Made by a program: the position numbers and the translations under genes | Notes under the pieces: generated by a model | The model's input: only the letters and a program-made list of their open reading frames with translations | What the model was told of the DNA's origin: nothing | The model's database searches: none | Part shown: piece by piece, positions 1 through 64,000 of the stretch | How the letters are laid out: each line of letters begins with the position of its first letter | How positions within the stretch are numbered: position 1 is the first letter of the stretch | Source: Candidatus Jordarchaeia archaeon | Lineage (GTDB): Archaea > Asgardarchaeota > Jordiarchaeia > Jordiarchaeales > Jordiarchaeaceae | Direction of reading: 5' to 3' | DNA length: 64,000 nucleotides | NCBI GenBank assembly: GCA_018383815.1 | Contig: JAHAWU010000001.1 | Span: 1 to 64,000, forward strand

Positions 1-283
1 TTCTGTTTCCTCAAGGGGAAGACGTTAACTTTCCTCAAGTCGAGGATGGAAATCCTCCACGCACAAGACATACCATTCCCATAAACAAAAAACACATACA
101 TATTACATTGCGCCTTCTATGACTTCGATAAAGGTTATATAATAGTTGTAACTATAAAGATAGATTAACTCATCATTAACTTTTAAAATAAACTTCAATA
201 AACCTATATTGTCTATTGGTACTTTGTGGGTTTGATTCTTTTGATTTTCAGTTGAGAATTATCTCCCCTTAAAGGAGGAATGG

Positions 284-1804
284 TTGAAGAATATGTTCGG
301 CCTAGAAACCTTGGAGGCTTCCCTTATTCCAGAGTGGGCTGAATGGTTAATACAGCCGCCCGTCTCGGCTCAAGTAGTCTTCACCACTATACTTATGGTA
401 ACTTTTGCTTTGATCGCAACTGAACGCCTCCACAAAACTGTAGCAGCCTTGGGCGGAGCTGTGGCTACGCTTATTGCAGGCGGTGTTTTCTCAGCGCTCT
501 ATTCCTGGGTTCCCTGCTTCACATACTATGTTTCGGGGGGGCTAGTAAGCCATGAACTGCTATTTTCCTATGATGATGTGTATAAGGAGTTTGTGAATTG
601 GTCTACTCTGCTCATTATTATTTCCATAGTTGTTATTACTACGGTTGCCAGTCGCTCGGGACTCTTTGAGTACATTATAATTAAGGTGGTGAAGTTTAGC
701 GGGGGAGATATAAGGAAACTCTTCATTTACATCTGGGCATTAACATTTGTCCTAACCATGCTTTTAAACTGTGACCCATGCTTCATCATAGTAAGTGTTC
801 TTGTTTTTCAGATAGTTAGGGTGCTGGATCTAAATCCGGTTCCCTACATACTTGGCACGGTTTTTGTGGTCAACGCGGCTAGTGCCTCCACGATTATAGG
901 TAGCTTCGTTAACATTCTAGTGTCTGGTCACTATAATTTGGATCCCACTCGTTTCCTCTCTTACCCCACTTTTCTGGTGCTGGGCTTACCCTTCGCAGCC
1001 ATTTGCACAGTTGTAGCCATATTTTTCATTTTTCGCCACTTTAAGGAAGCATTCCAAATTCCCAAAGATAAAGAAGGATACCTAGAAACAAGGGAGGAAC
1101 TCCTATCCTTAGATGAAAGAATGCTAATGAGAAACCCAAAAATTTTCCGCCGTTTAGCTATCCTGCTTGTAGTAACCGTGGCGGGATTCGTTGTAGCAGG
1201 TTTGCTAACTATACCCTTCTACGTGGTATCCCTCATATTTGCTTTTGCCTTCTTATTTGTGAGCGGCGAGGATCCAGAGAAAACCCTGAAGGAAGTGGAC
1301 TGGAGCCTCATATTCTTCTTCATAGGAATATTCATCATTGTGGGCGGTGTGGATAGAACAAAAGTTCTAGAACTTATGGGGAACAGTCTCGGTGGCCTCA
1401 TCTTCTCCAATGTTCCCGGCACCGCAAGCCTAGTCAGTGTATTCTGCGCCACACTGTCGGGAATTCTAGATAACATTTCTGTAACCACCGCGCTACTATA
1501 TGTGACACCCAGCCTTTCCGCATCCTCTCTAATAAGTGAAAACCTCGTAATATGGTCACTGGTATATGGAGCAAACATTGGAGCCAGCCTAACCCCCATA
1601 GGGGGCCTGCCAAACCTCATTGGAATAACGGCCCTAGAAAAGGAAGGCTACCACGTCTCTTGGGGTGAATTCATGAAACTTGGAGTACCCATTACATTTG
1701 TGAGCCTCCTCATTGGAATACCCCTCTTACTGGGATTCGCCCACGTGCTAGGCTGGGGAGTGGACATCACACATATAATCTCATTAATTCTCGCCGTAGG
1801 ATAA
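284..1804 (+). CDS. ArsB/NhaD-type (ion transporter superfamily) permease
   Basis: 506 aa multi-TM protein with TTG start preceded by AAAGGAGG; ArsB/NhaD-like segments (NAASASTIIGSFVNILV, GANIGASLTPIGGLPNLIGI). Confidence 0.8.
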   Translation: MKNMFGLETLEASLIPEWAEWLIQPPVSAQVVFTTILMVTFALIATERLHKTVAALGGAVATLIAGGVFSALYSWVPCFTYYVSGGLVSHELLFSYDDVYKEFVNWSTLLIIISIVVITTVASRSGLFEYIIIKVVKFSGGDIRKLFIYIWALTFVLTMLLNCDPCFIIVSVLVFQIVRVLDLNPVPYILGTVFVVNAASASTIIGSFVNILVSGHYNLDPTRFLSYPTFLVLGLPFAAICTVVAIFFIFRHFKEAFQIPKDKEGYLETREELLSLDERMLMRNPKIFRRLAILLVVTVAGFVVAGLLTIPFYVVSLIFAFAFLFVSGEDPEKTLKEVDWSLIFFFIGIFIIVGGVDRTKVLELMGNSLGGLIFSNVPGTASLVSVFCATLSGILDNISVTTALLYVTPSLSASSLISENLVIWSLVYGANIGASLTPIGGLPNLIGITALEKEGYHVSWGEFMKLGVPITFVSLLIGIPLLLGFAHVLGWGVDITHIISLILAVG

Positions 1805-1850
1805 CGCCCGCGGGGATCGCACATTCTTACTTGTCTTGAGGGGTTGTGAA

Positions 1851-2057
1851 ATGAAAACAGAGTGCAATATTGAAGAGAATCTGAAAAATTGTAAATGCAC
1901 TTATACTTCTTGTAGTAAGAGGGGTAAGTGCTGCGAATGTTTACGCAGTCACTGGAGAAGAGGCGAGCTCCCTGGCTGTTTGTTTCCACCCGAGTTAGAA
2001 AGGACATATGATCGGTCATTAAAAACATTTATTGAGTACTATAAAGCTCGAGTTTAA
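1851..2057 (+). CDS. Small Cys-rich protein, DUF6485-like
   Basis: CNIEENLKNCKCTYTSCSKRGKCCECLRSHWRRGELPGCLFP resembles the DUF6485 pattern; internal ATG at 1851 preferred over the listed 1836 start. Confidence 0.7.
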   Translation: MKTECNIEENLKNCKCTYTSCSKRGKCCECLRSHWRRGELPGCLFPPELERTYDRSLKTFIEYYKARV

Positions 2058-2375
2058 TTACTGAGATGTATGCTGTTGCGAAACTTTTCCATATTCTTTT
2101 TGTGTCGAAGGAATAATGAGAAGACCCTCCAACCATAAGTATCCAGCCCCATCACTTTTAACAGGAGGTAACAGTTTTGCCCTTTCTATTTTTGGGGCTT
2201 CAAGGAAAGGTGTTCCAGAAAACATTTCTCCACATTTCTCTGCTCCTCTCTGTTAATGGCATCCGAATAGAATCCACCGGTCGTACTGCCAAATTCGTTT
2301 TTGAATATAGATTTTAATTACGTAGATTTCTCCATGCTTTAAGGAGTGCCCATAAAAACAAATAAGTCGAGTTCT

Positions 2376-3098
2376 TCAGTGTGTAAAAGTAGCAGAGTAA
2401 AGAGCCTCAGCAAATTCTCTGGGAAGACCCACTCTTTCTATTTCCCGAGCGGTTGCATCTATATCGTATGGGACTCTTTTGAAATGGACATTAAGGCCGT
2501 CCTCTATCTCCAACAACGTGTAGCATGCCCGGGGGTCACCGTCCTTAGGTTTTCCCACGCTGCCTGTGTTCACAATGTGAATTTTCCCAACTATCCTGTG
2601 ATAGGGTATATGAGTGTGCCCGCATATTAAAAGATCAATTTTTAAAGGCTCAAGCATTCGGAGCAGGTTTTTCTCAGGTCTATCTTCATACAGGTACTCA
2701 TTTATTCTTCGGGGGCTTCCATGAACATGGAGAACCCTCATACAGTTCCAATTGTAGTATGTGTTTCCCAATAGGCTTCTGAGAAAGGATTTGTTTTCAT
2801 CAGTAACTCTAGCCCTTGTCCATTTTAGTGAAATTTTCCCCAATTCAACTTCTCTTTGAGTGCGATAGGCGCAGCCGCAATCATCTCTATCGAACCCTAC
2901 CCCATCATCATAATTACCCATAAGCGTGGGTATTTTTTGGTCTCTCAAAATATGAATTACCTCGTTGGGAAACGGGCCATAACCCACCAGATCTCCACCA
3001 CATAACTTCAAGTCTACACTCTCACTTTCAATATCTTTTAGGACTTCTTCAAGTGCGTAGAGGTTAGAATGAATATCGGAGAAAATTGCTACACGCAT
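2376..3098 (-). CDS. Metallophosphoesterase (calcineurin-like, YfcE/MJ0936 type)
   Basis: MRVAIFSDIHSNLYAL, GGDLVGYGP, GNYDD, CGHTHIP metal-binding motifs; listed ORF extends to 3125. Confidence 0.85.
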   Translation of the reverse strand: MRVAIFSDIHSNLYALEEVLKDIESESVDLKLCGGDLVGYGPFPNEVIHILRDQKIPTLMGNYDDGVGFDRDDCGCAYRTQREVELGKISLKWTRARVTDENKSFLRSLLGNTYYNWNCMRVLHVHGSPRRINEYLYEDRPEKNLLRMLEPLKIDLLICGHTHIPYHRIVGKIHIVNTGSVGKPKDGDPRACYTLLEIEDGLNVHFKRVPYDIDATAREIERVGLPREFAEALYSATFTH

Positions 3099-3200
3099 GA
3101 AAATAATCTTCCTCCAGATGACCAATTTTAGGTGTTAATTCTGTGAGAAAAAGGATTATTTATAATTGACCACATTAATCTACCTTATAATTTTTGGTTT

Positions 3201-3917
3201 TTAGAGGTTGTATCGGTAGAGGACGTATGGCAATAGAGTGGTAATGTCTTCAAATTCTCCAACTATTTTTACTTCTACCATAGTGTTTTCAAAGGTTCCG
3301 TATATTCCTCCCTCCACCTCAACCACTTCTATTTCTTGTAGGGGGTCTAGCTCCGATTTTCCAAAAATTAATTCTATATTTTTCAACATCTCCACTTTTT
3401 TGGGCAAGAGGCGGGTTTCGTAGCAGATTAGTTGGGGTTTATATTTAGATTCAGGTTTAAGGGAAACTAAGCCTCTAATGATATAGGTGTGAATGGGCAT
3501 TCCTCGCTCATCTTTATATGCTGCAAATAGTTGGTAAACTTGTTCGGGTTTTAGTTTCTGTCCGGTGAGGGAGGCTTATTTTTAGTATCTTCAGCCCTCT
3601 GCGGGTGACTCTACCGATAAGCCTTTCCCCCTTTTTTCTAGGGAGATTTCCGCCATCTTTTTGGGGAATCCCACCAGTTCCCTTCCTTGAACCATAGCCA
3701 TATCATTGTCTACGGGCATGGTTAGGCAGTAATTCCCCGGTTTGCCTTCAAACTGAGTGTCCAGAAAGATTGCAGCCTCATGGTAAGACTGCTTGAGCGT
3801 TGTTTTGGGAAAATTGGCCACATAGACAAGTCCTAATGGTATTTCGGGTGGCTGGAGTGGTGGAGGGAGAATCTTTTTTATGAATTCTGGTTTGGTGAGA
3901 AATAGTATTATGAGCAT
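3201..3917 (-). pseudogene. Acetoacetate decarboxylase-like gene, interrupted by two compensating frameshifts
   Basis: N-terminal ORF 3591..3917 has GRELVGFPKKMAEI (ADC Lys-Lys motif); C-terminal ORF 3201..3500 is in the same frame; the intervening segment reads on only in another frame (IGRVTRRGLKILKI), then ASLTGQKLKPEQVYQLFAAYKDERGMPIH. Confidence 0.65.
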
Positions 3918-4213
3918 CTCAGCTTTGTAAAACTTGACTCCACACCCTGCAGCCCTTCGAGTAGCTTCAATATATCATTTGTAGTCCTCACAAACCCCAT
4001 AACCAATTTCGCTCCTGCTTCTCCCATTGGAACCAAAAAATAAGTATTAGTTGAAGTTTCTTTTATTTTTAGCTATGCTGAGAACTTCCCTAATCTCAGG
4101 AGCTACCGTTTGGAAAAAGTTGATTAAGATATTTTCGCTGGATATTAGGGAGCAGAAATTCAGTTAGTTTCTCCCCCTGAAAAATTGCTGAGAAATTTAT
4201 TAGAGGCGAGTAA

Positions 4214-5320
4214 TTGGAAAGGAAAATTTTCAACAGGCGTGCTTGTGTGGGTATGCTTAAGACTGAAGTCCATGACCATTTTTTGTTCCGTGTAAAGCTG
4301 GACGAGTTGAAGAAGCTTGCTACAAGCGCGGGTTACGAAGTGGTGGGGGAGGTGGTTCAAGCAAAAAAGCCTTCGAGCAGTACCCTCTTTGGAAGGGGGA
4401 AGGTGCAGGAAATAAAGGAGCTTATGAAATCTCAGGATATTGACAATTTTATAGTTTATAATAGGCTTTCCTCCATCCAGTTTTTGAACCTGTCTAGGGA
4501 GTTGGAAGCAAATGTTATGGACAGGTACGACTTGACACTTGAAATCTTTGAGCTTAACGCTTCAGACAGTTTATCTCTCCTACAGATTAAGCTGGCAAGA
4601 ATGAGAAAGGAGATTCCCCTGCGCAAAGTGATGGTTTCCAAAAAGTACAAGGAGGAACACGCCTTTCTTATGAGTGGAGGAGAATATGCTATGCACAGCG
4701 TCCTGAAATCCTACACAAAGAGGGAAGCCGCCATTAAGAGAGAAATTGGCCGAATGCTCCGGGAGAAAAAAATGCAGGTAACAAAGAGGAAGGAGGAGGG
4801 GGCCAAAATAGTGACCATAGGAGGCTACTATAACTCGGGAAAAACCACCCTCTTCAACCGGCTAACGGGAGCCGATAAGCCGGTGAGCGGAACACCCTTC
4901 ACCACACTCACCGCAAAGTATAAAAAATGGCTAGAAAATGAGAACGTCCTATTTGTTGACACCATAGGTTTCGTAATAGATTTAGACCCCCGCCTTTTGA
5001 CCTCCTTCGAAATAAACCTGATTGACTTCCAGTACGCTGACCTCCTACTATTTTTAGTTCCAGCCAACGAGCTCCCCGAAATAGTGGCTCTAAAGCTAAG
5101 CGAGGGATTGAAAGTATTAGAAACAATCCCCGTTCAGAGACAGAAAACCACCATAGTACTAAACAAGATAGATGAAACAAACCCAGAAAACCTAGAACAA
5201 GTATTAGAAATCATAAGGGATATGCTGAGCTCCGAAAATGAAAACAGAATAATACCCATTTCCGCAAAAACAGGAAAAAACTTGGACGTACTCACAAAAC
5301 ACATCACAGAAAAATATTAA
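4214..5320 (+). CDS. hflX: GTPase HflX
   Basis: HflX N-domain (FGRGKVQEIKELM), P-loop GYYNSGKTTLFNRLTG, DTIGFVIDLD, NKID. Confidence 0.9.
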   Translation: MERKIFNRRACVGMLKTEVHDHFLFRVKLDELKKLATSAGYEVVGEVVQAKKPSSSTLFGRGKVQEIKELMKSQDIDNFIVYNRLSSIQFLNLSRELEANVMDRYDLTLEIFELNASDSLSLLQIKLARMRKEIPLRKVMVSKKYKEEHAFLMSGGEYAMHSVLKSYTKREAAIKREIGRMLREKKMQVTKRKEEGAKIVTIGGYYNSGKTTLFNRLTGADKPVSGTPFTTLTAKYKKWLENENVLFVDTIGFVIDLDPRLLTSFEINLIDFQYADLLLFLVPANELPEIVALKLSEGLKVLETIPVQRQKTTIVLNKIDETNPENLEQVLEIIRDMLSSENENRIIPISAKTGKNLDVLTKHITEKY

Positions 5321-5920
5321 GACAAAACAATACCCAAAACAAACAATAAGAAGGAAATAATAAACCAATTACTCTTGTTTGCAATACTATTTTTAAAACC
5401 ATTTAAAGGAAAATGGCGGCCTAAGCACTATTGTTCGAGATAGACTGTTTCAGTGGACAATCCGACCAGTAAAAGGGGTCTGCGGTCTTAGCTAATCTCA
5501 CGTTGCTTAATCACGGTTCAGTTATTTCTCAAAAATTCTTTTTTGGCTCGGTTTTTTCTCAACTTTTTGGGTAGAGTTCATTGTTGAAGAATTTTTGAAG
5601 ACCTCTGTGTGGGGTGCCCTTTTTGCAAATCATCCCAAACTTGGTCATACGGCTCTTCCAGCATCATTCCCTTAGGTCACTGGAAAATTTTGCAAGGACA
5701 ATATTAAGTTTGAACATGGAGGTATAAAAATGCTTCCTCGAAAAGTTTAACATAGAAAGTTAAAATTGGCGGTAAATGGGAATAATTTTTAACAGATACA
5801 TGCCTATTTCAGGGAGCCTAGCAACCTCTAAATGAAAACGTATAAAAAGGAGTAGCCTACTTGATTTGTGGAAAAAAATGTGGTCTTTGAGTGGGCTCAG
5901 ATGTCCCTTATTGAGGAGTA

Positions 5921-8632
5921 ATGAGAATGGGTGAAATGGAGCAAGTTTCCAGAAAGGAAGGCATTATAGATGTAGGAATCTCTCGTGAGAAAAGGGAAGA
6001 ACTAGTTCAAAAAGCAGAGAGACATATGGGATACGACTCTATCTACGTTTGGAACGCAAACATAAACGGCTACATAATTCAGCTCAGAACCAACGAACCC
6101 CACTTGGATGATTTTTGGAGAGAAAACTGGTTCCCCGCAGCCATAGACCGCAACCTTCGTCCCCACGGGGTGATATACGCGGCCACGGGAATCTACGATG
6201 AACCTCCTGGAATATATTATCACTCTGAAACTAAAACCGGTATAATATTCAATATTGGAAACTACGAATTTGTTAGGGCATTAGCCCTGGGAATTGTGGC
6301 TGATGTCTGTGAAGAACAGGAGAGACTGAATTTTCTCAGAGGAAGCCTGGTGGACATCAATGGTGAGGGCGTAGCCATAATGGGTGAAACGGGGCGAGGG
6401 GTCAGCACAAACGCATTCCTTCTTTTAGAAATGGATAGGGCCAGAATACACTCCGACGACATAATATATGTGGAGCAGCTGGGAGGAGAAAAGGGTCGAA
6501 TATCCACATCGGTCTCTGAGAGAAAATTCTTCCTAAAAAAGGATCTCATAAAAATTTACCCCCGACTCCAGGCCCTGTACGAGAAGAGTAAAAAAGAAAA
6601 TAACCATTTTATGCTTGATCCTTGGTGGATAGGTGGTAACGAAAAATACGTGGACACCACTCGTATCAAGCTCGTTTTTCTACTTGTAAATTATCGTAAG
6701 GATCCAAGAATTGCCAAGCGTCTCACCCCCCAGGAAGCCATAAAAATTCTCACCCATTCCCAGCAGCCCTTCTTCAACCCCTACCTAATGATAAGGAGCA
6801 GTAAGCGGGAAAAGCTGGAAATTGAATTTTACAAAAATATTTTCAAGTTCGCAGCAGTATACTACCTGAATGTCGCCCACCCCCTTTTGGAAATGCAAAA
6901 GGAAGTAAGAAGAATAATTACCTCCAAAGAATACCTTGAACCACTAATAGAAGAAAAGGAGAGAGCGAAGGCCGAAATTGACGAAATTATCTCCCAAATA
7001 GACCTAGATGAAATAAGGCAAGCCGTGGAGAAGCTCTACAAAAGAAGCAACGTTCAACACCTATCTGAACAAAAAATCAGAGAGATGGCAGAAGCTTACG
7101 GCACAAAAACTAAGTTCAACAACTATAATTTCGTCTCCACCGTGAAAAATAGAAGCGCAGGTCTAACCATAGTTGTGGGCAGCCCAGAAGTGGTTCAGTA
7201 TGAGATGAGCCCCAAACAGAAGGAACTCATGAAAAACCTGCCCAAAACAATGAGTGATGTTCTCCAATACATTAAGAGCGCACCCTTCGTATGTACTGAC
7301 CGCACCATGGGTGATAATCCCTACTTCACTCCCAGATGCACCCTATATGTATCTGTACATAGGGGCGAAATGATTAGGCTGGCCCACATGGTCAACCAAA
7401 CACTTTTTGAACCCAAAGAAAACTATAATGGCCCCCACCTGTACATAGTTTACATTCCAGAGTGGCAGGAAAAAGACCGGCAAATAGTAGTGTTTCCAGA
7501 AATTGGAGTAACATTTGTCTTAGGAACCGACTATTACGGAGAGGCAAAGAAGGGCTTCTTGAGAATGGCCATGTGGTTCGCCAAGCAGCAGGGAATGCTG
7601 GGACTACACGCCGGAGCCAAAATTATAAGAGCAAGAGACGCCAAAACAGGAAAAATAAAAACCTATAATACGTTAATTTTCGGACTCACCGCAACCGGTA
7701 AAACCACCCACAGTTGCCATACTCACGACCTAAACGAAGAGGATGGAGAGGGAATAGAAATAGTACAAGACGACTTCGTAGCACTGCGACCCGACGGCTC
7801 AGCCCTAGGAACCGAGAGAGGATTCTACCTAAAAACAGAAGATTTAAACCCAGAGATACAGCCCTTAATCTATAATGCGGTAACTAAGCCCAGCGCCATA
7901 TTGGAAAACGTGATGGTGGACTACAAGGGAAACGTCCTATTTGAAAGCGACATACTCACAGGCAACGGGCGCGGAATAATGCAGAGAGACGACTTTGGAA
8001 AGTACAAAAGCCTCTCAGTTAACCTTCCACCCCTAAAAGACGTCGACGGACTAATAGTTCTCATGATTACCAGAAGAAACACCGTAGTGCCAATAGCATC
8101 CAAACTAACCATTGAACAAGCCGCAGCCGCATTCATGCTCGGAGAATCAATTGAAAGTTCAGGAAGCGACCCCAAAAGAGCTGGACAGTCAGTACGCGAA
8201 GTAGGAACCAACCCCTTCATAGTGGGCAGCAAAGGCCAGGAAGGAAACAGGTTCTACGAAATACTAAAAGGACTGGGAGACAAGGTACAGTGCTACCTGA
8301 TAAACACGGGAGGAGTGGGAGAACTAAGAGAAGTAAATGAAGAGGGAGTAAGCATAGTCAAAAGAAAAGTGGAACGCATCCAGATAAAAGAAATGGCCTC
8401 CATAATTAGAGGCATCGCCAGAAACAACATAGAGTGGATACCTGAACCCTACTTCGGCACACTGGTACCCAAAGAAGTGGAAGGCGTAAACATGGAAAAA
8501 TTCAAACCAGAAAGATGGTACAGCATCGAGCAAATCGAAGAAATGGTTCAACAACTCAAAAAAGAAAGAAGAGAATGGCTAAACAGCTTCCCCGAACTCT
8601 ACGAAGAAATAAAAACAGCCTTCCCAACATAG
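5921..8632 (+). CDS. ATP-type phosphoenolpyruvate carboxykinase-like protein with an extra N-terminal HprK/PEPCK-like domain
   Basis: C-terminal half: P-loop GLTATGKTTHS, QDDFVALRPDGSALGTERGFYLKTEDLNPE, ITRRNTVVPIASKLTIEQAAAAFMLGE. N-terminal half: second degenerate P-loop GETGRGVST. Confidence 0.8.
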   Translation: MRMGEMEQVSRKEGIIDVGISREKREELVQKAERHMGYDSIYVWNANINGYIIQLRTNEPHLDDFWRENWFPAAIDRNLRPHGVIYAATGIYDEPPGIYYHSETKTGIIFNIGNYEFVRALALGIVADVCEEQERLNFLRGSLVDINGEGVAIMGETGRGVSTNAFLLLEMDRARIHSDDIIYVEQLGGEKGRISTSVSERKFFLKKDLIKIYPRLQALYEKSKKENNHFMLDPWWIGGNEKYVDTTRIKLVFLLVNYRKDPRIAKRLTPQEAIKILTHSQQPFFNPYLMIRSSKREKLEIEFYKNIFKFAAVYYLNVAHPLLEMQKEVRRIITSKEYLEPLIEEKERAKAEIDEIISQIDLDEIRQAVEKLYKRSNVQHLSEQKIREMAEAYGTKTKFNNYNFVSTVKNRSAGLTIVVGSPEVVQYEMSPKQKELMKNLPKTMSDVLQYIKSAPFVCTDRTMGDNPYFTPRCTLYVSVHRGEMIRLAHMVNQTLFEPKENYNGPHLYIVYIPEWQEKDRQIVVFPEIGVTFVLGTDYYGEAKKGFLRMAMWFAKQQGMLGLHAGAKIIRARDAKTGKIKTYNTLIFGLTATGKTTHSCHTHDLNEEDGEGIEIVQDDFVALRPDGSALGTERGFYLKTEDLNPEIQPLIYNAVTKPSAILENVMVDYKGNVLFESDILTGNGRGIMQRDDFGKYKSLSVNLPPLKDVDGLIVLMITRRNTVVPIASKLTIEQAAAAFMLGESIESSGSDPKRAGQSVREVGTNPFIVGSKGQEGNRFYEILKGLGDKVQCYLINTGGVGELREVNEEGVSIVKRKVERIQIKEMASIIRGIARNNIEWIPEPYFGTLVPKEVEGVNMEKFKPERWYSIEQIEEMVQQLKKERREWLNSFPELYEEIKTAFPT

Positions 8633-8746
8633 AAAACCTACATAAGCTTATGCTTCTTAGACAAACCAACATACGCTAGAAGCGTTTCAGATAAAGCATG
8701 AAAAATGTTTTTCATGGGAAATAATGAAAACATGTTTTCATAGCAA
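8633..8746 (+). repeat. Dispersed palindromic repeat, copy A (two conserved blocks 8633-8665 and 8723-8746, 57-nt insert)
   Basis: AAAACCTACATAAGCTTATGCTTCTTAGACAAA and AATGAAAACATGTTTTCATAGCAA match the inverted copy at 40275..40331. Confidence 0.75.
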
Positions 8747-8944
8747 AAGGGGAGAAAGGTATTTTTTGAAATGCGGATATGCGATTTTGTTAGAAGAAAA
8801 CAATAAATATCGCATTATTCTCTTAATTTATTTAAAGTAATTAAAATAAAGAAAAAACCAAACCCAAAAGTTTAGGGAAAACAGAGGAAGGTGAAGCCTT
8901 CCCAAAAGGCATATTACCAGCTTTTCTCACGAGAGGAATAAGAA

Positions 8945-11900
8945 ATGGCTAAAGCTAACAAGAAGAAATGTATTCTAAGCTTAGCGATTATCCTAGCATT
9001 ACTAGTGGTAATAGCAACACCTTTCTTATCGCTAATCAATCCAGCAACATTTCCGCCTCAAACCAACATTTTTTCAAACCCACAGACGCCAAACTTGATC
9101 ATCTCGAAGGAGAACCCCCAGCCAACCAGCTACTGGTGGAATCACAGCTGGAATTACCGAATAGAAGTAAACGTAACCGAACCGGGTTATGCGAACAGAA
9201 TAAACGAAATAGCAAAGGTAAGCCTAAACTTCGATGATTATCACTGCGCCAACAACAGCATTCGAGTACTATACTACAACCATTCCACGGCACAATGGGT
9301 GGAAATACCCATCCAAATAGGAAATCTAACCTACTATGGGGGAAACCGTGTTAAGAGCTGCGACTTGCTTTTCCTTTGTAACGTTACAAAGAGCGGAATC
9401 TCAACATACTACATCTATTATAATGACACTTATACTGGAGCTGCACCGACATACACAACCCCCCTCAGTGTTACAATCAACCCCGGAGGCACCACCTATT
9501 TCACCTTCGATACTGGTGTAATAAGTGGCAATTATACTATTCGATACAGCCATACAGTTGTCCCAAATAATCCACCGTACATGTACGATGATGATGCATG
9601 TTTCCGTATTTTCAAGGTTAACGGAACTAATATTATCCCAACAAACGGATTACATAGTGGAATTGACCGTATTGACGCTGACGATATTCTGCGTTGGAAT
9701 TCCTCCTTGGATCAGCCCCTCATTCTTAACCTTACTTGGACGGCTGAACTTCTCGAATCAGGGCCTCTGAGAGCTATTGTGAGGGTTTACAAGACAAGCT
9801 TCGACAGATTCACTCGGACTAGTAATGTGGGTGGCGGAAATTATACCGGGATGAACAAGACCTACACTTTTTATGCCTATCAAAGTTATGTGAAAATTGA
9901 TATTGTTAACGCTTCGGGCAATTATAGCACTGTTCCCATATATGACTTCGCAGTTATAAATGTGACAAATCAGTGGACTCTATACATAGACACATATAAT
10001 CTGGGGCCTGCTACTTCCCGTCCTTGGACTGATAAAATCTCGTCCCCGCAGCCCTTTAACCACATGTCTCTTGTGCGTAACGACGGTCTTGGATTTGCTC
10101 TCTTGGGTTCACCAATGTGGCCAGAGGACGAATTTGGAAACCGAACCAGTCTTGAGTATGGCTACGGATATATAGATGCGAAAATGCAGAGCTTCTTATT
10201 TAGAAATGATGGAAGACCGGGAGACCCATACTATGGTGAAGTTGAATACAGAATAAGAATACCATTCACCTATTACATTGCGGGAATAACTCAGGGTTTT
10301 AACCAAGTTATAGATACGTGGTATATAGCGAACAATCCGACGGAAACTAGTTGTGGTAGTGAAGAGGATAAAACTTACACACTTGTTGCCAATGTTACGG
10401 ATTGGTTCTATAACCCTATTCCGGGAGCAAACGTAACCATTTATAATGAGCCCGGGCTGTCAAGTGTAAATAAGACTGGGATTACAAACTCCCAGGGGCT
10501 GTGCACTTTCCAGTTAAACCTGAATAGTACACCAAGCCAGTACTGGATACAGGCATACCAATATAATTCCTACCATAATTATACTAGCAATTCAGAGTAC
10601 TGGAACCCCTTACTAAACTTTACATATCCTTACAGTACTGTGAATATTAGAATGAACATAACTACGGTATACATCGAAGTCTGGGATAGTGCCAACCATC
10701 GGCTTCAGAATGCAACGGTAACACTAAACTATACAGACCCATCATGGACAGACATTTCTCAGATTGTTGACGAGTTCTTTGCTAATTGTTCATTTTACGC
10801 TTGGTCCGACCAAAGCCTAAACATAAACATAACTGCTATCCCGGGGGCAGAATCCAGGGTATACGTTCTTTTCCCCAACGGAACTAAAGGACCAGAAGTT
10901 ACTCCGCCCATAACCACGAACGAACCCAAAAGGTTCAGAGTTGAAGTACAGCAAAACATAACAGCCAGTCCAACTCAACTGTCCAGCAATGTAACTACTA
11001 TTCTCAACAAGTACTGGAAGGACAACATTACCTTATATGTGTGGCTCAAAGCGGGCGACCCTCCATCAATCCCAATATATGCGGACTCAATTAACTTCAC
11101 CATTTACTACTCCTCTGGAGAAATAACAGTGCCTGCTATTGGTATGAACTTGGTGGAAGAGGGTCTATACTCTTACACTTTCAATACTAGCACGGTGGGA
11201 GGCTTGGGTCTATTTGGGGGGGAAACCTACACTATCACTATTACTGCAAGAACCAATTCCTCCTATGTGAATCCTACACCTATCAATATCTTTCTGCCAT
11301 TGCAAAATCTTCCCGTTGAAGTATATAGTCCTTATAGTTTGGAGAATCCCATTGTAGCAACATGGTTTGAACCTCTGCACCTCGCCATGCCCCCCATTAC
11401 CGTTCGCCTGACAGACATCCACAACAACCTACGTGTAAACAATGCCGAAGTAAATTACACCATTAGCGGAACAACGCATATCAATGAGGCTATGAATTTC
11501 ACTGGGGCAGGAATTTACCAAGTTAACGAAAACGTTGTGGATTCTCTAACAACTGGAAACTTTACTATAAGTATTGTGTCTTCTCTGCAGAACTACACCA
11601 TACCTGCTTACTATATTAAGCTCACAATTAATTTGGCCTCCGCACGCATTCTGGCTCCATCCAAAATTCAAGGCTCCTTCAACGAGAATATTTCGGTGCA
11701 AGTAGAACTTGTGCGCGAAGACAATCTTAACCCCATCATTGGAGCCAACTTGACTTGGTATATACAGGGAACAGGCCTAACAGGAATCCTAACCGATCCT
11801 TCTAATATAGGTCAGTACTCTGGACAAATACCAAATGGAACATTAACTTCTGGATCCTACGGTTTGCTTATCCAAGCTTCAAAGGAAAACTACCTCACCC

Positions 11901-12940
11901 AGTATGAATACGTAACACTTGAAGTTCTGGGAGCTTCAACCACAATTGGTTCCGTAATTCTGATTCCACAGCTACTTGGAGGATCCTCTGATTATCTATT
12001 TGCGGGTTCCTTAATACAGGTTGAAAACTCGTGGACACTAGTGCCCATTGTATTCACGTACTTGGACGGTAATGGGAATCCGGTTCCTAATGCGACAATA
12101 ACGGTGACTGGTGGGTTGCCAGTTTTTGACTTTGGAAGTGGTACTGTGAAGGGTGTGGGAGCATCAGAGGTTAAGGCTTTGCAGGTTGGTGCAGGTACTT
12201 ACTTAGTTTTAGTTCCCATTTCAGGATTTCCACCTTCAACGTTCCAGATTAACATTGTGGCTCAAGCTATAAATTATCAAACTCAGCAGATACCAGTAGT
12301 CGTATCGATTAAAGAGAAGTCGATTCCACTAATACCAGGCTTCAGGATTCCATTATCAACATTTCTCATCACAGTAGCAGCGGTAGCCATACCCTCCGCG
12401 GCCTTTGCGGGATATTCACTGTACAAGAGAGCCAAAATACCTGCTATAATAAAGAGGATTGATGAACTAATCAGAGCCATAAGCAGGGGAGAGAAAGTAA
12501 CAGTCAAACTGGTACCTAGAGAGAAGGTTATCGCAGCCATTTTGGCTGAAGAGTTAGCTATAGTGGGCGTGGAGCCCAGAGTTGAAGGCTACGTGCCAGT
12601 GGAAATCGCAGACCTAATAGTGCCACTCCTAGTGGAGTCAGGAATAAAAGAGAAGGAAGCTTACGCACTGGTTCCCGAACTGAAAACTGCAACGCCCTCA
12701 GAGAGAGAAAGGCTCCTTGAATCCGTAGGAGTACCGGGTGAACTCAGTGCAAAAATAATACAAACAATTGAGGAATTCGAAGAAAAAAGGGAACCACTAC
12801 TCAAACCCAGAGGGAAAGCAGAAGAGGAACCCACAGAGAAAATTGAAGAAGGGGAAGAAGAACCAAGAGAGGAAAAGAAAGAACGAGAAGCTGAGGAAGC
12901 CAAAGAGCCAGAAGATAAAGAATCAGAAGAGCAAAAATAG
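8945..12940 (+). CDS. Large surface-anchored protein with DUF2341-like N-terminus, Ig-like repeats, C-terminal TM and charged cytoplasmic tail
   Basis: Signal-like hydrophobic N-terminus, WWNHSWNYRIEVNVTE, many N-glycosylation sequons, TM near the C-terminus (FLITVAAVAIPSAAFAGYSLYKRAK), then about 170 aa highly charged tail. Confidence 0.75.
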   Translation: MAKANKKKCILSLAIILALLVVIATPFLSLINPATFPPQTNIFSNPQTPNLIISKENPQPTSYWWNHSWNYRIEVNVTEPGYANRINEIAKVSLNFDDYHCANNSIRVLYYNHSTAQWVEIPIQIGNLTYYGGNRVKSCDLLFLCNVTKSGISTYYIYYNDTYTGAAPTYTTPLSVTINPGGTTYFTFDTGVISGNYTIRYSHTVVPNNPPYMYDDDACFRIFKVNGTNIIPTNGLHSGIDRIDADDILRWNSSLDQPLILNLTWTAELLESGPLRAIVRVYKTSFDRFTRTSNVGGGNYTGMNKTYTFYAYQSYVKIDIVNASGNYSTVPIYDFAVINVTNQWTLYIDTYNLGPATSRPWTDKISSPQPFNHMSLVRNDGLGFALLGSPMWPEDEFGNRTSLEYGYGYIDAKMQSFLFRNDGRPGDPYYGEVEYRIRIPFTYYIAGITQGFNQVIDTWYIANNPTETSCGSEEDKTYTLVANVTDWFYNPIPGANVTIYNEPGLSSVNKTGITNSQGLCTFQLNLNSTPSQYWIQAYQYNSYHNYTSNSEYWNPLLNFTYPYSTVNIRMNITTVYIEVWDSANHRLQNATVTLNYTDPSWTDISQIVDEFFANCSFYAWSDQSLNINITAIPGAESRVYVLFPNGTKGPEVTPPITTNEPKRFRVEVQQNITASPTQLSSNVTTILNKYWKDNITLYVWLKAGDPPSIPIYADSINFTIYYSSGEITVPAIGMNLVEEGLYSYTFNTSTVGGLGLFGGETYTITITARTNSSYVNPTPINIFLPLQNLPVEVYSPYSLENPIVATWFEPLHLAMPPITVRLTDIHNNLRVNNAEVNYTISGTTHINEAMNFTGAGIYQVNENVVDSLTTGNFTISIVSSLQNYTIPAYYIKLTINLASARILAPSKIQGSFNENISVQVELVREDNLNPIIGANLTWYIQGTGLTGILTDPSNIGQYSGQIPNGTLTSGSYGLLIQASKENYLTQYEYVTLEVLGASTTIGSVILIPQLLGGSSDYLFAGSLIQVENSWTLVPIVFTYLDGNGNPVPNATITVTGGLPVFDFGSGTVKGVGASEVKALQVGAGTYLVLVPISGFPPSTFQINIVAQAINYQTQQIPVVVSIKEKSIPLIPGFRIPLSTFLITVAAVAIPSAAFAGYSLYKRAKIPAIIKRIDELIRAISRGEKVTVKLVPREKVIAAILAEELAIVGVEPRVEGYVPVEIADLIVPLLVESGIKEKEAYALVPELKTATPSERERLLESVGVPGELSAKIIQTIEEFEEKREPLLKPRGKAEEEPTEKIEEGEEEPREEKKEREAEEAKEPEDKESEEQK

Positions 12941-13349
12941 GAGATATAAAAACAGCAGGTACAAGACAAAAATACTCTCCAAAAACCCCCCTTTCCTAAT
13001 TTTTTTGGGTCTGCAGTAAAGTTAACTAAGGATCACTTATCGTGAACTGGTTCGTGAGAAGTGTAAAAAAGGCATTGGTTGAAGCTTCAAATTTAGTTCT
13101 CAAGATGTGTGGGGAAAATTTCTATTTTAAAGCGTAGAGTGTGAGAAAAATTTACTGAACAGCATTCGCTACAAGGGGGAGAAGCTAGGAAACTTTGCCA
13201 GGTCTATGCTGCTTGTTTTAAGTGTTCGTTTCAGGACCCCAAGATATAAACCGATTAAAGGGCAGAGCTGCTTGAAGTTTGAGGGTGCGGATATCCTTAG
13301 CGAGTGTCGAAATATTTATCTTTTGTTTTCTTCCATATTTTAGCGTATT

Positions 13350-14747
13350 TTGAGGTGTCGTCTTTTGAGGCGAAATTTTTTTGTAGATAGGGAGAATGAA
13401 TTGGAACAATTGGAACAATTGTGGAAAAGCTCGGAGTTTTCACTTGTTTTCGTTTATGGGCGTAGAAGAATTGGTAAAACACGGTTACTCACGGAATTCT
13501 CGAGGGATAAAAACAGTATTTACCTTGTTGCAGCCCAGGTTCCCTATGAAATCTTGTGCAAGGAGTTCTCGGAAAGAATAAAGTATTCGTTTGACTTGCC
13601 TTTTTCGGGAGACATTGTGGAAGTAATTGACAGCATCACGAAGACGGTAAACAAGAAGATTCTTATTATAATCGACGAGTTTCAGTACGTGGTCGAAGCG
13701 GATAATAGTTTTCCATCCCGTCTTCAGAGGCTCATTGACTCTGAACTCTCCCGCAGGAATCTTATGCTCATCCTCTGCGGTTCAGCGGTATCTTTCTTTG
13801 AAGAGAAGCTCTTGGGATACAAAAGTCCTCTATTTGGCAGAAGAACTTCCACTTTGAGGCTCAGGGCTCTTAATTTTCCTCAAATAAGAGGTTTCTTTCC
13901 AAACTATAATTTAGAAGAATTGTTGAGTGTATACGCTGTGGTTGGCGGAACACCAGCCTATTTAGAAAAGCTAAGCGGAACCAAAAGCTTCAAAGAAAAT
14001 CTGAGAGATGTAGTGACTCCGGAAAGCTATCTCTACGATGAGGCTCCGAGCATTCTGAGGCAAGAGGTCAGAGAACCTCGAACGTATTTCAGCATATTGT
14101 CCTCAGTGGCTGAGGGAAAAACTTCTCAGAGTGAAGTGGCATCGGTAGCCAAGGTGGACCCCAGAAGCATAGTTAAGTATGTAGATCTACTTGAGGAGCT
14201 TGAAATTCTTGTGCGGGTGAGGCCTTTAGGCTACAGGAAGCCTGTTAAGCTTCATTTCAGGGATAACTATTTCCGTTTCTGGTTTACTTATCCCTACAAG
14301 TTGAGAACATTGCTGGAAACAGGCTACGTTGAGGAAGCCCTTAGCCACATACTGGAAACCTTCAACAACTACCTCTCAAAGGTCTTTGAAGATGTAGTGG
14401 CTGAAATAGCCCCACTACTGTATCGCCGAGGAGTAATTGAAACTAGACCAATTCAAATAGGCAAATGGTGGCACAAAGACATGGAAATAGACCTCATAGT
14501 CAGAGAACCCGGAAAATCCACCACATTCGTCGAAGTTAAGTGGGGTAGATTAGGACACAAAGACGCCGAGAAAATTTTCAGCGAGGTTGAGGAAAAAGCC
14601 GCCAAAACAGGCCTAGCATCACCGGAAAACCATTATCTACTAGTGGTCAAGGATTTCACAGACAAAGAAACATCCCCTAAACCAGAAAAACACAGAAAAA
14701 TAATAGACCTAAAATTCCTCAATCACCTCTTAGAGGCCCCGCAATAA
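13350..14747 (+). CDS. Archaeal AAA ATPase with DUF234/PD-(D/E)XK-like C-terminal domain
   Basis: FVDRENELEQLEQLW, VYGRRRIGKTRLL P-loop, IIDEFQY, C-terminal EIDLIVREPGKSTTFVEVKW. Confidence 0.88.
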   Translation: MRCRLLRRNFFVDRENELEQLEQLWKSSEFSLVFVYGRRRIGKTRLLTEFSRDKNSIYLVAAQVPYEILCKEFSERIKYSFDLPFSGDIVEVIDSITKTVNKKILIIIDEFQYVVEADNSFPSRLQRLIDSELSRRNLMLILCGSAVSFFEEKLLGYKSPLFGRRTSTLRLRALNFPQIRGFFPNYNLEELLSVYAVVGGTPAYLEKLSGTKSFKENLRDVVTPESYLYDEAPSILRQEVREPRTYFSILSSVAEGKTSQSEVASVAKVDPRSIVKYVDLLEELEILVRVRPLGYRKPVKLHFRDNYFRFWFTYPYKLRTLLETGYVEEALSHILETFNNYLSKVFEDVVAEIAPLLYRRGVIETRPIQIGKWWHKDMEIDLIVREPGKSTTFVEVKWGRLGHKDAEKIFSEVEEKAAKTGLASPENHYLLVVKDFTDKETSPKPEKHRKIIDLKFLNHLLEAPQ

Positions 14748-15143
14748 AAAAATGAATAACGCTCATAAATTAGAATTTTGTGGCCGACCCTTTTTTGCCA
14801 TTGGTTCTGGGGCTTTGAAAGTATCTCAGTACACTTCCAGCAAAATCAAAAAATAATAAGCCAGAACATCCTTCAGAGCTTCACAGGATTCCTCCGCCTC
14901 GAGTCCTTATATACCCTAAAGGCCTTGTAAACCGCGGAATCCTTGGAGACTCACTGTTCCACAATTTTCTCCATAATGTGTCACCACTGACATCGCTTGA
15001 GGGCACACGTTTTCTCCACCACCCCTCCCAAACCAGGATAAAAATGGGGGACTTATCCTCGTTTCGGGTTCTTCACCTCCGCCTCTTTAAACCTTTAAAC
15101 CTAGGTTCTCTGCCCAATTTTTTGATGGTTATTTAACTTCTTT

Positions 15144-17474
15144 TTAATCGTTGTTTATTTTAACTATGATTTTTTCGAGTTGTTTTCTCTGGGCAGTTAG
15201 TTTGCTATTAATATAGAGGCAGAGTCCTTCCTTTTCTTGATCGATTTTTTCTTTTCTCCAGGTAATTTTTATTTTGTGCCCCTTATACAATAGATTGTTG
15301 AGAGTGAAGTATTCCAAGTTGAGGGGTAGTGGGTCGAGAACCACCACATTTTCGGTTTGGGGTTGGAATCCTGCGATGTATCTTATGATTAAGTCCACTA
15401 CCCAGGAATGCATGTAGTCGTCAACGCCCCTGTAGCTGCTGGGACAACCGGTTAACGGATTGTAGTGTTCATAGCAGTTTGGTGATTCAGGATTCTCTCG
15501 GTAGAACATCATTCGAATAAATTTACTTAGAAATTGGGCGGTCTTAATTTTAAGAGAGGTATCCATGTAGTAGGCGGTTTGTGCTAGGGCGTCGCAAATA
15601 TGGCTGTTGGTCATAGGCCAGACTCGACCATTCCAAGGACAGTATTTTCGGACTCCCTTCCATTCAGCCTCCGGGTTGAAAAAGGGGTGATCTCTGCTTA
15701 GTGTGGGTACCGGATAGGGGGTCCAAAATTCTTCAGGATTCAAGAGATGTTTGCGTATAGCACCCAAGTGGTGAGAATCCACTATATCGGTCATGAAGGG
15801 GTAAAAACAAACTGCTGCCTTGACATTTGAGGGCTCAAAGTTTTCTGGTTTCACGTCGAAGAAGAACTGTTCCTCGGGATTCCACATAAACTTTAACATG
15901 TTCTCCTTAATTTTTTCAGCCTCGGTAGCCCACTTTTCACTCTCCTCTTTTTTCCCCAGCGCCTGTGCCATAAACGCTAAGAGTTTTTTCAACTCGTAAA
16001 TATAAGTTGTAGCATCCACACCCTTCAGCCTAAATGTCACATCCCTATCAGCATTTTCCTCGGCGAACAGGTAGCGCGCATTATACTCTTGACCTGTTTC
16101 GTACTGCTGAATTACATCGTAAAGACCACTCCCCTCCGGATCTCGCTGCCTGTCGAAATATTTGGCGTATTTTGTAAGGGGCTCATAAATCTGTTCAAAA
16201 AATTGGACATCGGGATGTATCTGGTATATTTGCAAAATTCCCTTGGCATAATTTGCGTGATAGATAAACCAGTCATCTGTTTTTCCCTTGAACCCCACTC
16301 CTCCAGGTATTGCTCCGTTTTCATGTATGTTTGATAGAAGTCCAAGCAGTGAACCCTTCGCCACTGATGGGTCATGCATCCAGGAGCATTCAATCATGTG
16401 ACACTGGGCACTGTACGAAATATGGTGTCGAAACCAGCCTCCGTCTCTCTCACCTATCCCTTCATATATAATAGGGTGCTTATGATAGTTTTGCCCTACA
16501 TTTATCATGTTTAGTTTTAATCCATACCAGCGGTACCAGTAATATTTGGTGATGTAGGGGTCTGAGCACTCGAAGCTCGGGACACTGTTGAAAAAATCTC
16601 TCCAGTTCTGCCGGCTTAATTCAAGAGGATTCTTGTCTTGAAGGTCTTCAAGATTGTTTAAACACTTGTCCTTATCATGGGACACGCTGCAGGCAAACCA
16701 GGTATAGTTGTGGAAATCATGTTGTAGGTCAATGGTGTAATGGAGACCAATGTAGATGCTACCGAACTCGCTAAAAGGTTTTTCAGGAATAGTCTCATCC
16801 TTAAACTTTCCCCCATAAATCTTCTCGGGGAAAGGGGTAACTACCCATAGGGGTTGGTCTTCCAGAGAGCCCAAGCTCATGTGGAAATTTTCACATAAAT
16901 TTATGGTGTAAGAATTCAGTTTTTCTTTTGCTCCCAGAGCGTACCACACTCGGTAATTGCATTCACTGTTTGTGTGTATCTCCTCCTGAGAAAAAACAGC
17001 ACTGTTATTTGTAATTTCCGGATTAGTATAGATCAGCCCCTCGTAGTCAAATGGGTAAGTTAACCTGATAGGCATAGGTTTAGGGGGTCTACGGTCCAGC
17101 TTTGTCCACATTATGAAGTGGCAATACCTATCCTTGCTCCCATTGTTTACTATGTCCATTTGGGAAACAAACACATTGGTCGGTGTTAAAAGTTTGTTCT
17201 CAACAATGCTCAGGTCCTCAGCGACAAACTTTTGAGAGAGACTGCTTGGCCTCCAAACTCGCTCAATTACATTAAAGTTTATAGTATTTAACTGCTCATC
17301 CAACACGGTTATCGTGAATATGTGTGGAAGTTTCTGATCTAGGTAGTAGCCATAATCCCAAAACCCCAAGGTGTCGAGATGTAGCGGAAAACAGGGAGCC
17401 CATAAAGCAGCGGTACCTCCACCTACAAACCACTTATCACTCCTCGACAAATACTCATCAGGATTCGTTATCAT
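15144..17474 (-). CDS. Six-hairpin (alpha/alpha)6 glycosidase, MGH1-like/GH63-related
   Basis: ERDGGWFRHHISYSAQCHMIECSWMHD, YCPWNGRVWPMTNSHICDALAQTAY, CYEHYNPLTG; no signal peptide seen. Confidence 0.7.
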   Translation of the reverse strand: MITNPDEYLSRSDKWFVGGGTAALWAPCFPLHLDTLGFWDYGYYLDQKLPHIFTITVLDEQLNTINFNVIERVWRPSSLSQKFVAEDLSIVENKLLTPTNVFVSQMDIVNNGSKDRYCHFIMWTKLDRRPPKPMPIRLTYPFDYEGLIYTNPEITNNSAVFSQEEIHTNSECNYRVWYALGAKEKLNSYTINLCENFHMSLGSLEDQPLWVVTPFPEKIYGGKFKDETIPEKPFSEFGSIYIGLHYTIDLQHDFHNYTWFACSVSHDKDKCLNNLEDLQDKNPLELSRQNWRDFFNSVPSFECSDPYITKYYWYRWYGLKLNMINVGQNYHKHPIIYEGIGERDGGWFRHHISYSAQCHMIECSWMHDPSVAKGSLLGLLSNIHENGAIPGGVGFKGKTDDWFIYHANYAKGILQIYQIHPDVQFFEQIYEPLTKYAKYFDRQRDPEGSGLYDVIQQYETGQEYNARYLFAEENADRDVTFRLKGVDATTYIYELKKLLAFMAQALGKKEESEKWATEAEKIKENMLKFMWNPEEQFFFDVKPENFEPSNVKAAVCFYPFMTDIVDSHHLGAIRKHLLNPEEFWTPYPVPTLSRDHPFFNPEAEWKGVRKYCPWNGRVWPMTNSHICDALAQTAYYMDTSLKIKTAQFLSKFIRMMFYRENPESPNCYEHYNPLTGCPSSYRGVDDYMHSWVVDLIIRYIAGFQPQTENVVVLDPLPLNLEYFTLNNLLYKGHKIKITWRKEKIDQEKEGLCLYINSKLTAQRKQLEKIIVKINND

Positions 17475-17763
17475 AACCTTCTCTCCGTGGAAATAGAAAA
17501 TAAACCTTTGTATAAAAGACAGTTGGGAATAATTATGTGATATTTTGTTCGATGCAGGCTTTTGAGTTTGAATTTCACTACCTTATAGCTCATATAGCGT
17601 ATTTTAAAAGACCTCACGCTCCCTCCATACTGTTACGCCTTAAGCCGCATAAGCCTTGGAGGTACTGGTGTCCGTCTTGGATGCTTGAACGTTTATTTTT
17701 TCCTCTTTAAAGTAGTGTGTTTTGAGGCTTCATTGTTTGAGGTGAAATCCTTCTGTGGTTATT

Positions 17764-19086
17764 TTATTGGTGGATTACTTCGATTAGGTGGGTTGCACAT
17801 GAGACGCAGGGGTCGAATGTTCTTATGACTCTTTTTGCATTTTCTTTTAGTTTCTCTATGTCTTGTGTGTTTTGGTAGCTGTCTCTGCATGTTTCCAGCA
17901 ATTTTTGGTTGATGGTGGAGAGGTTGAGTTCTGTGGGGGTGATGATGGTTGCTGATTCAACTATGTTTTTGGTGTTTACTTTGTACTGGTGTATTAGTGT
18001 TCCTCTGGGGGCTTCTACCACTCCGATGCCTACTGGTGTGGCGATTTTGTTGAGTTGGGGGAGTTCTTGTTCTTCTATTAGTTCTGGCTCGTTGAGTATG
18101 AGTATTGCGTCGTACATTGAGGCAAGAATTTCTATGAGTCTGAGGAAGTTTGAGTAGAGGAGACTCTCCCTCCAGCTGGTGGGCACTTCGTCCATTAGGC
18201 TGTGTACTTCGTAGGCCCCGTATCTCTCGATTATTTGGTTTCTGGCCATGGGCCCAGTTAACACCAATTTTTCTCCGTTAATCTGTATCCCTTGCGATTT
18301 TTTCTCAGTGTCTATGTATTGGGGGTATTGTTCTGGTTCGAAGTCCGCTAGAACTTTTTTTCCTTTAGCGATGCGGAGTTTTCCCTCGTATAAGTTGAAG
18401 TTGCCGCCTTCATTTAGTGCCATGAATGCTGTTTCATCTATATTGTAGAACTTTTGAGGCTCACCGATTTTACCCATGTACTCTAAGAGTTTTTCTATTA
18501 TTCCTCTCACTGTGGTGGCGCCTCTTCTAAGGTTGGACTGTAGTCCTACCACTTCTTTTTCCGCCAATTTTTTAGAGACTCCGCCTACTAAGCTGGTTAC
18601 TGGGTGGGGCACCCTTCCACCAATGTGGTCTAGGAGCTCATTTCCAATTTTAATTATTCTGAACAATTTTTCAACCAGGTCCGTTTCCATTTTTGAAAAC
18701 TGTTGAACGCTGTACTTTTCATAACCATTTTCCGTCATCGCTTTTAGGTCGGGAAGCGCGAAGTAGAAGAAGTGTAATGCGTGAGACCGCATAAGCTCTC
18801 CAGCAAGAAGGAGTTTTCTCATAAGAATGCAGGATTTGGAGGGGGTAACATCGTATATTTTTTCCAGTGCTTTGCAGGCTGCTATTGCGTGTGCTGAGGA
18901 GCAGAGTCCACATATTCGGGATGTGATTCTGGGAACGTCCTCCACCATTTTTCCCACTAAAATTTTTTCGAATCCTCGAGGTAGATACATGTCAAAATTA
19001 GCGTTGTAGACCTCCTTGTCATTAAGGTATACTGTTATTTTAGCGTGTCCCTCAATTCTGGTAACCGGTTCAATAATTTTCTTCAT
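17764..19086 (-). CDS. NiFe hydrogenase large subunit (group 3, MvhA-like)
   Basis: PVTRIEGHAKITV; L1 motif RICGLCSSAH; L2 motif DPCVSCATH. Confidence 0.9.
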   Translation of the reverse strand: MKKIIEPVTRIEGHAKITVYLNDKEVYNANFDMYLPRGFEKILVGKMVEDVPRITSRICGLCSSAHAIAACKALEKIYDVTPSKSCILMRKLLLAGELMRSHALHFFYFALPDLKAMTENGYEKYSVQQFSKMETDLVEKLFRIIKIGNELLDHIGGRVPHPVTSLVGGVSKKLAEKEVVGLQSNLRRGATTVRGIIEKLLEYMGKIGEPQKFYNIDETAFMALNEGGNFNLYEGKLRIAKGKKVLADFEPEQYPQYIDTEKKSQGIQINGEKLVLTGPMARNQIIERYGAYEVHSLMDEVPTSWRESLLYSNFLRLIEILASMYDAILILNEPELIEEQELPQLNKIATPVGIGVVEAPRGTLIHQYKVNTKNIVESATIITPTELNLSTINQKLLETCRDSYQNTQDIEKLKENAKRVIRTFDPCVSCATHLIEVIHQ

Positions 19087-19092
19087 CCCATT

Positions 19093-19851
19093 TCACGTCC
19101 TTGGGCGGCGAAGCCTAAAAATAATTCCTTCATAGGTTCTCAACTTTTCTGATAGTTCCAGTGTTGAGAGGAAGTTGATTACATTAGCAGTATAGTCTAA
19201 ACCGTTGGGAGGCCCCATACAACCCTCGCAGGGTAGCCCCACTTTGATACATTTTGCATCGCATCCTTCACGGGTCACCGGACCTAAACAGAGCACGTTT
19301 TCGTCGAGGAAACAGCTTGTGGGAAACTTTTGGGGTTGTAATTTGTCTACACGGATTGTTTTGAATTTTTCCAGTTTGGGCCTCAAATCGCAAACTGCAC
19401 AGAGATTTCTGTTTGTTTCGGGAAGATTTCTTCCCTCAATTAGTGAAAGTATAGATGCTCCCAGAACATTTTCAGGTGGAGGGCAACCCGGAATAGCTCC
19501 ATCGATTTCTATGATTTTAGAGAGGGGGTCCTTCCGAGCATTCTGTGATAGGCTCTCTATCCCTCCAAACATGGCACAGGCGCCGAGGGCAATTATTTTT
19601 TTGGATGCTTTTCGCAGCTTTTTCAGTAATATTTCTTCATCCTTCTGGGTAACACATCCCTCAACAAGGGTAACGTCAGAATATTCTAGTTCCTCTTCCT
19701 CCTTTATCGTGTAGGGGTAGGAGTCCTCAACAAAGGGGAAGTATACTATTTCCGCGGATTTTACAAGGTTGAGGAAAACATCTAGACAGGTAAGTGTGGA
19801 GATGCAGCCGTTGCACGAGTTAAGGGAGATTGCTGAAAATTTTAGTTTCAC
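19093..19851 (-). CDS. NiFe hydrogenase small subunit (MvhG-like)
   Basis: NSCNGCISTLTCLD, EGCVTQKDE, GACAMFGGI, GCPPPEN, GLPCEGCMGPP; 4-bp ATGA overlap with the upstream HdrA gene. Confidence 0.88.
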   Translation of the reverse strand: MKLKFSAISLNSCNGCISTLTCLDVFLNLVKSAEIVYFPFVEDSYPYTIKEEEELEYSDVTLVEGCVTQKDEEILLKKLRKASKKIIALGACAMFGGIESLSQNARKDPLSKIIEIDGAIPGCPPPENVLGASILSLIEGRNLPETNRNLCAVCDLRPKLEKFKTIRVDKLQPQKFPTSCFLDENVLCLGPVTREGCDAKCIKVGLPCEGCMGPPNGLDYTANVINFLSTLELSEKLRTYEGIIFRLRRPRT

Positions 19852-22394
19852 GTCATCATCTCCGATAATTTGTCATGCATTAGGTTCACTATCTCTGCGA
19901 ACCTGTAGCCTTCTACCGCGTTTAGCGATGATAGAACTAATCTATTCTCAATTTGGGGAATTCCCACTTCCTTAAGTATTTTGATTTTTTTCTCCAACTT
20001 GTTGATTCCATCTATGTATCTGCATGAGCCATATTTACAACCCACAATTAGTACCCCATCGAATCCTCTCTCCAACGCTTTTAAAATAAACTCGGTGTCC
20101 ACTCTACCAGTACAGGGAACCATTTCAACGAAAATATTGGGATGGTACTGTATTTTCCTTAGCCCCGCCTCATCCGCCGCTGCATACCCGCAATGCTCAC
20201 AGCAGAAAGCCATAATTTTGGGTTTGTGGCTATACTTGCTGTAAACTTCTATGGATCTGAGAATCTTTTCTCTTGTTATCACATTCATCTCTAACGCCTT
20301 TGTGGGGCAAATGCTTACACAGACCCCACAGCCCTTACACTTGAAATCATCAATGGTAATCTTGTCATCCTCACAGGATATAGCGTTAAAGGGGCAGACA
20401 GACATACACAAACCACATAAACCACACTTATCATAGTCAATATCAATACCTCTAATGTCCGCAAGTAAATAATCCCTTGATAATAGAGAGATTATTTGAA
20501 GAGCTACTTCATTAGATTCCGCTATAGCCGTGTGATAATCTTTAGGCCCAGTAACAGTCCCACACCCAAAAATCCCTGAGCTCAGTGTCTCCTTGGACAT
20601 AAAACCCTTATCATCAAAAGCGAAATCCAAGGTTTTGCGAAGCTCAGCCAGCTCCCTACTTGGAACCATACCAATGTTTAGAATAACCAGGTCCGATTCA
20701 AAGTCCCCCTTCTCAGTACTTATCACTTTCCTCCCAACCTCCACTTTTATCCCTAATACCTTACCAGTATGAACAGTTTCTGGCAGGTTAGCGAGCGCCA
20801 ACCTATTTGCGGCGCTTTTACTGTTCTCTATAAAAACTTTGACTTCGCAGTTAGGAAGCTTCTCCCGAATCGCATCTAGATACTTTCTGGAAAGTATGTA
20901 GCAGTAATCGGAACTAAGACTGTAATCGCCCACACCCTGAATAATTACAATTTTTTGTGGCGCCTTGCCATCGGAAAGTTTTACAAGATTGCCCTGTGTA
21001 GGTCCATCAGAAGCAAGAATTCTCTCAAACTCCGCAGAAGTGACAACGTCCCAACGCGGATTATGATTGTAAAGCTCCAAGTCTTGGTACAGATCAGAGC
21101 CGATTGCTAAAACCTTCGCCCCAACTTTTATGGTCATTGTTACAGGCTTCTGATCCAGATTTATGGCTTTATTCAGACAGGCTCTTTCACAGACCCGACA
21201 TTCTCTGCATTTCTCAATATCCTCCTCGTCTATGGTTGCCGCATAGGGATAGGCCTGAACAAAGGGAATGTAGATTAGCTTCCTCTCATCCAAACCGTAC
21301 TCATACTCGTTTTTCTTAGTAATAGTGCATATACTCATGCACCGTTTACAACCAGTACACTTATTTTCATCCACGTAGCGTGGCTTGCGAACCAGTTCGA
21401 TGGTGAAGTTTCCCACATTTCCAGAAACGGATAGAATTTCAGTATTGGTGAGAATCTCAATATTTTTCTCATGTACCAGATACAGAATCTGTTCCGAGAG
21501 GAAACAGGATGCACAGTCTAGGACGCCCTCAATCTTGCTCCACCTTGCAACTTTTCCCCCTAGAGTAGGCGACTTTTCAATAAGGTAAACTTTTAATCCG
21601 GCCTCCGCCAATTTTAAAGCCAGATTCATACCCGCAATGCCCCCACCAATAACAGCCACACTTTTTTGAACCTCCACAGTTTTGGTTTTAATCTCTCTTT
21701 GAAGGATAACCCTCTCCACAGCAGCCTCAATGAGTAACCCGGCCTTTTCCAGGGCTTCCACAGGCTTTTTAGAATTCACCCAGCATAATTGCTCCCTAAT
21801 ATTAGCAAAATCAATGTTTGTTAGGGGTATAAGATTCCCAAATATGCGGTTAAATATGTGAGAGTGCGTACGAGGACTGCAGGCGGCAATAACCACCTTA
21901 TTTATAAAATTGTCCTTAAACCATTTCTGAATCTTTTTCTGATTCTTCTCCTGACAAAGATTATCAAAAACCGCAACGGACACCACATTATTTATGCGGG
22001 ACACACGGTTCTTCAAAGCCTCCACACTAATTGACTGCTCAATCTCTGAGCCACAAGTACAGATAAGTATCCCCACGCGGCTCAACTCGGTTTTTCGGGA
22101 CTCAATTCTTTCTATCTCTTCACCTGAGAGAATCTTCTCATTTAACTCCATTATTTTGATGACCGTTTTTCCTTCTTCCGAAAGCTTGTAAGCTTTTCCC
22201 TCTTTGGTAATTAGGCTTCCCAACTTTGTGAGGTGAAAATTCAACTGCCCCGTTGTTTCAATGTTGAGCTCTTTGAGAAGATCTGAGTACTGCATGTAAC
22301 CCTCTTTTTCTAATAATAGGAGGATTTTTCTTCTGAGGGGGTGGCCTAAAACATTATATAAGTCCATCTGTGTCACCGCGTTGTATTTTTTCAC
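19848..22394 (-). CDS. Winged-helix DNA-binding domain / HdrA / MvhD triple fusion
   Basis: ArsR-like wHTH (residues about 1-90: LGHPLRRKILLLLEKEGYMQYSDLLKELN...), HdrA FAD domain (VIGGGIAGMNLALKLAEAGLKVYLIEK) with ferredoxin clusters, C-terminal MvhD-like domain (FCCEHCGYAAADEAG...PCTGRVD...GCKYGSCRY). Confidence 0.88.
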   Translation of the reverse strand: MKKYNAVTQMDLYNVLGHPLRRKILLLLEKEGYMQYSDLLKELNIETTGQLNFHLTKLGSLITKEGKAYKLSEEGKTVIKIMELNEKILSGEEIERIESRKTELSRVGILICTCGSEIEQSISVEALKNRVSRINNVVSVAVFDNLCQEKNQKKIQKWFKDNFINKVVIAACSPRTHSHIFNRIFGNLIPLTNIDFANIREQLCWVNSKKPVEALEKAGLLIEAAVERVILQREIKTKTVEVQKSVAVIGGGIAGMNLALKLAEAGLKVYLIEKSPTLGGKVARWSKIEGVLDCASCFLSEQILYLVHEKNIEILTNTEILSVSGNVGNFTIELVRKPRYVDENKCTGCKRCMSICTITKKNEYEYGLDERKLIYIPFVQAYPYAATIDEEDIEKCRECRVCERACLNKAINLDQKPVTMTIKVGAKVLAIGSDLYQDLELYNHNPRWDVVTSAEFERILASDGPTQGNLVKLSDGKAPQKIVIIQGVGDYSLSSDYCYILSRKYLDAIREKLPNCEVKVFIENSKSAANRLALANLPETVHTGKVLGIKVEVGRKVISTEKGDFESDLVILNIGMVPSRELAELRKTLDFAFDDKGFMSKETLSSGIFGCGTVTGPKDYHTAIAESNEVALQIISLLSRDYLLADIRGIDIDYDKCGLCGLCMSVCPFNAISCEDDKITIDDFKCKGCGVCVSICPTKALEMNVITREKILRSIEVYSKYSHKPKIMAFCCEHCGYAAADEAGLRKIQYHPNIFVEMVPCTGRVDTEFILKALERGFDGVLIVGCKYGSCRYIDGINKLEKKIKILKEVGIPQIENRLVLSSLNAVEGYRFAEIVNLMHDKLSEMMT

Positions 22395-22443
22395 CGATTT
22401 ATCAAGGAAAGTTTATTGGTTAATAAAAATTTTCGTAAATTAA

Positions 22444-22640
22444 AATTGACAACTATATTTGTCAAATACATCGTTCTTATTGTCTTAATATTTATTGTAA
22501 CTGGTTTAATAAACTTGACTTGCCAGACAATTATTGGAATAAAATTTAATTGTCAAGAAAAATTGGATTTTCCTCTTTTTATTCAAACTATACAACAATT
22601 TTCAAGACAATTAAAATTGTCATAGTTCAGAAAAGACAAG
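22444..22640. promoter_or_regulatory. Cluster of GACAATT/AATTGTC (TTGTC) inverted repeats between divergent genes; candidate operator array
   Basis: TTGACAA-6-TTGTCAA (22446-22465), GACAATT-15-AATTGTC (22526-22554), GACAATT-AA-AATTGTC (22606-22621), plus additional TTGTC/GACAA half-sites. Confidence 0.55.
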
Positions 22641-22708
22641 TTAAGATTAGTTTTAAAACCTAACACCCTTTTATTGTTTAATCAGAGAATGAATGGAGGA
22701 AGGAAAAA

Positions 22709-23353
22709 ATGGAAGAATTGGAAATTAGAAAATTGCGTAGGAAAACTCTCACGGTGGTATTGTATGAAGAGGGGAACTCCCAGGCTTCCAAACATTCCGA
22801 TTGCTTCAATGAACAAGATGGGAATCCCTTACTAAACGTTATTCTAACCTATCATCCCGACTTTATAACTGCAGACAAAGATTGCATGTTTGGCGTTAAC
22901 GGTCAAAGCGTGAATGTGGAGGAATTCAGAGAGGTAGGGGTTCCACTCTTCAGATTAGGAATACCTCAAAACGCCCGATTATATTTGGAACAGGAAATAG
23001 ATGACCTGAGAGAAAAAATAGAAGAATTAAAGGAAGAATTGGAGAGATTCCTCTCCGAGAACCCAAAAAATGCGAGCACCTACAAGGGACAAAACCTGAA
23101 ATCCCTGATAGAATTCTACGAGAAGGAAGCAGACGAAAAAGAGGAATACATGAATACTGTAATAACCGCTAGGTGGATAATAAAACAATTAATCGACCTA
23201 GCCAGCGAAGTGCCTGAAAAGGAAGTAACCTGTATACACATCACCCCCTCCAAACTATTCGACGAATTAGCACAACAAATGAGCGAGACAGACTTGGTAG
23301 TTCTGCCGATGAGAACGACCACCCACATGAAGCAAAATGAATTAGTACATTAA
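22709..23353 (+). CDS. Uncharacterized protein paralogous to the N-terminal domain of the next gene (possibly TraB-like)
   Basis: YHPDF..., GVPLFRLGIPQNARLYL..., VTARW-like pattern aligns with RPDF..., GIPYSYVDIADNARDYI..., REAW in the following ORF; ORF follows GGAGGAAGG. Confidence 0.65.
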   Translation: MEELEIRKLRRKTLTVVLYEEGNSQASKHSDCFNEQDGNPLLNVILTYHPDFITADKDCMFGVNGQSVNVEEFREVGVPLFRLGIPQNARLYLEQEIDDLREKIEELKEELERFLSENPKNASTYKGQNLKSLIEFYEKEADEKEEYMNTVITARWIIKQLIDLASEVPEKEVTCIHITPSKLFDELAQQMSETDLVVLPMRTTTHMKQNELVH

Positions 23354-23376
23354 AAAAATTATCTGGAGGGTTAATA

Positions 23377-25056
23377 ATGGAAGTTTTAGAATTAGAGCCA
23401 CTGAAGGGACAGAAACTAAGGATAGTTATGGTTGAAAGCGAACATGGAATTGACTGGTACCTACTAGAACCATCCAATTCCCCTAAAGACTTTTTCTCAG
23501 AACTAAGAATTATGTCCAAGGAGTACAGAGAATTCATAAACAAGATGGTTGAAGAGTATAGACCCGACTTTTGCCTTGAGGAGAGGGGAATGAGAAGTAT
23601 TGAAGAGTTTCTATATGACAATCCTTTGGTGGATGTTTTCAAAAAACATGGAATTCCCTACAGCTATGTGGACATTGCAGACAACGCCCGCGACTACATC
23701 TGGTCCACAATAAGCAGGCAACAGGAATTGAGAAACGCTCTAATTGAACAGATTACTAAAATTCTTGCCAAAAATCCTGAAGCAAGAAAGAATGATGAAA
23801 ACTTCCTAAAACTGGTTACTTGGGCTCAATACTTTGAGCAAAATTTGAAGGAAATTGAGGAGGACATAAAATTTAGGGTTCGCGAAGCATGGATGATGAG
23901 TGGCGTCCTAAACCAGGCAAGGGAAATCAAAAAGAAAAATGTCACCGCCATGCTTATATGTGACCCCCGCCATGCAGATGGAATATCCAAGCTGTGCACC
24001 GATCTAGATGTAGATTTAGTCACGGTTAAAGCAAAAAAGGAAATAAATAACAAGGAGGAAACCGCTGAGCTTTCCAGCCTCCTTGAATCTAGCCATGTTG
24101 AAATAATACCCATAGTTGTGAAGAAGAAGGAGCAGAGACAACACATATTATACTTCTTGGATACAGACCAGCATGCAAGCCCCTTTGACATGAACATGGC
24201 TTACGACGCTGGCTTCGACGTGGTCATTCCTCTGGGTGGAGTAAAGCCAGACGAGGCTCAAAGACTGGTACAAGACATAATATTCTCCCGAGGACCTAAA
24301 GGAGCAAAGTACACCGCAATCTTTGTCGGTGGAAGCAATGTAAATCAAGCCCAAGAAATATTTGAGAAAGCCGTTGAATCCTTGGTGCCACCCTTCGAAG
24401 TTCCAATAATTTTTGATCCAAGAGGAGCCTGCACCACCGCCTCAGCACTGGTAGCGAAGGCTGAAGAAGCCGTGATTACCCTTAATCTGGGCAATATTGA
24501 AAAAATGAAAGTTGCAGTTCTAGGGGGAACAGGGCCTGTAGGAAGATTCGCCTGCATACTGGCAGCAAAGCTAGGCTGCAAAGTATACATGGTGGAAACC
24601 TGGTCTGGTGCCAGTGAACAATATGTGAAAACTGTAGCCACGAATCTAAACGAAAAGTTCGGTGTGGAGATAGAAGGAGTTTTTGCCCCGAACAAGGAGC
24701 GAATGGAAATAGTACAGGATGCTGACATGGTATTCTCTGTGGCGAAGGCAGGTGTACAACTCCTCAGCAAAGAGGACGTAGAAGGTCTAAAACCGAAAAA
24801 ATTGCTCCTCGATGTCAACGCTGTCCCTCCCTTAGGAATAGGTGGACTTGACCGAAACGACGATAAAAAGGAGTTGAAACCCGGAGTTTACGGCGTTGGT
24901 TCATTGGCTATTGGTGCGCTAAAAAGGCAAGTCGAGGAAAATCTACTAAGAAAGGCTAAGGAAGTTAAAGGAAAAGCGGTCTTCGACCATCTGGCCGCAT
25001 TTGAAACTGCAAGGGAAATTCTTCTCGAAAAACCAGTCATCTCCAAGGCTGCGTGA
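23377..25056 (+). CDS. Fusion of an uncharacterized (possibly TraB-like) domain with an MtdB-like methylene-tetrahydromethanopterin dehydrogenase
   Basis: C-terminal about 310 aa: ILYFLDTDQHASPFDMNMAYDAGFDVVIPLGGV, FVGGSNV, AVLGGTGPVGRFACILAAKLG, NAVPPLGIGGLD, YGVGSLAIGALK, matching MtdB organisation. Confidence 0.8.
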   Translation: MEVLELEPLKGQKLRIVMVESEHGIDWYLLEPSNSPKDFFSELRIMSKEYREFINKMVEEYRPDFCLEERGMRSIEEFLYDNPLVDVFKKHGIPYSYVDIADNARDYIWSTISRQQELRNALIEQITKILAKNPEARKNDENFLKLVTWAQYFEQNLKEIEEDIKFRVREAWMMSGVLNQAREIKKKNVTAMLICDPRHADGISKLCTDLDVDLVTVKAKKEINNKEETAELSSLLESSHVEIIPIVVKKKEQRQHILYFLDTDQHASPFDMNMAYDAGFDVVIPLGGVKPDEAQRLVQDIIFSRGPKGAKYTAIFVGGSNVNQAQEIFEKAVESLVPPFEVPIIFDPRGACTTASALVAKAEEAVITLNLGNIEKMKVAVLGGTGPVGRFACILAAKLGCKVYMVETWSGASEQYVKTVATNLNEKFGVEIEGVFAPNKERMEIVQDADMVFSVAKAGVQLLSKEDVEGLKPKKLLLDVNAVPPLGIGGLDRNDDKKELKPGVYGVGSLAIGALKRQVEENLLRKAKEVKGKAVFDHLAAFETAREILLEKPVISKAA

Positions 25057-25262
25057 TTACACTCCCCTCCTCTCTTTTTTTGCTTTCTAACAAATCAAGC
25101 TTGGTTGAAGTTTTTTTGTCGATATGTTGTGAGTCTCAGCTTCTGCGTTTGGAAGTTATTTACAAAAGTTATAACGGCACTATGTAACTGGAAATCCTCC
25201 CCAAGGTATTTTCCTTTTGTAGCTTAAAATTTGTAAGTATTTAGAGAGGATAGGTATCCTTT

Positions 25263-26333
25263 TTATATCCATTTTTTTCTCCGGAAAAAGATAATCATTA
25301 TACTTCCGATGATAGCCATTACGACGAGCACCATGTGGTATCCTTCGGGCCATTCTATTTCCGGCATCCAGGTGAAGTTCATACCGTAGATGCTGGCTAT
25401 GAAGGTTAAGGGTATAAAAATTGTGGCGATAATTGTTAACACTTTGACAATCTCGTTGGTCTTGTTGCTTATGCTTGATAGGTAGGCGTCAATCATTTCG
25501 GAAAGCATTTCTCTATAGATCTCGATGGTTTCAATCACCTGGATGGTGTGGTCATAAACATCTCTGAGAAAGATTATCGTTGCCTTTTTAACCAGGGAGC
25601 ACTCGCCCCTTTCCAGAATATTAATCACTTCTCTTAAAGGCCAGACAGACTTGCGTAAGAACAGTAGCTTTCTTTTCAGACCGTGAATATTTTTTAAAAC
25701 TTGTGGGGAGGGTTCAGTTACCAATTTTTCTTCCACATCCTCAATTTTTTCCCCCACTTTTTCTAAAACCACAAAGTAGTTGTCCACAATGGCATCTATT
25801 AAAGCATAGGCCAAGTAGTCAGGCCCCATCCTCCTTACGCGTCCCTTAGCGGTTCTAATTCTATCCCTTATTGGGTCAAAGACATCTCCTTCCTTCTCCT
25901 GGAAGGATATAACATAATTTGGGCCGACAACCAAGCTGACTTGTTCTGATTGAATTTCACCATTTTTATTGTCGGTGTAGAGCATTTTTAAAACAATGAA
26001 GAGGTAGTTCTCGAAATCCTCAATTTTGGGGCGCTGCTCGGTGTTCATAATATCTTCCAAAATGAGGGGGTGTATGTCAAACTGTTTCCCTATTTTTTCG
26101 ATGATTTCTGCCTGGTGGACGCCGTCTATATTTATCCAAGTTACAGTTGGAGTGTCTTTAAATGGAAAGCACTCCTCAATTGCTTTCACCTCTTTTTCCT
26201 GAAAGTGCGTTTCATCATAGTCCATAACCCTAATTTTCACTTCGCCCGCAACTTTTTCTCCAATATACACGGGAGTTCCCGGGGGCAGACCAACCATTTT
26301 TGAAGTTTTTCTAAACAACTTTAAACTGGGCAA
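25263..26333 (-). CDS. corA: CorA family Mg2+/Co2+ transporter
   Basis: C-terminal YGMNF motif between two TM helices; CorA-type N-terminal domain. Confidence 0.92.
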   Translation of the reverse strand: MPSLKLFRKTSKMVGLPPGTPVYIGEKVAGEVKIRVMDYDETHFQEKEVKAIEECFPFKDTPTVTWINIDGVHQAEIIEKIGKQFDIHPLILEDIMNTEQRPKIEDFENYLFIVLKMLYTDNKNGEIQSEQVSLVVGPNYVISFQEKEGDVFDPIRDRIRTAKGRVRRMGPDYLAYALIDAIVDNYFVVLEKVGEKIEDVEEKLVTEPSPQVLKNIHGLKRKLLFLRKSVWPLREVINILERGECSLVKKATIIFLRDVYDHTIQVIETIEIYREMLSEMIDAYLSSISNKTNEIVKVLTIIATIFIPLTFIASIYGMNFTWMPEIEWPEGYHMVLVVMAIIGSIMIIFFRRKKWI

Positions 26334-26456
26334 CTACCATCATCCCTGTTCAGACAACTCCATTTTTTCGCATATAGGAGATATCCAATAAGCATTTTTT
26401 GGCGAGATGAGCTCCCAGAATACATATATTGTGGGGTAGAAATGATTTTAGTTTCG

Positions 26457-26795
26457 CTAAACTTTACATCCACATTTCTTATTTTTCAGGATTCTAATTT
26501 GCTCCTTAATGGGAGTCACATACTCGGTTTGTGTCTCAGCCCCAGTTGCCAATTCTATTTTGAGTGGGCTACTGTGCTTGTATCCCCTTTTCTCCATCTC
26601 GCCAATAAGCTTTTCGTGCCTCAAATACAAACATTTTAACTTACCCTTCCACCTCAGGGTTTCCGGATGGTGGGAGTAACCTTTCTTGCCCTGAGTTAAA
26701 ATCTCCCAAATGGCATGAAGCTCCCTATGCTCCCCCAACAAATGCTTGTTACATAACTTTTCTGGAGGAATATCCCAGATTCGCATAAACACCAC
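26457..26795 (-). CDS. Pyrimidine dimer DNA glycosylase / endonuclease V-like (Pyr_excise family)
   Basis: MRIWDIPPEKLCNKHLLGEHRELHAIWEILTQGKKGYSHHPETLRWKGKLKCLYLRHEKL. Confidence 0.8.
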   Translation of the reverse strand: MVFMRIWDIPPEKLCNKHLLGEHRELHAIWEILTQGKKGYSHHPETLRWKGKLKCLYLRHEKLIGEMEKRGYKHSSPLKIELATGAETQTEYVTPIKEQIRILKNKKCGCKV

Positions 26796-26863
26796 AGCTG
26801 TAAGAATACATACTTGTGAACTAGAACATTGGGGAAATTAGAAAGTTGGGACTGGCATTTGCT

Positions 26864-27529
26864 TCATTTTTCACCGTAAGCCACAAATATGCTGACACTA
26901 GCACTTTCGCATCCACAACTCGATTGCGCACAACAATTCTCGCCCACACAGTCCACAACTACATTCCTAAGTCCAGATTCCTCAAACCATTGTTTAACTT
27001 TTTCCCTCTTAAACCCCATCCACAGGTCATGATGCTCAACCCTCAAAAATTGAAATTTGTGCTCATCCAAATCTGTAACTACAAGCTTACCCCCAGGTTT
27101 AAGTATTCGCACCATTTCTCCTATAGCCTTTGTTGGAAACTCGACATGATGTAGATACATGTTGGCAAAAGCGTAATCCACCGATTGGTCGGGAATAGGG
27201 AGACTCTCTGCTTCACCCAAACGACATTCAAAACCACCAAATTTGGAAAACTTCTTTATCATAACTTCTAGCATGGCTTGGGACTGATCCACCGCAATAA
27301 CCTGCAAACCTTTGGCAATTAATCCCTCAGTAATAAAACCCGTTCCTGCTCCAATATCCGCAGCTGTCTTGCCCTTTTGCACACCGGCCACAGCATAGGC
27401 TTTTTCCCTGACGGCTTCTGAAAAAAAGGTTTGACGCATTCTGTCCCACTGATTGGCAACGTCTTCAAAGTAATCCTTACTACTCATATAATTCCCCTTT
27501 TTTGGAATCCGAAATAGTAGATAATCCAC
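26864..27529 (-). CDS. Class I SAM-dependent methyltransferase
   Basis: AADIGAGTGFITEGLIAKG, AVDQSQAMLEV, ILKPGGKLVVTDLDEH; internal ATG likely the true start. Confidence 0.85.
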   Translation of the reverse strand: MDYLLFRIPKKGNYMSSKDYFEDVANQWDRMRQTFFSEAVREKAYAVAGVQKGKTAADIGAGTGFITEGLIAKGLQVIAVDQSQAMLEVMIKKFSKFGGFECRLGEAESLPIPDQSVDYAFANMYLHHVEFPTKAIGEMVRILKPGGKLVVTDLDEHKFQFLRVEHHDLWMGFKREKVKQWFEESGLRNVVVDCVGENCCAQSSCGCESASVSIFVAYGEK

Positions 27530-27670
27530 CTCTGATACAAAATTTAAATTACCAGAACTTCATAAATGAAAACAACTATTTTAGCCAATTATATACTATT
27601 TAATATTTATTTGTTTGTCTCTCAAATTGGCTGGAAATCCTTTTGTAAATCTATTTTGGAGTTGACTAAT

Positions 27671-28429
27671 ATGCGATTGAAGGGTAAAGTAGCTATTGTT
27701 ACTGGTGCTGGCTCCGGTATAGGTGAAGCCACAGCTAAACTTTTTGCTGAGGAAGGAGCCAAAGTGGTGGTTGCAGACATAGAACCCAATTTGGGGAGAA
27801 AAGTGGTTAAACAGATTTCAAATAAGGGAGGAACCGCGGTTCAAGTGGTGGTTGATGTTTCCAAGGCCTACGAGGTTAAAGGGATGATTGATAAGTGTAT
27901 AAGTACTTTCGGAAAACTAGATGTCCTATTTAACAATGCGGGAATAGAGGGGCCAGAAGGGCCATTATGGGAGAACGAGGAGGAAGACTGGAACAGGGTA
28001 ATCGATGTGAATTTGAAAAGCATCTTCCTATGCTGCAAATACGCAATTCCCCACATGATGAGCACAGGTGGCTCCATAATAAATACGGCTTCAGAACTGG
28101 GATTAGTAGGTACCACCAGCCACCCGGCATACTCAGCCTCAAAAGGAGGGGTGATAGCATTAACCCGCTCACTGGCTCTACAGTGCGCCCCCTACGGAAT
28201 CAGGGTAAACTGCATTTGCCCCGGCGCCACAGAAACCCCCCTGCTTAGACGTTGGATAGGTGAAAAACAAAAAAATGAGAGAACACAGGAAGTAATCAAA
28301 GAAATCCCCTTAGGACGCTTGGGCAAACCCGTAGAAATAGCCTACGCAGTACTATACCTAGCCTCGGATGAATCTTCCTTTACAACCGGCTCCATCATGG
28401 TAATTGACGGCGGCTCTACAGCCCAGTGA
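27671..28429 (+). CDS. Short-chain dehydrogenase/reductase (FabG/glucose dehydrogenase-like)
   Basis: [44 protein letters not shown]; internal ATG at 27671 preferred over 27566. Confidence 0.9.
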
Positions 28430-28936
28430 GCGAAAACCACACTAGAAGTAGAATTCCATAAGCAGGTTTTGCCAAAACACTCATTTTCATATGCTAGCAG
28501 GAAAATCCACATTTATGCGAAGCGCGGCAAACTGCTGAGAAGGAAGGTTAACAGCATCAAACCAGCCTTGTAGTTAATCAAAGAAAAAGAACCATAATAA
28601 ATGGGGGTCGCCCTTGATAAAAAAACTTCTTTTGAGAATTGCTTTCCAAGCTAAAACTTCTTGACACTCCCCGCGACCAAGAGTCAAATGTCATTTAGTG
28701 TGGTAGGGCTATGTGGTTTTGGTCGATTCCACTCCGAAAGTAGCTTTCAATAATCTTTTTGCCCATCTAGAACCCAAAATGGGGGGAGAATCAGACGAAC
28801 ATACACCTACAAGAGTACAGGAAATGAATTCCTGGCTTAATGACATTGAACCAAGAGTCAGGGGCTTTCTCACCAACAATTCCTATAATCCTTATTTTGG
28901 TTAGTCTTATAAGCAGGTGTATTCTTTTAGAATACG

Positions 28937-29251
28937 GTGAAATGTTCGGAATTTAAAGTCACCACTCTCAGGTTGCCTGAAGAAACAATCAAGGTGCTTG
29001 AAGAACTTGCAAAAATGTTTGGAAGGGAGAAATCAGACATTATGAGGGAAGCATTGCAGGTAGGTATTCGGGAGATGAAAATACGATTAGCCCCAGATTT
29101 ATACTCTGAGGGCAAGATTTCTTTTGGGAAAATGAGTGAGCTTACGGGTTTAAGTTACAGAGAGCTTTCTTTGGAGCTAAAACGGAGAAACGTTCCTCTC
29201 CGATATGGGGAAGAAAGGTTCAGTGAAGAAGTTAAGCAGCTGGTAGATTAG
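28937..29251 (+). CDS. UPF0175/RHH-type antitoxin
   Basis: TTLRLPEETIKVLEELAKMFGREKSDIMREAL plus UPF0175-like GKISFGKMSELTGLSYREL; abuts the downstream PIN-like toxin. Confidence 0.8.
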   Translation: MKCSEFKVTTLRLPEETIKVLEELAKMFGREKSDIMREALQVGIREMKIRLAPDLYSEGKISFGKMSELTGLSYRELSLELKRRNVPLRYGEERFSEEVKQLVD

Positions 29252-29775
29252 TTGATAGCGGTTTCAAATGCTGGACCTCTTATATGGCTAGGGAAATGCG
29301 ATCTTTTACATTTATTGAGGCAACTATACTTCAAAATAGCCATTCCGGAATCAGTCCACAAAGAAGCAGTGATAATCGGACTTGAAAAAGGCTACCAGAA
29401 CGCTCAAATAATTAAGAAAGCCCTCAATGAAGGGTGTATAAAAGTTTACAGGGGGGAGAAAAATTCAAAGAAAAAGTGGAAGCAGTGGAGAAAAAAATTG
29501 GTACCGAGTTAGGTTTAGGAGAACGCGAGGCTCTATCTTTGGCCTTGGAGGAAAATACTCCAATTTTACTTACCAATGATGAAGACGCATATCTTGTGGG
29601 AAAAATATTAGGCTTGGATCCTAAGGGCGTCATCTATGTGCTTTTAAAGGGCGTAAAGCAAAACCACCTAACCAAGAAAAAAGCGAAAAAAGCTTTAAAC
29701 CAGATGCTTCAAGAAGGATTCTGGCTCTCACCAATAATTGTTCACAAATTTTATGAAACACTAGACCTGCTTTAA
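29252..29775 (+). pseudogene. DUF3368/PIN-like toxin, split by a frameshift
   Basis: ORF 29252..29512 (IAVSNAGPLIWLGKCDLL) continues in a second frame in 29434..29775 (ELGLGEREALSLALEENTPILLTNDEDA); junction at GGGGGGAGAAAAATTC near 29452-29465. Confidence 0.75.
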
Positions 29776-29853
29776 TAGATAATTCTAAAAAATGTTCTAA
29801 AACATTTTTAAAAGTTTAAATGAAAGGTGAATTCATTTCTGAAGGTTTAAAAA

Positions 29854-30546
29854 TTGGAATACGATGATGTCATTAAAAAGCTGGAAAACCTGAAGAATCC
29901 TAAGGCAGCGGAAGGCATGGCTAGGTATGGGATCACTCCGAAAAAGGTTTATGGTGTATCGATTCCAAACCTTTCACAGATTGCTAAAGAAATAGGGAAG
30001 AATCATGGTTTGGCTCAGCAACTCTGGGAATCAAATATTCGTGAAACTCGCATCCTTGCCTGCATGATTGATGATCCCGAAATGGTGTCCGAGGAGCAGA
30101 TGGAGGATTGGGTTAAGGATTTTGACTACTGGGAGATTTGCGACCAGTGTATAATGAAGCTCTTCAAAAATACCCGTGTCGCCTACAAGAAGGCCTTTGA
30201 GTGGAGTTCAAAAAAGGAGGAGTTTGTAAAAAGAGCCGGATTCGTGCTCATAGCCTGCCTGGCGGCCAGTGACAAGGAAGCCGAAAACGAGCAGTTTGAA
30301 AAGTTTCTTCAAATTATAAAGAGGGAGAGTAACGACAATAGGGTCTACGTCAAAAAGGCAGTAAACTGGGCACTGAGACAGATTGGAAAAAGAAACCAAG
30401 AGCTGAACAGGAAAGCAATCAAAACCGCTAAAGAAATACAAGAATATGAATCACAGAGCGCAAAATGGATTGCTTCAGACGCACTACGCGAATTGAAAAG
30501 TGAAGCGATCCAAAAAAGACTCAAAAAGAAAAAAACGCAAAAATAG
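29854..30546 (+). CDS. DNA alkylation repair enzyme, AlkD-like HEAT-repeat protein
   Basis: GITPKKVYGVSIPNLSQIAKEIGKNH, LWESNIRETRILACMIDDPEM, WEICDQC, VKKAVNWALRQIGKRN. Confidence 0.88.
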   Translation: MEYDDVIKKLENLKNPKAAEGMARYGITPKKVYGVSIPNLSQIAKEIGKNHGLAQQLWESNIRETRILACMIDDPEMVSEEQMEDWVKDFDYWEICDQCIMKLFKNTRVAYKKAFEWSSKKEEFVKRAGFVLIACLAASDKEAENEQFEKFLQIIKRESNDNRVYVKKAVNWALRQIGKRNQELNRKAIKTAKEIQEYESQSAKWIASDALRELKSEAIQKRLKKKKTQK

Positions 30547-30775
30547 GTTCATTCCAACCGCCGCCAACCTTCTATCCAGGGCAAAGTAAGTTACACTCAG
30601 CTGAGCTCAAAAACTCGTTTTTCGAAAAATCTCCTTTGAAAGAACAATTACCGACCATTTATCTTAAACCCTTGACGATGAAAAACATTTTAGCAGATAC
30701 TCTAAAAATCATGTGTAAATGAAATCGTATAGACCCCTTCCAATCTACTTTTAAAGCACCATAATACATACATTT

Positions 30776-32257
30776 TTAGAGTGAATCCATATCCACAGTC
30801 CAGTCTCTGGAAAAACCTGGTTGACGGTTCCTTCTTTTTAAAGCAAACCCTGCAGAAATTATAGCCATAATAGAAAAGGGAGCAATAATAATCAGCCCCT
30901 CGCTGAGGAATCCCTGACCACTAGTAAGGAATAATAAAAGGGGCCACAAAGGAGCACCCAATTCCTCTTCCTCACCCACATAATATGTAGTCGAAGAATT
31001 AATACACTCAATACCATTGTAATAAACAGCCACGGACAATACATGTCTTCCAAGTTGAGAGGAAGCATCAATAACTCCACTCCAACTTGTTGCACCAGCC
31101 TTTTCTAAAAGAAAACCATCAATTCTAACCGAAACAAGAGGATCACTACTTGAAACCTCTACAACCACATAAATCGGCTCACCCGGCTTCACAAAAGTCG
31201 CATTTAAAGTAACCGAAACATCCAGATATCTAGGAAGAACTGTGACGTTAAACAAGCTCTCCGCCGACCCATAGGTCTGGTTGCCCTCAAACCTCAAATA
31301 GAAGCCGTACACCCCGGGAGTCAAGCCAGAGGGAACCAGCCAAGACAACACACAGTGACCAAACAAGTCCGTGGCAGACACGTTAAGACTAACATTTTGG
31401 TGGTCAAACAGGTACACCAGCTGGCCCGAAAGCGAACTGTTAGCGGCGTCCATCAGATCCGCCTCAACCACCAACCACTCCCCAGGATAGACCGCCGTGG
31501 GAAAAACAAGATTCACAAAGAACGTTTCACGCGGAGCAAGAACTGTGACGTTAAACAAGCTCTCCGCCGACCCATAGGTCTGGTTGCCCTCAAACCTCAA
31601 ATAGAAGCCGTACACCCCGGGAGTCAAGCCAGAGGGAACCAGCCAAGACAACACACAGTGACCAAACAAGTCCGTGGCAGACACGTTAAGACTAACATTT
31701 TGGTGGTCAAGAAGGTGTATTTGCTGGTCTGGAAGCGTATTGTTGATGTTGTCCTTTAGATCTGCTTCAACGATTAAAATTTCTCCGGGGTAGGCGGATG
31801 TGGTGTGGGTGAGATTTACAAATGTTGTTCTGGCTTTAATGAGGAGGTCGATGTAAACGGGTATAGCGTCAGGTCTGCTGGGGCAAGAGATGTTAATAAC
31901 TGTTAGGCCGAGAGTGTAATTTTGGGGGATTCCCCATTCCAAAACCGCGTATCCACTAGAGTTGGTGTATGCGGCTCCAATCATTTGGCCGTTTCCTATA
32001 TCCTTAAACTCTGCTAGCTCTCCGACGATTGGGTGTGTTTCGTTTTGCATTAGTGCAATTAGTGTTATGGGTTCTCCCCTGTAGCAGATCTGATAGTCTT
32101 TATCGTTAAAGGATTGTGGTGTTGGGAAACTGTAAAAGTGGGAAATGTGGGGTGTCAGGTAAAGAGTAGATGTGATGACTACTATTAAGACCAGAATTAT
32201 GGCTGAGACGCTTAATTTTTTCTTAAAGATGCCAATTTTTTTGTTCTGGGGAATCAT
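30776..32257 (-). CDS. Secreted/surface protein with tandem Ig-like repeats and C-terminal TM anchor
   Basis: N-terminal TM, two about 101-aa near-identical repeats (SLNVSATDLFGHCVLSWLVPSGLTPGVYGFYLRFEGNQTYGSAESLFNVTVL), C-terminal hydrophobic segment. Confidence 0.78.
   Translation of the reverse strand: MIPQNKKIGIFKKKLSVSAIILVLIVVITSTLYLTPHISHFYSFPTPQSFNDKDYQICYRGEPITLIALMQNETHPIVGELAEFKDIGNGQMIGAAYTNSSGYAVLEWGIPQNYTLGLTVINISCPSRPDAIPVYIDLLIKARTTFVNLTHTTSAYPGEILIVEADLKDNINNTLPDQQIHLLDHQNVSLNVSATDLFGHCVLSWLVPSGLTPGVYGFYLRFEGNQTYGSAESLFNVTVLAPRETFFVNLVFPTAVYPGEWLVVEADLMDAANSSLSGQLVYLFDHQNVSLNVSATDLFGHCVLSWLVPSGLTPGVYGFYLRFEGNQTYGSAESLFNVTVLPRYLDVSVTLNATFVKPGEPIYVVVEVSSSDPLVSVRIDGFLLEKAGATSWSGVIDASSQLGRHVLSVAVYYNGIECINSSTTYYVGEEEELGAPLWPLLLFLTSGQGFLSEGLIIIAPFSIMAIISAGFALKRRNRQPGFSRDWTVDMDSL
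31235..31407. repeat. Perfect 173-bp direct repeat, copy 1
   Basis: Identical to 31538..31710 by direct reading (AAGAACTGTGACG...TTTTGGTGGTCAA), 303-bp period. Confidence 0.93.
31538..31710. repeat. Perfect 173-bp direct repeat, copy 2
   Basis: Identical to 31235..31407. Confidence 0.93.
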
Positions 32258-32348
32258 AGTGACCCGTAAAAAATTCTGGGGTTAACTATTTAAACGCAAC
32301 ACTTTTATAAGATTTTTAATCCAATGTTGACTGTGGGAGTTGTTGTAA

Positions 32349-33977
32349 ATGAAGCTGGATGAGCGTATAGAAATTTATGGGAAAATGTCTGTGGCGCTTG
32401 AATATATTGAGTCTTGCAAAGAATTTGCCAGTCTGATTCCTGAGGTGAGAACAAATCTGGTTTATGCTAGAGCTAATCCTAAAACTCCAGAAGATGTCTT
32501 AGCTGTTGAGGGACGCATAACTGTAGTAAATGGTATGCCTCACGCTGCAGGGAAGCTAAAGTTTGGGGCGTCAAGTCACATGGCGCGGCTCATCATAGAA
32601 ATAAACAGGAATGACCCCTCAATAAGAGCTGGCATAAACTTTGCCTGCAACCCCCATCTGATAAAGTGGCTGGAAAGGTACTGTGGGAAGAAGGGTTGGG
32701 TGTTTAGTGTAATTGACCGCTCCAAGGAGCCCGAGGAGGTCAAGCAGGTAGAGGGTGCGTCTATGCCCTGGAAGGTGAAGGAAACCATTCGAGCAGCAGG
32801 AGGAAGGGTGCCTAAGGTTTTCTACGAGGCGGGGGCTGTGGGCAAGGAAGACCTTACGGTACTTGTGGGAAAGGATCCAATGGAAGTTGCGATGGATACC
32901 TGTGAATTAGCGAAAGAATATGCTAAGAGTCTTAGTCCCCCACCCAAAGTGGGCAAAATTGACTTGGAAACGTTTACCAATTATCTACTGCAACGTCTTG
33001 GGAAAAGGGATGAAACAGTTCTTGTACCCCCGTTGACGGGTGTTGACGCTGCGGTAATTGATATAGGTAATAATAAAGTTCTCGTTGTTGCTGAGGATCC
33101 GATATTTTCTATTCCGAAGCAGCCTTTGGAGATGTTTGGCTGGTACACTGTTCACATTGGGGCGAGTGATGTTGCCGTTATGGGAGTTAAACCCCGCTAC
33201 ATGACCTATTCGCTTTTGATGCCTCCAGAAACTAGGGATGAGGGGTTTAGAACTATTGTGGATTCCATTCATCAGACTGCTGTGGAGCTTGACATTGCCA
33301 TAGTTGGAGGACATACCGGCTACTATCCCGGGTTTGCTTCACCTACCATTGGGGGAATAGCGGTTTTTGCCATTGCAGACAGAGACGGTTATGTTACGCC
33401 TGCGGGCGCAAAGCCTGGCGATGATGTCATTTTGACTAAGGGGCCTGCGATAGAGACGGTGGGAATACTGTCTGTTCTGCGTGAGCCAGAATTACTGGAG
33501 AAGTATCCCAGGTCACTGGTGGAAAAGGCGAAGGCTCTGTGCAAAGAGATGACCGTGGTTAAGGATGCATTAACCGCAATGGAGGTGGGCGGCGTTACCG
33601 CAATGCATGATGCAACGGAGGGAGGAGTGATAGGTGGACTCTTTGAGATAGCGAATGCAAGCAATGTGGGTATGGAAATTGATGAGGCTTCCTTCATTTA
33701 TCCAGAAGAGGTGAAAATGGTTTGTGAAGCGTTCAACATTGACCCCGTTGCAGCAATTGCTGAGGGCTCCCTGCTCATCACTGCTAAACCAACGCACTCC
33801 AAACAAATAATCAAAAGGCTTGGGGAAGTGGGAATAAAGGCATCCATTATAGGAAAAGTTATAGGCGACACAAAAACAAGAACAATGAAGAGAATCGACG
33901 GAAGTGAGGTACCATTAGAAATCCCGAGACAAGACCCCTTCTGGCCGGTCTTCTTTGAAGGCGTAGAAAAAGGGTAA
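32349..33977 (+). CDS. ThiN domain fused to AIR-synthase-related (ThiL/HypE-like) domain
   Basis: N-terminal ThiN-like pattern (PEVRTNLVYARANPKTPEDVLAVEGRI...KFGASSHMARLIIE...NFACN...DRSKEPEEVK); C-terminal AIRS (GASDVAVMGVKPRYM, GGHTGYYPG, MHDATEGGVIGGL). Confidence 0.78.
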   Translation: MKLDERIEIYGKMSVALEYIESCKEFASLIPEVRTNLVYARANPKTPEDVLAVEGRITVVNGMPHAAGKLKFGASSHMARLIIEINRNDPSIRAGINFACNPHLIKWLERYCGKKGWVFSVIDRSKEPEEVKQVEGASMPWKVKETIRAAGGRVPKVFYEAGAVGKEDLTVLVGKDPMEVAMDTCELAKEYAKSLSPPPKVGKIDLETFTNYLLQRLGKRDETVLVPPLTGVDAAVIDIGNNKVLVVAEDPIFSIPKQPLEMFGWYTVHIGASDVAVMGVKPRYMTYSLLMPPETRDEGFRTIVDSIHQTAVELDIAIVGGHTGYYPGFASPTIGGIAVFAIADRDGYVTPAGAKPGDDVILTKGPAIETVGILSVLREPELLEKYPRSLVEKAKALCKEMTVVKDALTAMEVGGVTAMHDATEGGVIGGLFEIANASNVGMEIDEASFIYPEEVKMVCEAFNIDPVAAIAEGSLLITAKPTHSKQIIKRLGEVGIKASIIGKVIGDTKTRTMKRIDGSEVPLEIPRQDPFWPVFFEGVEKG

Positions 33978-34053
33978 AAACCAACCCTTATTTAATATTT
34001 ATTCATCAAAAAAGAGTGGAACTATCGGAGTAAAAAATTAAATCAGTAATGAT

Positions 34054-34260
34054 ATGTGTATGAATTACGCAAATTCCAATCCTCTTTTGGCCCATTTACT
34101 CGGAGACCAATCTTGGAAGGGAAAATTCTCTTTTGAAACATTAATAAATGCCGTGGGTGTCGATGACCATAGTAGCTATTCCTGTTTTGAGTGTCTAAAG
34201 GCATGCCCATTGAATAAAAATGGGGATGAAAAGGGGAGGTATAAAATAAATGCCTGTTAG
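34054..34260 (+). CDS. Small hypothetical protein with CxxCxxxCP motif; possibly a fragment
   Basis: 68 aa ORF with CFECLKACPLNK; overlaps the downstream gene start. Confidence 0.3.
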   Translation: MCMNYANSNPLLAHLLGDQSWKGKFSFETLINAVGVDDHSSYSCFECLKACPLNKNGDEKGRYKINAC

Positions 34261-34777
34261 AGAAGTACTGCTCCTTGGAAATCCAAAGCTATATGAGGTA
34301 TCAGAGGAGATTAGAGAGGAAGAATTGGAAGAGCTTAAACCTGTGATAGAGGATTTGCATGACACTCTGGTGGATTTCAGAAAAAGATATGGTGCTGGAA
34401 GAGCAATAGCCGCTCCCCAGATAGGGGTCATGAAAAGGCTCATTTACATGTACATCACTGAACCAGTGGTTTTCATTAATCCCCGCCTTGAATTTGAAAC
34501 CGATGAGATGATGGAGATTTGGGACGATTGCATGTGTTTTCCAGATTTGCTTGTAAAAGTGAAACGCTACCGCAGGTGCAGAATCCACTATAGGGACATG
34601 AATTGGAAAGAAAAAAGCTTGGAGCTAGAGGGCAGCCTTTCAGAGCTACTGCAACACGAACACGATCACCTTGAAGGCATCCTTGCCGTATCCAGAGCCG
34701 TAGATGGAAAATCATTCTGCTTAACCAGTCAAAGAAGATTTATAACGCAAGTGGCAACGCAAAACCCTAAAAGATAG
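34250..34777 (+). CDS. Peptide deformylase-like protein
   Basis: GAGRAIAAPQIG, DDCMCFPD, QHEHDHLEGIL motifs. Confidence 0.82.
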   Translation: MPVREVLLLGNPKLYEVSEEIREEELEELKPVIEDLHDTLVDFRKRYGAGRAIAAPQIGVMKRLIYMYITEPVVFINPRLEFETDEMMEIWDDCMCFPDLLVKVKRYRRCRIHYRDMNWKEKSLELEGSLSELLQHEHDHLEGILAVSRAVDGKSFCLTSQRRFITQVATQNPKR

Positions 34778-34795
34778 CATCAACTTAAACCATGA

Positions 34796-34990
34796 TTTAT
34801 AATTGAAGACAAAAATTTGGATGAATCAGAAGGCAAAAAGGAAGGTAAGATAGCTGTACTATTGTTAAACCGCCCAGAAAGGTTTAATTCTTTCGACCTA
34901 GATTTGATTGAGCAATTCGCCAACCATTTAATCTCTTTAGCAGTAGACAATGTGGCGTAAGCCGTAGTCATATACCAGCAAATCTGATAA
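34796..34990 (+). pseudogene. Enoyl-CoA hydratase (crotonase) N-terminal remnant
   Basis: Reads GKIAVLLLNRPERFNSFDLDLIEQFANHLISLAVDNVA*AVVIYQ: typical crotonase N-terminus with an in-frame TAA and then loss of homology. Confidence 0.65.
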
Positions 34991-35056
34991 CTTCAAAGAA
35001 GGTCTGTTAGTTAAGAAAATTTGGTATTGTTAACGTCTTCCTGAGAGGAAGAATTC

Positions 35057-37141
35057 TTGAGAATAAGAGGCTCCATTATGGATAGGGATATGATGCAAAG
35101 TAGGATATTAAAAAAATTGGGAGTAGAACCTGCTATTTATGAGAGCTTTCAAATCTTAATTTCTAGTTTAAGCACAATTCTAGGCTATTGCGGCGATGAA
35201 CACTTAGAATCGTTGAAGACTTGGAATTCGCCCATAACACAAAATTTAAACAAACTGGATCCAGACGAAATCGAATTTATCGAGTCCGAGTTATCCGGAG
35301 CGACTATTCCCATCAATGAGTGCCAAATTCGAGTGCAAAAATTGATTCCTAATGATGAAAGGAAAAAGTTTGCAGCTTATTACACCATAGATCAGGGCAC
35401 CCGCTTCATGGAATCTGTTGCTTATGAATATCTGAAGATATACGAAAAGCAGAGAGTCGTTCTTGCGGACCCCTTCCTCGGCTCTGGTCGCACCTTGACT
35501 GCAGCAATTAATAAAATTGGAAGCAAGAAAGTAGAAGCAGTTTGGGGTGTAGAGCCACTAGTTTTACCCGCTCTAGTTGCATACGCATCACTATTAAAAG
35601 TAATGGGGGGAGAAAAAGACAATGTTAAGGTAATAGCAGGGGACACATTTAAAGAAGTACCCAAGGCTTTTTCGCCCTTCACCCATTTTGGATTACCCAA
35701 GGTGGACATTATTTTGACCAATCCGCCGTTTACTAGATGGAAATACCTGGAGAAAGGCTACCGTGACTATTTGCTCAAAGTTATATGTGAACTCGGTTAC
35801 GAGGGATTTTTAACCAGAAGAGAAGTTAGCCTTCAAATCCTCTCTATGTTTCTTTCCGATTATATTCTTATTAATGGTGGTCTCCTGGTATCCGTCCTTC
35901 CAGCATCCACATTCTATACAATTTATGGGAGGGGTTACAAATCCCTCATAAAGAAAAGTTATGAAATCCTTGGACTGGTAGAACTTGCATCTAGACCTTC
36001 CTTCTCTGAAGACTGCGGATTTAAAGAGGTTATAATAGTTGCAGTTAAGAATGGAAATAGAAGCAGGCAAACCCTATTCACAGAATTAAATAATAACTGT
36101 GAAGAAAGGGCTAAGGACATTATTTTTGGGCAAAAAATAGAAGGGATAAACGCATTTAACATTCACGGGTTACCGCGGTTTATGGACATCAATTGGCTGG
36201 CCCTCTTTGGAAAAAATAAGCTTAGGGATATTATCGCTAACATATTCGAGCAGGGTTTAAAGAAGGGTAAATTAGATTACTGGGAAAATGTATTAGGTAG
36301 GGGAAGCATCATCAGGGGAGTTGAAATGTATGGGCCAGAATTCTTCTTCATACCAAATAAGCACTGGTCTATTTCCAGAGAAGATGAGGACGCAGTGGAA
36401 ATAGAAAACAAGGAGAATAAATCAAAATTGATTTTAGGCAAAGAATTCCTCACAAGAACTCTTAGAAAACCAAGCCTATACAGCAACGTAATCGAAGCAA
36501 ATGTTGAAAGCTACATGCTTACAGTTCCCCAAAAGGAACTCCAAGAATTACCCGGAGACCTAAAAAATTATATTGAATGGGGGATCAATTCCAGAACAGC
36601 TAATCCAGCCATAAAAGCCTACGGCAAATATTGGTTTAGTCATGTTCATAAACAAATGGCTACAAAAAGGCCCTTCGGACAAGTATTCATACCGGACAAG
36701 GTTGATTTATCGTTTAGCCGAAGAGGCGTTTTTGCTAATTACACAAGAGAAAAAACTGCGGCGTCTAAAAACTTTTACATAACCAAAGATGAGAACCAAA
36801 CCATTGCAAAATTGCTAGTTGGCTGGTTTAACAGCACCCTCTTTATTTCAACACTTATTCTGCTGGGCAGAAAAATTTCAGAAACATGGACTAGGTTCTT
36901 GGAAAATGATTATTTAGAATTACCAATAATCAACGTGAACTCAACTGACAAAGAGAGCACATTGGAAGTATGTCGTAAAGTAGATAACTTGATAAGCAAA
37001 CCCCTACCTCCCTTATGGAACCAAATGCACAAAGAATACAGATACCTGCTCGACTTATCCATAGCCGAAGCAACTAAATTAGACAAGCCAGAAAAAATTG
37101 TGGAAGACCTTCATCAAACTCTAACTACTTACCTTCAGTAA
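35057..37141 (+). CDS. N6-adenine DNA methyltransferase (TaqI/Eco57I-like)
   Basis: Motif I ADPFLGSGRTLTAAI, motif IV ILTNPPFTRW, C-terminal TaqI-like recognition region; no nuclease domain obvious. Confidence 0.85.
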   Translation: MRIRGSIMDRDMMQSRILKKLGVEPAIYESFQILISSLSTILGYCGDEHLESLKTWNSPITQNLNKLDPDEIEFIESELSGATIPINECQIRVQKLIPNDERKKFAAYYTIDQGTRFMESVAYEYLKIYEKQRVVLADPFLGSGRTLTAAINKIGSKKVEAVWGVEPLVLPALVAYASLLKVMGGEKDNVKVIAGDTFKEVPKAFSPFTHFGLPKVDIILTNPPFTRWKYLEKGYRDYLLKVICELGYEGFLTRREVSLQILSMFLSDYILINGGLLVSVLPASTFYTIYGRGYKSLIKKSYEILGLVELASRPSFSEDCGFKEVIIVAVKNGNRSRQTLFTELNNNCEERAKDIIFGQKIEGINAFNIHGLPRFMDINWLALFGKNKLRDIIANIFEQGLKKGKLDYWENVLGRGSIIRGVEMYGPEFFFIPNKHWSISREDEDAVEIENKENKSKLILGKEFLTRTLRKPSLYSNVIEANVESYMLTVPQKELQELPGDLKNYIEWGINSRTANPAIKAYGKYWFSHVHKQMATKRPFGQVFIPDKVDLSFSRRGVFANYTREKTAASKNFYITKDENQTIAKLLVGWFNSTLFISTLILLGRKISETWTRFLENDYLELPIINVNSTDKESTLEVCRKVDNLISKPLPPLWNQMHKEYRYLLDLSIAEATKLDKPEKIVEDLHQTLTTYLQ

Positions 37142-37399
37142 TCAATATTCTAAAAATTAATACAACTTTTCCACCAGTATTCTTCAAGAACGAAAATTGG
37201 AAATGTGATTGGTTTTCGTGATTATCCACCATTCTCAGAAATTTTTATGCGCTTGCCCAAGGCCACATTTTTCCCATGAATTCATCTTTTTTGGCTCCAT
37301 AGAAGTACTTAATTGAAAAGATTTTTGATTCTGAAATTAACTTTATTGTTATCAAATTTAAAACGGGATAGTTTAAGGAAAACTAGGAGTTGCAATTAT

Positions 37400-38269
37400 A
37401 TGAATAGGAATATTTTGAGGATTGTGGCACATGGAGACTGGGATGGCGTGATTGGCGCTGGACTTCTCTCACGCGTTTATGATGTGCCCCTGGAGTTTCC
37501 TTTGGAATTAGCGGATTTAATTATTGAGGATGCAGCCTGTATTGAGATTACACCTGGCCGTGTAAGCAGTATAAGAAACTCTATTATAATTGACCATCAT
37601 GCGACTGAGGCGCATCCATATGTGGATGAGAAGGGAAATGTGTGGATTCTAAAGCCGGAGTACCGGGCGGTTTCTACACTCATAGCAGACCACTGGCAGC
37701 TGGAATTTCCGAGTGAGTGGAGAACCGCAGTAGAGGAGGTGGACACAGCAAACCTCAACTCACCACTGAGCAAAACATTATGGAGGGCCTATCGTGTGGA
37801 CGCCAAAGGCTTTCCCCGCCAAAAAGTTGCAGAAATGGTCAGAAAAGGAGAGTGGGAACAACTCGGCAAATGGGCCTACGAGAAACAAGAGGAGTACCGG
37901 AATGTTGAGGAAAAAACCAAAGAGCTCCTCAGCAGGAGCACTAAACTAACTTCGGAATCAGTCTATTTCACTTTCAGTTTTAACGACCGCTGGGAGCGGG
38001 GAGCCTCCAAGGAGGCCATGCTCCTGCTGGAGGAGAAGAATCCCATAGTGGTCGCCATAGCGGTTGAAGAAAAAGGAGTTAAGGGGGGAACTATAGCCTC
38101 AAGGAGAAACGTTGACCTTACCAAAGCCTACGAACACCTGAGAAAGAAGGGCTACACTTCCGGTGGCCATAGAAACGTTGGGGGATTCCAAGCCCTAGAG
38201 CCAAAAACCTTGGAGCAGGCCCTAAGGGATTTGAAAAGTGCTTTGGAAAATCTAAAAGAAGAAACTTAG
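37400..38269 (+). CDS. DHH family phosphoesterase (RecJ-like)
   Basis: IVAHGDWDGVIGAGLL, IIDHHATE, GGHRNVGGF; internal ATG at 37400 preferred over 37313. Confidence 0.82.
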   Translation: MNRNILRIVAHGDWDGVIGAGLLSRVYDVPLEFPLELADLIIEDAACIEITPGRVSSIRNSIIIDHHATEAHPYVDEKGNVWILKPEYRAVSTLIADHWQLEFPSEWRTAVEEVDTANLNSPLSKTLWRAYRVDAKGFPRQKVAEMVRKGEWEQLGKWAYEKQEEYRNVEEKTKELLSRSTKLTSESVYFTFSFNDRWERGASKEAMLLLEEKNPIVVAIAVEEKGVKGGTIASRRNVDLTKAYEHLRKKGYTSGGHRNVGGFQALEPKTLEQALRDLKSALENLKEET

Positions 38270-38495
38270 GTAGAGCCCACATTCCGCATCCTTCGTGATT
38301 TTTTGGATTTTTTTCTTTTTTTCCAATTTGGTCACATCTTTTATGGGAGATTCTCGAGTAGTGGTGTAGAGAAAGCTACAATGGTTCTTGGTTTTGGCTT
38401 GCAAAATCCGCAAAAATAGAAAAATAAGCTAAGGGTGCGGAATGTGGGGGTATAATATTTGTCTCTTGTGTTTTCGGTTTAATCTAAATCTTTCT

Positions 38496-39758
38496 CTAAA
38501 TCAGCTCCATTATAAGTATGGAGACTAGTAGGGCTAGGGTGGTTATGGTGTCTGCAAGTGAGGTTTCAACGGGTATAACAAAATTGTCTGGATCTAACCC
38601 CCTCTTAAAAGTCAAGATAGCAATGAAAAGAGTCACCAAAAGTATTATGGAAACCGCAAATAGATTGGTGAGCAACAGTAACGCTGAGAGCTTCAAAAAC
38701 TTCTGTAGGTTAAACATGTTATTTATAACTAGTGAGCATAAAGCGTATATAAGAAACATTATTATTGAGGCGACCCATGTTGAAAAAATTCTTCGGGCAT
38801 GGTTTCTCATGCCTGAGAGTGAGGGTTCAAGTAGGCCAAGCATAAGCTTTGTGGTGGCAGTGGAGCCGACAATCGAGCCAACATCGCCCACAGTGTCAAT
38901 TAATGCGGGGTATACAGTGTAAATTTCCAATCTGCTGCCCACGGTTTCGCTGATTCCCCTCAAAATTGTTCCAGTGAAGTTCACAATAAATGCCACCAGC
39001 ACGAGGGTGAGCAGAGACTCCTTAATTGTTTTTAGGAATTCCCTTTCACGGACACTTTTTGGCAAAACAGCTAACGACAATATTAACAGCAACATTCCAA
39101 ATAGGATGGTCGCGTATCTGCCTCCAGGTCCCAACAGAAAGAACAGGTTAAGGGTAAAGGAATAGCATAGAGTTATGAAAATGTCTGCCACCGTAGACAT
39201 CACAGGATAGGTGATAACATCGGGGTCCAAACCCTTTTTAAATGAGATAAATGAAACTTGAACAGTAATCAAAGACAAAGCCAGGCCTAAAAACATGGTG
39301 GAAGACACGACAACCAGAATATCCCAAAAATCCCCAAAAGTCAAACCCCAAAAAAAGACTCCTACAAAAACAGACACCAAACTTATCACAAAGCACGACA
39401 CCAATGTCAAAACTATAGCTGCTTTGAAAAGCAAGTAGAAATCCTTGGTGTTTCCCAAAAGCCTCGGATAGGCAGTACCCAAATGCAGTGCGGAACCCAA
39501 ACGACCACTAAGCAGACCACTAATCATACCCCTCACAGTTAAAATCCCCGGATAAATAGCCAAAGCCCAATTGGAAAGCTGAAACACATCAAGCTGGTAA
39601 GCCACAGTGAAGCCCGCAACAATCCCGCCAAGATTAAAAAAAAGAGCTAACAAAGCCTCCCCGAAGTATCCCGGAAACAGGATATTTCTCCAAGAAATGA
39701 GTGTAGCCTTTACAGACTTCATACCGCCCATCTCCAAAAACACCAGAGGAGCCAACAC
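38496..39758 (-). CDS. MgtE/SLC41-like divalent cation transporter (duplicated membrane domain)
   Basis: Two internal repeats: YPGILTVRGMISGLLSGRLGSALHLG and YPALIDTVGDVGSIVGSTATTKLMLG. Confidence 0.8.
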   Translation of the reverse strand: MLAPLVFLEMGGMKSVKATLISWRNILFPGYFGEALLALFFNLGGIVAGFTVAYQLDVFQLSNWALAIYPGILTVRGMISGLLSGRLGSALHLGTAYPRLLGNTKDFYLLFKAAIVLTLVSCFVISLVSVFVGVFFWGLTFGDFWDILVVVSSTMFLGLALSLITVQVSFISFKKGLDPDVITYPVMSTVADIFITLCYSFTLNLFFLLGPGGRYATILFGMLLLILSLAVLPKSVREREFLKTIKESLLTLVLVAFIVNFTGTILRGISETVGSRLEIYTVYPALIDTVGDVGSIVGSTATTKLMLGLLEPSLSGMRNHARRIFSTWVASIIMFLIYALCSLVINNMFNLQKFLKLSALLLLTNLFAVSIILLVTLFIAILTFKRGLDPDNFVIPVETSLADTITTLALLVSILIMELI

Positions 39759-40274
39759 CAGAATTATCCAAAAACATGCTACAAGTTACGAAGCTTGAAA
39801 CTCAGGCCGCACCGCCCACATGGGGAGGCAACATTGGAAATTTTACATGTTCATTACGCCACCTTAACTCTGTGTAGTTGCTCTTAAAGTATTACACACC
39901 CATTACCACCAATGGAGAATGACAACAAGTACACTAACACACTCACAATCCTTGAATAATCACCTGCCTGAAAGCTTCCATACCCTTACTTAGGAATATC
40001 TTCGAAAAGTTGACGCAAAACCAAAATATAAGGTTAACCCTGTTTCGGCACTGTGTCCTCCAAGAATCACCTATTGCCGGTTGGCGCTGTTTCATGTCTC
40101 CTTCCTGCCCTCTTCACCTTAAATTTGTATTTCTCCTCTCATAAAATACGATTTCAAAACTTTCTAAACGAATGAGCACCTATCCCCAATAAGTGACACT
40201 AAATTAACAACGCTACCTATTCCGACAATAGTGAGGATGGTATACTTCTAAACGTTTGGTGCTAATGATTTTTA

Positions 40275-40331
40275 TTGCTATGAAAACGTGTTTTCATTCT
40301 TTGTCTAAGAAGCGCAGCTTATGTAGGTTTT
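40275..40331 (-). repeat. Dispersed palindromic repeat, copy B (blocks adjacent)
   Basis: Reverse complement reads AAAACCTACATAAGCTGCGCTTCTTAGACAAAGAATGAAAACACGTTTTCATAGCAA. Confidence 0.75.
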
Positions 40332-40618
40332 TTATGGTACTAAGAGAGATTGACAGTTCTCAAATTAAGGATTCCATCGCTTCCCTAGGAGCTTTTTGAA
40401 AAAACTCCAAGCAGTAAATACCAAAAGTTCTTTTGCGTTACATCATCTCTACATTAATTTAGTAGAGGAATGGCTGATTTTCTTAATCACAATTTTTATA
40501 TGTGCTTTTTTATTTAATATAACTCATCACAAGTGCATTTATTAATGAATTTTTTAAATAATTCTCGCACTAATGGTTTATTTTGTGGAGGGCATAGTTA
40601 GTGTCTTAATCTAGCTGT

Positions 40619-42043
40619 TTGTGCTTAAGGCGTTTTTGGGGTGATGTTTTGGTTGAAGAGTTCGACGTTATAGTAGTTGGTTCGGGTTCAGGAATGATTG
40701 TGGCTTCGAATGCTGTTGAGAGCGGTTTGAAGGTGGCCTTGGTTGAGAAGGGCCCCCCTCTGGGCGGAACGTGCCTCAATTGGGGTTGCATTCCTTCAAA
40801 GATGCTCATCTACCCGGCAGACGTCGTGACCATGATTCGGGAAGCGGAAAAAATTGGCATCAAGGCCAAAATAGAGAAAATCGATTTTCAAAAGATTATG
40901 CACCGAATGCGCCACCTCATCAGCGAGGAGAACCAGGGAATGGCTTTAGGCGTAGAGCGGGATCCAAATATTAAGTGGTTTAAAAACATAGGCGAATTCA
41001 TCTCTGATTACACAATGAAGGTGGGAGACCAAAAGATTAGGGGCGAAAAAATATTCATAGTTTCTGGAGCCAGGCCTTTTATTCCTCCAATTAAGGGAAT
41101 TGATAATGTAAGCTATTTGACCAATGAGACCGTGTTGGAGCTAGAGGAGCTACCTCAAAGCATTATCATCATTGGTGGGGGATATGTGGGCTGTGAGTAT
41201 GGCCACTTCTTTGCGGGAATGGGCAGCGAAGTTACAATAGTGGAGCTGGGGCCAAGACTTGTTCCAGGCGAGGAACCGGAAATAGCAGAGCTACTCCAAA
41301 AGGAGATGGGAAAAAGAATGAAAATACTCACGAATCACCAAGTAGTTGAGGTAAGGGAGAAAAATAAGATAAAGACAGTGGTGGCCAAGGAAACCGCCAG
41401 CGGGAAGGTCAAAGAGCTGTCGGCTGAAGCCCTTATGGTTGCCGTGGGCCGCAAGCCCAACTCTGACCTACTTAAGCCGGAGAAAACCGGCGTAGAGGTA
41501 GATAGTAAAGGATTCATAAAGGTGAACGATTATCTGGAAACCACCAAGAAGAACATCTGGGCTTTTGGAGATGCCATCAATAAGCAGATGTTTAGACACG
41601 CAGCCAATTACGAGGCTCAGGTGGCATGGCACAACGCCTTCAGCGACCACAAGGTGCCAATAAACCTCTCTGCAACACCCCACGCGGTCTTCACACATCC
41701 CCAAATAGCATCTGTTGGCTTAACCGAGGAGCAGGCAAAAAAGGAAGGCCACAAAATTTTGGTAGGTTACTACCACTTTAAGGACACCGCCAAAGGCTCC
41801 GCAATGGGAAGTCCTGAAGGATTCGTGAAAGTCATAGTGGAGCAAAACACGGGGAAGATCTTGGGCGGGCACATAATCGGTCCCTTTGCACCTGAACTCA
41901 TACAGGAGATTGTGAACGCCATGGCTTATGGGAATGGTTCCTACGCTCCCATAATTAGGGCTATGCACATTCATCCCGCAGCCACAGAAACAGTTAAGTG
42001 GGCTTTCGGCAATCTGAGACCAGTGGACGGTGATTCCATTTAG
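40619..42043 (+). CDS. Dihydrolipoamide dehydrogenase/mercuric reductase-like flavoprotein disulfide reductase
   Basis: GGTCLNWGCIPSKMLI redox-active disulfide, IIGGGYVGCEYGHFFAGMGSEVTIVE, C-terminal HPQIASVGLTEEQAKK and HIHPAATETVKWA; true start may be at the VEEFDVIVVG segment. Confidence 0.9.
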   Translation: MCLRRFWGDVLVEEFDVIVVGSGSGMIVASNAVESGLKVALVEKGPPLGGTCLNWGCIPSKMLIYPADVVTMIREAEKIGIKAKIEKIDFQKIMHRMRHLISEENQGMALGVERDPNIKWFKNIGEFISDYTMKVGDQKIRGEKIFIVSGARPFIPPIKGIDNVSYLTNETVLELEELPQSIIIIGGGYVGCEYGHFFAGMGSEVTIVELGPRLVPGEEPEIAELLQKEMGKRMKILTNHQVVEVREKNKIKTVVAKETASGKVKELSAEALMVAVGRKPNSDLLKPEKTGVEVDSKGFIKVNDYLETTKKNIWAFGDAINKQMFRHAANYEAQVAWHNAFSDHKVPINLSATPHAVFTHPQIASVGLTEEQAKKEGHKILVGYYHFKDTAKGSAMGSPEGFVKVIVEQNTGKILGGHIIGPFAPELIQEIVNAMAYGNGSYAPIIRAMHIHPAATETVKWAFGNLRPVDGDSI

Positions 42044-42057
42044 GGAGTGATGTTGAA

Positions 42058-42342
42058 ATGGACGTGGTAAAAGTTTCAGGTAGCAATAGGAAGCATAAGG
42101 TTCGCATGTATGCTTTGAGCACCTGTATCTGGTGTAAGCGGACAAAACAGTTTCTGAAGGATAACAACATAGAATACGAATACGTGGACGTGGATCTGGC
42201 GAGCAGAGAGGACTATGAACAAATCAGGCAGGAAATTTTGGATAGGGGAGGAAGCCTATCCTTCCCAGTAATAATAATAGATGATAACAAGTTAATTAAT
42301 GGTTTTCGTGAAAGCGATTTGAGGGAGGCTTTGGAAATTTGA
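42058..42342 (+). CDS. Glutaredoxin-like protein
   Basis: ALSTCIWCKRTKQFLKDNNIEYEYVDVD...SFPVIIIDDNKLINGF. Confidence 0.88.
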   Translation: MDVVKVSGSNRKHKVRMYALSTCIWCKRTKQFLKDNNIEYEYVDVDLASREDYEQIRQEILDRGGSLSFPVIIIDDNKLINGFRESDLREALEI

Positions 42343-42890
42343 CCACTCTGGAAGAAGTCCGAAAAAGGGCGGAGAGCGATGCAAAAACTTATGGCTATTA
42401 CTTAAACCCAGACCCAGAATTTCTCAAAGGACTCATCGAAGGACTCAAGAAGAACTGGGACCGCTATGGTTACCCCTCCTGTCCCTGCAGATTGGCTTCA
42501 GGAAACATTGAAATCGACCGCGACATAATCTGTCCCTGCGACTACCGAGACCCCGACGTGGCGGAGTATGGACAGTGTTACTGCTCCCTATACGTTAGTA
42601 GAGAGGTGTACGAAGGTAAGGCTCCTATAAGGTCAATCCCGGAACGCAGACCCAAAGAAAAGCAAGTCAGGTCCTTTGAAGCTGCCAAGACTCCTCCCAA
42701 AAAGGAAAAAACTAAAGAGGAAGCAGCATTGGAAGCAGAGGTACCCATTACCATTAAGAAGAAGTTGTGGTACTGTAAGCAGTGTGGCTACGTGGTCTAC
42801 AGGGAAGATCCACCATACATTTGTCCCATATGCAAAGCGAAGAGGGAAATGTTTTCTGAAATAAGCATAACCATCTCCGAGAAGGGATAA
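42339..42890 (+). CDS. Ferredoxin:thioredoxin reductase catalytic subunit fused to a rubredoxin-like domain
   Basis: CPCRLASG...IICPCDYRDPDVAEYGQCYCSLY (FTR Cys motifs) and C-terminal YCKQCGYVVYREDPPYICPICKAKREMF. Confidence 0.85.
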   Translation: MTTLEEVRKRAESDAKTYGYYLNPDPEFLKGLIEGLKKNWDRYGYPSCPCRLASGNIEIDRDIICPCDYRDPDVAEYGQCYCSLYVSREVYEGKAPIRSIPERRPKEKQVRSFEAAKTPPKKEKTKEEAALEAEVPITIKKKLWYCKQCGYVVYREDPPYICPICKAKREMFSEISITISEKG

Positions 42891-42965
42891 AAATAGGGGG
42901 CAGGAACTAATTTTCCAAAAAATTATTTCTACAATTGAGAGCTTTAAAGGCTAGTAGTTCCCTTT

Positions 42966-43253
42966 TTACTTTTTTGCCTTCCGTTGTTTTTCTGTGCCTC
43001 GGGTGCAGAAGTAGTCCTTGGTGAATTTCATTTCTTTCCATACTGGGCAATCCGGACACTGGCAGCCTACTTCCTCAGTTATTTTTTTACTTTTACCTCT
43101 GAGAGGGTGACAGTAGGCTATGTAGGTGTCTGGTTCCCCGAGACTAGCGTAAGTTGGACAGTCTCTGCAGATGCACATGTTTTCAAATCGCTTCAATTTC
43201 TCCTCTAGAGCCTTCCCAGATTTTTCCCCGCGAGATTTAGACATAGGATTCAT
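42966..43253 (-). CDS. Cys-rich DUF2769-like protein
   Basis: CICRDCPTYASLGEPDTYIAYCHPLRGKS...GCQCPDCPVWKEMKFTKDYFCTRGTEKQRK. Confidence 0.7.
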   Translation of the reverse strand: MNPMSKSRGEKSGKALEEKLKRFENMCICRDCPTYASLGEPDTYIAYCHPLRGKSKKITEEVGCQCPDCPVWKEMKFTKDYFCTRGTEKQRKAKK

Positions 43254-43488
43254 TTCATTTAACCCTTCTAAAAATAAGTGTTAGGTATTAGAATAAATTT
43301 TAACTTATAAATCTTTACCAAAAATAGTTCATTACACAAATGTATCGCACATTTGAAATTTTAATATACTCACTTTCACGAAGGAAATTGTAAAGACATA
43401 TACACAATCATAGAGGGAAATATTTTTCAATAACCACTTATTTCAAGGTCGCGGAAAAGTGTAGGAAACATTTCTGGGAGGTGGAAAA

Positions 43489-44121
43489 ATGCAACCGAAG
43501 AAAACCAAAGTTTTGGTAGTGTTCTACAGCATGTATGGTAACACCGCTAAACTGGCAAGGGCTGTAGCTGAAGGAGCCCAACAGGTGAAAGATGTGGAAG
43601 TTTCCCTGAGACAGGTGGAGGAACTCGTGCCCAAAGAAGTTATATTAGCCAACGAAAGGATGAAGAAAGTCAAGGAAGAGCTGGCAGATATTCCCATGGT
43701 AACAGATAAGGATTTGGTGGAAGCAGATGGAATAGTGTTCGGTTCACCCACACGCTACGGAAACATGGCTGCCCAGATGAAAAATTTCATTGATAAAACC
43801 GGAGCACTCTGGGCACAAGGAAAACTGGTAAATAAAGTTGCGGGTGTTTTCACCAGCACCAGCACACTCCACGGAGGACAGGAAACCACGCTCATAACGA
43901 TGATGATACCCCTCTTCCACCACGGCATGATAATAGTGGGTATTCCCTACGCCATGGAGCCGAGGCTATTTTCCACAGAAGTGGGGGGAGGCAGCCCCTA
44001 CGGGGCATCTTCCATATCCGGACCCAACTCAGACAGAAATCCAACAAAAAATGATTTGGAAATTGCAAAAACCCTAGGAAGAAGAGTGGCAGAAATAGCT
44101 AAGAAAATATCTCAAAAGTAG
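43489..44121 (+). CDS. wrbA: NAD(P)H:quinone oxidoreductase, WrbA-type flavodoxin-like protein
   Basis: VVFYSMYGNTAKLARAVAEGA, GSPTRYGNMAAQMKNFIDKTG, FTSTSTLHGGQETTL. Confidence 0.92.
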   Translation: MQPKKTKVLVVFYSMYGNTAKLARAVAEGAQQVKDVEVSLRQVEELVPKEVILANERMKKVKEELADIPMVTDKDLVEADGIVFGSPTRYGNMAAQMKNFIDKTGALWAQGKLVNKVAGVFTSTSTLHGGQETTLITMMIPLFHHGMIIVGIPYAMEPRLFSTEVGGGSPYGASSISGPNSDRNPTKNDLEIAKTLGRRVAEIAKKISQK

Positions 44122-44185
44122 TTACAACTAATTGTTTACCGGAGTATAAAAAAAATTAGGAGAAAAAAATTCCTTTTCTAGTATT

Positions 44186-46186
44186 TTAGGTGACTTGCGC
44201 CAAGCTTTCCTGTGGTTTGCCGCTTGTCTGTTCCTCTTTTTTACCATTTTTTCCATTTAGGGGCTGTAGTCCCAGTCTTTGTTCAGCAGCTTGTAGGATA
44301 GCACCCAACATTTCCGAGTAAGACATTCCAGCGATTTTTGCCATTTTTGCCAGGTGTCCATCCCAACACCATCCAGGGTTGGGGTTTACTTCAAGAAGTT
44401 TTGGGTTGCCGTTGGAGTCAAGCCTCCAGTCGAAGCGGCAGTAGTCTCTGCATTCCAGTCTTTGGAACAGTGTGATGCACCATTTTATGATTTTACTTTT
44501 TACGTCTTCTGGTAGTTCTGCGGGTATGGATTTTATGTTCCAGTAGGGAGAATCTGGTAGCCACTTGGCTTCGTATCCACAGATTTTAGGGAGTCCATCT
44601 GGCAGTGAAGAGTAGTCCTCCTCGGTGATGGGCAGCACTGTGTAAGACTCTGGGGGGTTACCAATTATGCCTACACTAAGATCTTTACCTGTCAGAAATT
44701 CTTCGACTAGGATGGGCCTGTTGTATCCGAATTTTTCGCGTATCTCGGAAATTGCATTTATGAGTTCTTCGGGACTGTTTACCACGCATCTCTGTGTGAT
44801 GCCGAAGCTTGAGTCACCAAAGTTTGGCTTTACCAGAGCTGGAAAGACGAAGGTTAAATCGTATATGGAGTCTTCAGGTTTAACGAAGACAGCTTTAGGA
44901 ACTGGAATCCCCATCTCGTTGGCTATACCTCTTACTAGGGACTTGTCGTAACAATGCGCAAGACACTGGGGACCGGAGCCGGTGTAGGGGATGCCTAGCT
45001 CCTCTAGTAAAGCGGGAATGTGTAATTCTTTTCTGGGGTCGTTAAAGAAACCTTCATCGCACAGGTTAAAGACGTAGTCTATCCTGCCTCTCAGTTTCAT
45101 TAGATCTTGGATGAGAGTGTCGTGGTTGTGCAGATATATGAAGTTGTAACCTTTGAGTTCTCTGAGAGCGTCCTTCATCTGGTCTATTGTGTAGATGTCG
45201 TCGTCGTCAAATCTTGCTCCTGGTTTGAGGCGGTCTGGCTTTGAAGGGTCACCGGTTATTACTACTACTTCTCTCAGCTCCTCTTTGGGTCTTCTCTTGA
45301 TGGGTGTCCACTCTTTTCTGACAACACCAGTAATTATAATGCGTCTCTCCATCATACCTAGGTCTTGGTTGCGCTGGGAGGAGGAAGCAATTTCTGTGTG
45401 TATTGTGACATCGCTTAATCCCGCCTGTTGTAGAATGTTGGTTATGCTTTCTCTAGTGTAGAGTCTTTCGGCGTAGAATTGGTCTACTATTGTGCCTTTT
45501 TCTACGTTGTTGATTATTTCGCGGGTTATGAGACGTTGACCGTCGGCAGAAATGGTGCGTTCCCTGCACACGAAGTGTTTTTTGTCTATCCACTCCCATG
45601 AGCGTGGCTGATAGTGTTTCTTCAAGTATTCGCCGTCAGCAACATCTATGAGTAGTTTGCCCCATGGTTTAAGTACTCTGAAGGCCTCTTTAAGCACTCT
45701 AATGTCGTCCTGAACTGTTTCAAAGTAGCCGAAACTGTTCCCTAGAATCATAACCACATCGAAGGTATCTGGCGCATAGGGCAGTTTTCTTGCATCGCCT
45801 TCCCTGAATCGAACGTTTAAGCCTTCCTTTTTAGCTTGCATCTTCGCCTTTTGAATTAGGTAATGGGAGCGGTCCAAGCCTTCAACGTTCTTGAAACCTC
45901 TCCTTGCCAGTTCCAGAGAGTGACGCCCTTGTCCACAGCAGCAGTCCAGAATTCTATCGTCTGGTTGAAGATTCAGAATTGAAGAGAATAGATCCACCTC
46001 TTCTCGGGTGATTTTCTGATCGTCTACCACATCCCCATCAGTTTTTAGATAAAGGGAGTTAAAAATACGACGCCACCAATCAGGAGGAACATACTGCTCC
46101 AGATCATCGATAGGCCCTAGCACTTTTAGTTGAGACTTACCATTTTTCCCCCGCGAAGGGGGTTTATCCCCTGCCTTTTCAGTCAT
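44186..46186 (-). CDS. Class I SAM methyltransferase fused to D-Ala-D-Ala-ligase-like ATP-grasp domain
   Basis: N-terminal RILDCCCGQGRHSLELARRG; C-terminal ATP-grasp ALVKPNFGDSSFGI, ILVEEFLTGKDLSVGI, KLLEVNPNPGWCWDGHLAKMA. Confidence 0.85.
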   Translation of the reverse strand: MTEKAGDKPPSRGKNGKSQLKVLGPIDDLEQYVPPDWWRRIFNSLYLKTDGDVVDDQKITREEVDLFSSILNLQPDDRILDCCCGQGRHSLELARRGFKNVEGLDRSHYLIQKAKMQAKKEGLNVRFREGDARKLPYAPDTFDVVMILGNSFGYFETVQDDIRVLKEAFRVLKPWGKLLIDVADGEYLKKHYQPRSWEWIDKKHFVCRERTISADGQRLITREIINNVEKGTIVDQFYAERLYTRESITNILQQAGLSDVTIHTEIASSSQRNQDLGMMERRIIITGVVRKEWTPIKRRPKEELREVVVITGDPSKPDRLKPGARFDDDDIYTIDQMKDALRELKGYNFIYLHNHDTLIQDLMKLRGRIDYVFNLCDEGFFNDPRKELHIPALLEELGIPYTGSGPQCLAHCYDKSLVRGIANEMGIPVPKAVFVKPEDSIYDLTFVFPALVKPNFGDSSFGITQRCVVNSPEELINAISEIREKFGYNRPILVEEFLTGKDLSVGIIGNPPESYTVLPITEEDYSSLPDGLPKICGYEAKWLPDSPYWNIKSIPAELPEDVKSKIIKWCITLFQRLECRDYCRFDWRLDSNGNPKLLEVNPNPGWCWDGHLAKMAKIAGMSYSEMLGAILQAAEQRLGLQPLNGKNGKKEEQTSGKPQESLAQVT

Positions 46187-46892
46187 GATGTTTTTACGCC
46201 TCTATTATAGATGGCCTACACCTATTTCTTGTTTTGTAATTCACCTTTTTTGATTCTAAATTACACTTGTATTTTTATACTTACGTTTTTAATGATAACG
46301 TTTTAGTATATAAAAATTATCATTCATATCACCCTCACAATTTCGTTAAACATACCAATTTTCTCTTTTTGGCAGAAAAAATCGATTTTAAAACTCCCTT
46401 TTGAAGGCTCAAAATTAAAAAAGGAGCCTTAATAAACCCCCTTTTCTAAACCCCAAAATACAGGGAAAAAAGCGTGTACTCAGATTACCCTGAATCGTCG
46501 CCATCTATATGGAACACGTGTACCATCGCCCAGAAGGCTTGCCAAGCTCTCTGGTTTTTCAGCTGAAAAAAGGTAGCAAAACCCCACACTGGCAAATTGA
46601 TGGCTACGAAAAGCAGAAGAAATCTGCTTTACACCCAAAAAGGGGGGAATGGAGAAGGCCTCGGCAAGCTGATAGAAATCTTTCATCAGGCTGACTCAAA
46701 TTTGGTACGGCAGTGATACAAAATTTGGGCTAACTAAAAGCCTCCCAGAAAGGAAGTTTCAGGAATTGTGGTTAACTGGTTTACTCTTTGTCTGCTGCCC
46801 AAATCCAATGGTAGAAAGATTTTTTTATTCCCACATGTTCCTATTCAATCATAACTGGGGATAAATGCAGATTAAAAAAGGAGGAATTCGTT

Positions 46893-47024
46893 TTGTGGGA
46901 AGAATTGCCTATTTGTGAAAATTGTGGCAAGTTTATAGATGATTGTGATTGTAAATGTCCATACTGTGGTGAATCTGCAGGTTGCCAATGCTGTGTAGGA
47001 AGAGAAGCTACAACTGGCGGATGA
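46893..47024 (+). CDS. Unlisted 43-aa Cys-rich (zinc-ribbon-like) small protein
   Basis: TTG start 9 nt after GGAGG; MWEELPICENCGKFIDDCDCKCPYCGESAGCQCCVGREATTGG (9 Cys). Confidence 0.6.
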   Translation: MWEELPICENCGKFIDDCDCKCPYCGESAGCQCCVGREATTGG

Positions 47025-47060
47025 TACTCAAAACCAAGTAGAATTTGGTGATGACACGAA

Positions 47061-48998
47061 TTGGTGAGAGAAGATTTTGTATGGATGGCTGGCGGGCCTC
47101 AGGGAAGTGGCGTTGATTCGGGCACTAACATATTTGCCCGTGCTTGTTGCTACGGAGGGCTTCACGTATACGGAAAAAGAGAGTACCACTCCAACATTAA
47201 AGGACTGCACAGCTATTTCCAAGTCAGAGTTTCGCCAAAAGAGACTCATGCGGATGTGGATCGTGTTGATTTGCTTGCCGCATTCGACGCAGAAACCGTA
47301 GTGAGACACATATGGGAAGTTTCACCAGGCGGGGGAATAATTGTTAATGTGGAAGCATTGGAAACCAAAATAGATGAAATCAAAACCTTAACCTCGGCCT
47401 TCAAATCCGAATTTCAAAAAATTCTAGAAAGCAAGGGCATCAAGGCAGAGACCTTAGAGGACCTGCTAAAAGCAGCCAAAAAAGAAAATAACGTTAAAGT
47501 TTATGCTATTCCCTATACCGATGTTCTAAGAGAGGTTGCTGAGGAGATTCACGAGGAGAAACTGAGCCGGTTAACACGAATGATAAACGTACTAACCTTG
47601 GGAGTTTCCCTGGCCCTAGTCAACTATGATAGGGAGCCCGTTGAAAGAGCCATCAAAACCATTTTTGGCGAGAAAAGCAAAATTGTTCAAATGAACATTG
47701 TAGCCTTTGATAAATCTTACCAGTATGCGAGGAGAGCCTTTGGGGACAATTTCGGCTACAAACTAGAAACAATTCCCACAAAGGAAAAGAGAATATTTCT
47801 GCAGGGAGCACAAGCCGTAGCCCTGGGAAAACTAGTCGGAGGCTGCAGATTCCAGTCCTACTACCCGATAACCCCCGCAGCTGACGAATGCGAATACCTG
47901 GAAGAAAACGAAATACTAGAGATAATAGGCGATAAGAACCCTGGCTCCATACTGGTGATGCAGACAGAGGATGAAATAGCAGCCATCAACATGGCCATTG
48001 GCGCAGCTCTGACTGGAGCTAGAGCGGCAACTAGCACCTCTGGCCCGGGCTTTTCATTAATGGTGGAAGGTTTGGGATGGGCGGGAAACAATGAAGTGCC
48101 AGTAGTGGTAAACTATTATCAGCGTGGTGCCCCCTCAACCGGCCTGCCCACTCGTCATGGACAGGCTGATCTTAGATTTGCGATGCATGCTTCTCATGGG
48201 GAGTTTCCCAGAATAGTTTTGTGCTCTGGTGACATTCAGGAGTGCTTTTATGATGCGGCGAGAGCCTTCAATTACGCTGAGCGTTACCAGATGCCTGTTA
48301 TCCACCTAATCGACAAAGCTTTGGCTAACAGCAGTAAATCTTACAAAATGTTTGACCTCAACCAGATTAGGATAGAACGCGGCCAACTGCTAAGCGAAAA
48401 GGATGTCGGGGACGAGGAGTATTTGAGATTTAGATTCACGGAGTCCGGCTTGTCTCCCAGAGCGCCTCTGGGTGCGCCCAACATTGTTTTCTGGAATTCG
48501 GGGGACGAGCATGATCCACTTGGACACATAAATGAGGAGTCCACTAATAGAACCTTGATGCTTGAAAAAAGGATGAAGAAACTGGAACTGGCGGATGGGG
48601 AGATACCGGTGGAGGAAAGGGTTAACCTTTTTGGAGACGAGGAGGCTCCCAACACTATTGTGAGTTGGGGGTCACCCAAGGGTGCAGTAATTGAAGCCTT
48701 GGAGAGAATGATTAGAGAGGGCTACAAAATGAACTTCATACAGGTGCGAATGCCCCTACCTCTGCCCAAAGATTACTTAGCTGAGAAACTGGCCAATGCT
48801 AAGAAGAAAATTGTTGTTGAGGGTAACTATATGGCACAGTTAGCGGGAGTAATTCGGGAGCAAACTGGCATAGACATGGACTATTTCGTACTAAAGTGGA
48901 ATGGCCGACCAATATCTTCAGACGAAGTTTATGATGCGCTTAAATTGATTATGGAGGAAAAGGCTCCAAGGAGGCAGGTGTTGAACCGTGGCTCTTAA
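47061..48998 (+). CDS. 2-oxoacid:ferredoxin oxidoreductase, fused gamma-alpha subunit (KorA-like)
   Basis: Gamma domain [18 protein letters not shown]; alpha domain [53 protein letters not shown]. Confidence 0.9.
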
Positions 48999-49956
48999 AG
49001 CAGCAGACTATAAAAGCACATACTTTGCAGATTGGTGTCCGGGATGCGGAAACTTCGGCATACTTTCAGCCATGCAAATGGCGCTTGCAGAACTCCAATT
49101 ACCACGCCACAAGACAGCCATATTCACAGGAATAGGATGCAGTGGTAAAATGGCCCAGTGCCTCAACATCAACGGAATTCATGTACTACATGGCAGGGCG
49201 TTGCCCTACGCCATTGGGGCAAAATTAGCTAACCCTGAACTGGAAGTGATTGCGGAGGGCGGGGATGGAGATGGTCTGGGGATAGGAGTAGGACACTTTG
49301 TGAGCGCCGGCAGGAGAAACATAGACATAACATACATTATTCATGACAATGGAGTCTACGGATTAACTAAAGGGCAGGCATCCCCCACCCTTGAACTGGG
49401 ACTGCAAACCAAGTCTTTGCCCAAACCCAATATAAACGCAGCCATTAACGCAATTGCTATAGCTCTAGCGGCGGGTTATACGTTTATCGCCCGGGGATAC
49501 GCCTACGATGTTCGACACCTAAAAGAAATGATAAAAAGGGGAATTCAACATAGAGGATTGGCTCTAATAATTGTTCAACAGCCATGTCCCACATATAACA
49601 ACATCAACACAAAGGAGTGGTATGGAGGAGAAGACCGCATAGATCCCAAAACTGGAAAGCCCACTCCCAGACTGTACAAGCTGGAAGAAACTGGCTACGA
49701 TGGAGTCGTTCACAGCCCGGATGAGGCTTTCGAAAAGCAAATGGCGGCTTTAGCCAAGGCCCAAGAGTGGGGTGACAAAATACCCATAGGAGTATTCTAC
49801 CAGAACGAGTTTGAACCCACCTACCAAGACAGAATATTAAAAAGGATACCAAACTATCTGCAAAGCCCACCAGCCAAACAACCCATATGTGACCAACAAG
49901 GCAAACCAATAACAAACATAACTGCCCTACTTGATAAACTTAAGGTCACCGGTTAA
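48988..49956 (+). CDS. 2-oxoacid:ferredoxin oxidoreductase beta subunit (KorB-like)
   Basis: [40 protein letters not shown] (TPP binding), [18 protein letters not shown]. Confidence 0.92.
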
Positions 49957-50140
49957 AACCCAAGGGAAAATAAGGAACAAAGACTCAAAAAAGAGCCAAA
50001 TTCAAAAGAAATGGGGATTTTTATACTCCCCCAATACATATGGTTGCTAGCCAATCTAGATAGAAGCTCCGAAACGCCTTCATTTTTCTCTTTTTTTGTT
50101 GTCTTTTGATCTTCCACAGGAAAACTTGCTAATCGGTCTG

Positions 50141-50512
<372 letters not shown>

Positions 50513-50602
50513 TTAAAGGGGAGGCAAAAATTGGAGAACTGGATTTAGGATGCAAAATTCACGGTGAATTTTGATAGGGGAAGAAATGAAGGGTATTTTT
50601 GA

Positions 50603-51997
50603 CTATTGCTTTGTTTTCTCCAGGGGGTAGCCAGCCTTCTTCCAAGCCATTACTCCGCCTAGTACACTTGTTACTTTTTCGTAACCGTTCATTTTTAGTA
50701 TGCTGGCTGCAATGCTGGTTTTATATCCTGAGTCGCAGTATACCACTACGTGTTTTTCTTTGGGCACTTCTCCCAGGCGGTTTTTTAGGTCTCCTACCCA
50801 GATGTGGTGGGCGTTTTTCACGTGGCCGTCTTGCTCCCACTTGTTTTCGTCTCTCACATCGAGGATGAAAAGGGACTTGTCTTCAAGGTTCTTTTTAAAT
50901 TCCTGAACAGACCAAGTGTTTACCCTCTCGACCTGTTCGGCTTCTCTATACCAGGCAGAGAACCCTCCGGCTAGGTAGCCTTGGAGGTTGTCGTAACCCA
51001 GGCGAATAAAGTATCTCACGATTTGGTCAAGGGAAGTATTGTCATCAGTGATAACTATAATTGGGTCTTCATAGTTTAGCATCCAACCTATGAATAGAGG
51101 CAGGCCGCTTCTCCATATGTTTATGCTTTGGGGCACATGTCCCCCCGAGAAACCTGTGGGCATCCTGGTGTCCACGATTTGGGCGCCTTTTTCGCGGTAC
51201 TTTTTCAGCTCCGCTACACTTACTGCTTTAAGATGGGGTAAGCGGTGTAGGAGGGGAGGCCCCTTCTTGTTGTACTCTTCCATTTTTCTAAAGTATGGGG
51301 GTCTATCAAGCTTCTCCCCCATTTTGCGGGCAACAAATGCCGCTTTATCTTTTAGTTGTAGTGTCTTATTTGTTCTCTTTTCAAACCCTATTGTGGTGTA
51401 TTCAAGGTCTCCAATTGCTCCTCCGCAAACGGAGCCCTTTCCATGAGCGGGGCAAACAAGGACTCCCTCATCCAATTTTAATAGTTTGCCAAAAAGGCTG
51501 TCATATAAGTTGCTTGCTAACCTTTCCTTTTCCTTTTCTCCGTAGAGGTCTGTTCTTCCCACATCTCCTGCAAATAGGGTGTCACCAGTAAATACCATGT
51601 ACACTTCGTTGGAGGATTCTTTGTCCTTTAGGGTGATTGAGATGCTTTCATCGGTGTGCCCCGGTGTTTCGAGTATTTCTAATTCCAGCATACCTACTTC
51701 GAATTTGTCTCCTTCCCTTACTCCTTGCCCATAGGAGAAATCCAGCCTTGACCCGTGATAAATCTCTGCACCAGTCACGTTTGCCAGTTCTAATGAGCCG
51801 ATGACGTAGTCCTCGTTCCTGTGGGTTTCAAATATGTAAATAATTTTTACTTCGTACCTGTTCGCAAGTTCAAGATAAATGTCTATGTCTCTTCTTGGAT
51901 CAATAACTGCAGCCTGATTTCCAGAGCCCACAAAATAGGAGTTATGTGCTATTATTTCAGACTTCACCTTCTCAAATATCAATTCAAAAACCTCCAC
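50603..51997 (-). CDS. MBL-fold/rhodanese multidomain protein (persulfide dioxygenase-related)
   Basis: MBL domain (ETHRNEDYVIGS, ETPGHTDESI, FTGDTLFAGDVGRTDL) followed by two rhodanese domains, the second with VVYCDSGYKTSIAA. Confidence 0.88.
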   Translation of the reverse strand: MEVFELIFEKVKSEIIAHNSYFVGSGNQAAVIDPRRDIDIYLELANRYEVKIIYIFETHRNEDYVIGSLELANVTGAEIYHGSRLDFSYGQGVREGDKFEVGMLELEILETPGHTDESISITLKDKESSNEVYMVFTGDTLFAGDVGRTDLYGEKEKERLASNLYDSLFGKLLKLDEGVLVCPAHGKGSVCGGAIGDLEYTTIGFEKRTNKTLQLKDKAAFVARKMGEKLDRPPYFRKMEEYNKKGPPLLHRLPHLKAVSVAELKKYREKGAQIVDTRMPTGFSGGHVPQSINIWRSGLPLFIGWMLNYEDPIIVITDDNTSLDQIVRYFIRLGYDNLQGYLAGGFSAWYREAEQVERVNTWSVQEFKKNLEDKSLFILDVRDENKWEQDGHVKNAHHIWVGDLKNRLGEVPKEKHVVVYCDSGYKTSIAASILKMNGYEKVTSVLGGVMAWKKAGYPLEKTKQ

Positions 51998-52115
51998 ATA
52001 AACAAATTATTCAAATTTTTAACAAGACTACACTATACATTTCAAGCCATATTTTAGAACTAGAAAAAAGGGATTAAGGCTCACTCAAAAATGGTAGAAA
52101 TAGAGGTACTGAGAT

Positions 52116-52988
52116 TTAGCGTGGGTTTTTTCCCACTACTGTTGGGTTTTCGGGGTAGGCTGTCCACTCTGTGAATGAGCCTTCATATATTTTGACTTTG
52201 GGGAATCCCAGGTAATATTTGAACAGGAGGAACTCATTGGTTGCTTCTCGCCCAGTTCCGCAGGAGCAGATTATGGTTTTGTCAGGCGTAACTTTGCTGG
52301 CATCAAGAATAGCCTGAATCTCTTTATCGGGTTTAAGCAGTCTTTTGTTTTTAGCATCCATGAAGTTTGCCCAAGGTAGGTTTATTGCCCCCGGTATGTG
52401 GCCAGGCTTAATCCAGGGCCCTTGACCCTCGTAAACGGGTGCGGGGCGAGCATCCAAAAGAATCACGTCTTCCCGATCCTTTATTCTCTTGAATTCCTCG
52501 TATTCCACGTAGAATTCTTTGCGAACTTGGGCCTTGAAGTTGGATTCTTCTATTTTGGGAAATTCTTTGGTGAGTTTTTTGCCCTCCTCCTTCCACTTGT
52601 CAATACCTCCATCAAGAATGTAGACATTATTATGTCCAAATCGAATCAAAGTATAGGCTACCATAGTCTGCTCTAAACCATCACCCCAACCCTTAAAGGG
52701 CCCCACACCAGTATAAACTACTACGGGCACATCTGGCTTGAGACCGTTTCTGCGAAAAAGTGCTTGGGCAACCTCTTTGGGAACATATTTTCCAGGAATC
52801 CCCTTATAAGGGACGCGAAATAGTTTCTCGCTCATATAAACTGCTCTGGGTATATGCTCCTGGATGTAGTCGTGGATGTCTGGCTGAGTATCCAATACCA
52901 TTAAATTTTGGTCATCTAGGTGCTCCGCCAACCAATCGGTTGAAACCCATTTCACTATGCCACTTCCATAAGGATATTTCTTAGCCAT
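52116..52988 (-). CDS. Two-domain thiosulfate/3-mercaptopyruvate sulfurtransferase (rhodanese)
   Basis: [30 protein letters not shown]; active-site [13 protein letters not shown]. Confidence 0.9.
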
Positions 52989-53193
52989 AAAAAAAACGCC
53001 TCCTCATATCACGAATTAAAATTGACCTCCCAATTTATATTTTTATTTGAATTATGAATATTAATTAATAGTAGATATCCATTTTAACTTTGCCCTAAAA
53101 TCCTCCACCTGAAGGCTCCATAAAAAAGGGGAAAAAAGGTGGTGCGGAGATTTCGACCAAACTATGACGGTAGATAATTGTAGAGCCTGCCTT

Positions 53194-53739
53194 CTAGAAA
53201 GATTTGAATTTTTCTTTGGGGGAATTGCATATGGGACACTTGTTTGGAGCTTCACCCTCGAGTGTGTAGCCGCACATGGAGCACACGTTTATTGGTCCAA
53301 AGCTTGCATCTTTGCCTTGGTCTACAGATTTTTTTGCCTTCTCATACAAAACAAGATGGGCCTTCTCCGCTGCCAGAGCCCATTCGAAACTTTTCGCTGC
53401 AGCATTTTCGCCTTGGAGATTAGCTACGGCAATATAGGCGGGGTACATCTCGTTGACTTCGAAGGTTTCCCCATCAATGCCCGCTTGAAGATCTTCAGAA
53501 GTGTTTGTGGTTCCAAAGATGGCCCCAGAAAAGGTAACGGCTTCCCCCTTGCTTTTTATAATGCGGTAGTGGTTGCCTGCGTGAACCTTCTCCGCAAAAG
53601 ATGTTGCCTGAAACAATCGGGCAACGTTGGGAAACTTGTTTTTCTCTGCTCTCTCTGAATAAATTAAATATCTCATGTGAGCCTGGCTCTCTCCAGCATA
53701 CGCACTTCTAAGATTTGTTTCAGTCATTTCCTTAACCAT
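53194..53739 (-). CDS. Rubrerythrin
   Basis: AYAGESQAHMRYLIYSERAEKNKFPNVARLFQATSFAEKVHA and C-terminal rubredoxin domain VCSMCGYTLEGEAPNKCPIC. Confidence 0.93.
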   Translation of the reverse strand: MVKEMTETNLRSAYAGESQAHMRYLIYSERAEKNKFPNVARLFQATSFAEKVHAGNHYRIIKSKGEAVTFSGAIFGTTNTSEDLQAGIDGETFEVNEMYPAYIAVANLQGENAAAKSFEWALAAEKAHLVLYEKAKKSVDQGKDASFGPINVCSMCGYTLEGEAPNKCPICNSPKEKFKSF

Positions 53740-54327
53740 ACAATACGCCCTCCGATATTTTAGAAATTTGACAATGTATCATATAAGGGGAGAAATATAT
53801 TCATTTCCTAATGATTCTTGGAAAATAAAACCCCCACGAATTTAGGCAAACACTCTACAAACCTGCTTCCTAGAATTGGTTTGGTAGATGCATCTAACAG
53901 AGGGATTGGGAGAGCTCTAAACGCTAAAAAACCAGATTTTCACTTATTCCATGAGTCCATGTGTTCAGATAGGACTCCTTATGCTGATTTTTGTGGCTTT
54001 CCTGGCCTGGCCACTCGCCTCTATAATCCCTTCCAGCCCCATTTTTATTACATGTTTGTGTTAAAAACTGGGGAAGTTTGCCTCAAGAACCCAGAAGTAA
54101 AAGCAGTTTCGACAAACAGGAGTGCCGTTTGAACATATGGCATGAGTTTAACGCATTGGGAAAAAACCTAAAAATAGCCCTCCTTTTCAGAAAAGGAGTC
54201 TTATTAAGCCAGATCTATTCTCACCAGTCAAAGGCAGACAATTTAGATTTTAATTTCCAATAGAAATTAAAAAAGTTTAAGAGGCAGATTTTCAAACAGG
54301 CTGTTATAAAGGGTAAAATTTTGTGAT

Positions 54328-56733
54328 ATGGTGGGTTTTATGATTAAAGCCTCCCAGGATCTTAAGGGTAAGCTCATTGTTAAGGCGGTTAGAAACGTTA
54401 GAAGAGGCTACGCGAAGGATGAAGCCACTAGGGGCATGTTTCGCCCCGGAATCAAGTTGGATTTACAGAGGTCACGCCTAATAACTGAGTCGTACAAGAT
54501 GACTGAGGGCGAGCCTATGCCCATAAGGAGAGCTAAGGCTCTAGACCACATCCTCAGCAATTTAAAGATTTATATTCAGCCCTGGGAACGCATAGTAGGC
54601 AACCATACTGAGGAACCCAGCGGTCTATTTTTCCCCATAGATATGAATTGGAGAAGCGTTTGGAGAGCTGTCAATTCCATTGAGGGAAAAAGCCTCCTTG
54701 ACGATAATGGGCGGAAAGAGTTGGAGGAACTCTGCAAATACTGGGACGGCAAATGCATGAGCGATAGACACAAAGAATTTTTCGGCGGAGAATTAGCCAA
54801 ATACTGGAGGTATGATGGAACCTTCCTGTGGACCCACTGGTCAGAGTTAGGAGTGCCCGATTACGAGAAACTGTTCCGCGTCGGACTCAAGGGCCTAATT
54901 AAAGAAGCAGAAAACAAACTGGAAGAAATAGAGAGGGAAGTTCCACGCGACTACGTGGGAAAGAAGGAATTCCTTCTGGCAGTTATAATCGCCCTCAAAG
55001 CAGTCATCAAATATGCCCACAGATACGCTAAACTCGCCAGAGAAATGGCTGAAAGGGAAACCGAGGACAAAGAGTTGAAGCAGAGACTTCTAGAAATTGC
55101 TGAGACCTGCGAATGGGTTCCAGAAAACCCGCCTCGCACATTTCTGGAAGCCCTGCAATTTTTCTTCTTCATCCACTTGGTACGCTACGTGGAATATTCC
55201 ACGCTGGGAATTGGAGTTAGGTTCGACAAGGTTTTTGGGCCCTACTACCAGAAGGACGTCGCTGATGGACGCCTCACCAGAGAGGAAGCCTTAGAACTGT
55301 TACAGTTGCTCTGGGTAAAAATGCATGAATTGGGGCTAATTTATTCCCCCCTACTTACTGCTATTTATGGGGGCGTAGCCTCCCTCCAGGCCATCACCAT
55401 AGGTGGAGTAGATTCGGAGGGTAGGGATGTTACAAATGAGGTTAGCTATCTTGTTTTAGACACCGCTCTATCTATGCGTACTCTTGAGCCGAGCATCGCC
55501 CTGCGGGTTCACGATGGTACCCCGGACGAACTCTTGGAGAAGGCTGTTGATGTGATACGAACGGGCATAGGGTACCCTTCACTATTCAATGATCGAGCCA
55601 TTATTCCTCTACTTCAGAGGTGGAATGTGCCCCTCAAGGATGCCCGTGACTACTCTGTGAGTGGCTGTGTCTACATAGAGATTCCCGGAAAGTGCATGGC
55701 CCGCCGCGCCCCAGGAGGCATCGTCCTACCTAAATGCTTGTGGTGGGCTCTTCACCAGGGAAAGGATCCAAAGACGGGAGAGCAGAGGGGTGCGCCCACG
55801 CCGGATCCCCGAACTTTTAAATCTGTGGAGGACGTGATGAACGCTTATCTGGAGCAGGTGCGGTTTTTCTTTGATAAACAGTTGAAGCTTGAGGACACTT
55901 GCCGCGAACTCTATGAGAAGTATCTTCCAAGGCCCTATTACTCGGCAATTCTGGATGGCTGTATAGAGAGGGCCATGGATTGCAGAAAGTGGGCCTATCC
56001 CACTAACTCATTCTGCGTAATTATTGGTCCCACAAATGTTGCGGACTCCATAGCGGCCATTAAGAAGGTGGTTTTTGAGGATAAGAAGGTTACCATGGAG
56101 GAACTCATAGAGGCCATGGATAATAACTGGAAAGGGTACGAGCACATCAGACAGTTAATGCTTCAGGCGCCCAAGTATGGAAACGATGACGACTATGTAG
56201 ATGAAATAATGAACGAGGTGCAAGTAAAAACAGAAGCAGTAATAGAATCATTCAGGGACCGCTTTGGACATCCCTGCCGCGGTGATGGAAGCGGTGTTTC
56301 TGCCACCTATGGTGTTGCTTTCGACACCCCAGCAACCCCTGATGGACGCTTCGACGGGGAACCATTCGCAGACGCCACCCTCTCACCCATGATGGGCAGA
56401 GATCAAAAAGGGCCCACTGCTGTTCTCAGTTCTGCGGCTAAAGTCGATGCAGTTAAAACTTACAATCATCTGCTTAATCAGAAGTTTTTGCCAAGTTACC
56501 TTGAGGGCGACTACAAACCTATTTTTATACAGTATCTCAAAACTTGGAAAGAACTGGGGATACCTCACATACAATTCAACATTGTGGACAAGAAAACCCT
56601 AATCGAAGCCCAGATGAAACCCCAGGAACACCAGGACCTTATTGTACGTGTTGCAGGTTATAGTGCCTACTTTGTAGATCTAAGTAAGGGGTTGCAGGAC
56701 GCAATAATAGCCAGAACCGAACAAAAGTTTTAA
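54328..56733 (+). CDS. Glycyl radical enzyme (PFL/PflD-like family, substrate unknown)
   Basis: Active-site segment DYSVSGCVYIEIPGK (Cys codon 55666-55668) and glycyl loop RVAGYSAYFVDLSKGLQDAIIARTE (Gly codon 56656-56658). Confidence 0.92.
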   Translation: MVGFMIKASQDLKGKLIVKAVRNVRRGYAKDEATRGMFRPGIKLDLQRSRLITESYKMTEGEPMPIRRAKALDHILSNLKIYIQPWERIVGNHTEEPSGLFFPIDMNWRSVWRAVNSIEGKSLLDDNGRKELEELCKYWDGKCMSDRHKEFFGGELAKYWRYDGTFLWTHWSELGVPDYEKLFRVGLKGLIKEAENKLEEIEREVPRDYVGKKEFLLAVIIALKAVIKYAHRYAKLAREMAERETEDKELKQRLLEIAETCEWVPENPPRTFLEALQFFFFIHLVRYVEYSTLGIGVRFDKVFGPYYQKDVADGRLTREEALELLQLLWVKMHELGLIYSPLLTAIYGGVASLQAITIGGVDSEGRDVTNEVSYLVLDTALSMRTLEPSIALRVHDGTPDELLEKAVDVIRTGIGYPSLFNDRAIIPLLQRWNVPLKDARDYSVSGCVYIEIPGKCMARRAPGGIVLPKCLWWALHQGKDPKTGEQRGAPTPDPRTFKSVEDVMNAYLEQVRFFFDKQLKLEDTCRELYEKYLPRPYYSAILDGCIERAMDCRKWAYPTNSFCVIIGPTNVADSIAAIKKVVFEDKKVTMEELIEAMDNNWKGYEHIRQLMLQAPKYGNDDDYVDEIMNEVQVKTEAVIESFRDRFGHPCRGDGSGVSATYGVAFDTPATPDGRFDGEPFADATLSPMMGRDQKGPTAVLSSAAKVDAVKTYNHLLNQKFLPSYLEGDYKPIFIQYLKTWKELGIPHIQFNIVDKKTLIEAQMKPQEHQDLIVRVAGYSAYFVDLSKGLQDAIIARTEQKF

Positions 56734-56790
56734 ACTAAAAAAGGCGATGGGATTTCCGCCACTGTTATTAGAGTTCCTGCTTGAGATAAA

Positions 56791-57717
56791 TTGTTGTGGG
56801 TTGTAAAAAATTTGGAGATAAAGGGTCTTATTTTTAATATTCAGAGGTTCAGCATTCATGATGGGCCTGGAATAAGGACCACGGTTTTCTTGAAGGGTTG
56901 CCCTCTGAGATGCCTTTGGTGTTCCAATCCTGAATCTCACGAACCCTTCCCTACTATTATTGTTCGAGACATTAAGTGTGCCAGGTGTGGAAGCTGTGCT
57001 TCGGTGTGTCCCGTGGGTGCTATAAGCTTTGATAGAGAAAGGGGAAGAGTGATTAACTGGTCGGCTTGTAATCAATGCTTAGTTTGTGTGGAGGCTTGCA
57101 AATACCAGTCGCTTAGCATTTGTGGAAGATACATGGATGTGGGTGAGGTTCTTGGGGAAGTGTTGAGGGATATGCCCTTCTATAAAAATTCTGGTGGTGG
57201 GGTGACTGTTTCGGGGGGTGAGCCTCTATTACAATGGGAGTTTGCTTCTGAGCTTTGTAGAACTTTCAGGGAAAATAAGCTTCATACTGCTCTTGAAACA
57301 TGTGGATTTGCTCCCTGGAAAAATTTTGAGAGGGTTTTGGAACATGTGGATTTGGTTCTTTATGATGTTAAGCACCTTGACCCCGTGAAACATAGGGAGG
57401 GGACCGGTGTGGATAATGAGATAATTTTAGATAACCTTCACAAAGCAGCTAAAAAGAGACCGGTCTGGATTAGGGTACCCTTAATTGCGGGTTATAATGA
57501 TTCAAGGAAGCACATTAAAAGCCTCGTAGATTTAGCCAGAGAGGTGGACGCCGAAAAGATTTCATTGCTGCCCTACCATGAGGGTGGGAAGTCTAAGTGT
57601 GAACAAATTGGAAAAACTTACCCCCTTCCAGACGCTAAAGCTCCTCCAGAAGAGTATGTCAAAGAACTACAAAAGTATATTACAGAGTTGGGGGTGGAAG
57701 CAACTATAGGTCACTAG
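56791..57717 (+). CDS. Glycyl radical enzyme activase (radical SAM)
   Basis: SIHDGPGIRTTVFLKGCPLRCLWCSNPES, ferredoxin insert CARCGSCASVCP...CNQCLVCVEAC, SGGEPLLQ. Confidence 0.93.
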   Translation: MLWVVKNLEIKGLIFNIQRFSIHDGPGIRTTVFLKGCPLRCLWCSNPESHEPFPTIIVRDIKCARCGSCASVCPVGAISFDRERGRVINWSACNQCLVCVEACKYQSLSICGRYMDVGEVLGEVLRDMPFYKNSGGGVTVSGGEPLLQWEFASELCRTFRENKLHTALETCGFAPWKNFERVLEHVDLVLYDVKHLDPVKHREGTGVDNEIILDNLHKAAKKRPVWIRVPLIAGYNDSRKHIKSLVDLAREVDAEKISLLPYHEGGKSKCEQIGKTYPLPDAKAPPEEYVKELQKYITELGVEATIGH

Positions 57718-57806
57718 TAGCAGGTAAATATGACCAAAAGACTTTTCAATTAGGGGTAAAGCACGGTATTTTAATCAAGAATTCATTGGTGTAGAGGTGT
57801 CAAGGT

Positions 57807-58463
57807 TTGGAGATAAAGGCTCTTGTCTTTGATTTGGAGGGTACGCTTTACAACTCTAGGGAACTTGCCAATGAGTGGCGTGTTCAGGTATTTAAACTAC
57901 TCAAGGAGAAAACTGGGAGGAGTGAGGAGGATATTTTGAAAGAATTTTTGAAGATAACTGAGGAATTAAGGGGGCAAGGCTTCAGGAGACCCCCTGTCTC
58001 CATGATAGTGGAAAAAGTGGGAATAACTAGAGAGGAATTCTACAAGGCAATAGACTCGGTGGATGCCAAAAAATTTTTGAAACCCGACCTGGAGCTGAAA
58101 CAAGCTTTGGAACATATGAAGAGGCAGTGGAAGCTGGCCATGCTTACAAACCTGAGTCGTAAAAGCACCCTCAACATAATTGAAGCCCTGGGCCTAAACC
58201 CCGAAATTTTTAATCCGCTGATTACTGCGAGTGAAATGGAAAAAGGAAAACCTGACCCGGAACCCTTCAAAAAGATAATTGAGGATTTAGGCTTGGAGCC
58301 CTCATCAATAATGATGGTGGGTGACAGCATTTCATCAGACCTAGCACCTGCCAAGAAGTTGGGAATGAAAACTGCTCTTGTCAGTGAGAAGGAAAGCTCT
58401 CCCCTGGCAGACATAAAAGTTAAAAACATCGTAGAATTAAAAGAAATCCTTGAAAACAAATAA
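57807..58463 (+). CDS. HAD-superfamily hydrolase
   Basis: VFDLEGTLYNS, AMLTNLSRKS, KGKPDPEPF-like EKGKPDPEPFKKI, MMVGDSISSDL. Confidence 0.88.
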   Translation: MEIKALVFDLEGTLYNSRELANEWRVQVFKLLKEKTGRSEEDILKEFLKITEELRGQGFRRPPVSMIVEKVGITREEFYKAIDSVDAKKFLKPDLELKQALEHMKRQWKLAMLTNLSRKSTLNIIEALGLNPEIFNPLITASEMEKGKPDPEPFKKIIEDLGLEPSSIMMVGDSISSDLAPAKKLGMKTALVSEKESSPLADIKVKNIVELKEILENK

Positions 58464-58919
58464 AAACTATTCATTTCAACACAACTTTTAATTTAAGAAT
58501 CAATCACTTATACCCATCTGACTTTTTGAAAAATAGGGAGGATAAAAGCTGTTCAATAAAACTTATTCTTTTCTCAGATGAAAAAGCACCAATTACCGCT
58601 TCAAAAATTGGAATTAGATTCTCACACCAAAAATAATGGAATGTTAGAATCACACATTCCTGAGATGAATTCAGGTAACCTTTGTATCTCCACTATTTTC
58701 TAGAATAGGCTTAATTTTCAAGATTGATAGCAATGCTGATTTTTCTACTCTCACCTCCTTTTTTGGGCCGAAACATGAAACCTGTTTTACAAAGATCTTT
58801 TCTGAAGAAGCAGAGGAATCTAAAAATCGTTAGGTGGGCATCAAAAACTTTTTATTGAGGGATTTCTCCTAAAATGTGAAAATTGGTGATTCTGTTATCC
58901 TTTTTTGGAGAGATGAGTT

Positions 58920-60410
58920 GTGTCTGAGAAATTTGATGTGGTGGTTATTGGCGCTGGTTTAGGTGGCCTCTCCTCAGCCGCCACACTTGCTAAAAACGGC
59001 CTGAGCGTTTTGCTTCTCGATAAGCACTACAAACCAGGCGGGTATGCAACTTCCTTTGTTAGGGGAAGGTTTGAGTTCGAAGTGGCACTCCACGCTCTCT
59101 CTGGACTGGATCTTGACCGCAAACGTGGTTACATGTACCGAATGCTTGAAGAGCTCGGAATAACGAAGAGGGTGGAGTTCGTTAAACTCTCCACGCTCTA
59201 CAAATCGGTCTACCCCGATTTTGAGTTTGTGATGCCCGCTGGGAGAGAAAATATTGAAAATGTTTTATTTGACGCTTTTCCCAAGGAGTCTGAGGGCATT
59301 AAGCGTTTCCTTGACCGGATAAGCGCCACAAACGCTGTTCTCACTGGGCTTCAGCGGGGTGGAGTGACAAAAGAGCAGATTCAGGAACACTTTGTAAAGT
59401 ATCAGGATAAGACACTTGGAGAAGTTTTAAACGCCGACGTTAAGGATGTTAGGGCTCGCGCAATCCTCGCCCAGCTTACTGGCTACTTTGGACTTCCCCC
59501 CTCAAAGGTTTCTTATGTATTAGCTGCGTCTGGCTTAGACACCTACTTCATGTATGGCGGAGCTCAGATAAAGGGAACCTCCCACACCTTGGCAAATGCC
59601 TTCGTAGAATCCATTACCGAATTCGGGGGAGAAGTTCGATTAAGCAATGGAGCCAAGAAAATTCTCACAGAAGGAGGCAGAGTAACTGGAGTTGTAACTG
59701 AGAAAAACGAGAAAATAGAAACAGACTACATAGTTTCAAATGTTAACCCCTTTACACTGTGCAACTTAATTGGCCTAGATAAGATGCCTGAGTCCTTCTT
59801 GGAGAAGCTGCGCTCAAAGCCCATAGCCATATCGACGGTCTGTGTTTACTTGGGATTGGATGTGCCGCATGCTGAGCTGGGACTGGATGAGTTCGAAATG
59901 TTTATTGGCTCAAGCTACGACTTTGACCGGCTCTACAAAATGAGCAGAGGTCTGGAGCCGACAGAGATTGGACTCGCCACTTACAATTTGGCTTACTCTG
60001 AAGCCTCACCCCCCGGAACAACCATTGTGGTTCTTACCACTATTGCTAATGGCGATGCTTGGACAAAACTGGATCCTGCGCAGTACTTTGAAACCAAGAC
60101 CAGAGTTGGTGACAGAATATTAAAGATCGCTGAGGAGAAGGTAGTTCCGGGATTAAGGGAGCATATTGAGGTAGTAGAGGTATCAACACCAATCACCAAT
60201 ATGCGGTACACTGGCAATCCCGAGGGCACAATACTGGGAACCCCTTACACTCCCGATAATGTTTTGGGAAAACGTTTGCCGCAGGATGGCCCATTTAAAG
60301 GACTTTACCTTGCCGGAGCCTGGACCCAAATTGGTGGAGGATACCAAACCTGCCTGATGTCTGGAAACTGGGCCGCAAACAAAATTCTCAGCGAGTTTAA
60401 AAGAAAATAA
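58920..60410 (+). CDS. Phytoene desaturase-family FAD-dependent oxidoreductase
   Basis: VVVIGAGLGGLSSAATLAKNGLSVLLLDKHYKPGGYATSF; C-terminal GLYLAGAWTQIGGGYQTCLMSG. Confidence 0.88.
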   Translation: MSEKFDVVVIGAGLGGLSSAATLAKNGLSVLLLDKHYKPGGYATSFVRGRFEFEVALHALSGLDLDRKRGYMYRMLEELGITKRVEFVKLSTLYKSVYPDFEFVMPAGRENIENVLFDAFPKESEGIKRFLDRISATNAVLTGLQRGGVTKEQIQEHFVKYQDKTLGEVLNADVKDVRARAILAQLTGYFGLPPSKVSYVLAASGLDTYFMYGGAQIKGTSHTLANAFVESITEFGGEVRLSNGAKKILTEGGRVTGVVTEKNEKIETDYIVSNVNPFTLCNLIGLDKMPESFLEKLRSKPIAISTVCVYLGLDVPHAELGLDEFEMFIGSSYDFDRLYKMSRGLEPTEIGLATYNLAYSEASPPGTTIVVLTTIANGDAWTKLDPAQYFETKTRVGDRILKIAEEKVVPGLREHIEVVEVSTPITNMRYTGNPEGTILGTPYTPDNVLGKRLPQDGPFKGLYLAGAWTQIGGGYQTCLMSGNWAANKILSEFKRK

Positions 60411-60703
60411 AAAGAATTAGAGTGTGCCACACTCAAGGATTCAGAAAAGCCCTTACAAAAAGTGCGTAGATAAGAGGGATAACCTGAACTTTAAAATCCT
60501 TTACTAGTAACATGACTAGGAGAGGGGGGTCTTGGAACTATTCTAAATTTTCTTATTCACAGTTATGAGTAGTATTCTCTGTTCTTAACTCTGTAGCTAA
60601 GATAATTGTTTAAAGAAGCTTACTAGTTGGGAATGTGGATAAACCTAATATATTTCCAGTAAAACTTTTTTTGGCTACACCTATGCTTTGGAAGCCTGCT
60701 TTT

Positions 60704-62201
60704 ATGACAGTTACTTAAGCTCCCGAGAAAGTTTCTAAGGGTTTAAAAAACATAATTTATGACGGCGTTTGCTCTCAATCCCTATTCACCCTGACTGGAG
60801 GACCATTCCTAGTAGCCTTTGCCCTTATTATGGGAGCAGATAATGCATACATAGGGTACATTACCGCGGCATCTTTTCTGAGCCAGCTGGTTCAAATTCC
60901 CACCATATATTTGATTGAAAAATTTGGTAAGAGGAAGCTCATAACAATACTAGGTTCCTTGGGAAGCCGTACTTTGTGGATTGTTATTTCTCTTATACCC
61001 TTCTTTGCCCCACAGAACCTACTGCTACTAATTAGCGTTTTTTCCGCTAGCTCTATACTCGCCAATATATCTGCGTGTAGCTGGAACTCCTGGATGAGAG
61101 ATTTAGTTCCCATGGAAACTCGTGGAACGTTTTTTGCAAAAAGGTTCAAGCTAAGTTACTCCCTCAGCTCTACGCTGGGCATTCTGGCTGGACTTTACAT
61201 TGATAACTTTGGCGGAGTATCCTCAGAGACGCTAAAAAGTTACTCGGTAATTTTCATCATAGGAGTAATTTTTGGAATGATGGGTGTTTTTTTCATTACC
61301 CGCATCCCTGAACCTGACATGGTAAAATCAAAATTCAGCTTCGAACTCTTAAAACAACCATTCTTGGACAAAAACTTCAGAAAACTGCTCTCCACCCTAG
61401 GCTTTTGGAGTTTTGCCTCTAACCTCGCCACACCATTCATAGCGGTTTACATGCTATCAGTATTGGATCTGAACATAGCTTACATCATGCTTTTCACTAT
61501 AATTACCCGAATATCCAACGTTTATTTCATGGGACCGTTTGGAAAACTAACTGACAGGTTTGGCAACAAGCCTGTGCTCTCAGTAAGTGCCGGTGTTTTT
61601 GTAATTACCATTTTTGCCTGGACATTCACCACCCTACCCCAAAAACATGTTTTAAGCCTGCCTCTTCTATTTGTTCTGAGTGTACTTCTGGGCACGTCAA
61701 ATGCGGGCACGGACCTAACCACCCTAAATATTGCTGCTAAACTATCTTATCCTAAGCCCGCTTCCACCTATCTAGCAAGCGTGGCGATTGTAACTTCCGT
61801 AGCCTCTGGCATTGCGTCAACTATTGGAGGGCTTTTTGCAGACTTTTTTTGTACAAAAGCAGTTATCCCTAAATCTGGGGTGGTCACAGTATGGGATATC
61901 CGCAAGGGTGCCGATTCTGTCCTTTGAGGGATTAGATTTCCAATTTATTCTATCGTCCCTCCTGGGCGCATTCTCGGTGGCTTTACTGGGACACGTGGAG
62001 GAAGCTGGAGAAGCTCCTAGGAGCATCGTGGTTCACGAACTCATAGGTTGGCTGAAAAAAGACGTAGGACAACTAACTGTAATTGGAGGACACATCCGCT
62101 CCTCACCCCAAATCTTCTACGCACCCATTAAACATTTAAGCAAATATTTGGTGTCGCATAAAGATTATTCAAAAGAAGAAAATAAAAAAACACAAAAATG
62201 A
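60704..62201 (+). pseudogene. MFS transporter, disrupted by an early in-frame TAA and a late frameshift
   Basis: In-frame ATG 60704 then TAA 60716-60718, homology-like NIIYDGVCSQSLFTLTGGPFLVAFALIMGADNAYIG before the first listed start; C-terminus moves to another frame near the T7 tract at about 61843-61849 (LDFQFILSSLLGAFSVALLGHVEEAGE). Confidence 0.7.
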
Positions 62202-62271
62202 CCACTCCACCAATTCCAATGGTAAAATAGATAGTTCCAACGAATAATACTTTTTTTGGAGAATAGAAAAA

Positions 62272-63417
62272 TCAATCAAAACCGGGTTTATTGGACTTTT
62301 TTTCTTCTTCAGCCAACTGTCTCAGCAATTCCCTCTGGCGGGGAGTTAACTTTTCGGGAACACGCACTATAACCCTCACAAATTCATCTCCTCTCTGGCC
62401 AGTTGATATATCCGGCATTCCCCTACCCTTTAATCTAAACACAGTGTGGCTCTGCGTGCCAGGAGGTATTCTAAGTTCAGCCTTACTATTAATTGTGGGA
62501 ACCTCGATTCTTGCGCCAAGAGCAGCTTGTGTAAATGATATGGGAACATCCACTAATAGATCATTCCCCTCTCTTTGAAATAGGGGGTGGGGCTTGATAT
62601 GTGTTACCACATATAGGTCACCTGGAGGACCTCCCCTAATACCCGGTTCACCCTCACCCTTTATTCTAATGCGGGTGCCATTATCCACCCCGGGAGGTAT
62701 GTCCACCGCTATTTTGCGTTTAATGTGAACCCTTCCTGAACCCTTACATTCATGACACGGATACTCAATTATCTGTCCTCGCCCTCCACACTTGGGGCAG
62801 GTTGTGATTTGCACAAATCTTGTGGTCGCCGATTCTCTCACATGTTGCAGTTGACCCGTACCTCCACACTGCGAACATCGAGTGGGCTGTTTTCCGGGCT
62901 CAATCCCTGTACCTTTACAGGTATTACATTCTCGAGCGTGGGGAACACCTATCTCTGTTTTTAGTCCCGTAAACGCCTGTTCCAAGGTTATTTCCATATC
63001 GAACCTCAAATCATCTCCTGGTATTGGGCGATTATCCCAAGATTCCCATCTTGCCCTGCGGCCCCGCTCTCGACCCCGCCCAAAGAACATGTCAAATATG
63101 CTGTCAAAGCCTCCGAAGCCAAAGTCGAATCCCAAGTCTCTGAATATGCTGTCGAAGTCAGTGCCTCTGAATATGTCCTCCTGCGTATATCTTCCGCTTA
63201 TTCCCGCGTGTCCAAACATGTCGTACTGCCGCCTCTTCTCATCATCAGACAGCACCGCGTAGGCCTCAGATATTTCCTTAAATTTCTCCTCTGCATCCGG
63301 AGACTTGTTACGGTCTGGATGGTACTGCAGAGCCAATTTGCGGTAAGCATTCTTTATCTGTTCCTTTGTAGCATCCCTCGGAACACCCAGTACATCATAA
63401 TAATCTCTCTTAGACAT
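62272..63417 (-). CDS. dnaJ: Molecular chaperone DnaJ
   Basis: J-domain with HPD ([18 protein letters not shown]), G/F region, four CxxCxGxG zinc repeats. Confidence 0.97.
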
Positions 63418-63495
63418 GGTTGTTCCCCTTCAAAACAAAGAGGTATGCTTCGCAAAAGTTCATGTATTCAAAGAATAAAAAAAAGGGAATCCTTT

Positions 63496-63999
63496 TTAGC
63501 TTTTCTCCTCGTCTACAACCTTGAAGTCTGCGTCAACCACCTTTTCCTTCTTTCCTCCTGCACTAGAGCCTCCCGTAGCCCCTGCGCCTGCTGCTCCTGC
63601 TTGACTCGCCTGAGCTTGCCTTGCCTGCTCCTGAGCCACCCTCTGATAGACAGTTGTGCTCACTTCCTGTAAGACGTTCTTTAGGTTTTCAATCTTGCTT
63701 TTTATTGGCTCTATTTCTTTCTTGCCCAGTGCCTCTTGAAGCTCTTTTACCGCTTTTTCTAGTCGTTCTTTCTGGTCTGAGCTGATTTTGTCCCCCAAGT
63801 CCTTTATGGTTTTATTTGTGGTGTATATTAGGGAGTCAGCTTCATTTCTGGTCTCTGCTTCTTCCTTCTTCTTGCGGTCCTGTTCGGCGAACTGTTCGGC
63901 TTCCTTTATCATGCGTTCCTTTTCAGCTTCTGAGAGCTTGGTTGTGGCTGTTATGGTTATCTTCTGCTCATTTCCTGTTGCCAAGTCCTTAGCAGACAC
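63496..63999 (-). CDS. dnaK: Molecular chaperone DnaK, C-terminal part (truncated by window edge)
   Basis: SAKDLATGNEQKITITATTKLSEAEKERMIKEAEQFAEQDRKKKEEAETRNEADSLIYTT. Confidence 0.95.
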   Translation of the reverse strand: MSAKDLATGNEQKITITATTKLSEAEKERMIKEAEQFAEQDRKKKEEAETRNEADSLIYTTNKTIKDLGDKISSDQKERLEKAVKELQEALGKKEIEPIKSKIENLKNVLQEVSTTVYQRVAQEQARQAQASQAGAAGAGATGGSSAGGKKEKVVDADFKVVDEEKS

Positions 64000-64000
64000 A

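Follow-up and report, generated by a model that had tools for sequence, protein, structure and literature searches.

Several described systems resemble parts of the locus analysed here. The MvhADG-HdrABC and Vhu complexes (PDB 5odc, 8rvu) contain homologs of its components in MvhA, MvhG, MvhD and HdrA, and HdrA2, or type Ia HdrA (the HdrA-MvhD protein of Methanosarcina), shares with it an HdrA core followed by a C-terminal MvhD domain. In the methanogen complex, HdrA forms an obligate dimer in which Cys197 is supplied by the partner subunit, and electrons reach HdrBC via a cluster in the thioredoxin-reductase (TrxR) domain (PMC9012536). A survey of HdrA distinguished 28 classes, and an N-terminal winged helix-turn-helix (wHTH) domain is not described among them (PMC12054007). 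Loki- and Thorarchaeota have been reported to encode duplicated HdrA as well as HdrA fused to MvhD, without a helix-turn-helix fusion. HdrR of Methanosarcina barkeri is a helix-turn-helix regulator of an hdr operon, but it is a separate protein, unfused to HdrA (PMC11218639). The original prediction for this DNA, that a wHTH domain is covalently joined to HdrA, allowed that such a fusion might already have been characterised; no description of one was found in the open-access literature.

The window (the whole stretch that was analysed, 64,000 nucleotides of contig JAHAWU010000001.1 of a Candidatus Jordarchaeia archaeon) carries the predicted continuous ORF of 848 aa, which had been given without a strand and lies on the minus strand, uninterrupted from a GTG at 22394 to 19848 in the ORF listing. 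An ATG at 22367 is the likelier start, because GGTGA is found just upstream and the homolog of Ca. Jordarchaeum madagascariense (85% identical) begins with an ATG at the matching position. From this ATG, the CDS (19848–22367, minus strand) specifies 839 aa, with an N-terminal winged-helix domain at residues 1–77 (22137–22367, minus strand; predicted recognition helix 39–52), identified by Pfam, AF2 and fold matches. It is followed by an HdrA core at residues 97–708 (20244–22079, minus strand), made up of the N-terminal Fe-S, FAD, and inserted and C-terminal ferredoxin domains, and by an MvhD/FlpD domain with conserved Cys at residues 718–837 (19857–20216, minus strand). The combination of an ArsR-like wHTH, HdrA and MvhD in one ORF was borne out by the domain search and by the fold matches described below. 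On the 848-aa ORF, Pfam detected the wHTH-type family DUF7347 (residues 11–81, E 2e-11), Fer4 domains, a FAD domain and FlpD/MvhD (residues 727–846, E 8.1e-33), and the HdrA of solved structures aligned to residues 102–717 (E 3.5e-113). Also present, as predicted, are downstream genes for the [NiFe]-hydrogenase small subunit (MvhG/VhuG-like; 19851–19093, minus strand), which has a 4-nt overlap with the fusion gene, and large subunit (MvhA-like; 19086–17764, minus strand), with intact L1 (RICGLC) and L2 (DPCVSC) motifs.

A survey of 227 Asgard genomes recovered the wHTH-HdrA-MvhD architecture in about 55, spread over seven families; beyond Asgard, coverage was limited to a scan of genome contigs for close relatives, which returned a single Asgard locus. 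The fusion proteins are clearly distinct from other Asgard HdrA, most of which show similarity only beyond about residue 100, and 42 aligned fusion homologs form a group apart from the other HdrA proteins of this genome (FastTree, support 0.995). The homologs are mutually related, so counts taken over them are not independent. Where contigs extend far enough, nearly every neighbourhood examined keeps the gene order fusion-small-large. An assembly chimera or a chance reading frame might be suspected in an assembly as fragmented as this one (234 contigs), but such an origin can practically be dismissed: the independent assembly of Ca. Jordarchaeum has the same fusion, start and gene order as well as both of the palindromes described below, and with about 55 genomes sharing the architecture, the candidate assembly join was rejected. 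The fusion is a real gene.

The N-terminus of the fusion protein is predicted to be a winged-helix fold. Among 17 representative homologs, Pfam matched DUF7347 in all 17, HTH_24 in nine and HTH_20 in eight, and a profile of the domain matches the ArsR-like structure 1y0u at 5e-6. An AlphaFold model of residues 1–106 from two sequences was poor (pLDDT 53); for the trimmed residues 1–79, the best of five models reached a pLDDT of 88 and the other four 45–68. The order of elements in the trimmed model, helix-strand-helix-recognition helix-wing-helix, is that of a wHTH domain. Its best folds are of the MarR/ArsR/HxlR/RosR type (Foldseek E about 3e-3), and comparison with known structures matched MarR, YodB, QsrR, RosR and CadC at VIA Z 11–12. 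The domain was found in 42/42 aligned homologs, with a mean conservation of 0.76 (0.71 for the whole protein), on a par with the HdrA core. Conservation is particularly high in the putative recognition helix, where residues G40, N43, F44 and H45 are nearly invariant. A second wHTH-enzyme fusion occurs elsewhere in this genome (L122:5460-7760, G000 contig C160), where a 766-aa ORF combines a DUF7347 winged helix with an ATP-cone and NrdD, the anaerobic ribonucleotide reductase.

In the HdrA and MvhD portions, the Cys residues of the N-terminal Fe-S domain, of both ferredoxin domains and of MvhD are conserved across the 42 homologs, those of the HdrA domains also in the alignment to solved HdrA, and the equivalent of Cys197 is likewise conserved in the fusion homologs. 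A Lys and a Glu that stabilise FAD have been discussed in connection with bifurcation (PMC12054007); the K409 equivalent is present in 42/42 homologs, and the E356 equivalent in 40/42 and 42/42 at two candidate columns. The ligands of the TrxR-domain cluster, read from the alignment to solved HdrA, are lost in 35/42 homologs, all four Cys being kept in 7/42, and the window's own protein has one of the four. The further prediction that HdrB and HdrC genes are lacking held for the window and for its 74-kb contig, on which a profile search detected no HdrB-type CCG domain, but did not hold genome-wide, as 63 CCG matches occur elsewhere in this genome, which separately encodes a canonical HdrA-MvhD-MvhG-VhuA set next to HdrB. 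In this canonical set (locus L123, G000 contig C104), HdrB and possibly HdrC lie nearby, and the large subunit lacks the L2 motif, a VhuU-type split being likely. Two HdrA paralogs (L013 and L016) have in-frame TGA codons that probably specify selenocysteine. The best NCBIfam match of the fusion is HdrA2 over residues 106–846 (583 bits, below the curated cut-off of 1100), and it differs from HdrA2 in its added N-terminal wHTH, the absence of hdrBC and the loss of most TrxR-domain ligands. Relative to MvhADG-HdrABC and Vhu, HdrA, MvhD and wHTH form one polypeptide, HdrBC is missing, and the large subunit is mostly without its C-terminal extension.

The closest solved structures to the hydrogenase subunits are MvhG for the small and MvhA for the large subunit (group 3c Mvh), although the score of the latter against NCBIfam VhuA (188 bits) is below the curated cut-off of 800. 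The NiFe ligands of L1 and L2 and the Fe-S ligands of the small subunit are kept. Of 39 fusion-linked large subunits, 28 have no C-terminal extension, the last His of the L2 motif being their terminal residue, and the window's own retains a 7-residue tail beyond it; the extension is missing in the H2-sensing groups 2b/2d, but also in groups 4c, 4e and 4g. A second, canonical large subunit was found in 18/21 fusion carriers checked, and a canonical one is still present in four genomes without the fusion; in two carriers (G120 and G153) the fusion-linked [NiFe] large subunit is the only one found. Like the H2 sensors of groups 2b/2d (HoxBC/HupUV), the complex is mostly an accessory beside another hydrogenase, with a large subunit that usually lacks the extension, but among solved structures this subunit is nearest to group 3c Mvh, and the output would be direct DNA binding rather than a histidine kinase. 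By the features tested, the fusion and its partners are neither a member of group 2b/2d nor a standard HdrA2.

Divergently from the fusion operon lie two genes, here called mtdN (22709–23353, plus strand; 214 aa), for which no Pfam family scored above cut-off, and mtdC (23377–25056, plus strand; 559 aa), in which residues 269–348 match the N domain of methylene-H4MPT dehydrogenase. The mtdN-mtdC pair, divergent or nearby, is common in fusion neighbourhoods, and mtdC is present in 22/23 fusion carriers and 7/22 non-carriers (p 7e-6 without phylogenetic correction). Judged by eye, the arrangement at 28937–29775 resembles a frameshifted toxin-antitoxin pair: a small DNA-binding-like ORF and, after it, PIN-like ORFs that occupy two overlapping frames. 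That mtdC co-occurs so strongly with the fusion favours the main rival to a transcription-factor reading, in which the fusion complex is a trigger enzyme: chiefly a metabolic oxidoreductase linked to H2, ferredoxin or F420 that works with MtdNC and whose wHTH provides only feedback on its own operon. PutA offers a parallel, as a trigger enzyme that exerts feedback control in proline use. The conserved NiFe, Fe-S and FAD ligands, an FrhB-like first gene in some of the operons and the two genomes with no other large subunit are also in keeping with such a role, but nearly all carriers have a canonical hydrogenase to which the complex is an accessory, the route to HdrBC is lost in most homologs and the operon is without hdrBC, and the missing C-terminal extension is sensor-like; on balance, we consider a trigger enzyme rather unlikely.

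The promoter of the fusion operon contains a 16-bp palindrome, GAYAA-N6-TTRTC, which is described here as new. Its strict form, GACAA-N6-TTGTC, occurs exactly twice in the 3.79-Mb genome, and both of these operator-like sites lie in the 314-bp divergent promoter, one proximal to the fusion operon (22448–22463) and the other proximal to mtdN (22606–22621). Thirteen bp downstream of the former is a candidate BRE/TATA element, GAAAATTTTTATTAA (22420–22434, minus strand), identical in Ca. Jordarchaeum, to which we infer a promoter role. Both palindromes are retained in Ca. Jordarchaeum, where the spacers are altered and the surrounding blocks well conserved. The divergent promoter also has a third, wide inverted repeat of 29 bp (GACAAT...ATTGTC, 22526–22554), half of which is kept in Ca. 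Jordarchaeum.

Across the 42 loci, a search of up to 350 bp upstream for GAYAA-N{s}-TTRTC gave 32 sites in 27 loci at s=6, compared with 0.14 expected, and 0–2 sites at each other spacing. When operons led by frhB are counted, 33/42 homologous operons have an exact site in their promoters, and 38/42 do so if one mismatch is allowed. Neighbourhood sequence totalling 555 kb contains 60 such sites, 35 of them within 400 bp before the fusion gene. In five operons (L068, L069, L073, L082 and L086) an FrhB/FdhB-like gene stands first, ahead of the fusion gene, and there the palindrome pair has shifted in front of frhB, so that the site again lies about 90 bp before the first gene of the operon. In four carrier genomes, mtdN copies located apart from the fusion operon are also preceded by the strict site, and a search of 95 kb surrounding the loci of canonical hydrogenases and HdrA paralogs found no site. 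L092, L093, L094 and L097, four homologs whose recognition helices differ, lack the palindrome upstream, and its absence in two genomes (G077 and G078) is uninformative because both also lack mtdC. No wider regulon is claimed, since the degenerate pattern has 11 matches genome-wide compared with 20 for a reversed control pattern, and the nine sites outside the divergent promoter lie mostly inside ORFs. The Ca. Jordarchaeum assembly has two extra strict sites, left uncounted, whose neighbours are a proteasome cluster and a sugar epimerase gene; at L143:4054 the palindrome is 99 bp before the proteasome/exosome gene cluster.

The spacing-specific enrichment, the way in which the site follows the first gene of the operon and mtdN, and its absence at the canonical loci together make it most likely that some factor controls the fusion operon and mtdNC via the palindrome. 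Among the conserved neighbours of the fusion operon, no stand-alone regulator recurs, and the only DNA-binding domain consistently linked to the palindrome-bearing operon is the fusion's own wHTH. wHTH domains can also serve in protein contacts, and it might be supposed that the domain is a structural or docking module that does not bind DNA, and that an unlinked regulator uses the palindromes. The L092–L094 group, which keeps the wHTH without the palindrome, would fit such a role, but elsewhere the palindrome tracks the fusion operon across families, avoids the canonical hydrogenase and HdrA loci and, in its strict form, is confined in this genome to this operon's promoter; with no other DNA-binding gene recurring beside the operon, and a putative recognition helix that is so well conserved, a docking module appears improbable. 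The same palindrome, with its conserved spacing of six and its restricted strict form, much strengthens the predicted role of the fusion as a DNA-binding regulator.

We therefore return to the transcription-factor reading, which we lean towards: the fusion may well be an autoregulatory, hydrogen- or redox-responsive transcription factor with a hydrogenase-HdrA complex as its chassis. The conservation of FAD, Fe-S and NiFe ligands would suit direct redox sensing. Against this reading stand the 7-residue tail of the window's own large subunit and the four homologs that lack the palindrome, and the mtdC co-occurrence and frhB would equally suit a metabolic enzyme. More tentatively, the hydrogenase might itself be the transcription factor, with H2 oxidation at the NiFe centre altering the flavin redox state of HdrA in the same complex and so switching DNA binding with no kinase relay. 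In the main reading, electrons from H2 would enter via the NiFe hydrogenase and the [2Fe-2S] centre of MvhD, with ferredoxin or F420 as the electron source instead in some lineages, and the NiFe hydrogenase, MvhD [2Fe-2S] and HdrA ferredoxin domains would set the state of the HdrA flavin, which in turn would change DNA binding or activation. If HdrA forms a dimer, as it does in methanogens, two winged helices would be presented to one palindrome, binding the 16-bp site in the promoters of the fusion operon and of mtdNC. The site, 13 bp upstream of the BRE/TATA-like element, would activate rather than repress. Such a protein would have in common with one-component regulators of the ArsR/MarR/HxlR type (RosR, QsrR, YodB) the wHTH fold and a palindrome beside its own promoter, but would differ from them in its effector part, a flavo-Fe-S electron hub of 760 residues that partners hydrogenase subunits; by analogy, it would act as a regulatory hydrogenase and a one-component regulator combined.

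H2-based syntrophy is considered the way of life of many Asgard archaea, and we found no account of how they sense hydrogen. With a putative DNA-binding head and a candidate operator in hand, a short DNA probe is enough for a direct test of Asgard hydrogen sensing. If the proposed role is true, these archaea would possess a hydrogen sensor that needs no kinase relay, and the recruitment of an electron-bifurcation module as a gene switch would represent a new architecture for the redox control of transcription.

Follow-up and report, generated by a model that had tools for sequence, protein, structure and literature searches.

The 314 bp between a gene for a winged helix-turn-helix (wHTH) domain fused to HdrA and a divergent gene pair ending in an MtdB fusion hold an array of inverted repeats, which raises the question of which protein acts there and on which genes. 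The locus lies in the window, i.e. the whole stretch of 64,000 nucleotides of Candidatus Jordarchaeia archaeon DNA that was analysed. The two operons flanking the repeats are made up as follows.

17764–19086, minus strand: NiFe hydrogenase large subunit of the HdrA operon, Mvh/VhuA-like (Pfam NiFeSe_Hases)
19093–19851, minus strand: hydrogenase small subunit of the HdrA operon, Mvh/VhuG-like (Pfam Oxidored_q6)
19848–22394, minus strand: wHTH-HdrA-FlpD/MvhD fusion, the proposed regulator (Pfam, NCBIfam, orthologue starts)
22151–22367, minus strand: predicted wHTH domain of the fusion with the recognition helix TTGQLNFHLTKL (AlphaFold, Foldseek, conservation in 36 species)
22709–23353, plus strand: small protein of 214 residues, a distant homologue of the N-terminal domain encoded by the next gene
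23377–25056, plus strand: MtdB fusion, an N-domain of about 230 residues followed by methylene-H4MPT dehydrogenase (Pfam Mpt_N at residues 269–348, 3e-30)

Both the small protein and the MtdB-fusion N-domain (22709–25056) are further duplicated in the f3 genomes. Profile and fold searches gave no Pfam, NCBIfam or significant PDB match for the small protein and no such relative for the domain type as a whole, which is modelled as an alpha/beta core plus a long helical insertion.

Repeats between the two operons

The preliminary description had placed three dyads and additional half-sites in an AT-rich divergent promoter region, and every repeat string and coordinate that it quoted was found in the sequence, including the half-sites TTGTC at 22480 and GACAA at 22635. 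The GC content between the HdrA ORF and the small ORF is 24.5%, in agreement with that description. Half-sites are in fact dense beyond expectation, with eight TTGTC/GACAA in the region against a mean of 0.81 and a maximum of 5 in 5000 dinucleotide-preserving shuffles. As an array of three dyads the claim stands in part: two full operators (dyads 1 and 3) and conserved half-sites are retained, and the middle dyad is no operator. The elements are listed below, with their state in the sister species L031.

22446–22465, no strand: operator 1, HdrA-proximal, TTGACAACTATATTTGTCAA, matching TTGACAA-N6-TTGTCAA at 14/14 positions (TTGACAA-ctatat-TTGTCAA)
22480–22484, no strand: half-site TTGTC, conserved, in a ATTGTCTTAA block kept in L031
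22550–22554, no strand: half-site TTGTC, right arm of the middle dyad, TAATTGTCAA kept in L031
22604–22623, no strand: operator 2, MtdB-proximal, AAGACAATTAAAATTGTCAT, the second match of a position weight matrix (PWM), in register in L031
22635–22639, no strand: half-site GACAA between operator 2 and the putative TATA box, in a block GAAAAGACAA[GA]TTAA kept in L031
22653–22660, plus strand: putative TATA box TTTTAAAA of the small-MtdB operon, in a block ATTAGTTTTAAA identical in L031

Dyads 1 and 3 share one motif, GACAA-N6-TTGTC, with the full form TTGACAA-N6-TTGTCAA; the core of operator 2 is GACAATTaaAATTGTC at 22606–22621. Two copies of this core are present in the intergenic region, while among 5000 shuffles one copy arose once and two copies never. 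Throughout the 3.79-Mb genome the exact core was matched only twice, both times at this locus and 158 bp apart. One-mismatch matches, by pattern matching as in all genome-wide scans here, numbered 67 against 103 for a reversed control pattern; since they are not enriched, the operator is a narrow, local element in this species.

The intergenic regions of the window and L031 can be aligned end to end, and the HdrA match in the sister genome G002 has 85% identity. The arms of operator 1 are identical in L031 at 14/14 positions, its spacer differs at three of six, and the core of operator 2 is conserved in register. Seven of the eight half-sites are retained; the missing one is the left arm of the middle dyad (22526–22530), where GACAATT is replaced by CATAATC, and for this reason the middle dyad is not a conserved dyad. 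GACAATT-N15-AATTGTC (22526–22554) was considered as a third operator and rejected on this ground and on its spacing, so that its arms were counted as half-sites: 19 nt separate its GACAA and TTGTC, a distance found at a match of at least 9/10 in 3 of 57 orthologous regions, compared with 38 of 57 for N6. The half-site at 22480–22484 has no partner half-site at the correct distance.

The motif across Asgard families and rearranged loci

Conservation in orthologous intergenic regions was assessed in 57 regions upstream of wHTH-HdrA genes of Asgard species, 55 of them remaining after exclusion of Jordarchaeum. A blind search of these 55 with all gapped 5-mer palindromes, which made no use of the motif of the preliminary description, ranked GATAA-6-TTATC first (16 regions against 0.10 expected), followed by TTGAT-10-ATCAA and TGATA-8-TATCA, with TTTGA-12-TCAAA and GACAA-6-TTGTC also near the top; the top patterns all represent one palindrome in register, TTGAYAA-N6-TTRTCAA. 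When the arms were fixed and the spacer varied, 44 of 57 regions scored at a spacer of 6 and between 1 and 14 at other spacers. Individually, 36 of 57 regions reached p<=0.01 against shuffles, and weak or altered sites were found in the f13 and f29 regions (p 0.04–0.14). A PWM built without the Jordarchaeum sites scored operator 1 at 24.9 bits and operator 2 at 16.6 bits in the 64-kb window, the next match outside the locus reaching 11.7 bits. The motif is thus kept in arms and spacing across several Asgard families. The regions share descent, so their shuffle p-values are not to be multiplied, and safer evidence comes from the spacer control and from the relocated sites.

Relocated sites were observed in the g3-type genomes, in which eight regions have no site directly before wHTH-HdrA. 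Wherever enough sequence was available (6/6 regions), a co-directional gene precedes wHTH-HdrA, in L119 an FrhB homologue, and in all six the site is found upstream of that preceding gene, with a best score of 12.5–13 of 14 and p 0.003–0.010. The small-MtdB operon of these genomes lies kilobases from wHTH-HdrA and carries a site of its own in 8 of 11 cases at p=0.003 and in 2 of 11 at p about 0.02; one of the 11 has none. Outside these 11, one G063 cluster has a perfect site before a small gene. Where genomes gave no wHTH-HdrA match, 0/5 MtdB fusions have the site, a set that covers few lineages and in which the fusions mostly come without the small gene and may not be true orthologues. Fisher's exact test of 8/11 against 0/5 gives about p=0.013 (0.007 with 8/10), uncorrected for relatedness. 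By these counts, the site stays with each of the two operons where these lie apart, and it occurs together with wHTH-HdrA.

In 18 genomes with wHTH-HdrA, about 16 of the 36 full-length sites with one mismatch are found no farther than about 12 kb from that gene. The distant ones were considered as possible members of a further regulon; many are inside ORFs (L187, L188, L172, L173) and were taken as chance, and those of L167 and L174 lie between ORFs.

In L119 (5176–7000), L127, L128 and L132, a second HdrA, which appears as two ORFs, is divergent from the wHTH-HdrA operon and shares a common operator region with it. A recoded stop may be what divides it into two, as HdrA with selenocysteine has been reported from Asgard archaea (PMC9723677).

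The fused winged helix and its possible mode of action

The N-terminal wHTH that had been ascribed to the ORF adjoining operator 1 is borne out by Pfam, with DUF7347 at residues 11–81 (2.3e-11), and by a predicted ArsR/HxlR-type fold. Further along the chain are HdrA2 of NCBIfam at residues 106–846 (8e-175, below the family cut-off) and FlpD at 727–846 (8e-33), so that wHTH and full HdrA-FlpD occupy a single ORF, a fusion retained in dozens of species. The listed GTG start at 22394 is probably too early, the start common to orthologues being the ATG at 22367 (residue 10) with GGTGA just upstream.

Residues 1–105, which contain no cysteine, were modelled by AlphaFold as a winged helix (pLDDT 88) with the recognition helix before the beta-wing, and the best PDB matches by Foldseek were YodB, CadC, QsrR and HxlR. 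Across 36 species no stretch of the domain is better conserved than the recognition helix TTGQLNFHL, T48, G49, L51, N52, F53, H54 and L55 being invariant or nearly so. A changed helix accompanies the weaker or altered sites of f13 (TSGKLNFHL) and f29 (TGILNFHL). In L112 and L114 of f29, GTAACAAC-N4-GTTGTCC was seen about 244 nt before the HdrA match in both; this is suggestive only of an operator that perhaps co-evolved with the changed helix.

Taken together, the palindromes are probably operators of the wHTH domain fused to HdrA-MvhD, which would act as an autoregulator co-controlling the HdrA-hydrogenase and small-MtdB operons. Density, conservation and relocated sites all speak for the autoregulation and co-regulation of both arms put forward in the preliminary description. 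A mechanism can be proposed in which a homodimer of the fused winged-helix domain would bind TTGAYAA-N6-TTRTCAA in the shared promoter region, controlling its own operon (wHTH-HdrA-MvhD with the small and large hydrogenase subunits) and the divergent small-MtdB operon of the methanopterin C1 pathway. HdrABC-MvhAGD complexes dimerise via HdrA, and such a dimer would suit a two-fold symmetric site.

The sign of control may differ between the arms. On the HdrA strand, many relatives have TATA-like hexamers clustered 8–10 nt upstream of the operator, which would then span the DNA from TATA to start site, and binding should block initiation; from this position in relatives, autorepression may tentatively be suggested. 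The HdrA TATA box of the window and of L031 is ambiguous, a conserved AT block GAAAATTTTTATTAA lying downstream of the operator. On the MtdB strand, operator 2 starts about 49 nt before the putative TATA box in the window, and the palindrome starts 48–49 nt before a TATA-like box, with a half-site between, in L046, L159 and L164. The f3 MtdB-side promoters have a TTRTCAA half-site directly before TATA, placed like that at 22635–22639. For SurR, a related regulator of the Thermococcales, sites upstream of TATA activate and downstream ones repress (PMC12162507). By the SurR rule the fusion might act as a repressor on its own operon and could be an activator of the MtdB operon, on which side the operator, about 48 nt upstream of TATA, would take the position from which SurR activates.

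A variant compatible with the core of this explanation assumes pure repression on both sides, with TFB/TBP or RNA polymerase occluded. It is a serious possibility, if one leaning towards doubtful: the second half-site abuts BRE/TATA on the MtdB side in f3, and SurR repression can need sites both upstream and downstream (PMC12162507), but the better MtdB-side site, about 48 nt upstream of TATA, is farther away than simple occlusion needs.

Alternatively, a stand-alone factor, e.g. of the DUF7347/ArsR or Lrp/AsnC type, could use the palindromes to control the Hdr and MtdB operons, with the HdrA-fused wHTH no longer binding DNA or acting via protein contacts only. An Lrp/AsnC regulator does adjoin one such cluster (L189, 2039–2464), the L161 MtdB operon has as its neighbour an FrhB/FdhB-type protein (1270–2706) whose C-terminus weakly matches a TrmB winged helix, and TGxLNFHL-type helices occur superfamily-wide, so that helix conservation alone proves little. 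Against it, no further regulator gene was recognised at 15144–26795 of the window or beside the L031 operators, the site tracks wHTH-HdrA and often lies no more than about 12 kb from it, and the recognition helix is the very part of the wHTH domain conserved best; these two suppositions are jointly considered unlikely. Binding by the fused domain is thus still the reading preferred here. The protein at L161 1270–2706 may itself be another redox enzyme joined to a domain that binds DNA.

That the GACAA/TTGTC pairs are function-free products of AT-rich intergenic DNA is extremely improbable, for in spite of the one-mismatch counts (67 against 103) and the unconserved middle dyad, it is refuted for both full sites by the shuffles, the uniqueness in the genome, the conservation across families and the spacer specificity.

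For the autoregulatory fusion, the most tentative step is the redox one, in which HdrA flavin, Fe-S clusters or complex assembly might set DNA binding, as in a redox trigger enzyme of the PutA type. That the HdrA-MvhD subunit serves as a redox-responsive transcription factor, with flavin/Fe-S state or hydrogenase assembly switching its DNA binding, is a conjecture only slightly less probable than its opposite. If true, redox-responsive HdrA-MvhD would keep the HdrA-hydrogenase module and the methanopterin C1 branch in balance throughout the Asgard archaea. A regulator fused to the electron-bifurcation-type enzyme that it would control would, in one protein, couple gene expression to the cell's energy state. 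How Asgard archaea control transcription is little known; for several of their families, sequence now suffices to name a cis element, the regulator that likely belongs to it and the operons targeted. What is new is the exact motif, how widely it occurs in Asgard families, the relocation of the target operons and the association with wHTH-HdrA presence; neither a wHTH-HdrA fusion nor an operator for it was reported in the literature searched, an absence that is weak evidence.

Comparison with known systems

The predicted domain has the helices and beta-wing of an ArsR/HxlR-type winged helix, and YodB, QsrR and HxlR (DUF24) are among its nearest solved folds. These are stand-alone thiol-based quinone- and redox-sensing repressors of bacteria, unlike the HdrA-fused domain with no cysteine. 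The joining of a methanogenesis-type enzyme to a regulator domain has a parallel in the FmdE-transcriptional regulator fusion of Methanosaeta, in which the enzyme is different and for which no description of an operator was found (PMC11237513). HdrA-HdrA and HdrA-MvhD fusions are given in the same survey, and neither HTH nor helix-turn-helix occurs in its main text (PMC11237513).

SurR resembles the fusion in its ArsR-like winged helix, its hydrogenase and electron-transfer targets, the inclusion of its own gene in the regulon and sites on both sides of TATA boxes (PMC12162507). It differs as a stand-alone protein that has two wHTH domains, the N-terminal of which carries a CxxC switch, and binds GTTn3AAC-type sites, whereas the HdrA fusion has a single cysteine-free wHTH and the site TTGAYAA-N6-TTRTCAA, which places it outside the SurR family.

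PutA is a bacterial protein in which an RHH domain is joined to proline dehydrogenase. It is cited as the repressor of its own put operon (PMC6978683). Like PutA, wHTH-HdrA-FlpD would be a redox enzyme with a DNA-binding function beside its own operator, the domain and operator being predicted here, and a catalytic flavoenzyme and a putative DNA-binding domain are found in one chain, as in trigger enzymes. In conclusion, judged by these likenesses, SurR and PutA are the closest analogues of wHTH-HdrA.

Follow-up and report, generated by a model that had tools for sequence, protein, structure and literature searches.

The locus lies in a window of 64,000 nucleotides (positions 1 to 64,000 of contig JAHAWU010000001.1, assembly GCA_018383815.1) from the metagenome-assembled genome of a Jordarchaeia-type Asgard archaeon, and consists of two divergent arms on either side of a 314-bp intergenic region (22395-22708). 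The right arm, on the plus strand, holds two open reading frames separated by 23 bp. The first encodes a free-standing protein of 214 aa (22709..23353) and the second a fused protein of 559 aa (23377..25056), in which an uncharacterised N-terminal domain (N-domain; residues 1-245, 23377..24111) is joined to an MtdA/MtdB-like domain (Mtd; 24124..25053), a predicted NAD(P)-dependent methylene-H4MPT dehydrogenase. The left arm, on the minus strand, encodes an HdrA protein (19848..22394) with flavin and 4Fe-4S architecture, which carries a winged-helix domain at its N-terminus (DUF7347/HTH, 22152..22364) and an MvhD/FlpD domain at its C-terminus, together with the MvhG/VhuG-like small subunit (19093..19851) and the MvhA/VhuA-like large subunit (17764..19086) of a [NiFe] hydrogenase. 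Two operator-like palindromes lie in the intergenic region: a strand-less, exact TTGAYAA-N6-TTRTCAA (TTGACAACTATATTTGTCAA, 22446..22465) and a second copy (22604..22623) whose core, GACAATTAAAATTGTC at 22606-22621, is centred approximately 96 bp before the start of the 214-aa gene. The closest named relative is Ca. Jordarchaeum madagascariense (locus L031), of the class Jordarchaeia, at 80% protein identity, and both palindromes are conserved there.

The first-pass annotation had read the C-terminal half of the 559-aa protein as MtdB-like, and this is borne out. Residues 269-348 match the Pfam family Mpt_N (PF09176; E 3.3e-30, 104.5 bits against a cut-off of 27), residues 256-552 match the MtdA/MtdB chains 6tlk, 6tge and 1lu9 in the PDB (E 1e-37 to 1e-38), and the family residues are intact: the motifs GTGxVG (the nucleotide-binding GTGPVG, plus strand, ~24526-24543), DPxG..TTA, D.NA.PP.G and G.L.IG..K are common to the protein and bacterial MtdB. 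Judged by sequence, the enzyme therefore belongs to the MtdA/MtdB family and brings a new accessory family with it. The enzymes of Methylorubrum and other bacteria represented by these structures have the same catalytic domain, Mpt_N plus a Rossmann fold, and the same motifs, but they lack the N-domain and the small paralog; unlike them, the window enzyme is archaeal, is linked to an HdrA-hydrogenase and occurs alongside an F420-dependent Mtd. Homologs on bacterial plasmids are plain Mtd only, with 38-41% identity to the window Mtd, and a search of bacterial plasmids found no N-domain.

In Rossmann folds, an acidic end of beta-2 (VETW) favours NAD whereas SR favours NADP. The window copy carries VETW (plus strand, ~24592-24603), other copies carry SR and the solved MtdA has GR, from which we infer that the window enzyme prefers NAD. 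Mtd copies adjacent to NfnA are almost all of the NADP-type SR and hydrogenase-only copies are mostly of the acidic VETW type (12 versus 1, p 1e-5), an association that cannot be called independent because it reduces to about four changes on the Mtd tree, mainly one split inside genome family f3. Several f3 genomes hold both types. Two loci, L034 (G024:C52) and L114 (G130:C8), each contain two complete small/Mtd sets with the opposite signatures VETW and SR, apparently NAD-type and NADP-type isoforms encoded side by side.

The 214-aa protein is a small paralog of the N-domain. An alignment by eye had paired it, over its whole length, with the N-terminal approximately 240 aa of the fused protein, and the similarity proves significant: BLASTP aligns it nearly full length with residues 1-227 (E 7e-11, 22% identity), and the small-paralog and N-domain profiles match over 203 columns (E 1.7e-30). 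With profiles enlarged to 76 and 57 sequences the match reaches E 7e-31, against E 0.16-0.89 for unrelated control families, and the likeness is thus homology and not a chance or coiled-coil match. The small paralog was modelled from four sequences (pLDDT 79) as an alpha/beta domain with a long antiparallel helical hairpin, and the predicted order of secondary-structure elements is equal in the N-domain (AlphaFold model of the fused protein, pLDDT 52, using only the window, L031 and L032 sequences). No invariant cysteines were found in the alignments of the N-domain and the small paralog, which speaks against an Fe-S role for them. Hence, the two probably serve Mtd as structural or gating subunits rather than carrying electrons.

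The pair is conserved across Asgard archaea and linked to the HdrA-hydrogenase arm, as a survey of the genome neighbourhoods showed. Among 232 Asgard genomes, 70 have the N-domain family, 74 have Mpt_N and 67 have both (Fisher p 4e-46, a value that ignores phylogeny). The hydrogenase subtype, defined by HydLS and a winged-helix HdrA-MvhD, is found in 56 of the 232 genomes, 52 of which also have the N-domain (p 2e-31, again ignoring phylogeny); in 41 of these 52 the two share a contig, in 32 they are at most 7.5 kb apart, and the N-domain genes are usually divergently adjacent to the hydrogenase. Small paralog, N-domain and Mtd are often three adjacent genes in family f3 and elsewhere N-domain and Mtd are fused, which makes these two functional partners; on the Mtd tree the fused forms are scattered among the split ones. 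Such recurrent fusion and fission supports a physical partnership of N-domain and Mtd. Of the earlier proposal of a heteromeric or regulatory pair, it is the heteromeric partnership that gains support from this pattern.

Beyond the Asgards, three genomes from a single family of small-genome archaea (f42) turned out to carry the fused gene, and no hydrogenase lies near it in the two of these with a clean gene call. Both f2 and f42 genomes hold the fused Mtd without the hydrogenase, and the enzyme therefore does not require it. A PhoU/AbrB-type regulator gene adjoins the fused gene in two of the three f42 genomes, as in f2. These regulator genes (L195:9619-10647 and L037:7349-8356), conserved neighbours of the fused Mtd in hydrogenase-free genomes of two distant families, have 35% identity. 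NfnA, NfnB, FrhB and FrhB-NfnB fusion genes are recurrent neighbours of NAD(P)-Mtd loci. One such fusion, of 928 aa (L040:8478-11264), joins an F420-type FrhB module to an NfnB/GltD-like module beside NfnA and Mtd genes and, from its domains, may act as an F420H2:NAD(P)/ferredoxin oxidoreductase. Pfam gives no match for its N-terminal ~110 aa and does not support a winged helix suspected there.

On the hydrogenase side, HdrA matches the NCBIfam model HdrA2 with E 8e-175 at 583 bits, below the curated threshold of 1100, and has the expected flavin and 4Fe-4S architecture; 28 cysteines are nearly invariant in the aligned homologs. The metal-binding motifs of the large subunit, L1 RxCGxC and L2 DPCxxC (RICGLC and DPCVSC in the window), are invariant in eight homologs, and its scores stay below the subfamily cut-offs (188 bits of 800 for VhuA). 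The winged-helix domain scores 44.2-56.2 bits against a cut-off of 27.6 and is present in all 11 aligned HdrA proteins; nearly all homologs looked at keep it, those of f14 genomes without the N-domain included. The hydrogenase operon has no further subunit gene, and hence no HdrB or HdrC, in the window or in most syntenic loci. The locus shares the MvhA, MvhG and MvhD modules and an HdrA with flavin and Fe-S motifs with the bifurcating MvhADG-HdrA (group 3c-like) complexes, but it differs from them in having no adjacent HdrBC, an MvhD fused to HdrA, a winged helix on the HdrA N-terminus, and VhuA and HdrA scores far below the curated cut-offs. F420-Mtd and group 3c HdrABC-Mvh have been described in Asgard archaea (PMC8498797, PMC11291895, PMC9723677). 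The literature searched, which excluded subscription papers and preprints, contains neither a description of the N-domain family nor a paper on a winged-helix HdrA fusion with an archaeal hydrogenase. In some f3 genomes, the HdrA-HydS-HydL operon is headed by an FrhB-like gene of 363-387 aa, with the operator ~80 bp before its start (L157:5401, L150:6482, also L151, L152 and L156, and by position L230 and L234).

Of what the analysis adds, the palindrome between the two arms and the winged-helix HdrA are of greatest interest. The 20-bp consensus, generalised as GAYAA-N6-TTRTC, occurs in 27 of 29 homologous intergenic regions from several families, compared with 0.1 (maximum 2) in Markov shuffles, and only with the N6 spacing: other spacings from 0 to 12 give 0-1 matches in the same regions. 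Across 1.2 Mb of neighbourhoods, nearly all matches fall in promoters of the small paralog, winged-helix HdrA, fused Mtd, NfnA or FrhB-like genes. A palindrome GATAA...TTATC, considered as a separate element, is the same operator with C/T degeneracy. In f11, in which the genes are co-directional, HdrA is preceded by the site, and two of three genomes have a further copy ahead of the fused Mtd. Both Jordarchaeia genomes with the locus have a single exact copy of the full palindrome, at this spot (the window genome has 3.79 Mb), and one-mismatch matches in the window genome are not above a reversed-control background; the signal is therefore local. The site is found upstream of 39 of 60 N-domain/Mtd operons in genomes with the hydrogenase subtype and of 0 of 19 in those without it (p 2e-7, ignoring phylogeny); the other 21 operon heads in the hydrogenase-bearing genomes have no operator within 400 bp.

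Since some of the data in which the pattern was counted had also served to define it, the cleanest test is that on further HdrA promoters, of which 5 of 10 carry the operator (3 of 8 among those strictly unseen before; shuffles 0.04). Two operator-negative promoters in this set have the site ~1.3 kb further upstream, where related loci carry the operon-heading FrhB-like gene. As the operator tracks the winged-helix HdrA, the winged helix is the leading candidate for its binder and, judged from these genomic patterns, probably the domain that binds it.

The whole is best explained, with a probability of roughly 0.5, by a heteromeric NAD(P)-dependent Mtd that is co-regulated with the HdrA-hydrogenase through the 20-bp operator. 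The locus would then be a divergent, co-regulated operon pair. Its right arm would supply a second, NAD(P)-linked methylene-H4MPT dehydrogenase, in which the Mtd domain forms a heteromer with the coiled-coil-bearing N-domain and the small paralog, and the latter two would position, stabilise or gate the enzyme. Its left arm would be an HdrA-MvhD-[NiFe] hydrogenase without HdrBC that exchanges electrons among H2, ferredoxin and probably a deazaflavin or NAD(P). The dedicated operator TTGAYAA-N6-TTRTCAA would control both arms, with the winged helix fused to HdrA as the most likely DNA binder, and a redox subunit could thereby signal the hydrogen or redox state to the genes that serve H2 and C1 oxidation. 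This suggests common control of one-carbon metabolism and hydrogen/redox state. The link from H2/ferredoxin to C1/NAD(P)H flux that the first-pass annotation had put forward is supported genetically, by co-localisation and the shared operator; at the biochemical level it is a prediction.

A stronger version, which we regard as possible but tentative, makes the hydrogenase-HdrA itself a transcription factor that switches its own operon and the C1 dehydrogenase on H2 or on the flavin/Fe-S redox state, with the N-domain and its paralog as a heteromer of a new class that regulates Mtd. In the HupUV/RH type of H2-sensing hydrogenase, hydrogen is likewise coupled to transcription, but the signal passes via separate kinases, whereas here a putative DNA-binding domain is fused to the electron-transfer subunit. 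If true, the winged helix fused to HdrA would tie an electron-transfer flavoprotein physically and directly to transcription. Asgard archaea are the closest relatives of eukaryotes, and the routing of electrons between H2, ferredoxin, F420, NAD(P)H and C1 units is central to syntrophy models of eukaryogenesis, although it is known mostly from genome inference. The locus offers a specific, testable module, with a second methylene-H4MPT dehydrogenase, a new accessory family, an HdrA with a DNA-binding domain and an operator that joins them.

The regulatory half of the co-regulated heteromer could be dispensed with if the enzyme were an ordinary NAD(P)-dependent Mtd, the accessory domain served folding or oligomerisation only, the operator belonged to an unrelated transcription factor and the HdrA winged helix were vestigial. 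Local palindromes are present at many archaeal operons, the operator may indeed be bound by an unrelated regulator, and the fused enzyme exists in genomes without the hydrogenase. Family f14, in which a winged-helix HdrA hydrogenase occurs without the N-domain, points the same way: the promoters of all four loci looked at lack the operator, and the single f14 match (L225) falls within coding sequence where hydS meets hdrA. In f14 the site may have diverged, or another regulator may act. Set against this, the operator follows the presence of the winged-helix HdrA, it is essentially local in the genome and sits within HdrA's own promoter, and the winged helix is kept in all aligned HdrA homologs, which leaves such a coincidence of unrelated parts unlikely, if still a serious contender.

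Physical coupling has a precedent. In acetogen MetVF-HdrABC-MvhD, and in related HdrA/MvhD clusters with MetFV known in other archaea (PMC9012536), an HdrA/MvhD cluster is likewise linked to a C1-pterin oxidoreductase; the window locus differs in that its C1 enzyme is a dehydrogenase (Mtd) and in its novel accessory family, divergent transcription and shared operator. By analogy with MetVF, the N-domain and small paralog could dock Mtd onto the HdrA-hydrogenase and couple it directly to flavin-based bifurcation, which would fit the tight gene linkage, the shared operator and a window HdrA with no HdrBC beside it. However, neither accessory protein has the invariant cysteines of an Fe-S carrier, the fused protein persists without the hydrogenase in f2 and f42, and Mtd transfers hydride to a soluble nucleotide. 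Direct docking is thus improbable.

The co-regulated NAD(P)-Mtd probably takes H4MPT as its substrate, to judge from the genomic context. The window genome also encodes an F420-dependent Mtd and Mch, side by side on contig C65, so that the window enzyme appears as a second way out of the C1 pathway, one linked to NAD(P); the F420-dependent enzyme (PF01993) performs the same C1 step but belongs to a different family, uses a different coenzyme and is encoded by a separate gene. In eight f3 loci, the genes for F420-Mtd and NAD(P)-Mtd are 2.4-2.8 kb apart, which points to H4MPT. Methylene-H4F or another C1-pterin is a less convincing choice: MtdA of methylotrophs is active on both pterins, and both H4F and H4MPT steps are reported to be encoded in Asgard archaea (PMC11291895), but the frequent proximity of F420-Mtd in f3 and the Mch gene in the same genome make an H4F enzyme rather poorly favoured. 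Most likely, then, the locus provides the methylene/methenyl-H4MPT step with an additional exit or entry that is linked to nicotinamide.

For the N-domain (residues 1-245), no Pfam family was found, including in a scan of 17 family members, and no sequence relative in the PDB; the small paralog likewise has no Pfam or PDB relative, and its pLDDT 79 model gave no PDB fold match at E <= 0.001 (best E 0.19). A vague resemblance to TraB/PrgY-like proteins noted earlier was examined by hhalign against Asgard TraB alignments, with both small and enlarged profiles and with unrelated families as controls. That the two proteins are diverged domains of the TraB/PrgY/GumN type, retaining some hydrolase or ligand-binding function, is very improbable: the predicted secondary-structure order equals that of TraB, and the hhalign match, with a weak motif register (RxxxM...GHxxG), ranks above the controls, but it is not significant (E 0.026-0.09, probability below 2%), the PDB fold search gave no match, the beta-1 GTxH motif is absent, and the Pfam scans, including that of the 17 members, found no PF01963.

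Two further genes deserve mention. A tiny gene of 77-86 aa (L044:12148-12399 and equivalents), near Cdc48-like and F420-Mtd genes, clusters by sequence with the small-paralog family, and in L117 and L126 the operator lies ~112-119 bp before its start. Elsewhere in the window, an unusual fusion of 542 aa (32349-33977) combines an N-terminus similar to the C-terminal part of the bifunctional HMP/HMP-P kinase model (PRK08573) with a ThiL/HypE/SelD-like C-terminal half.
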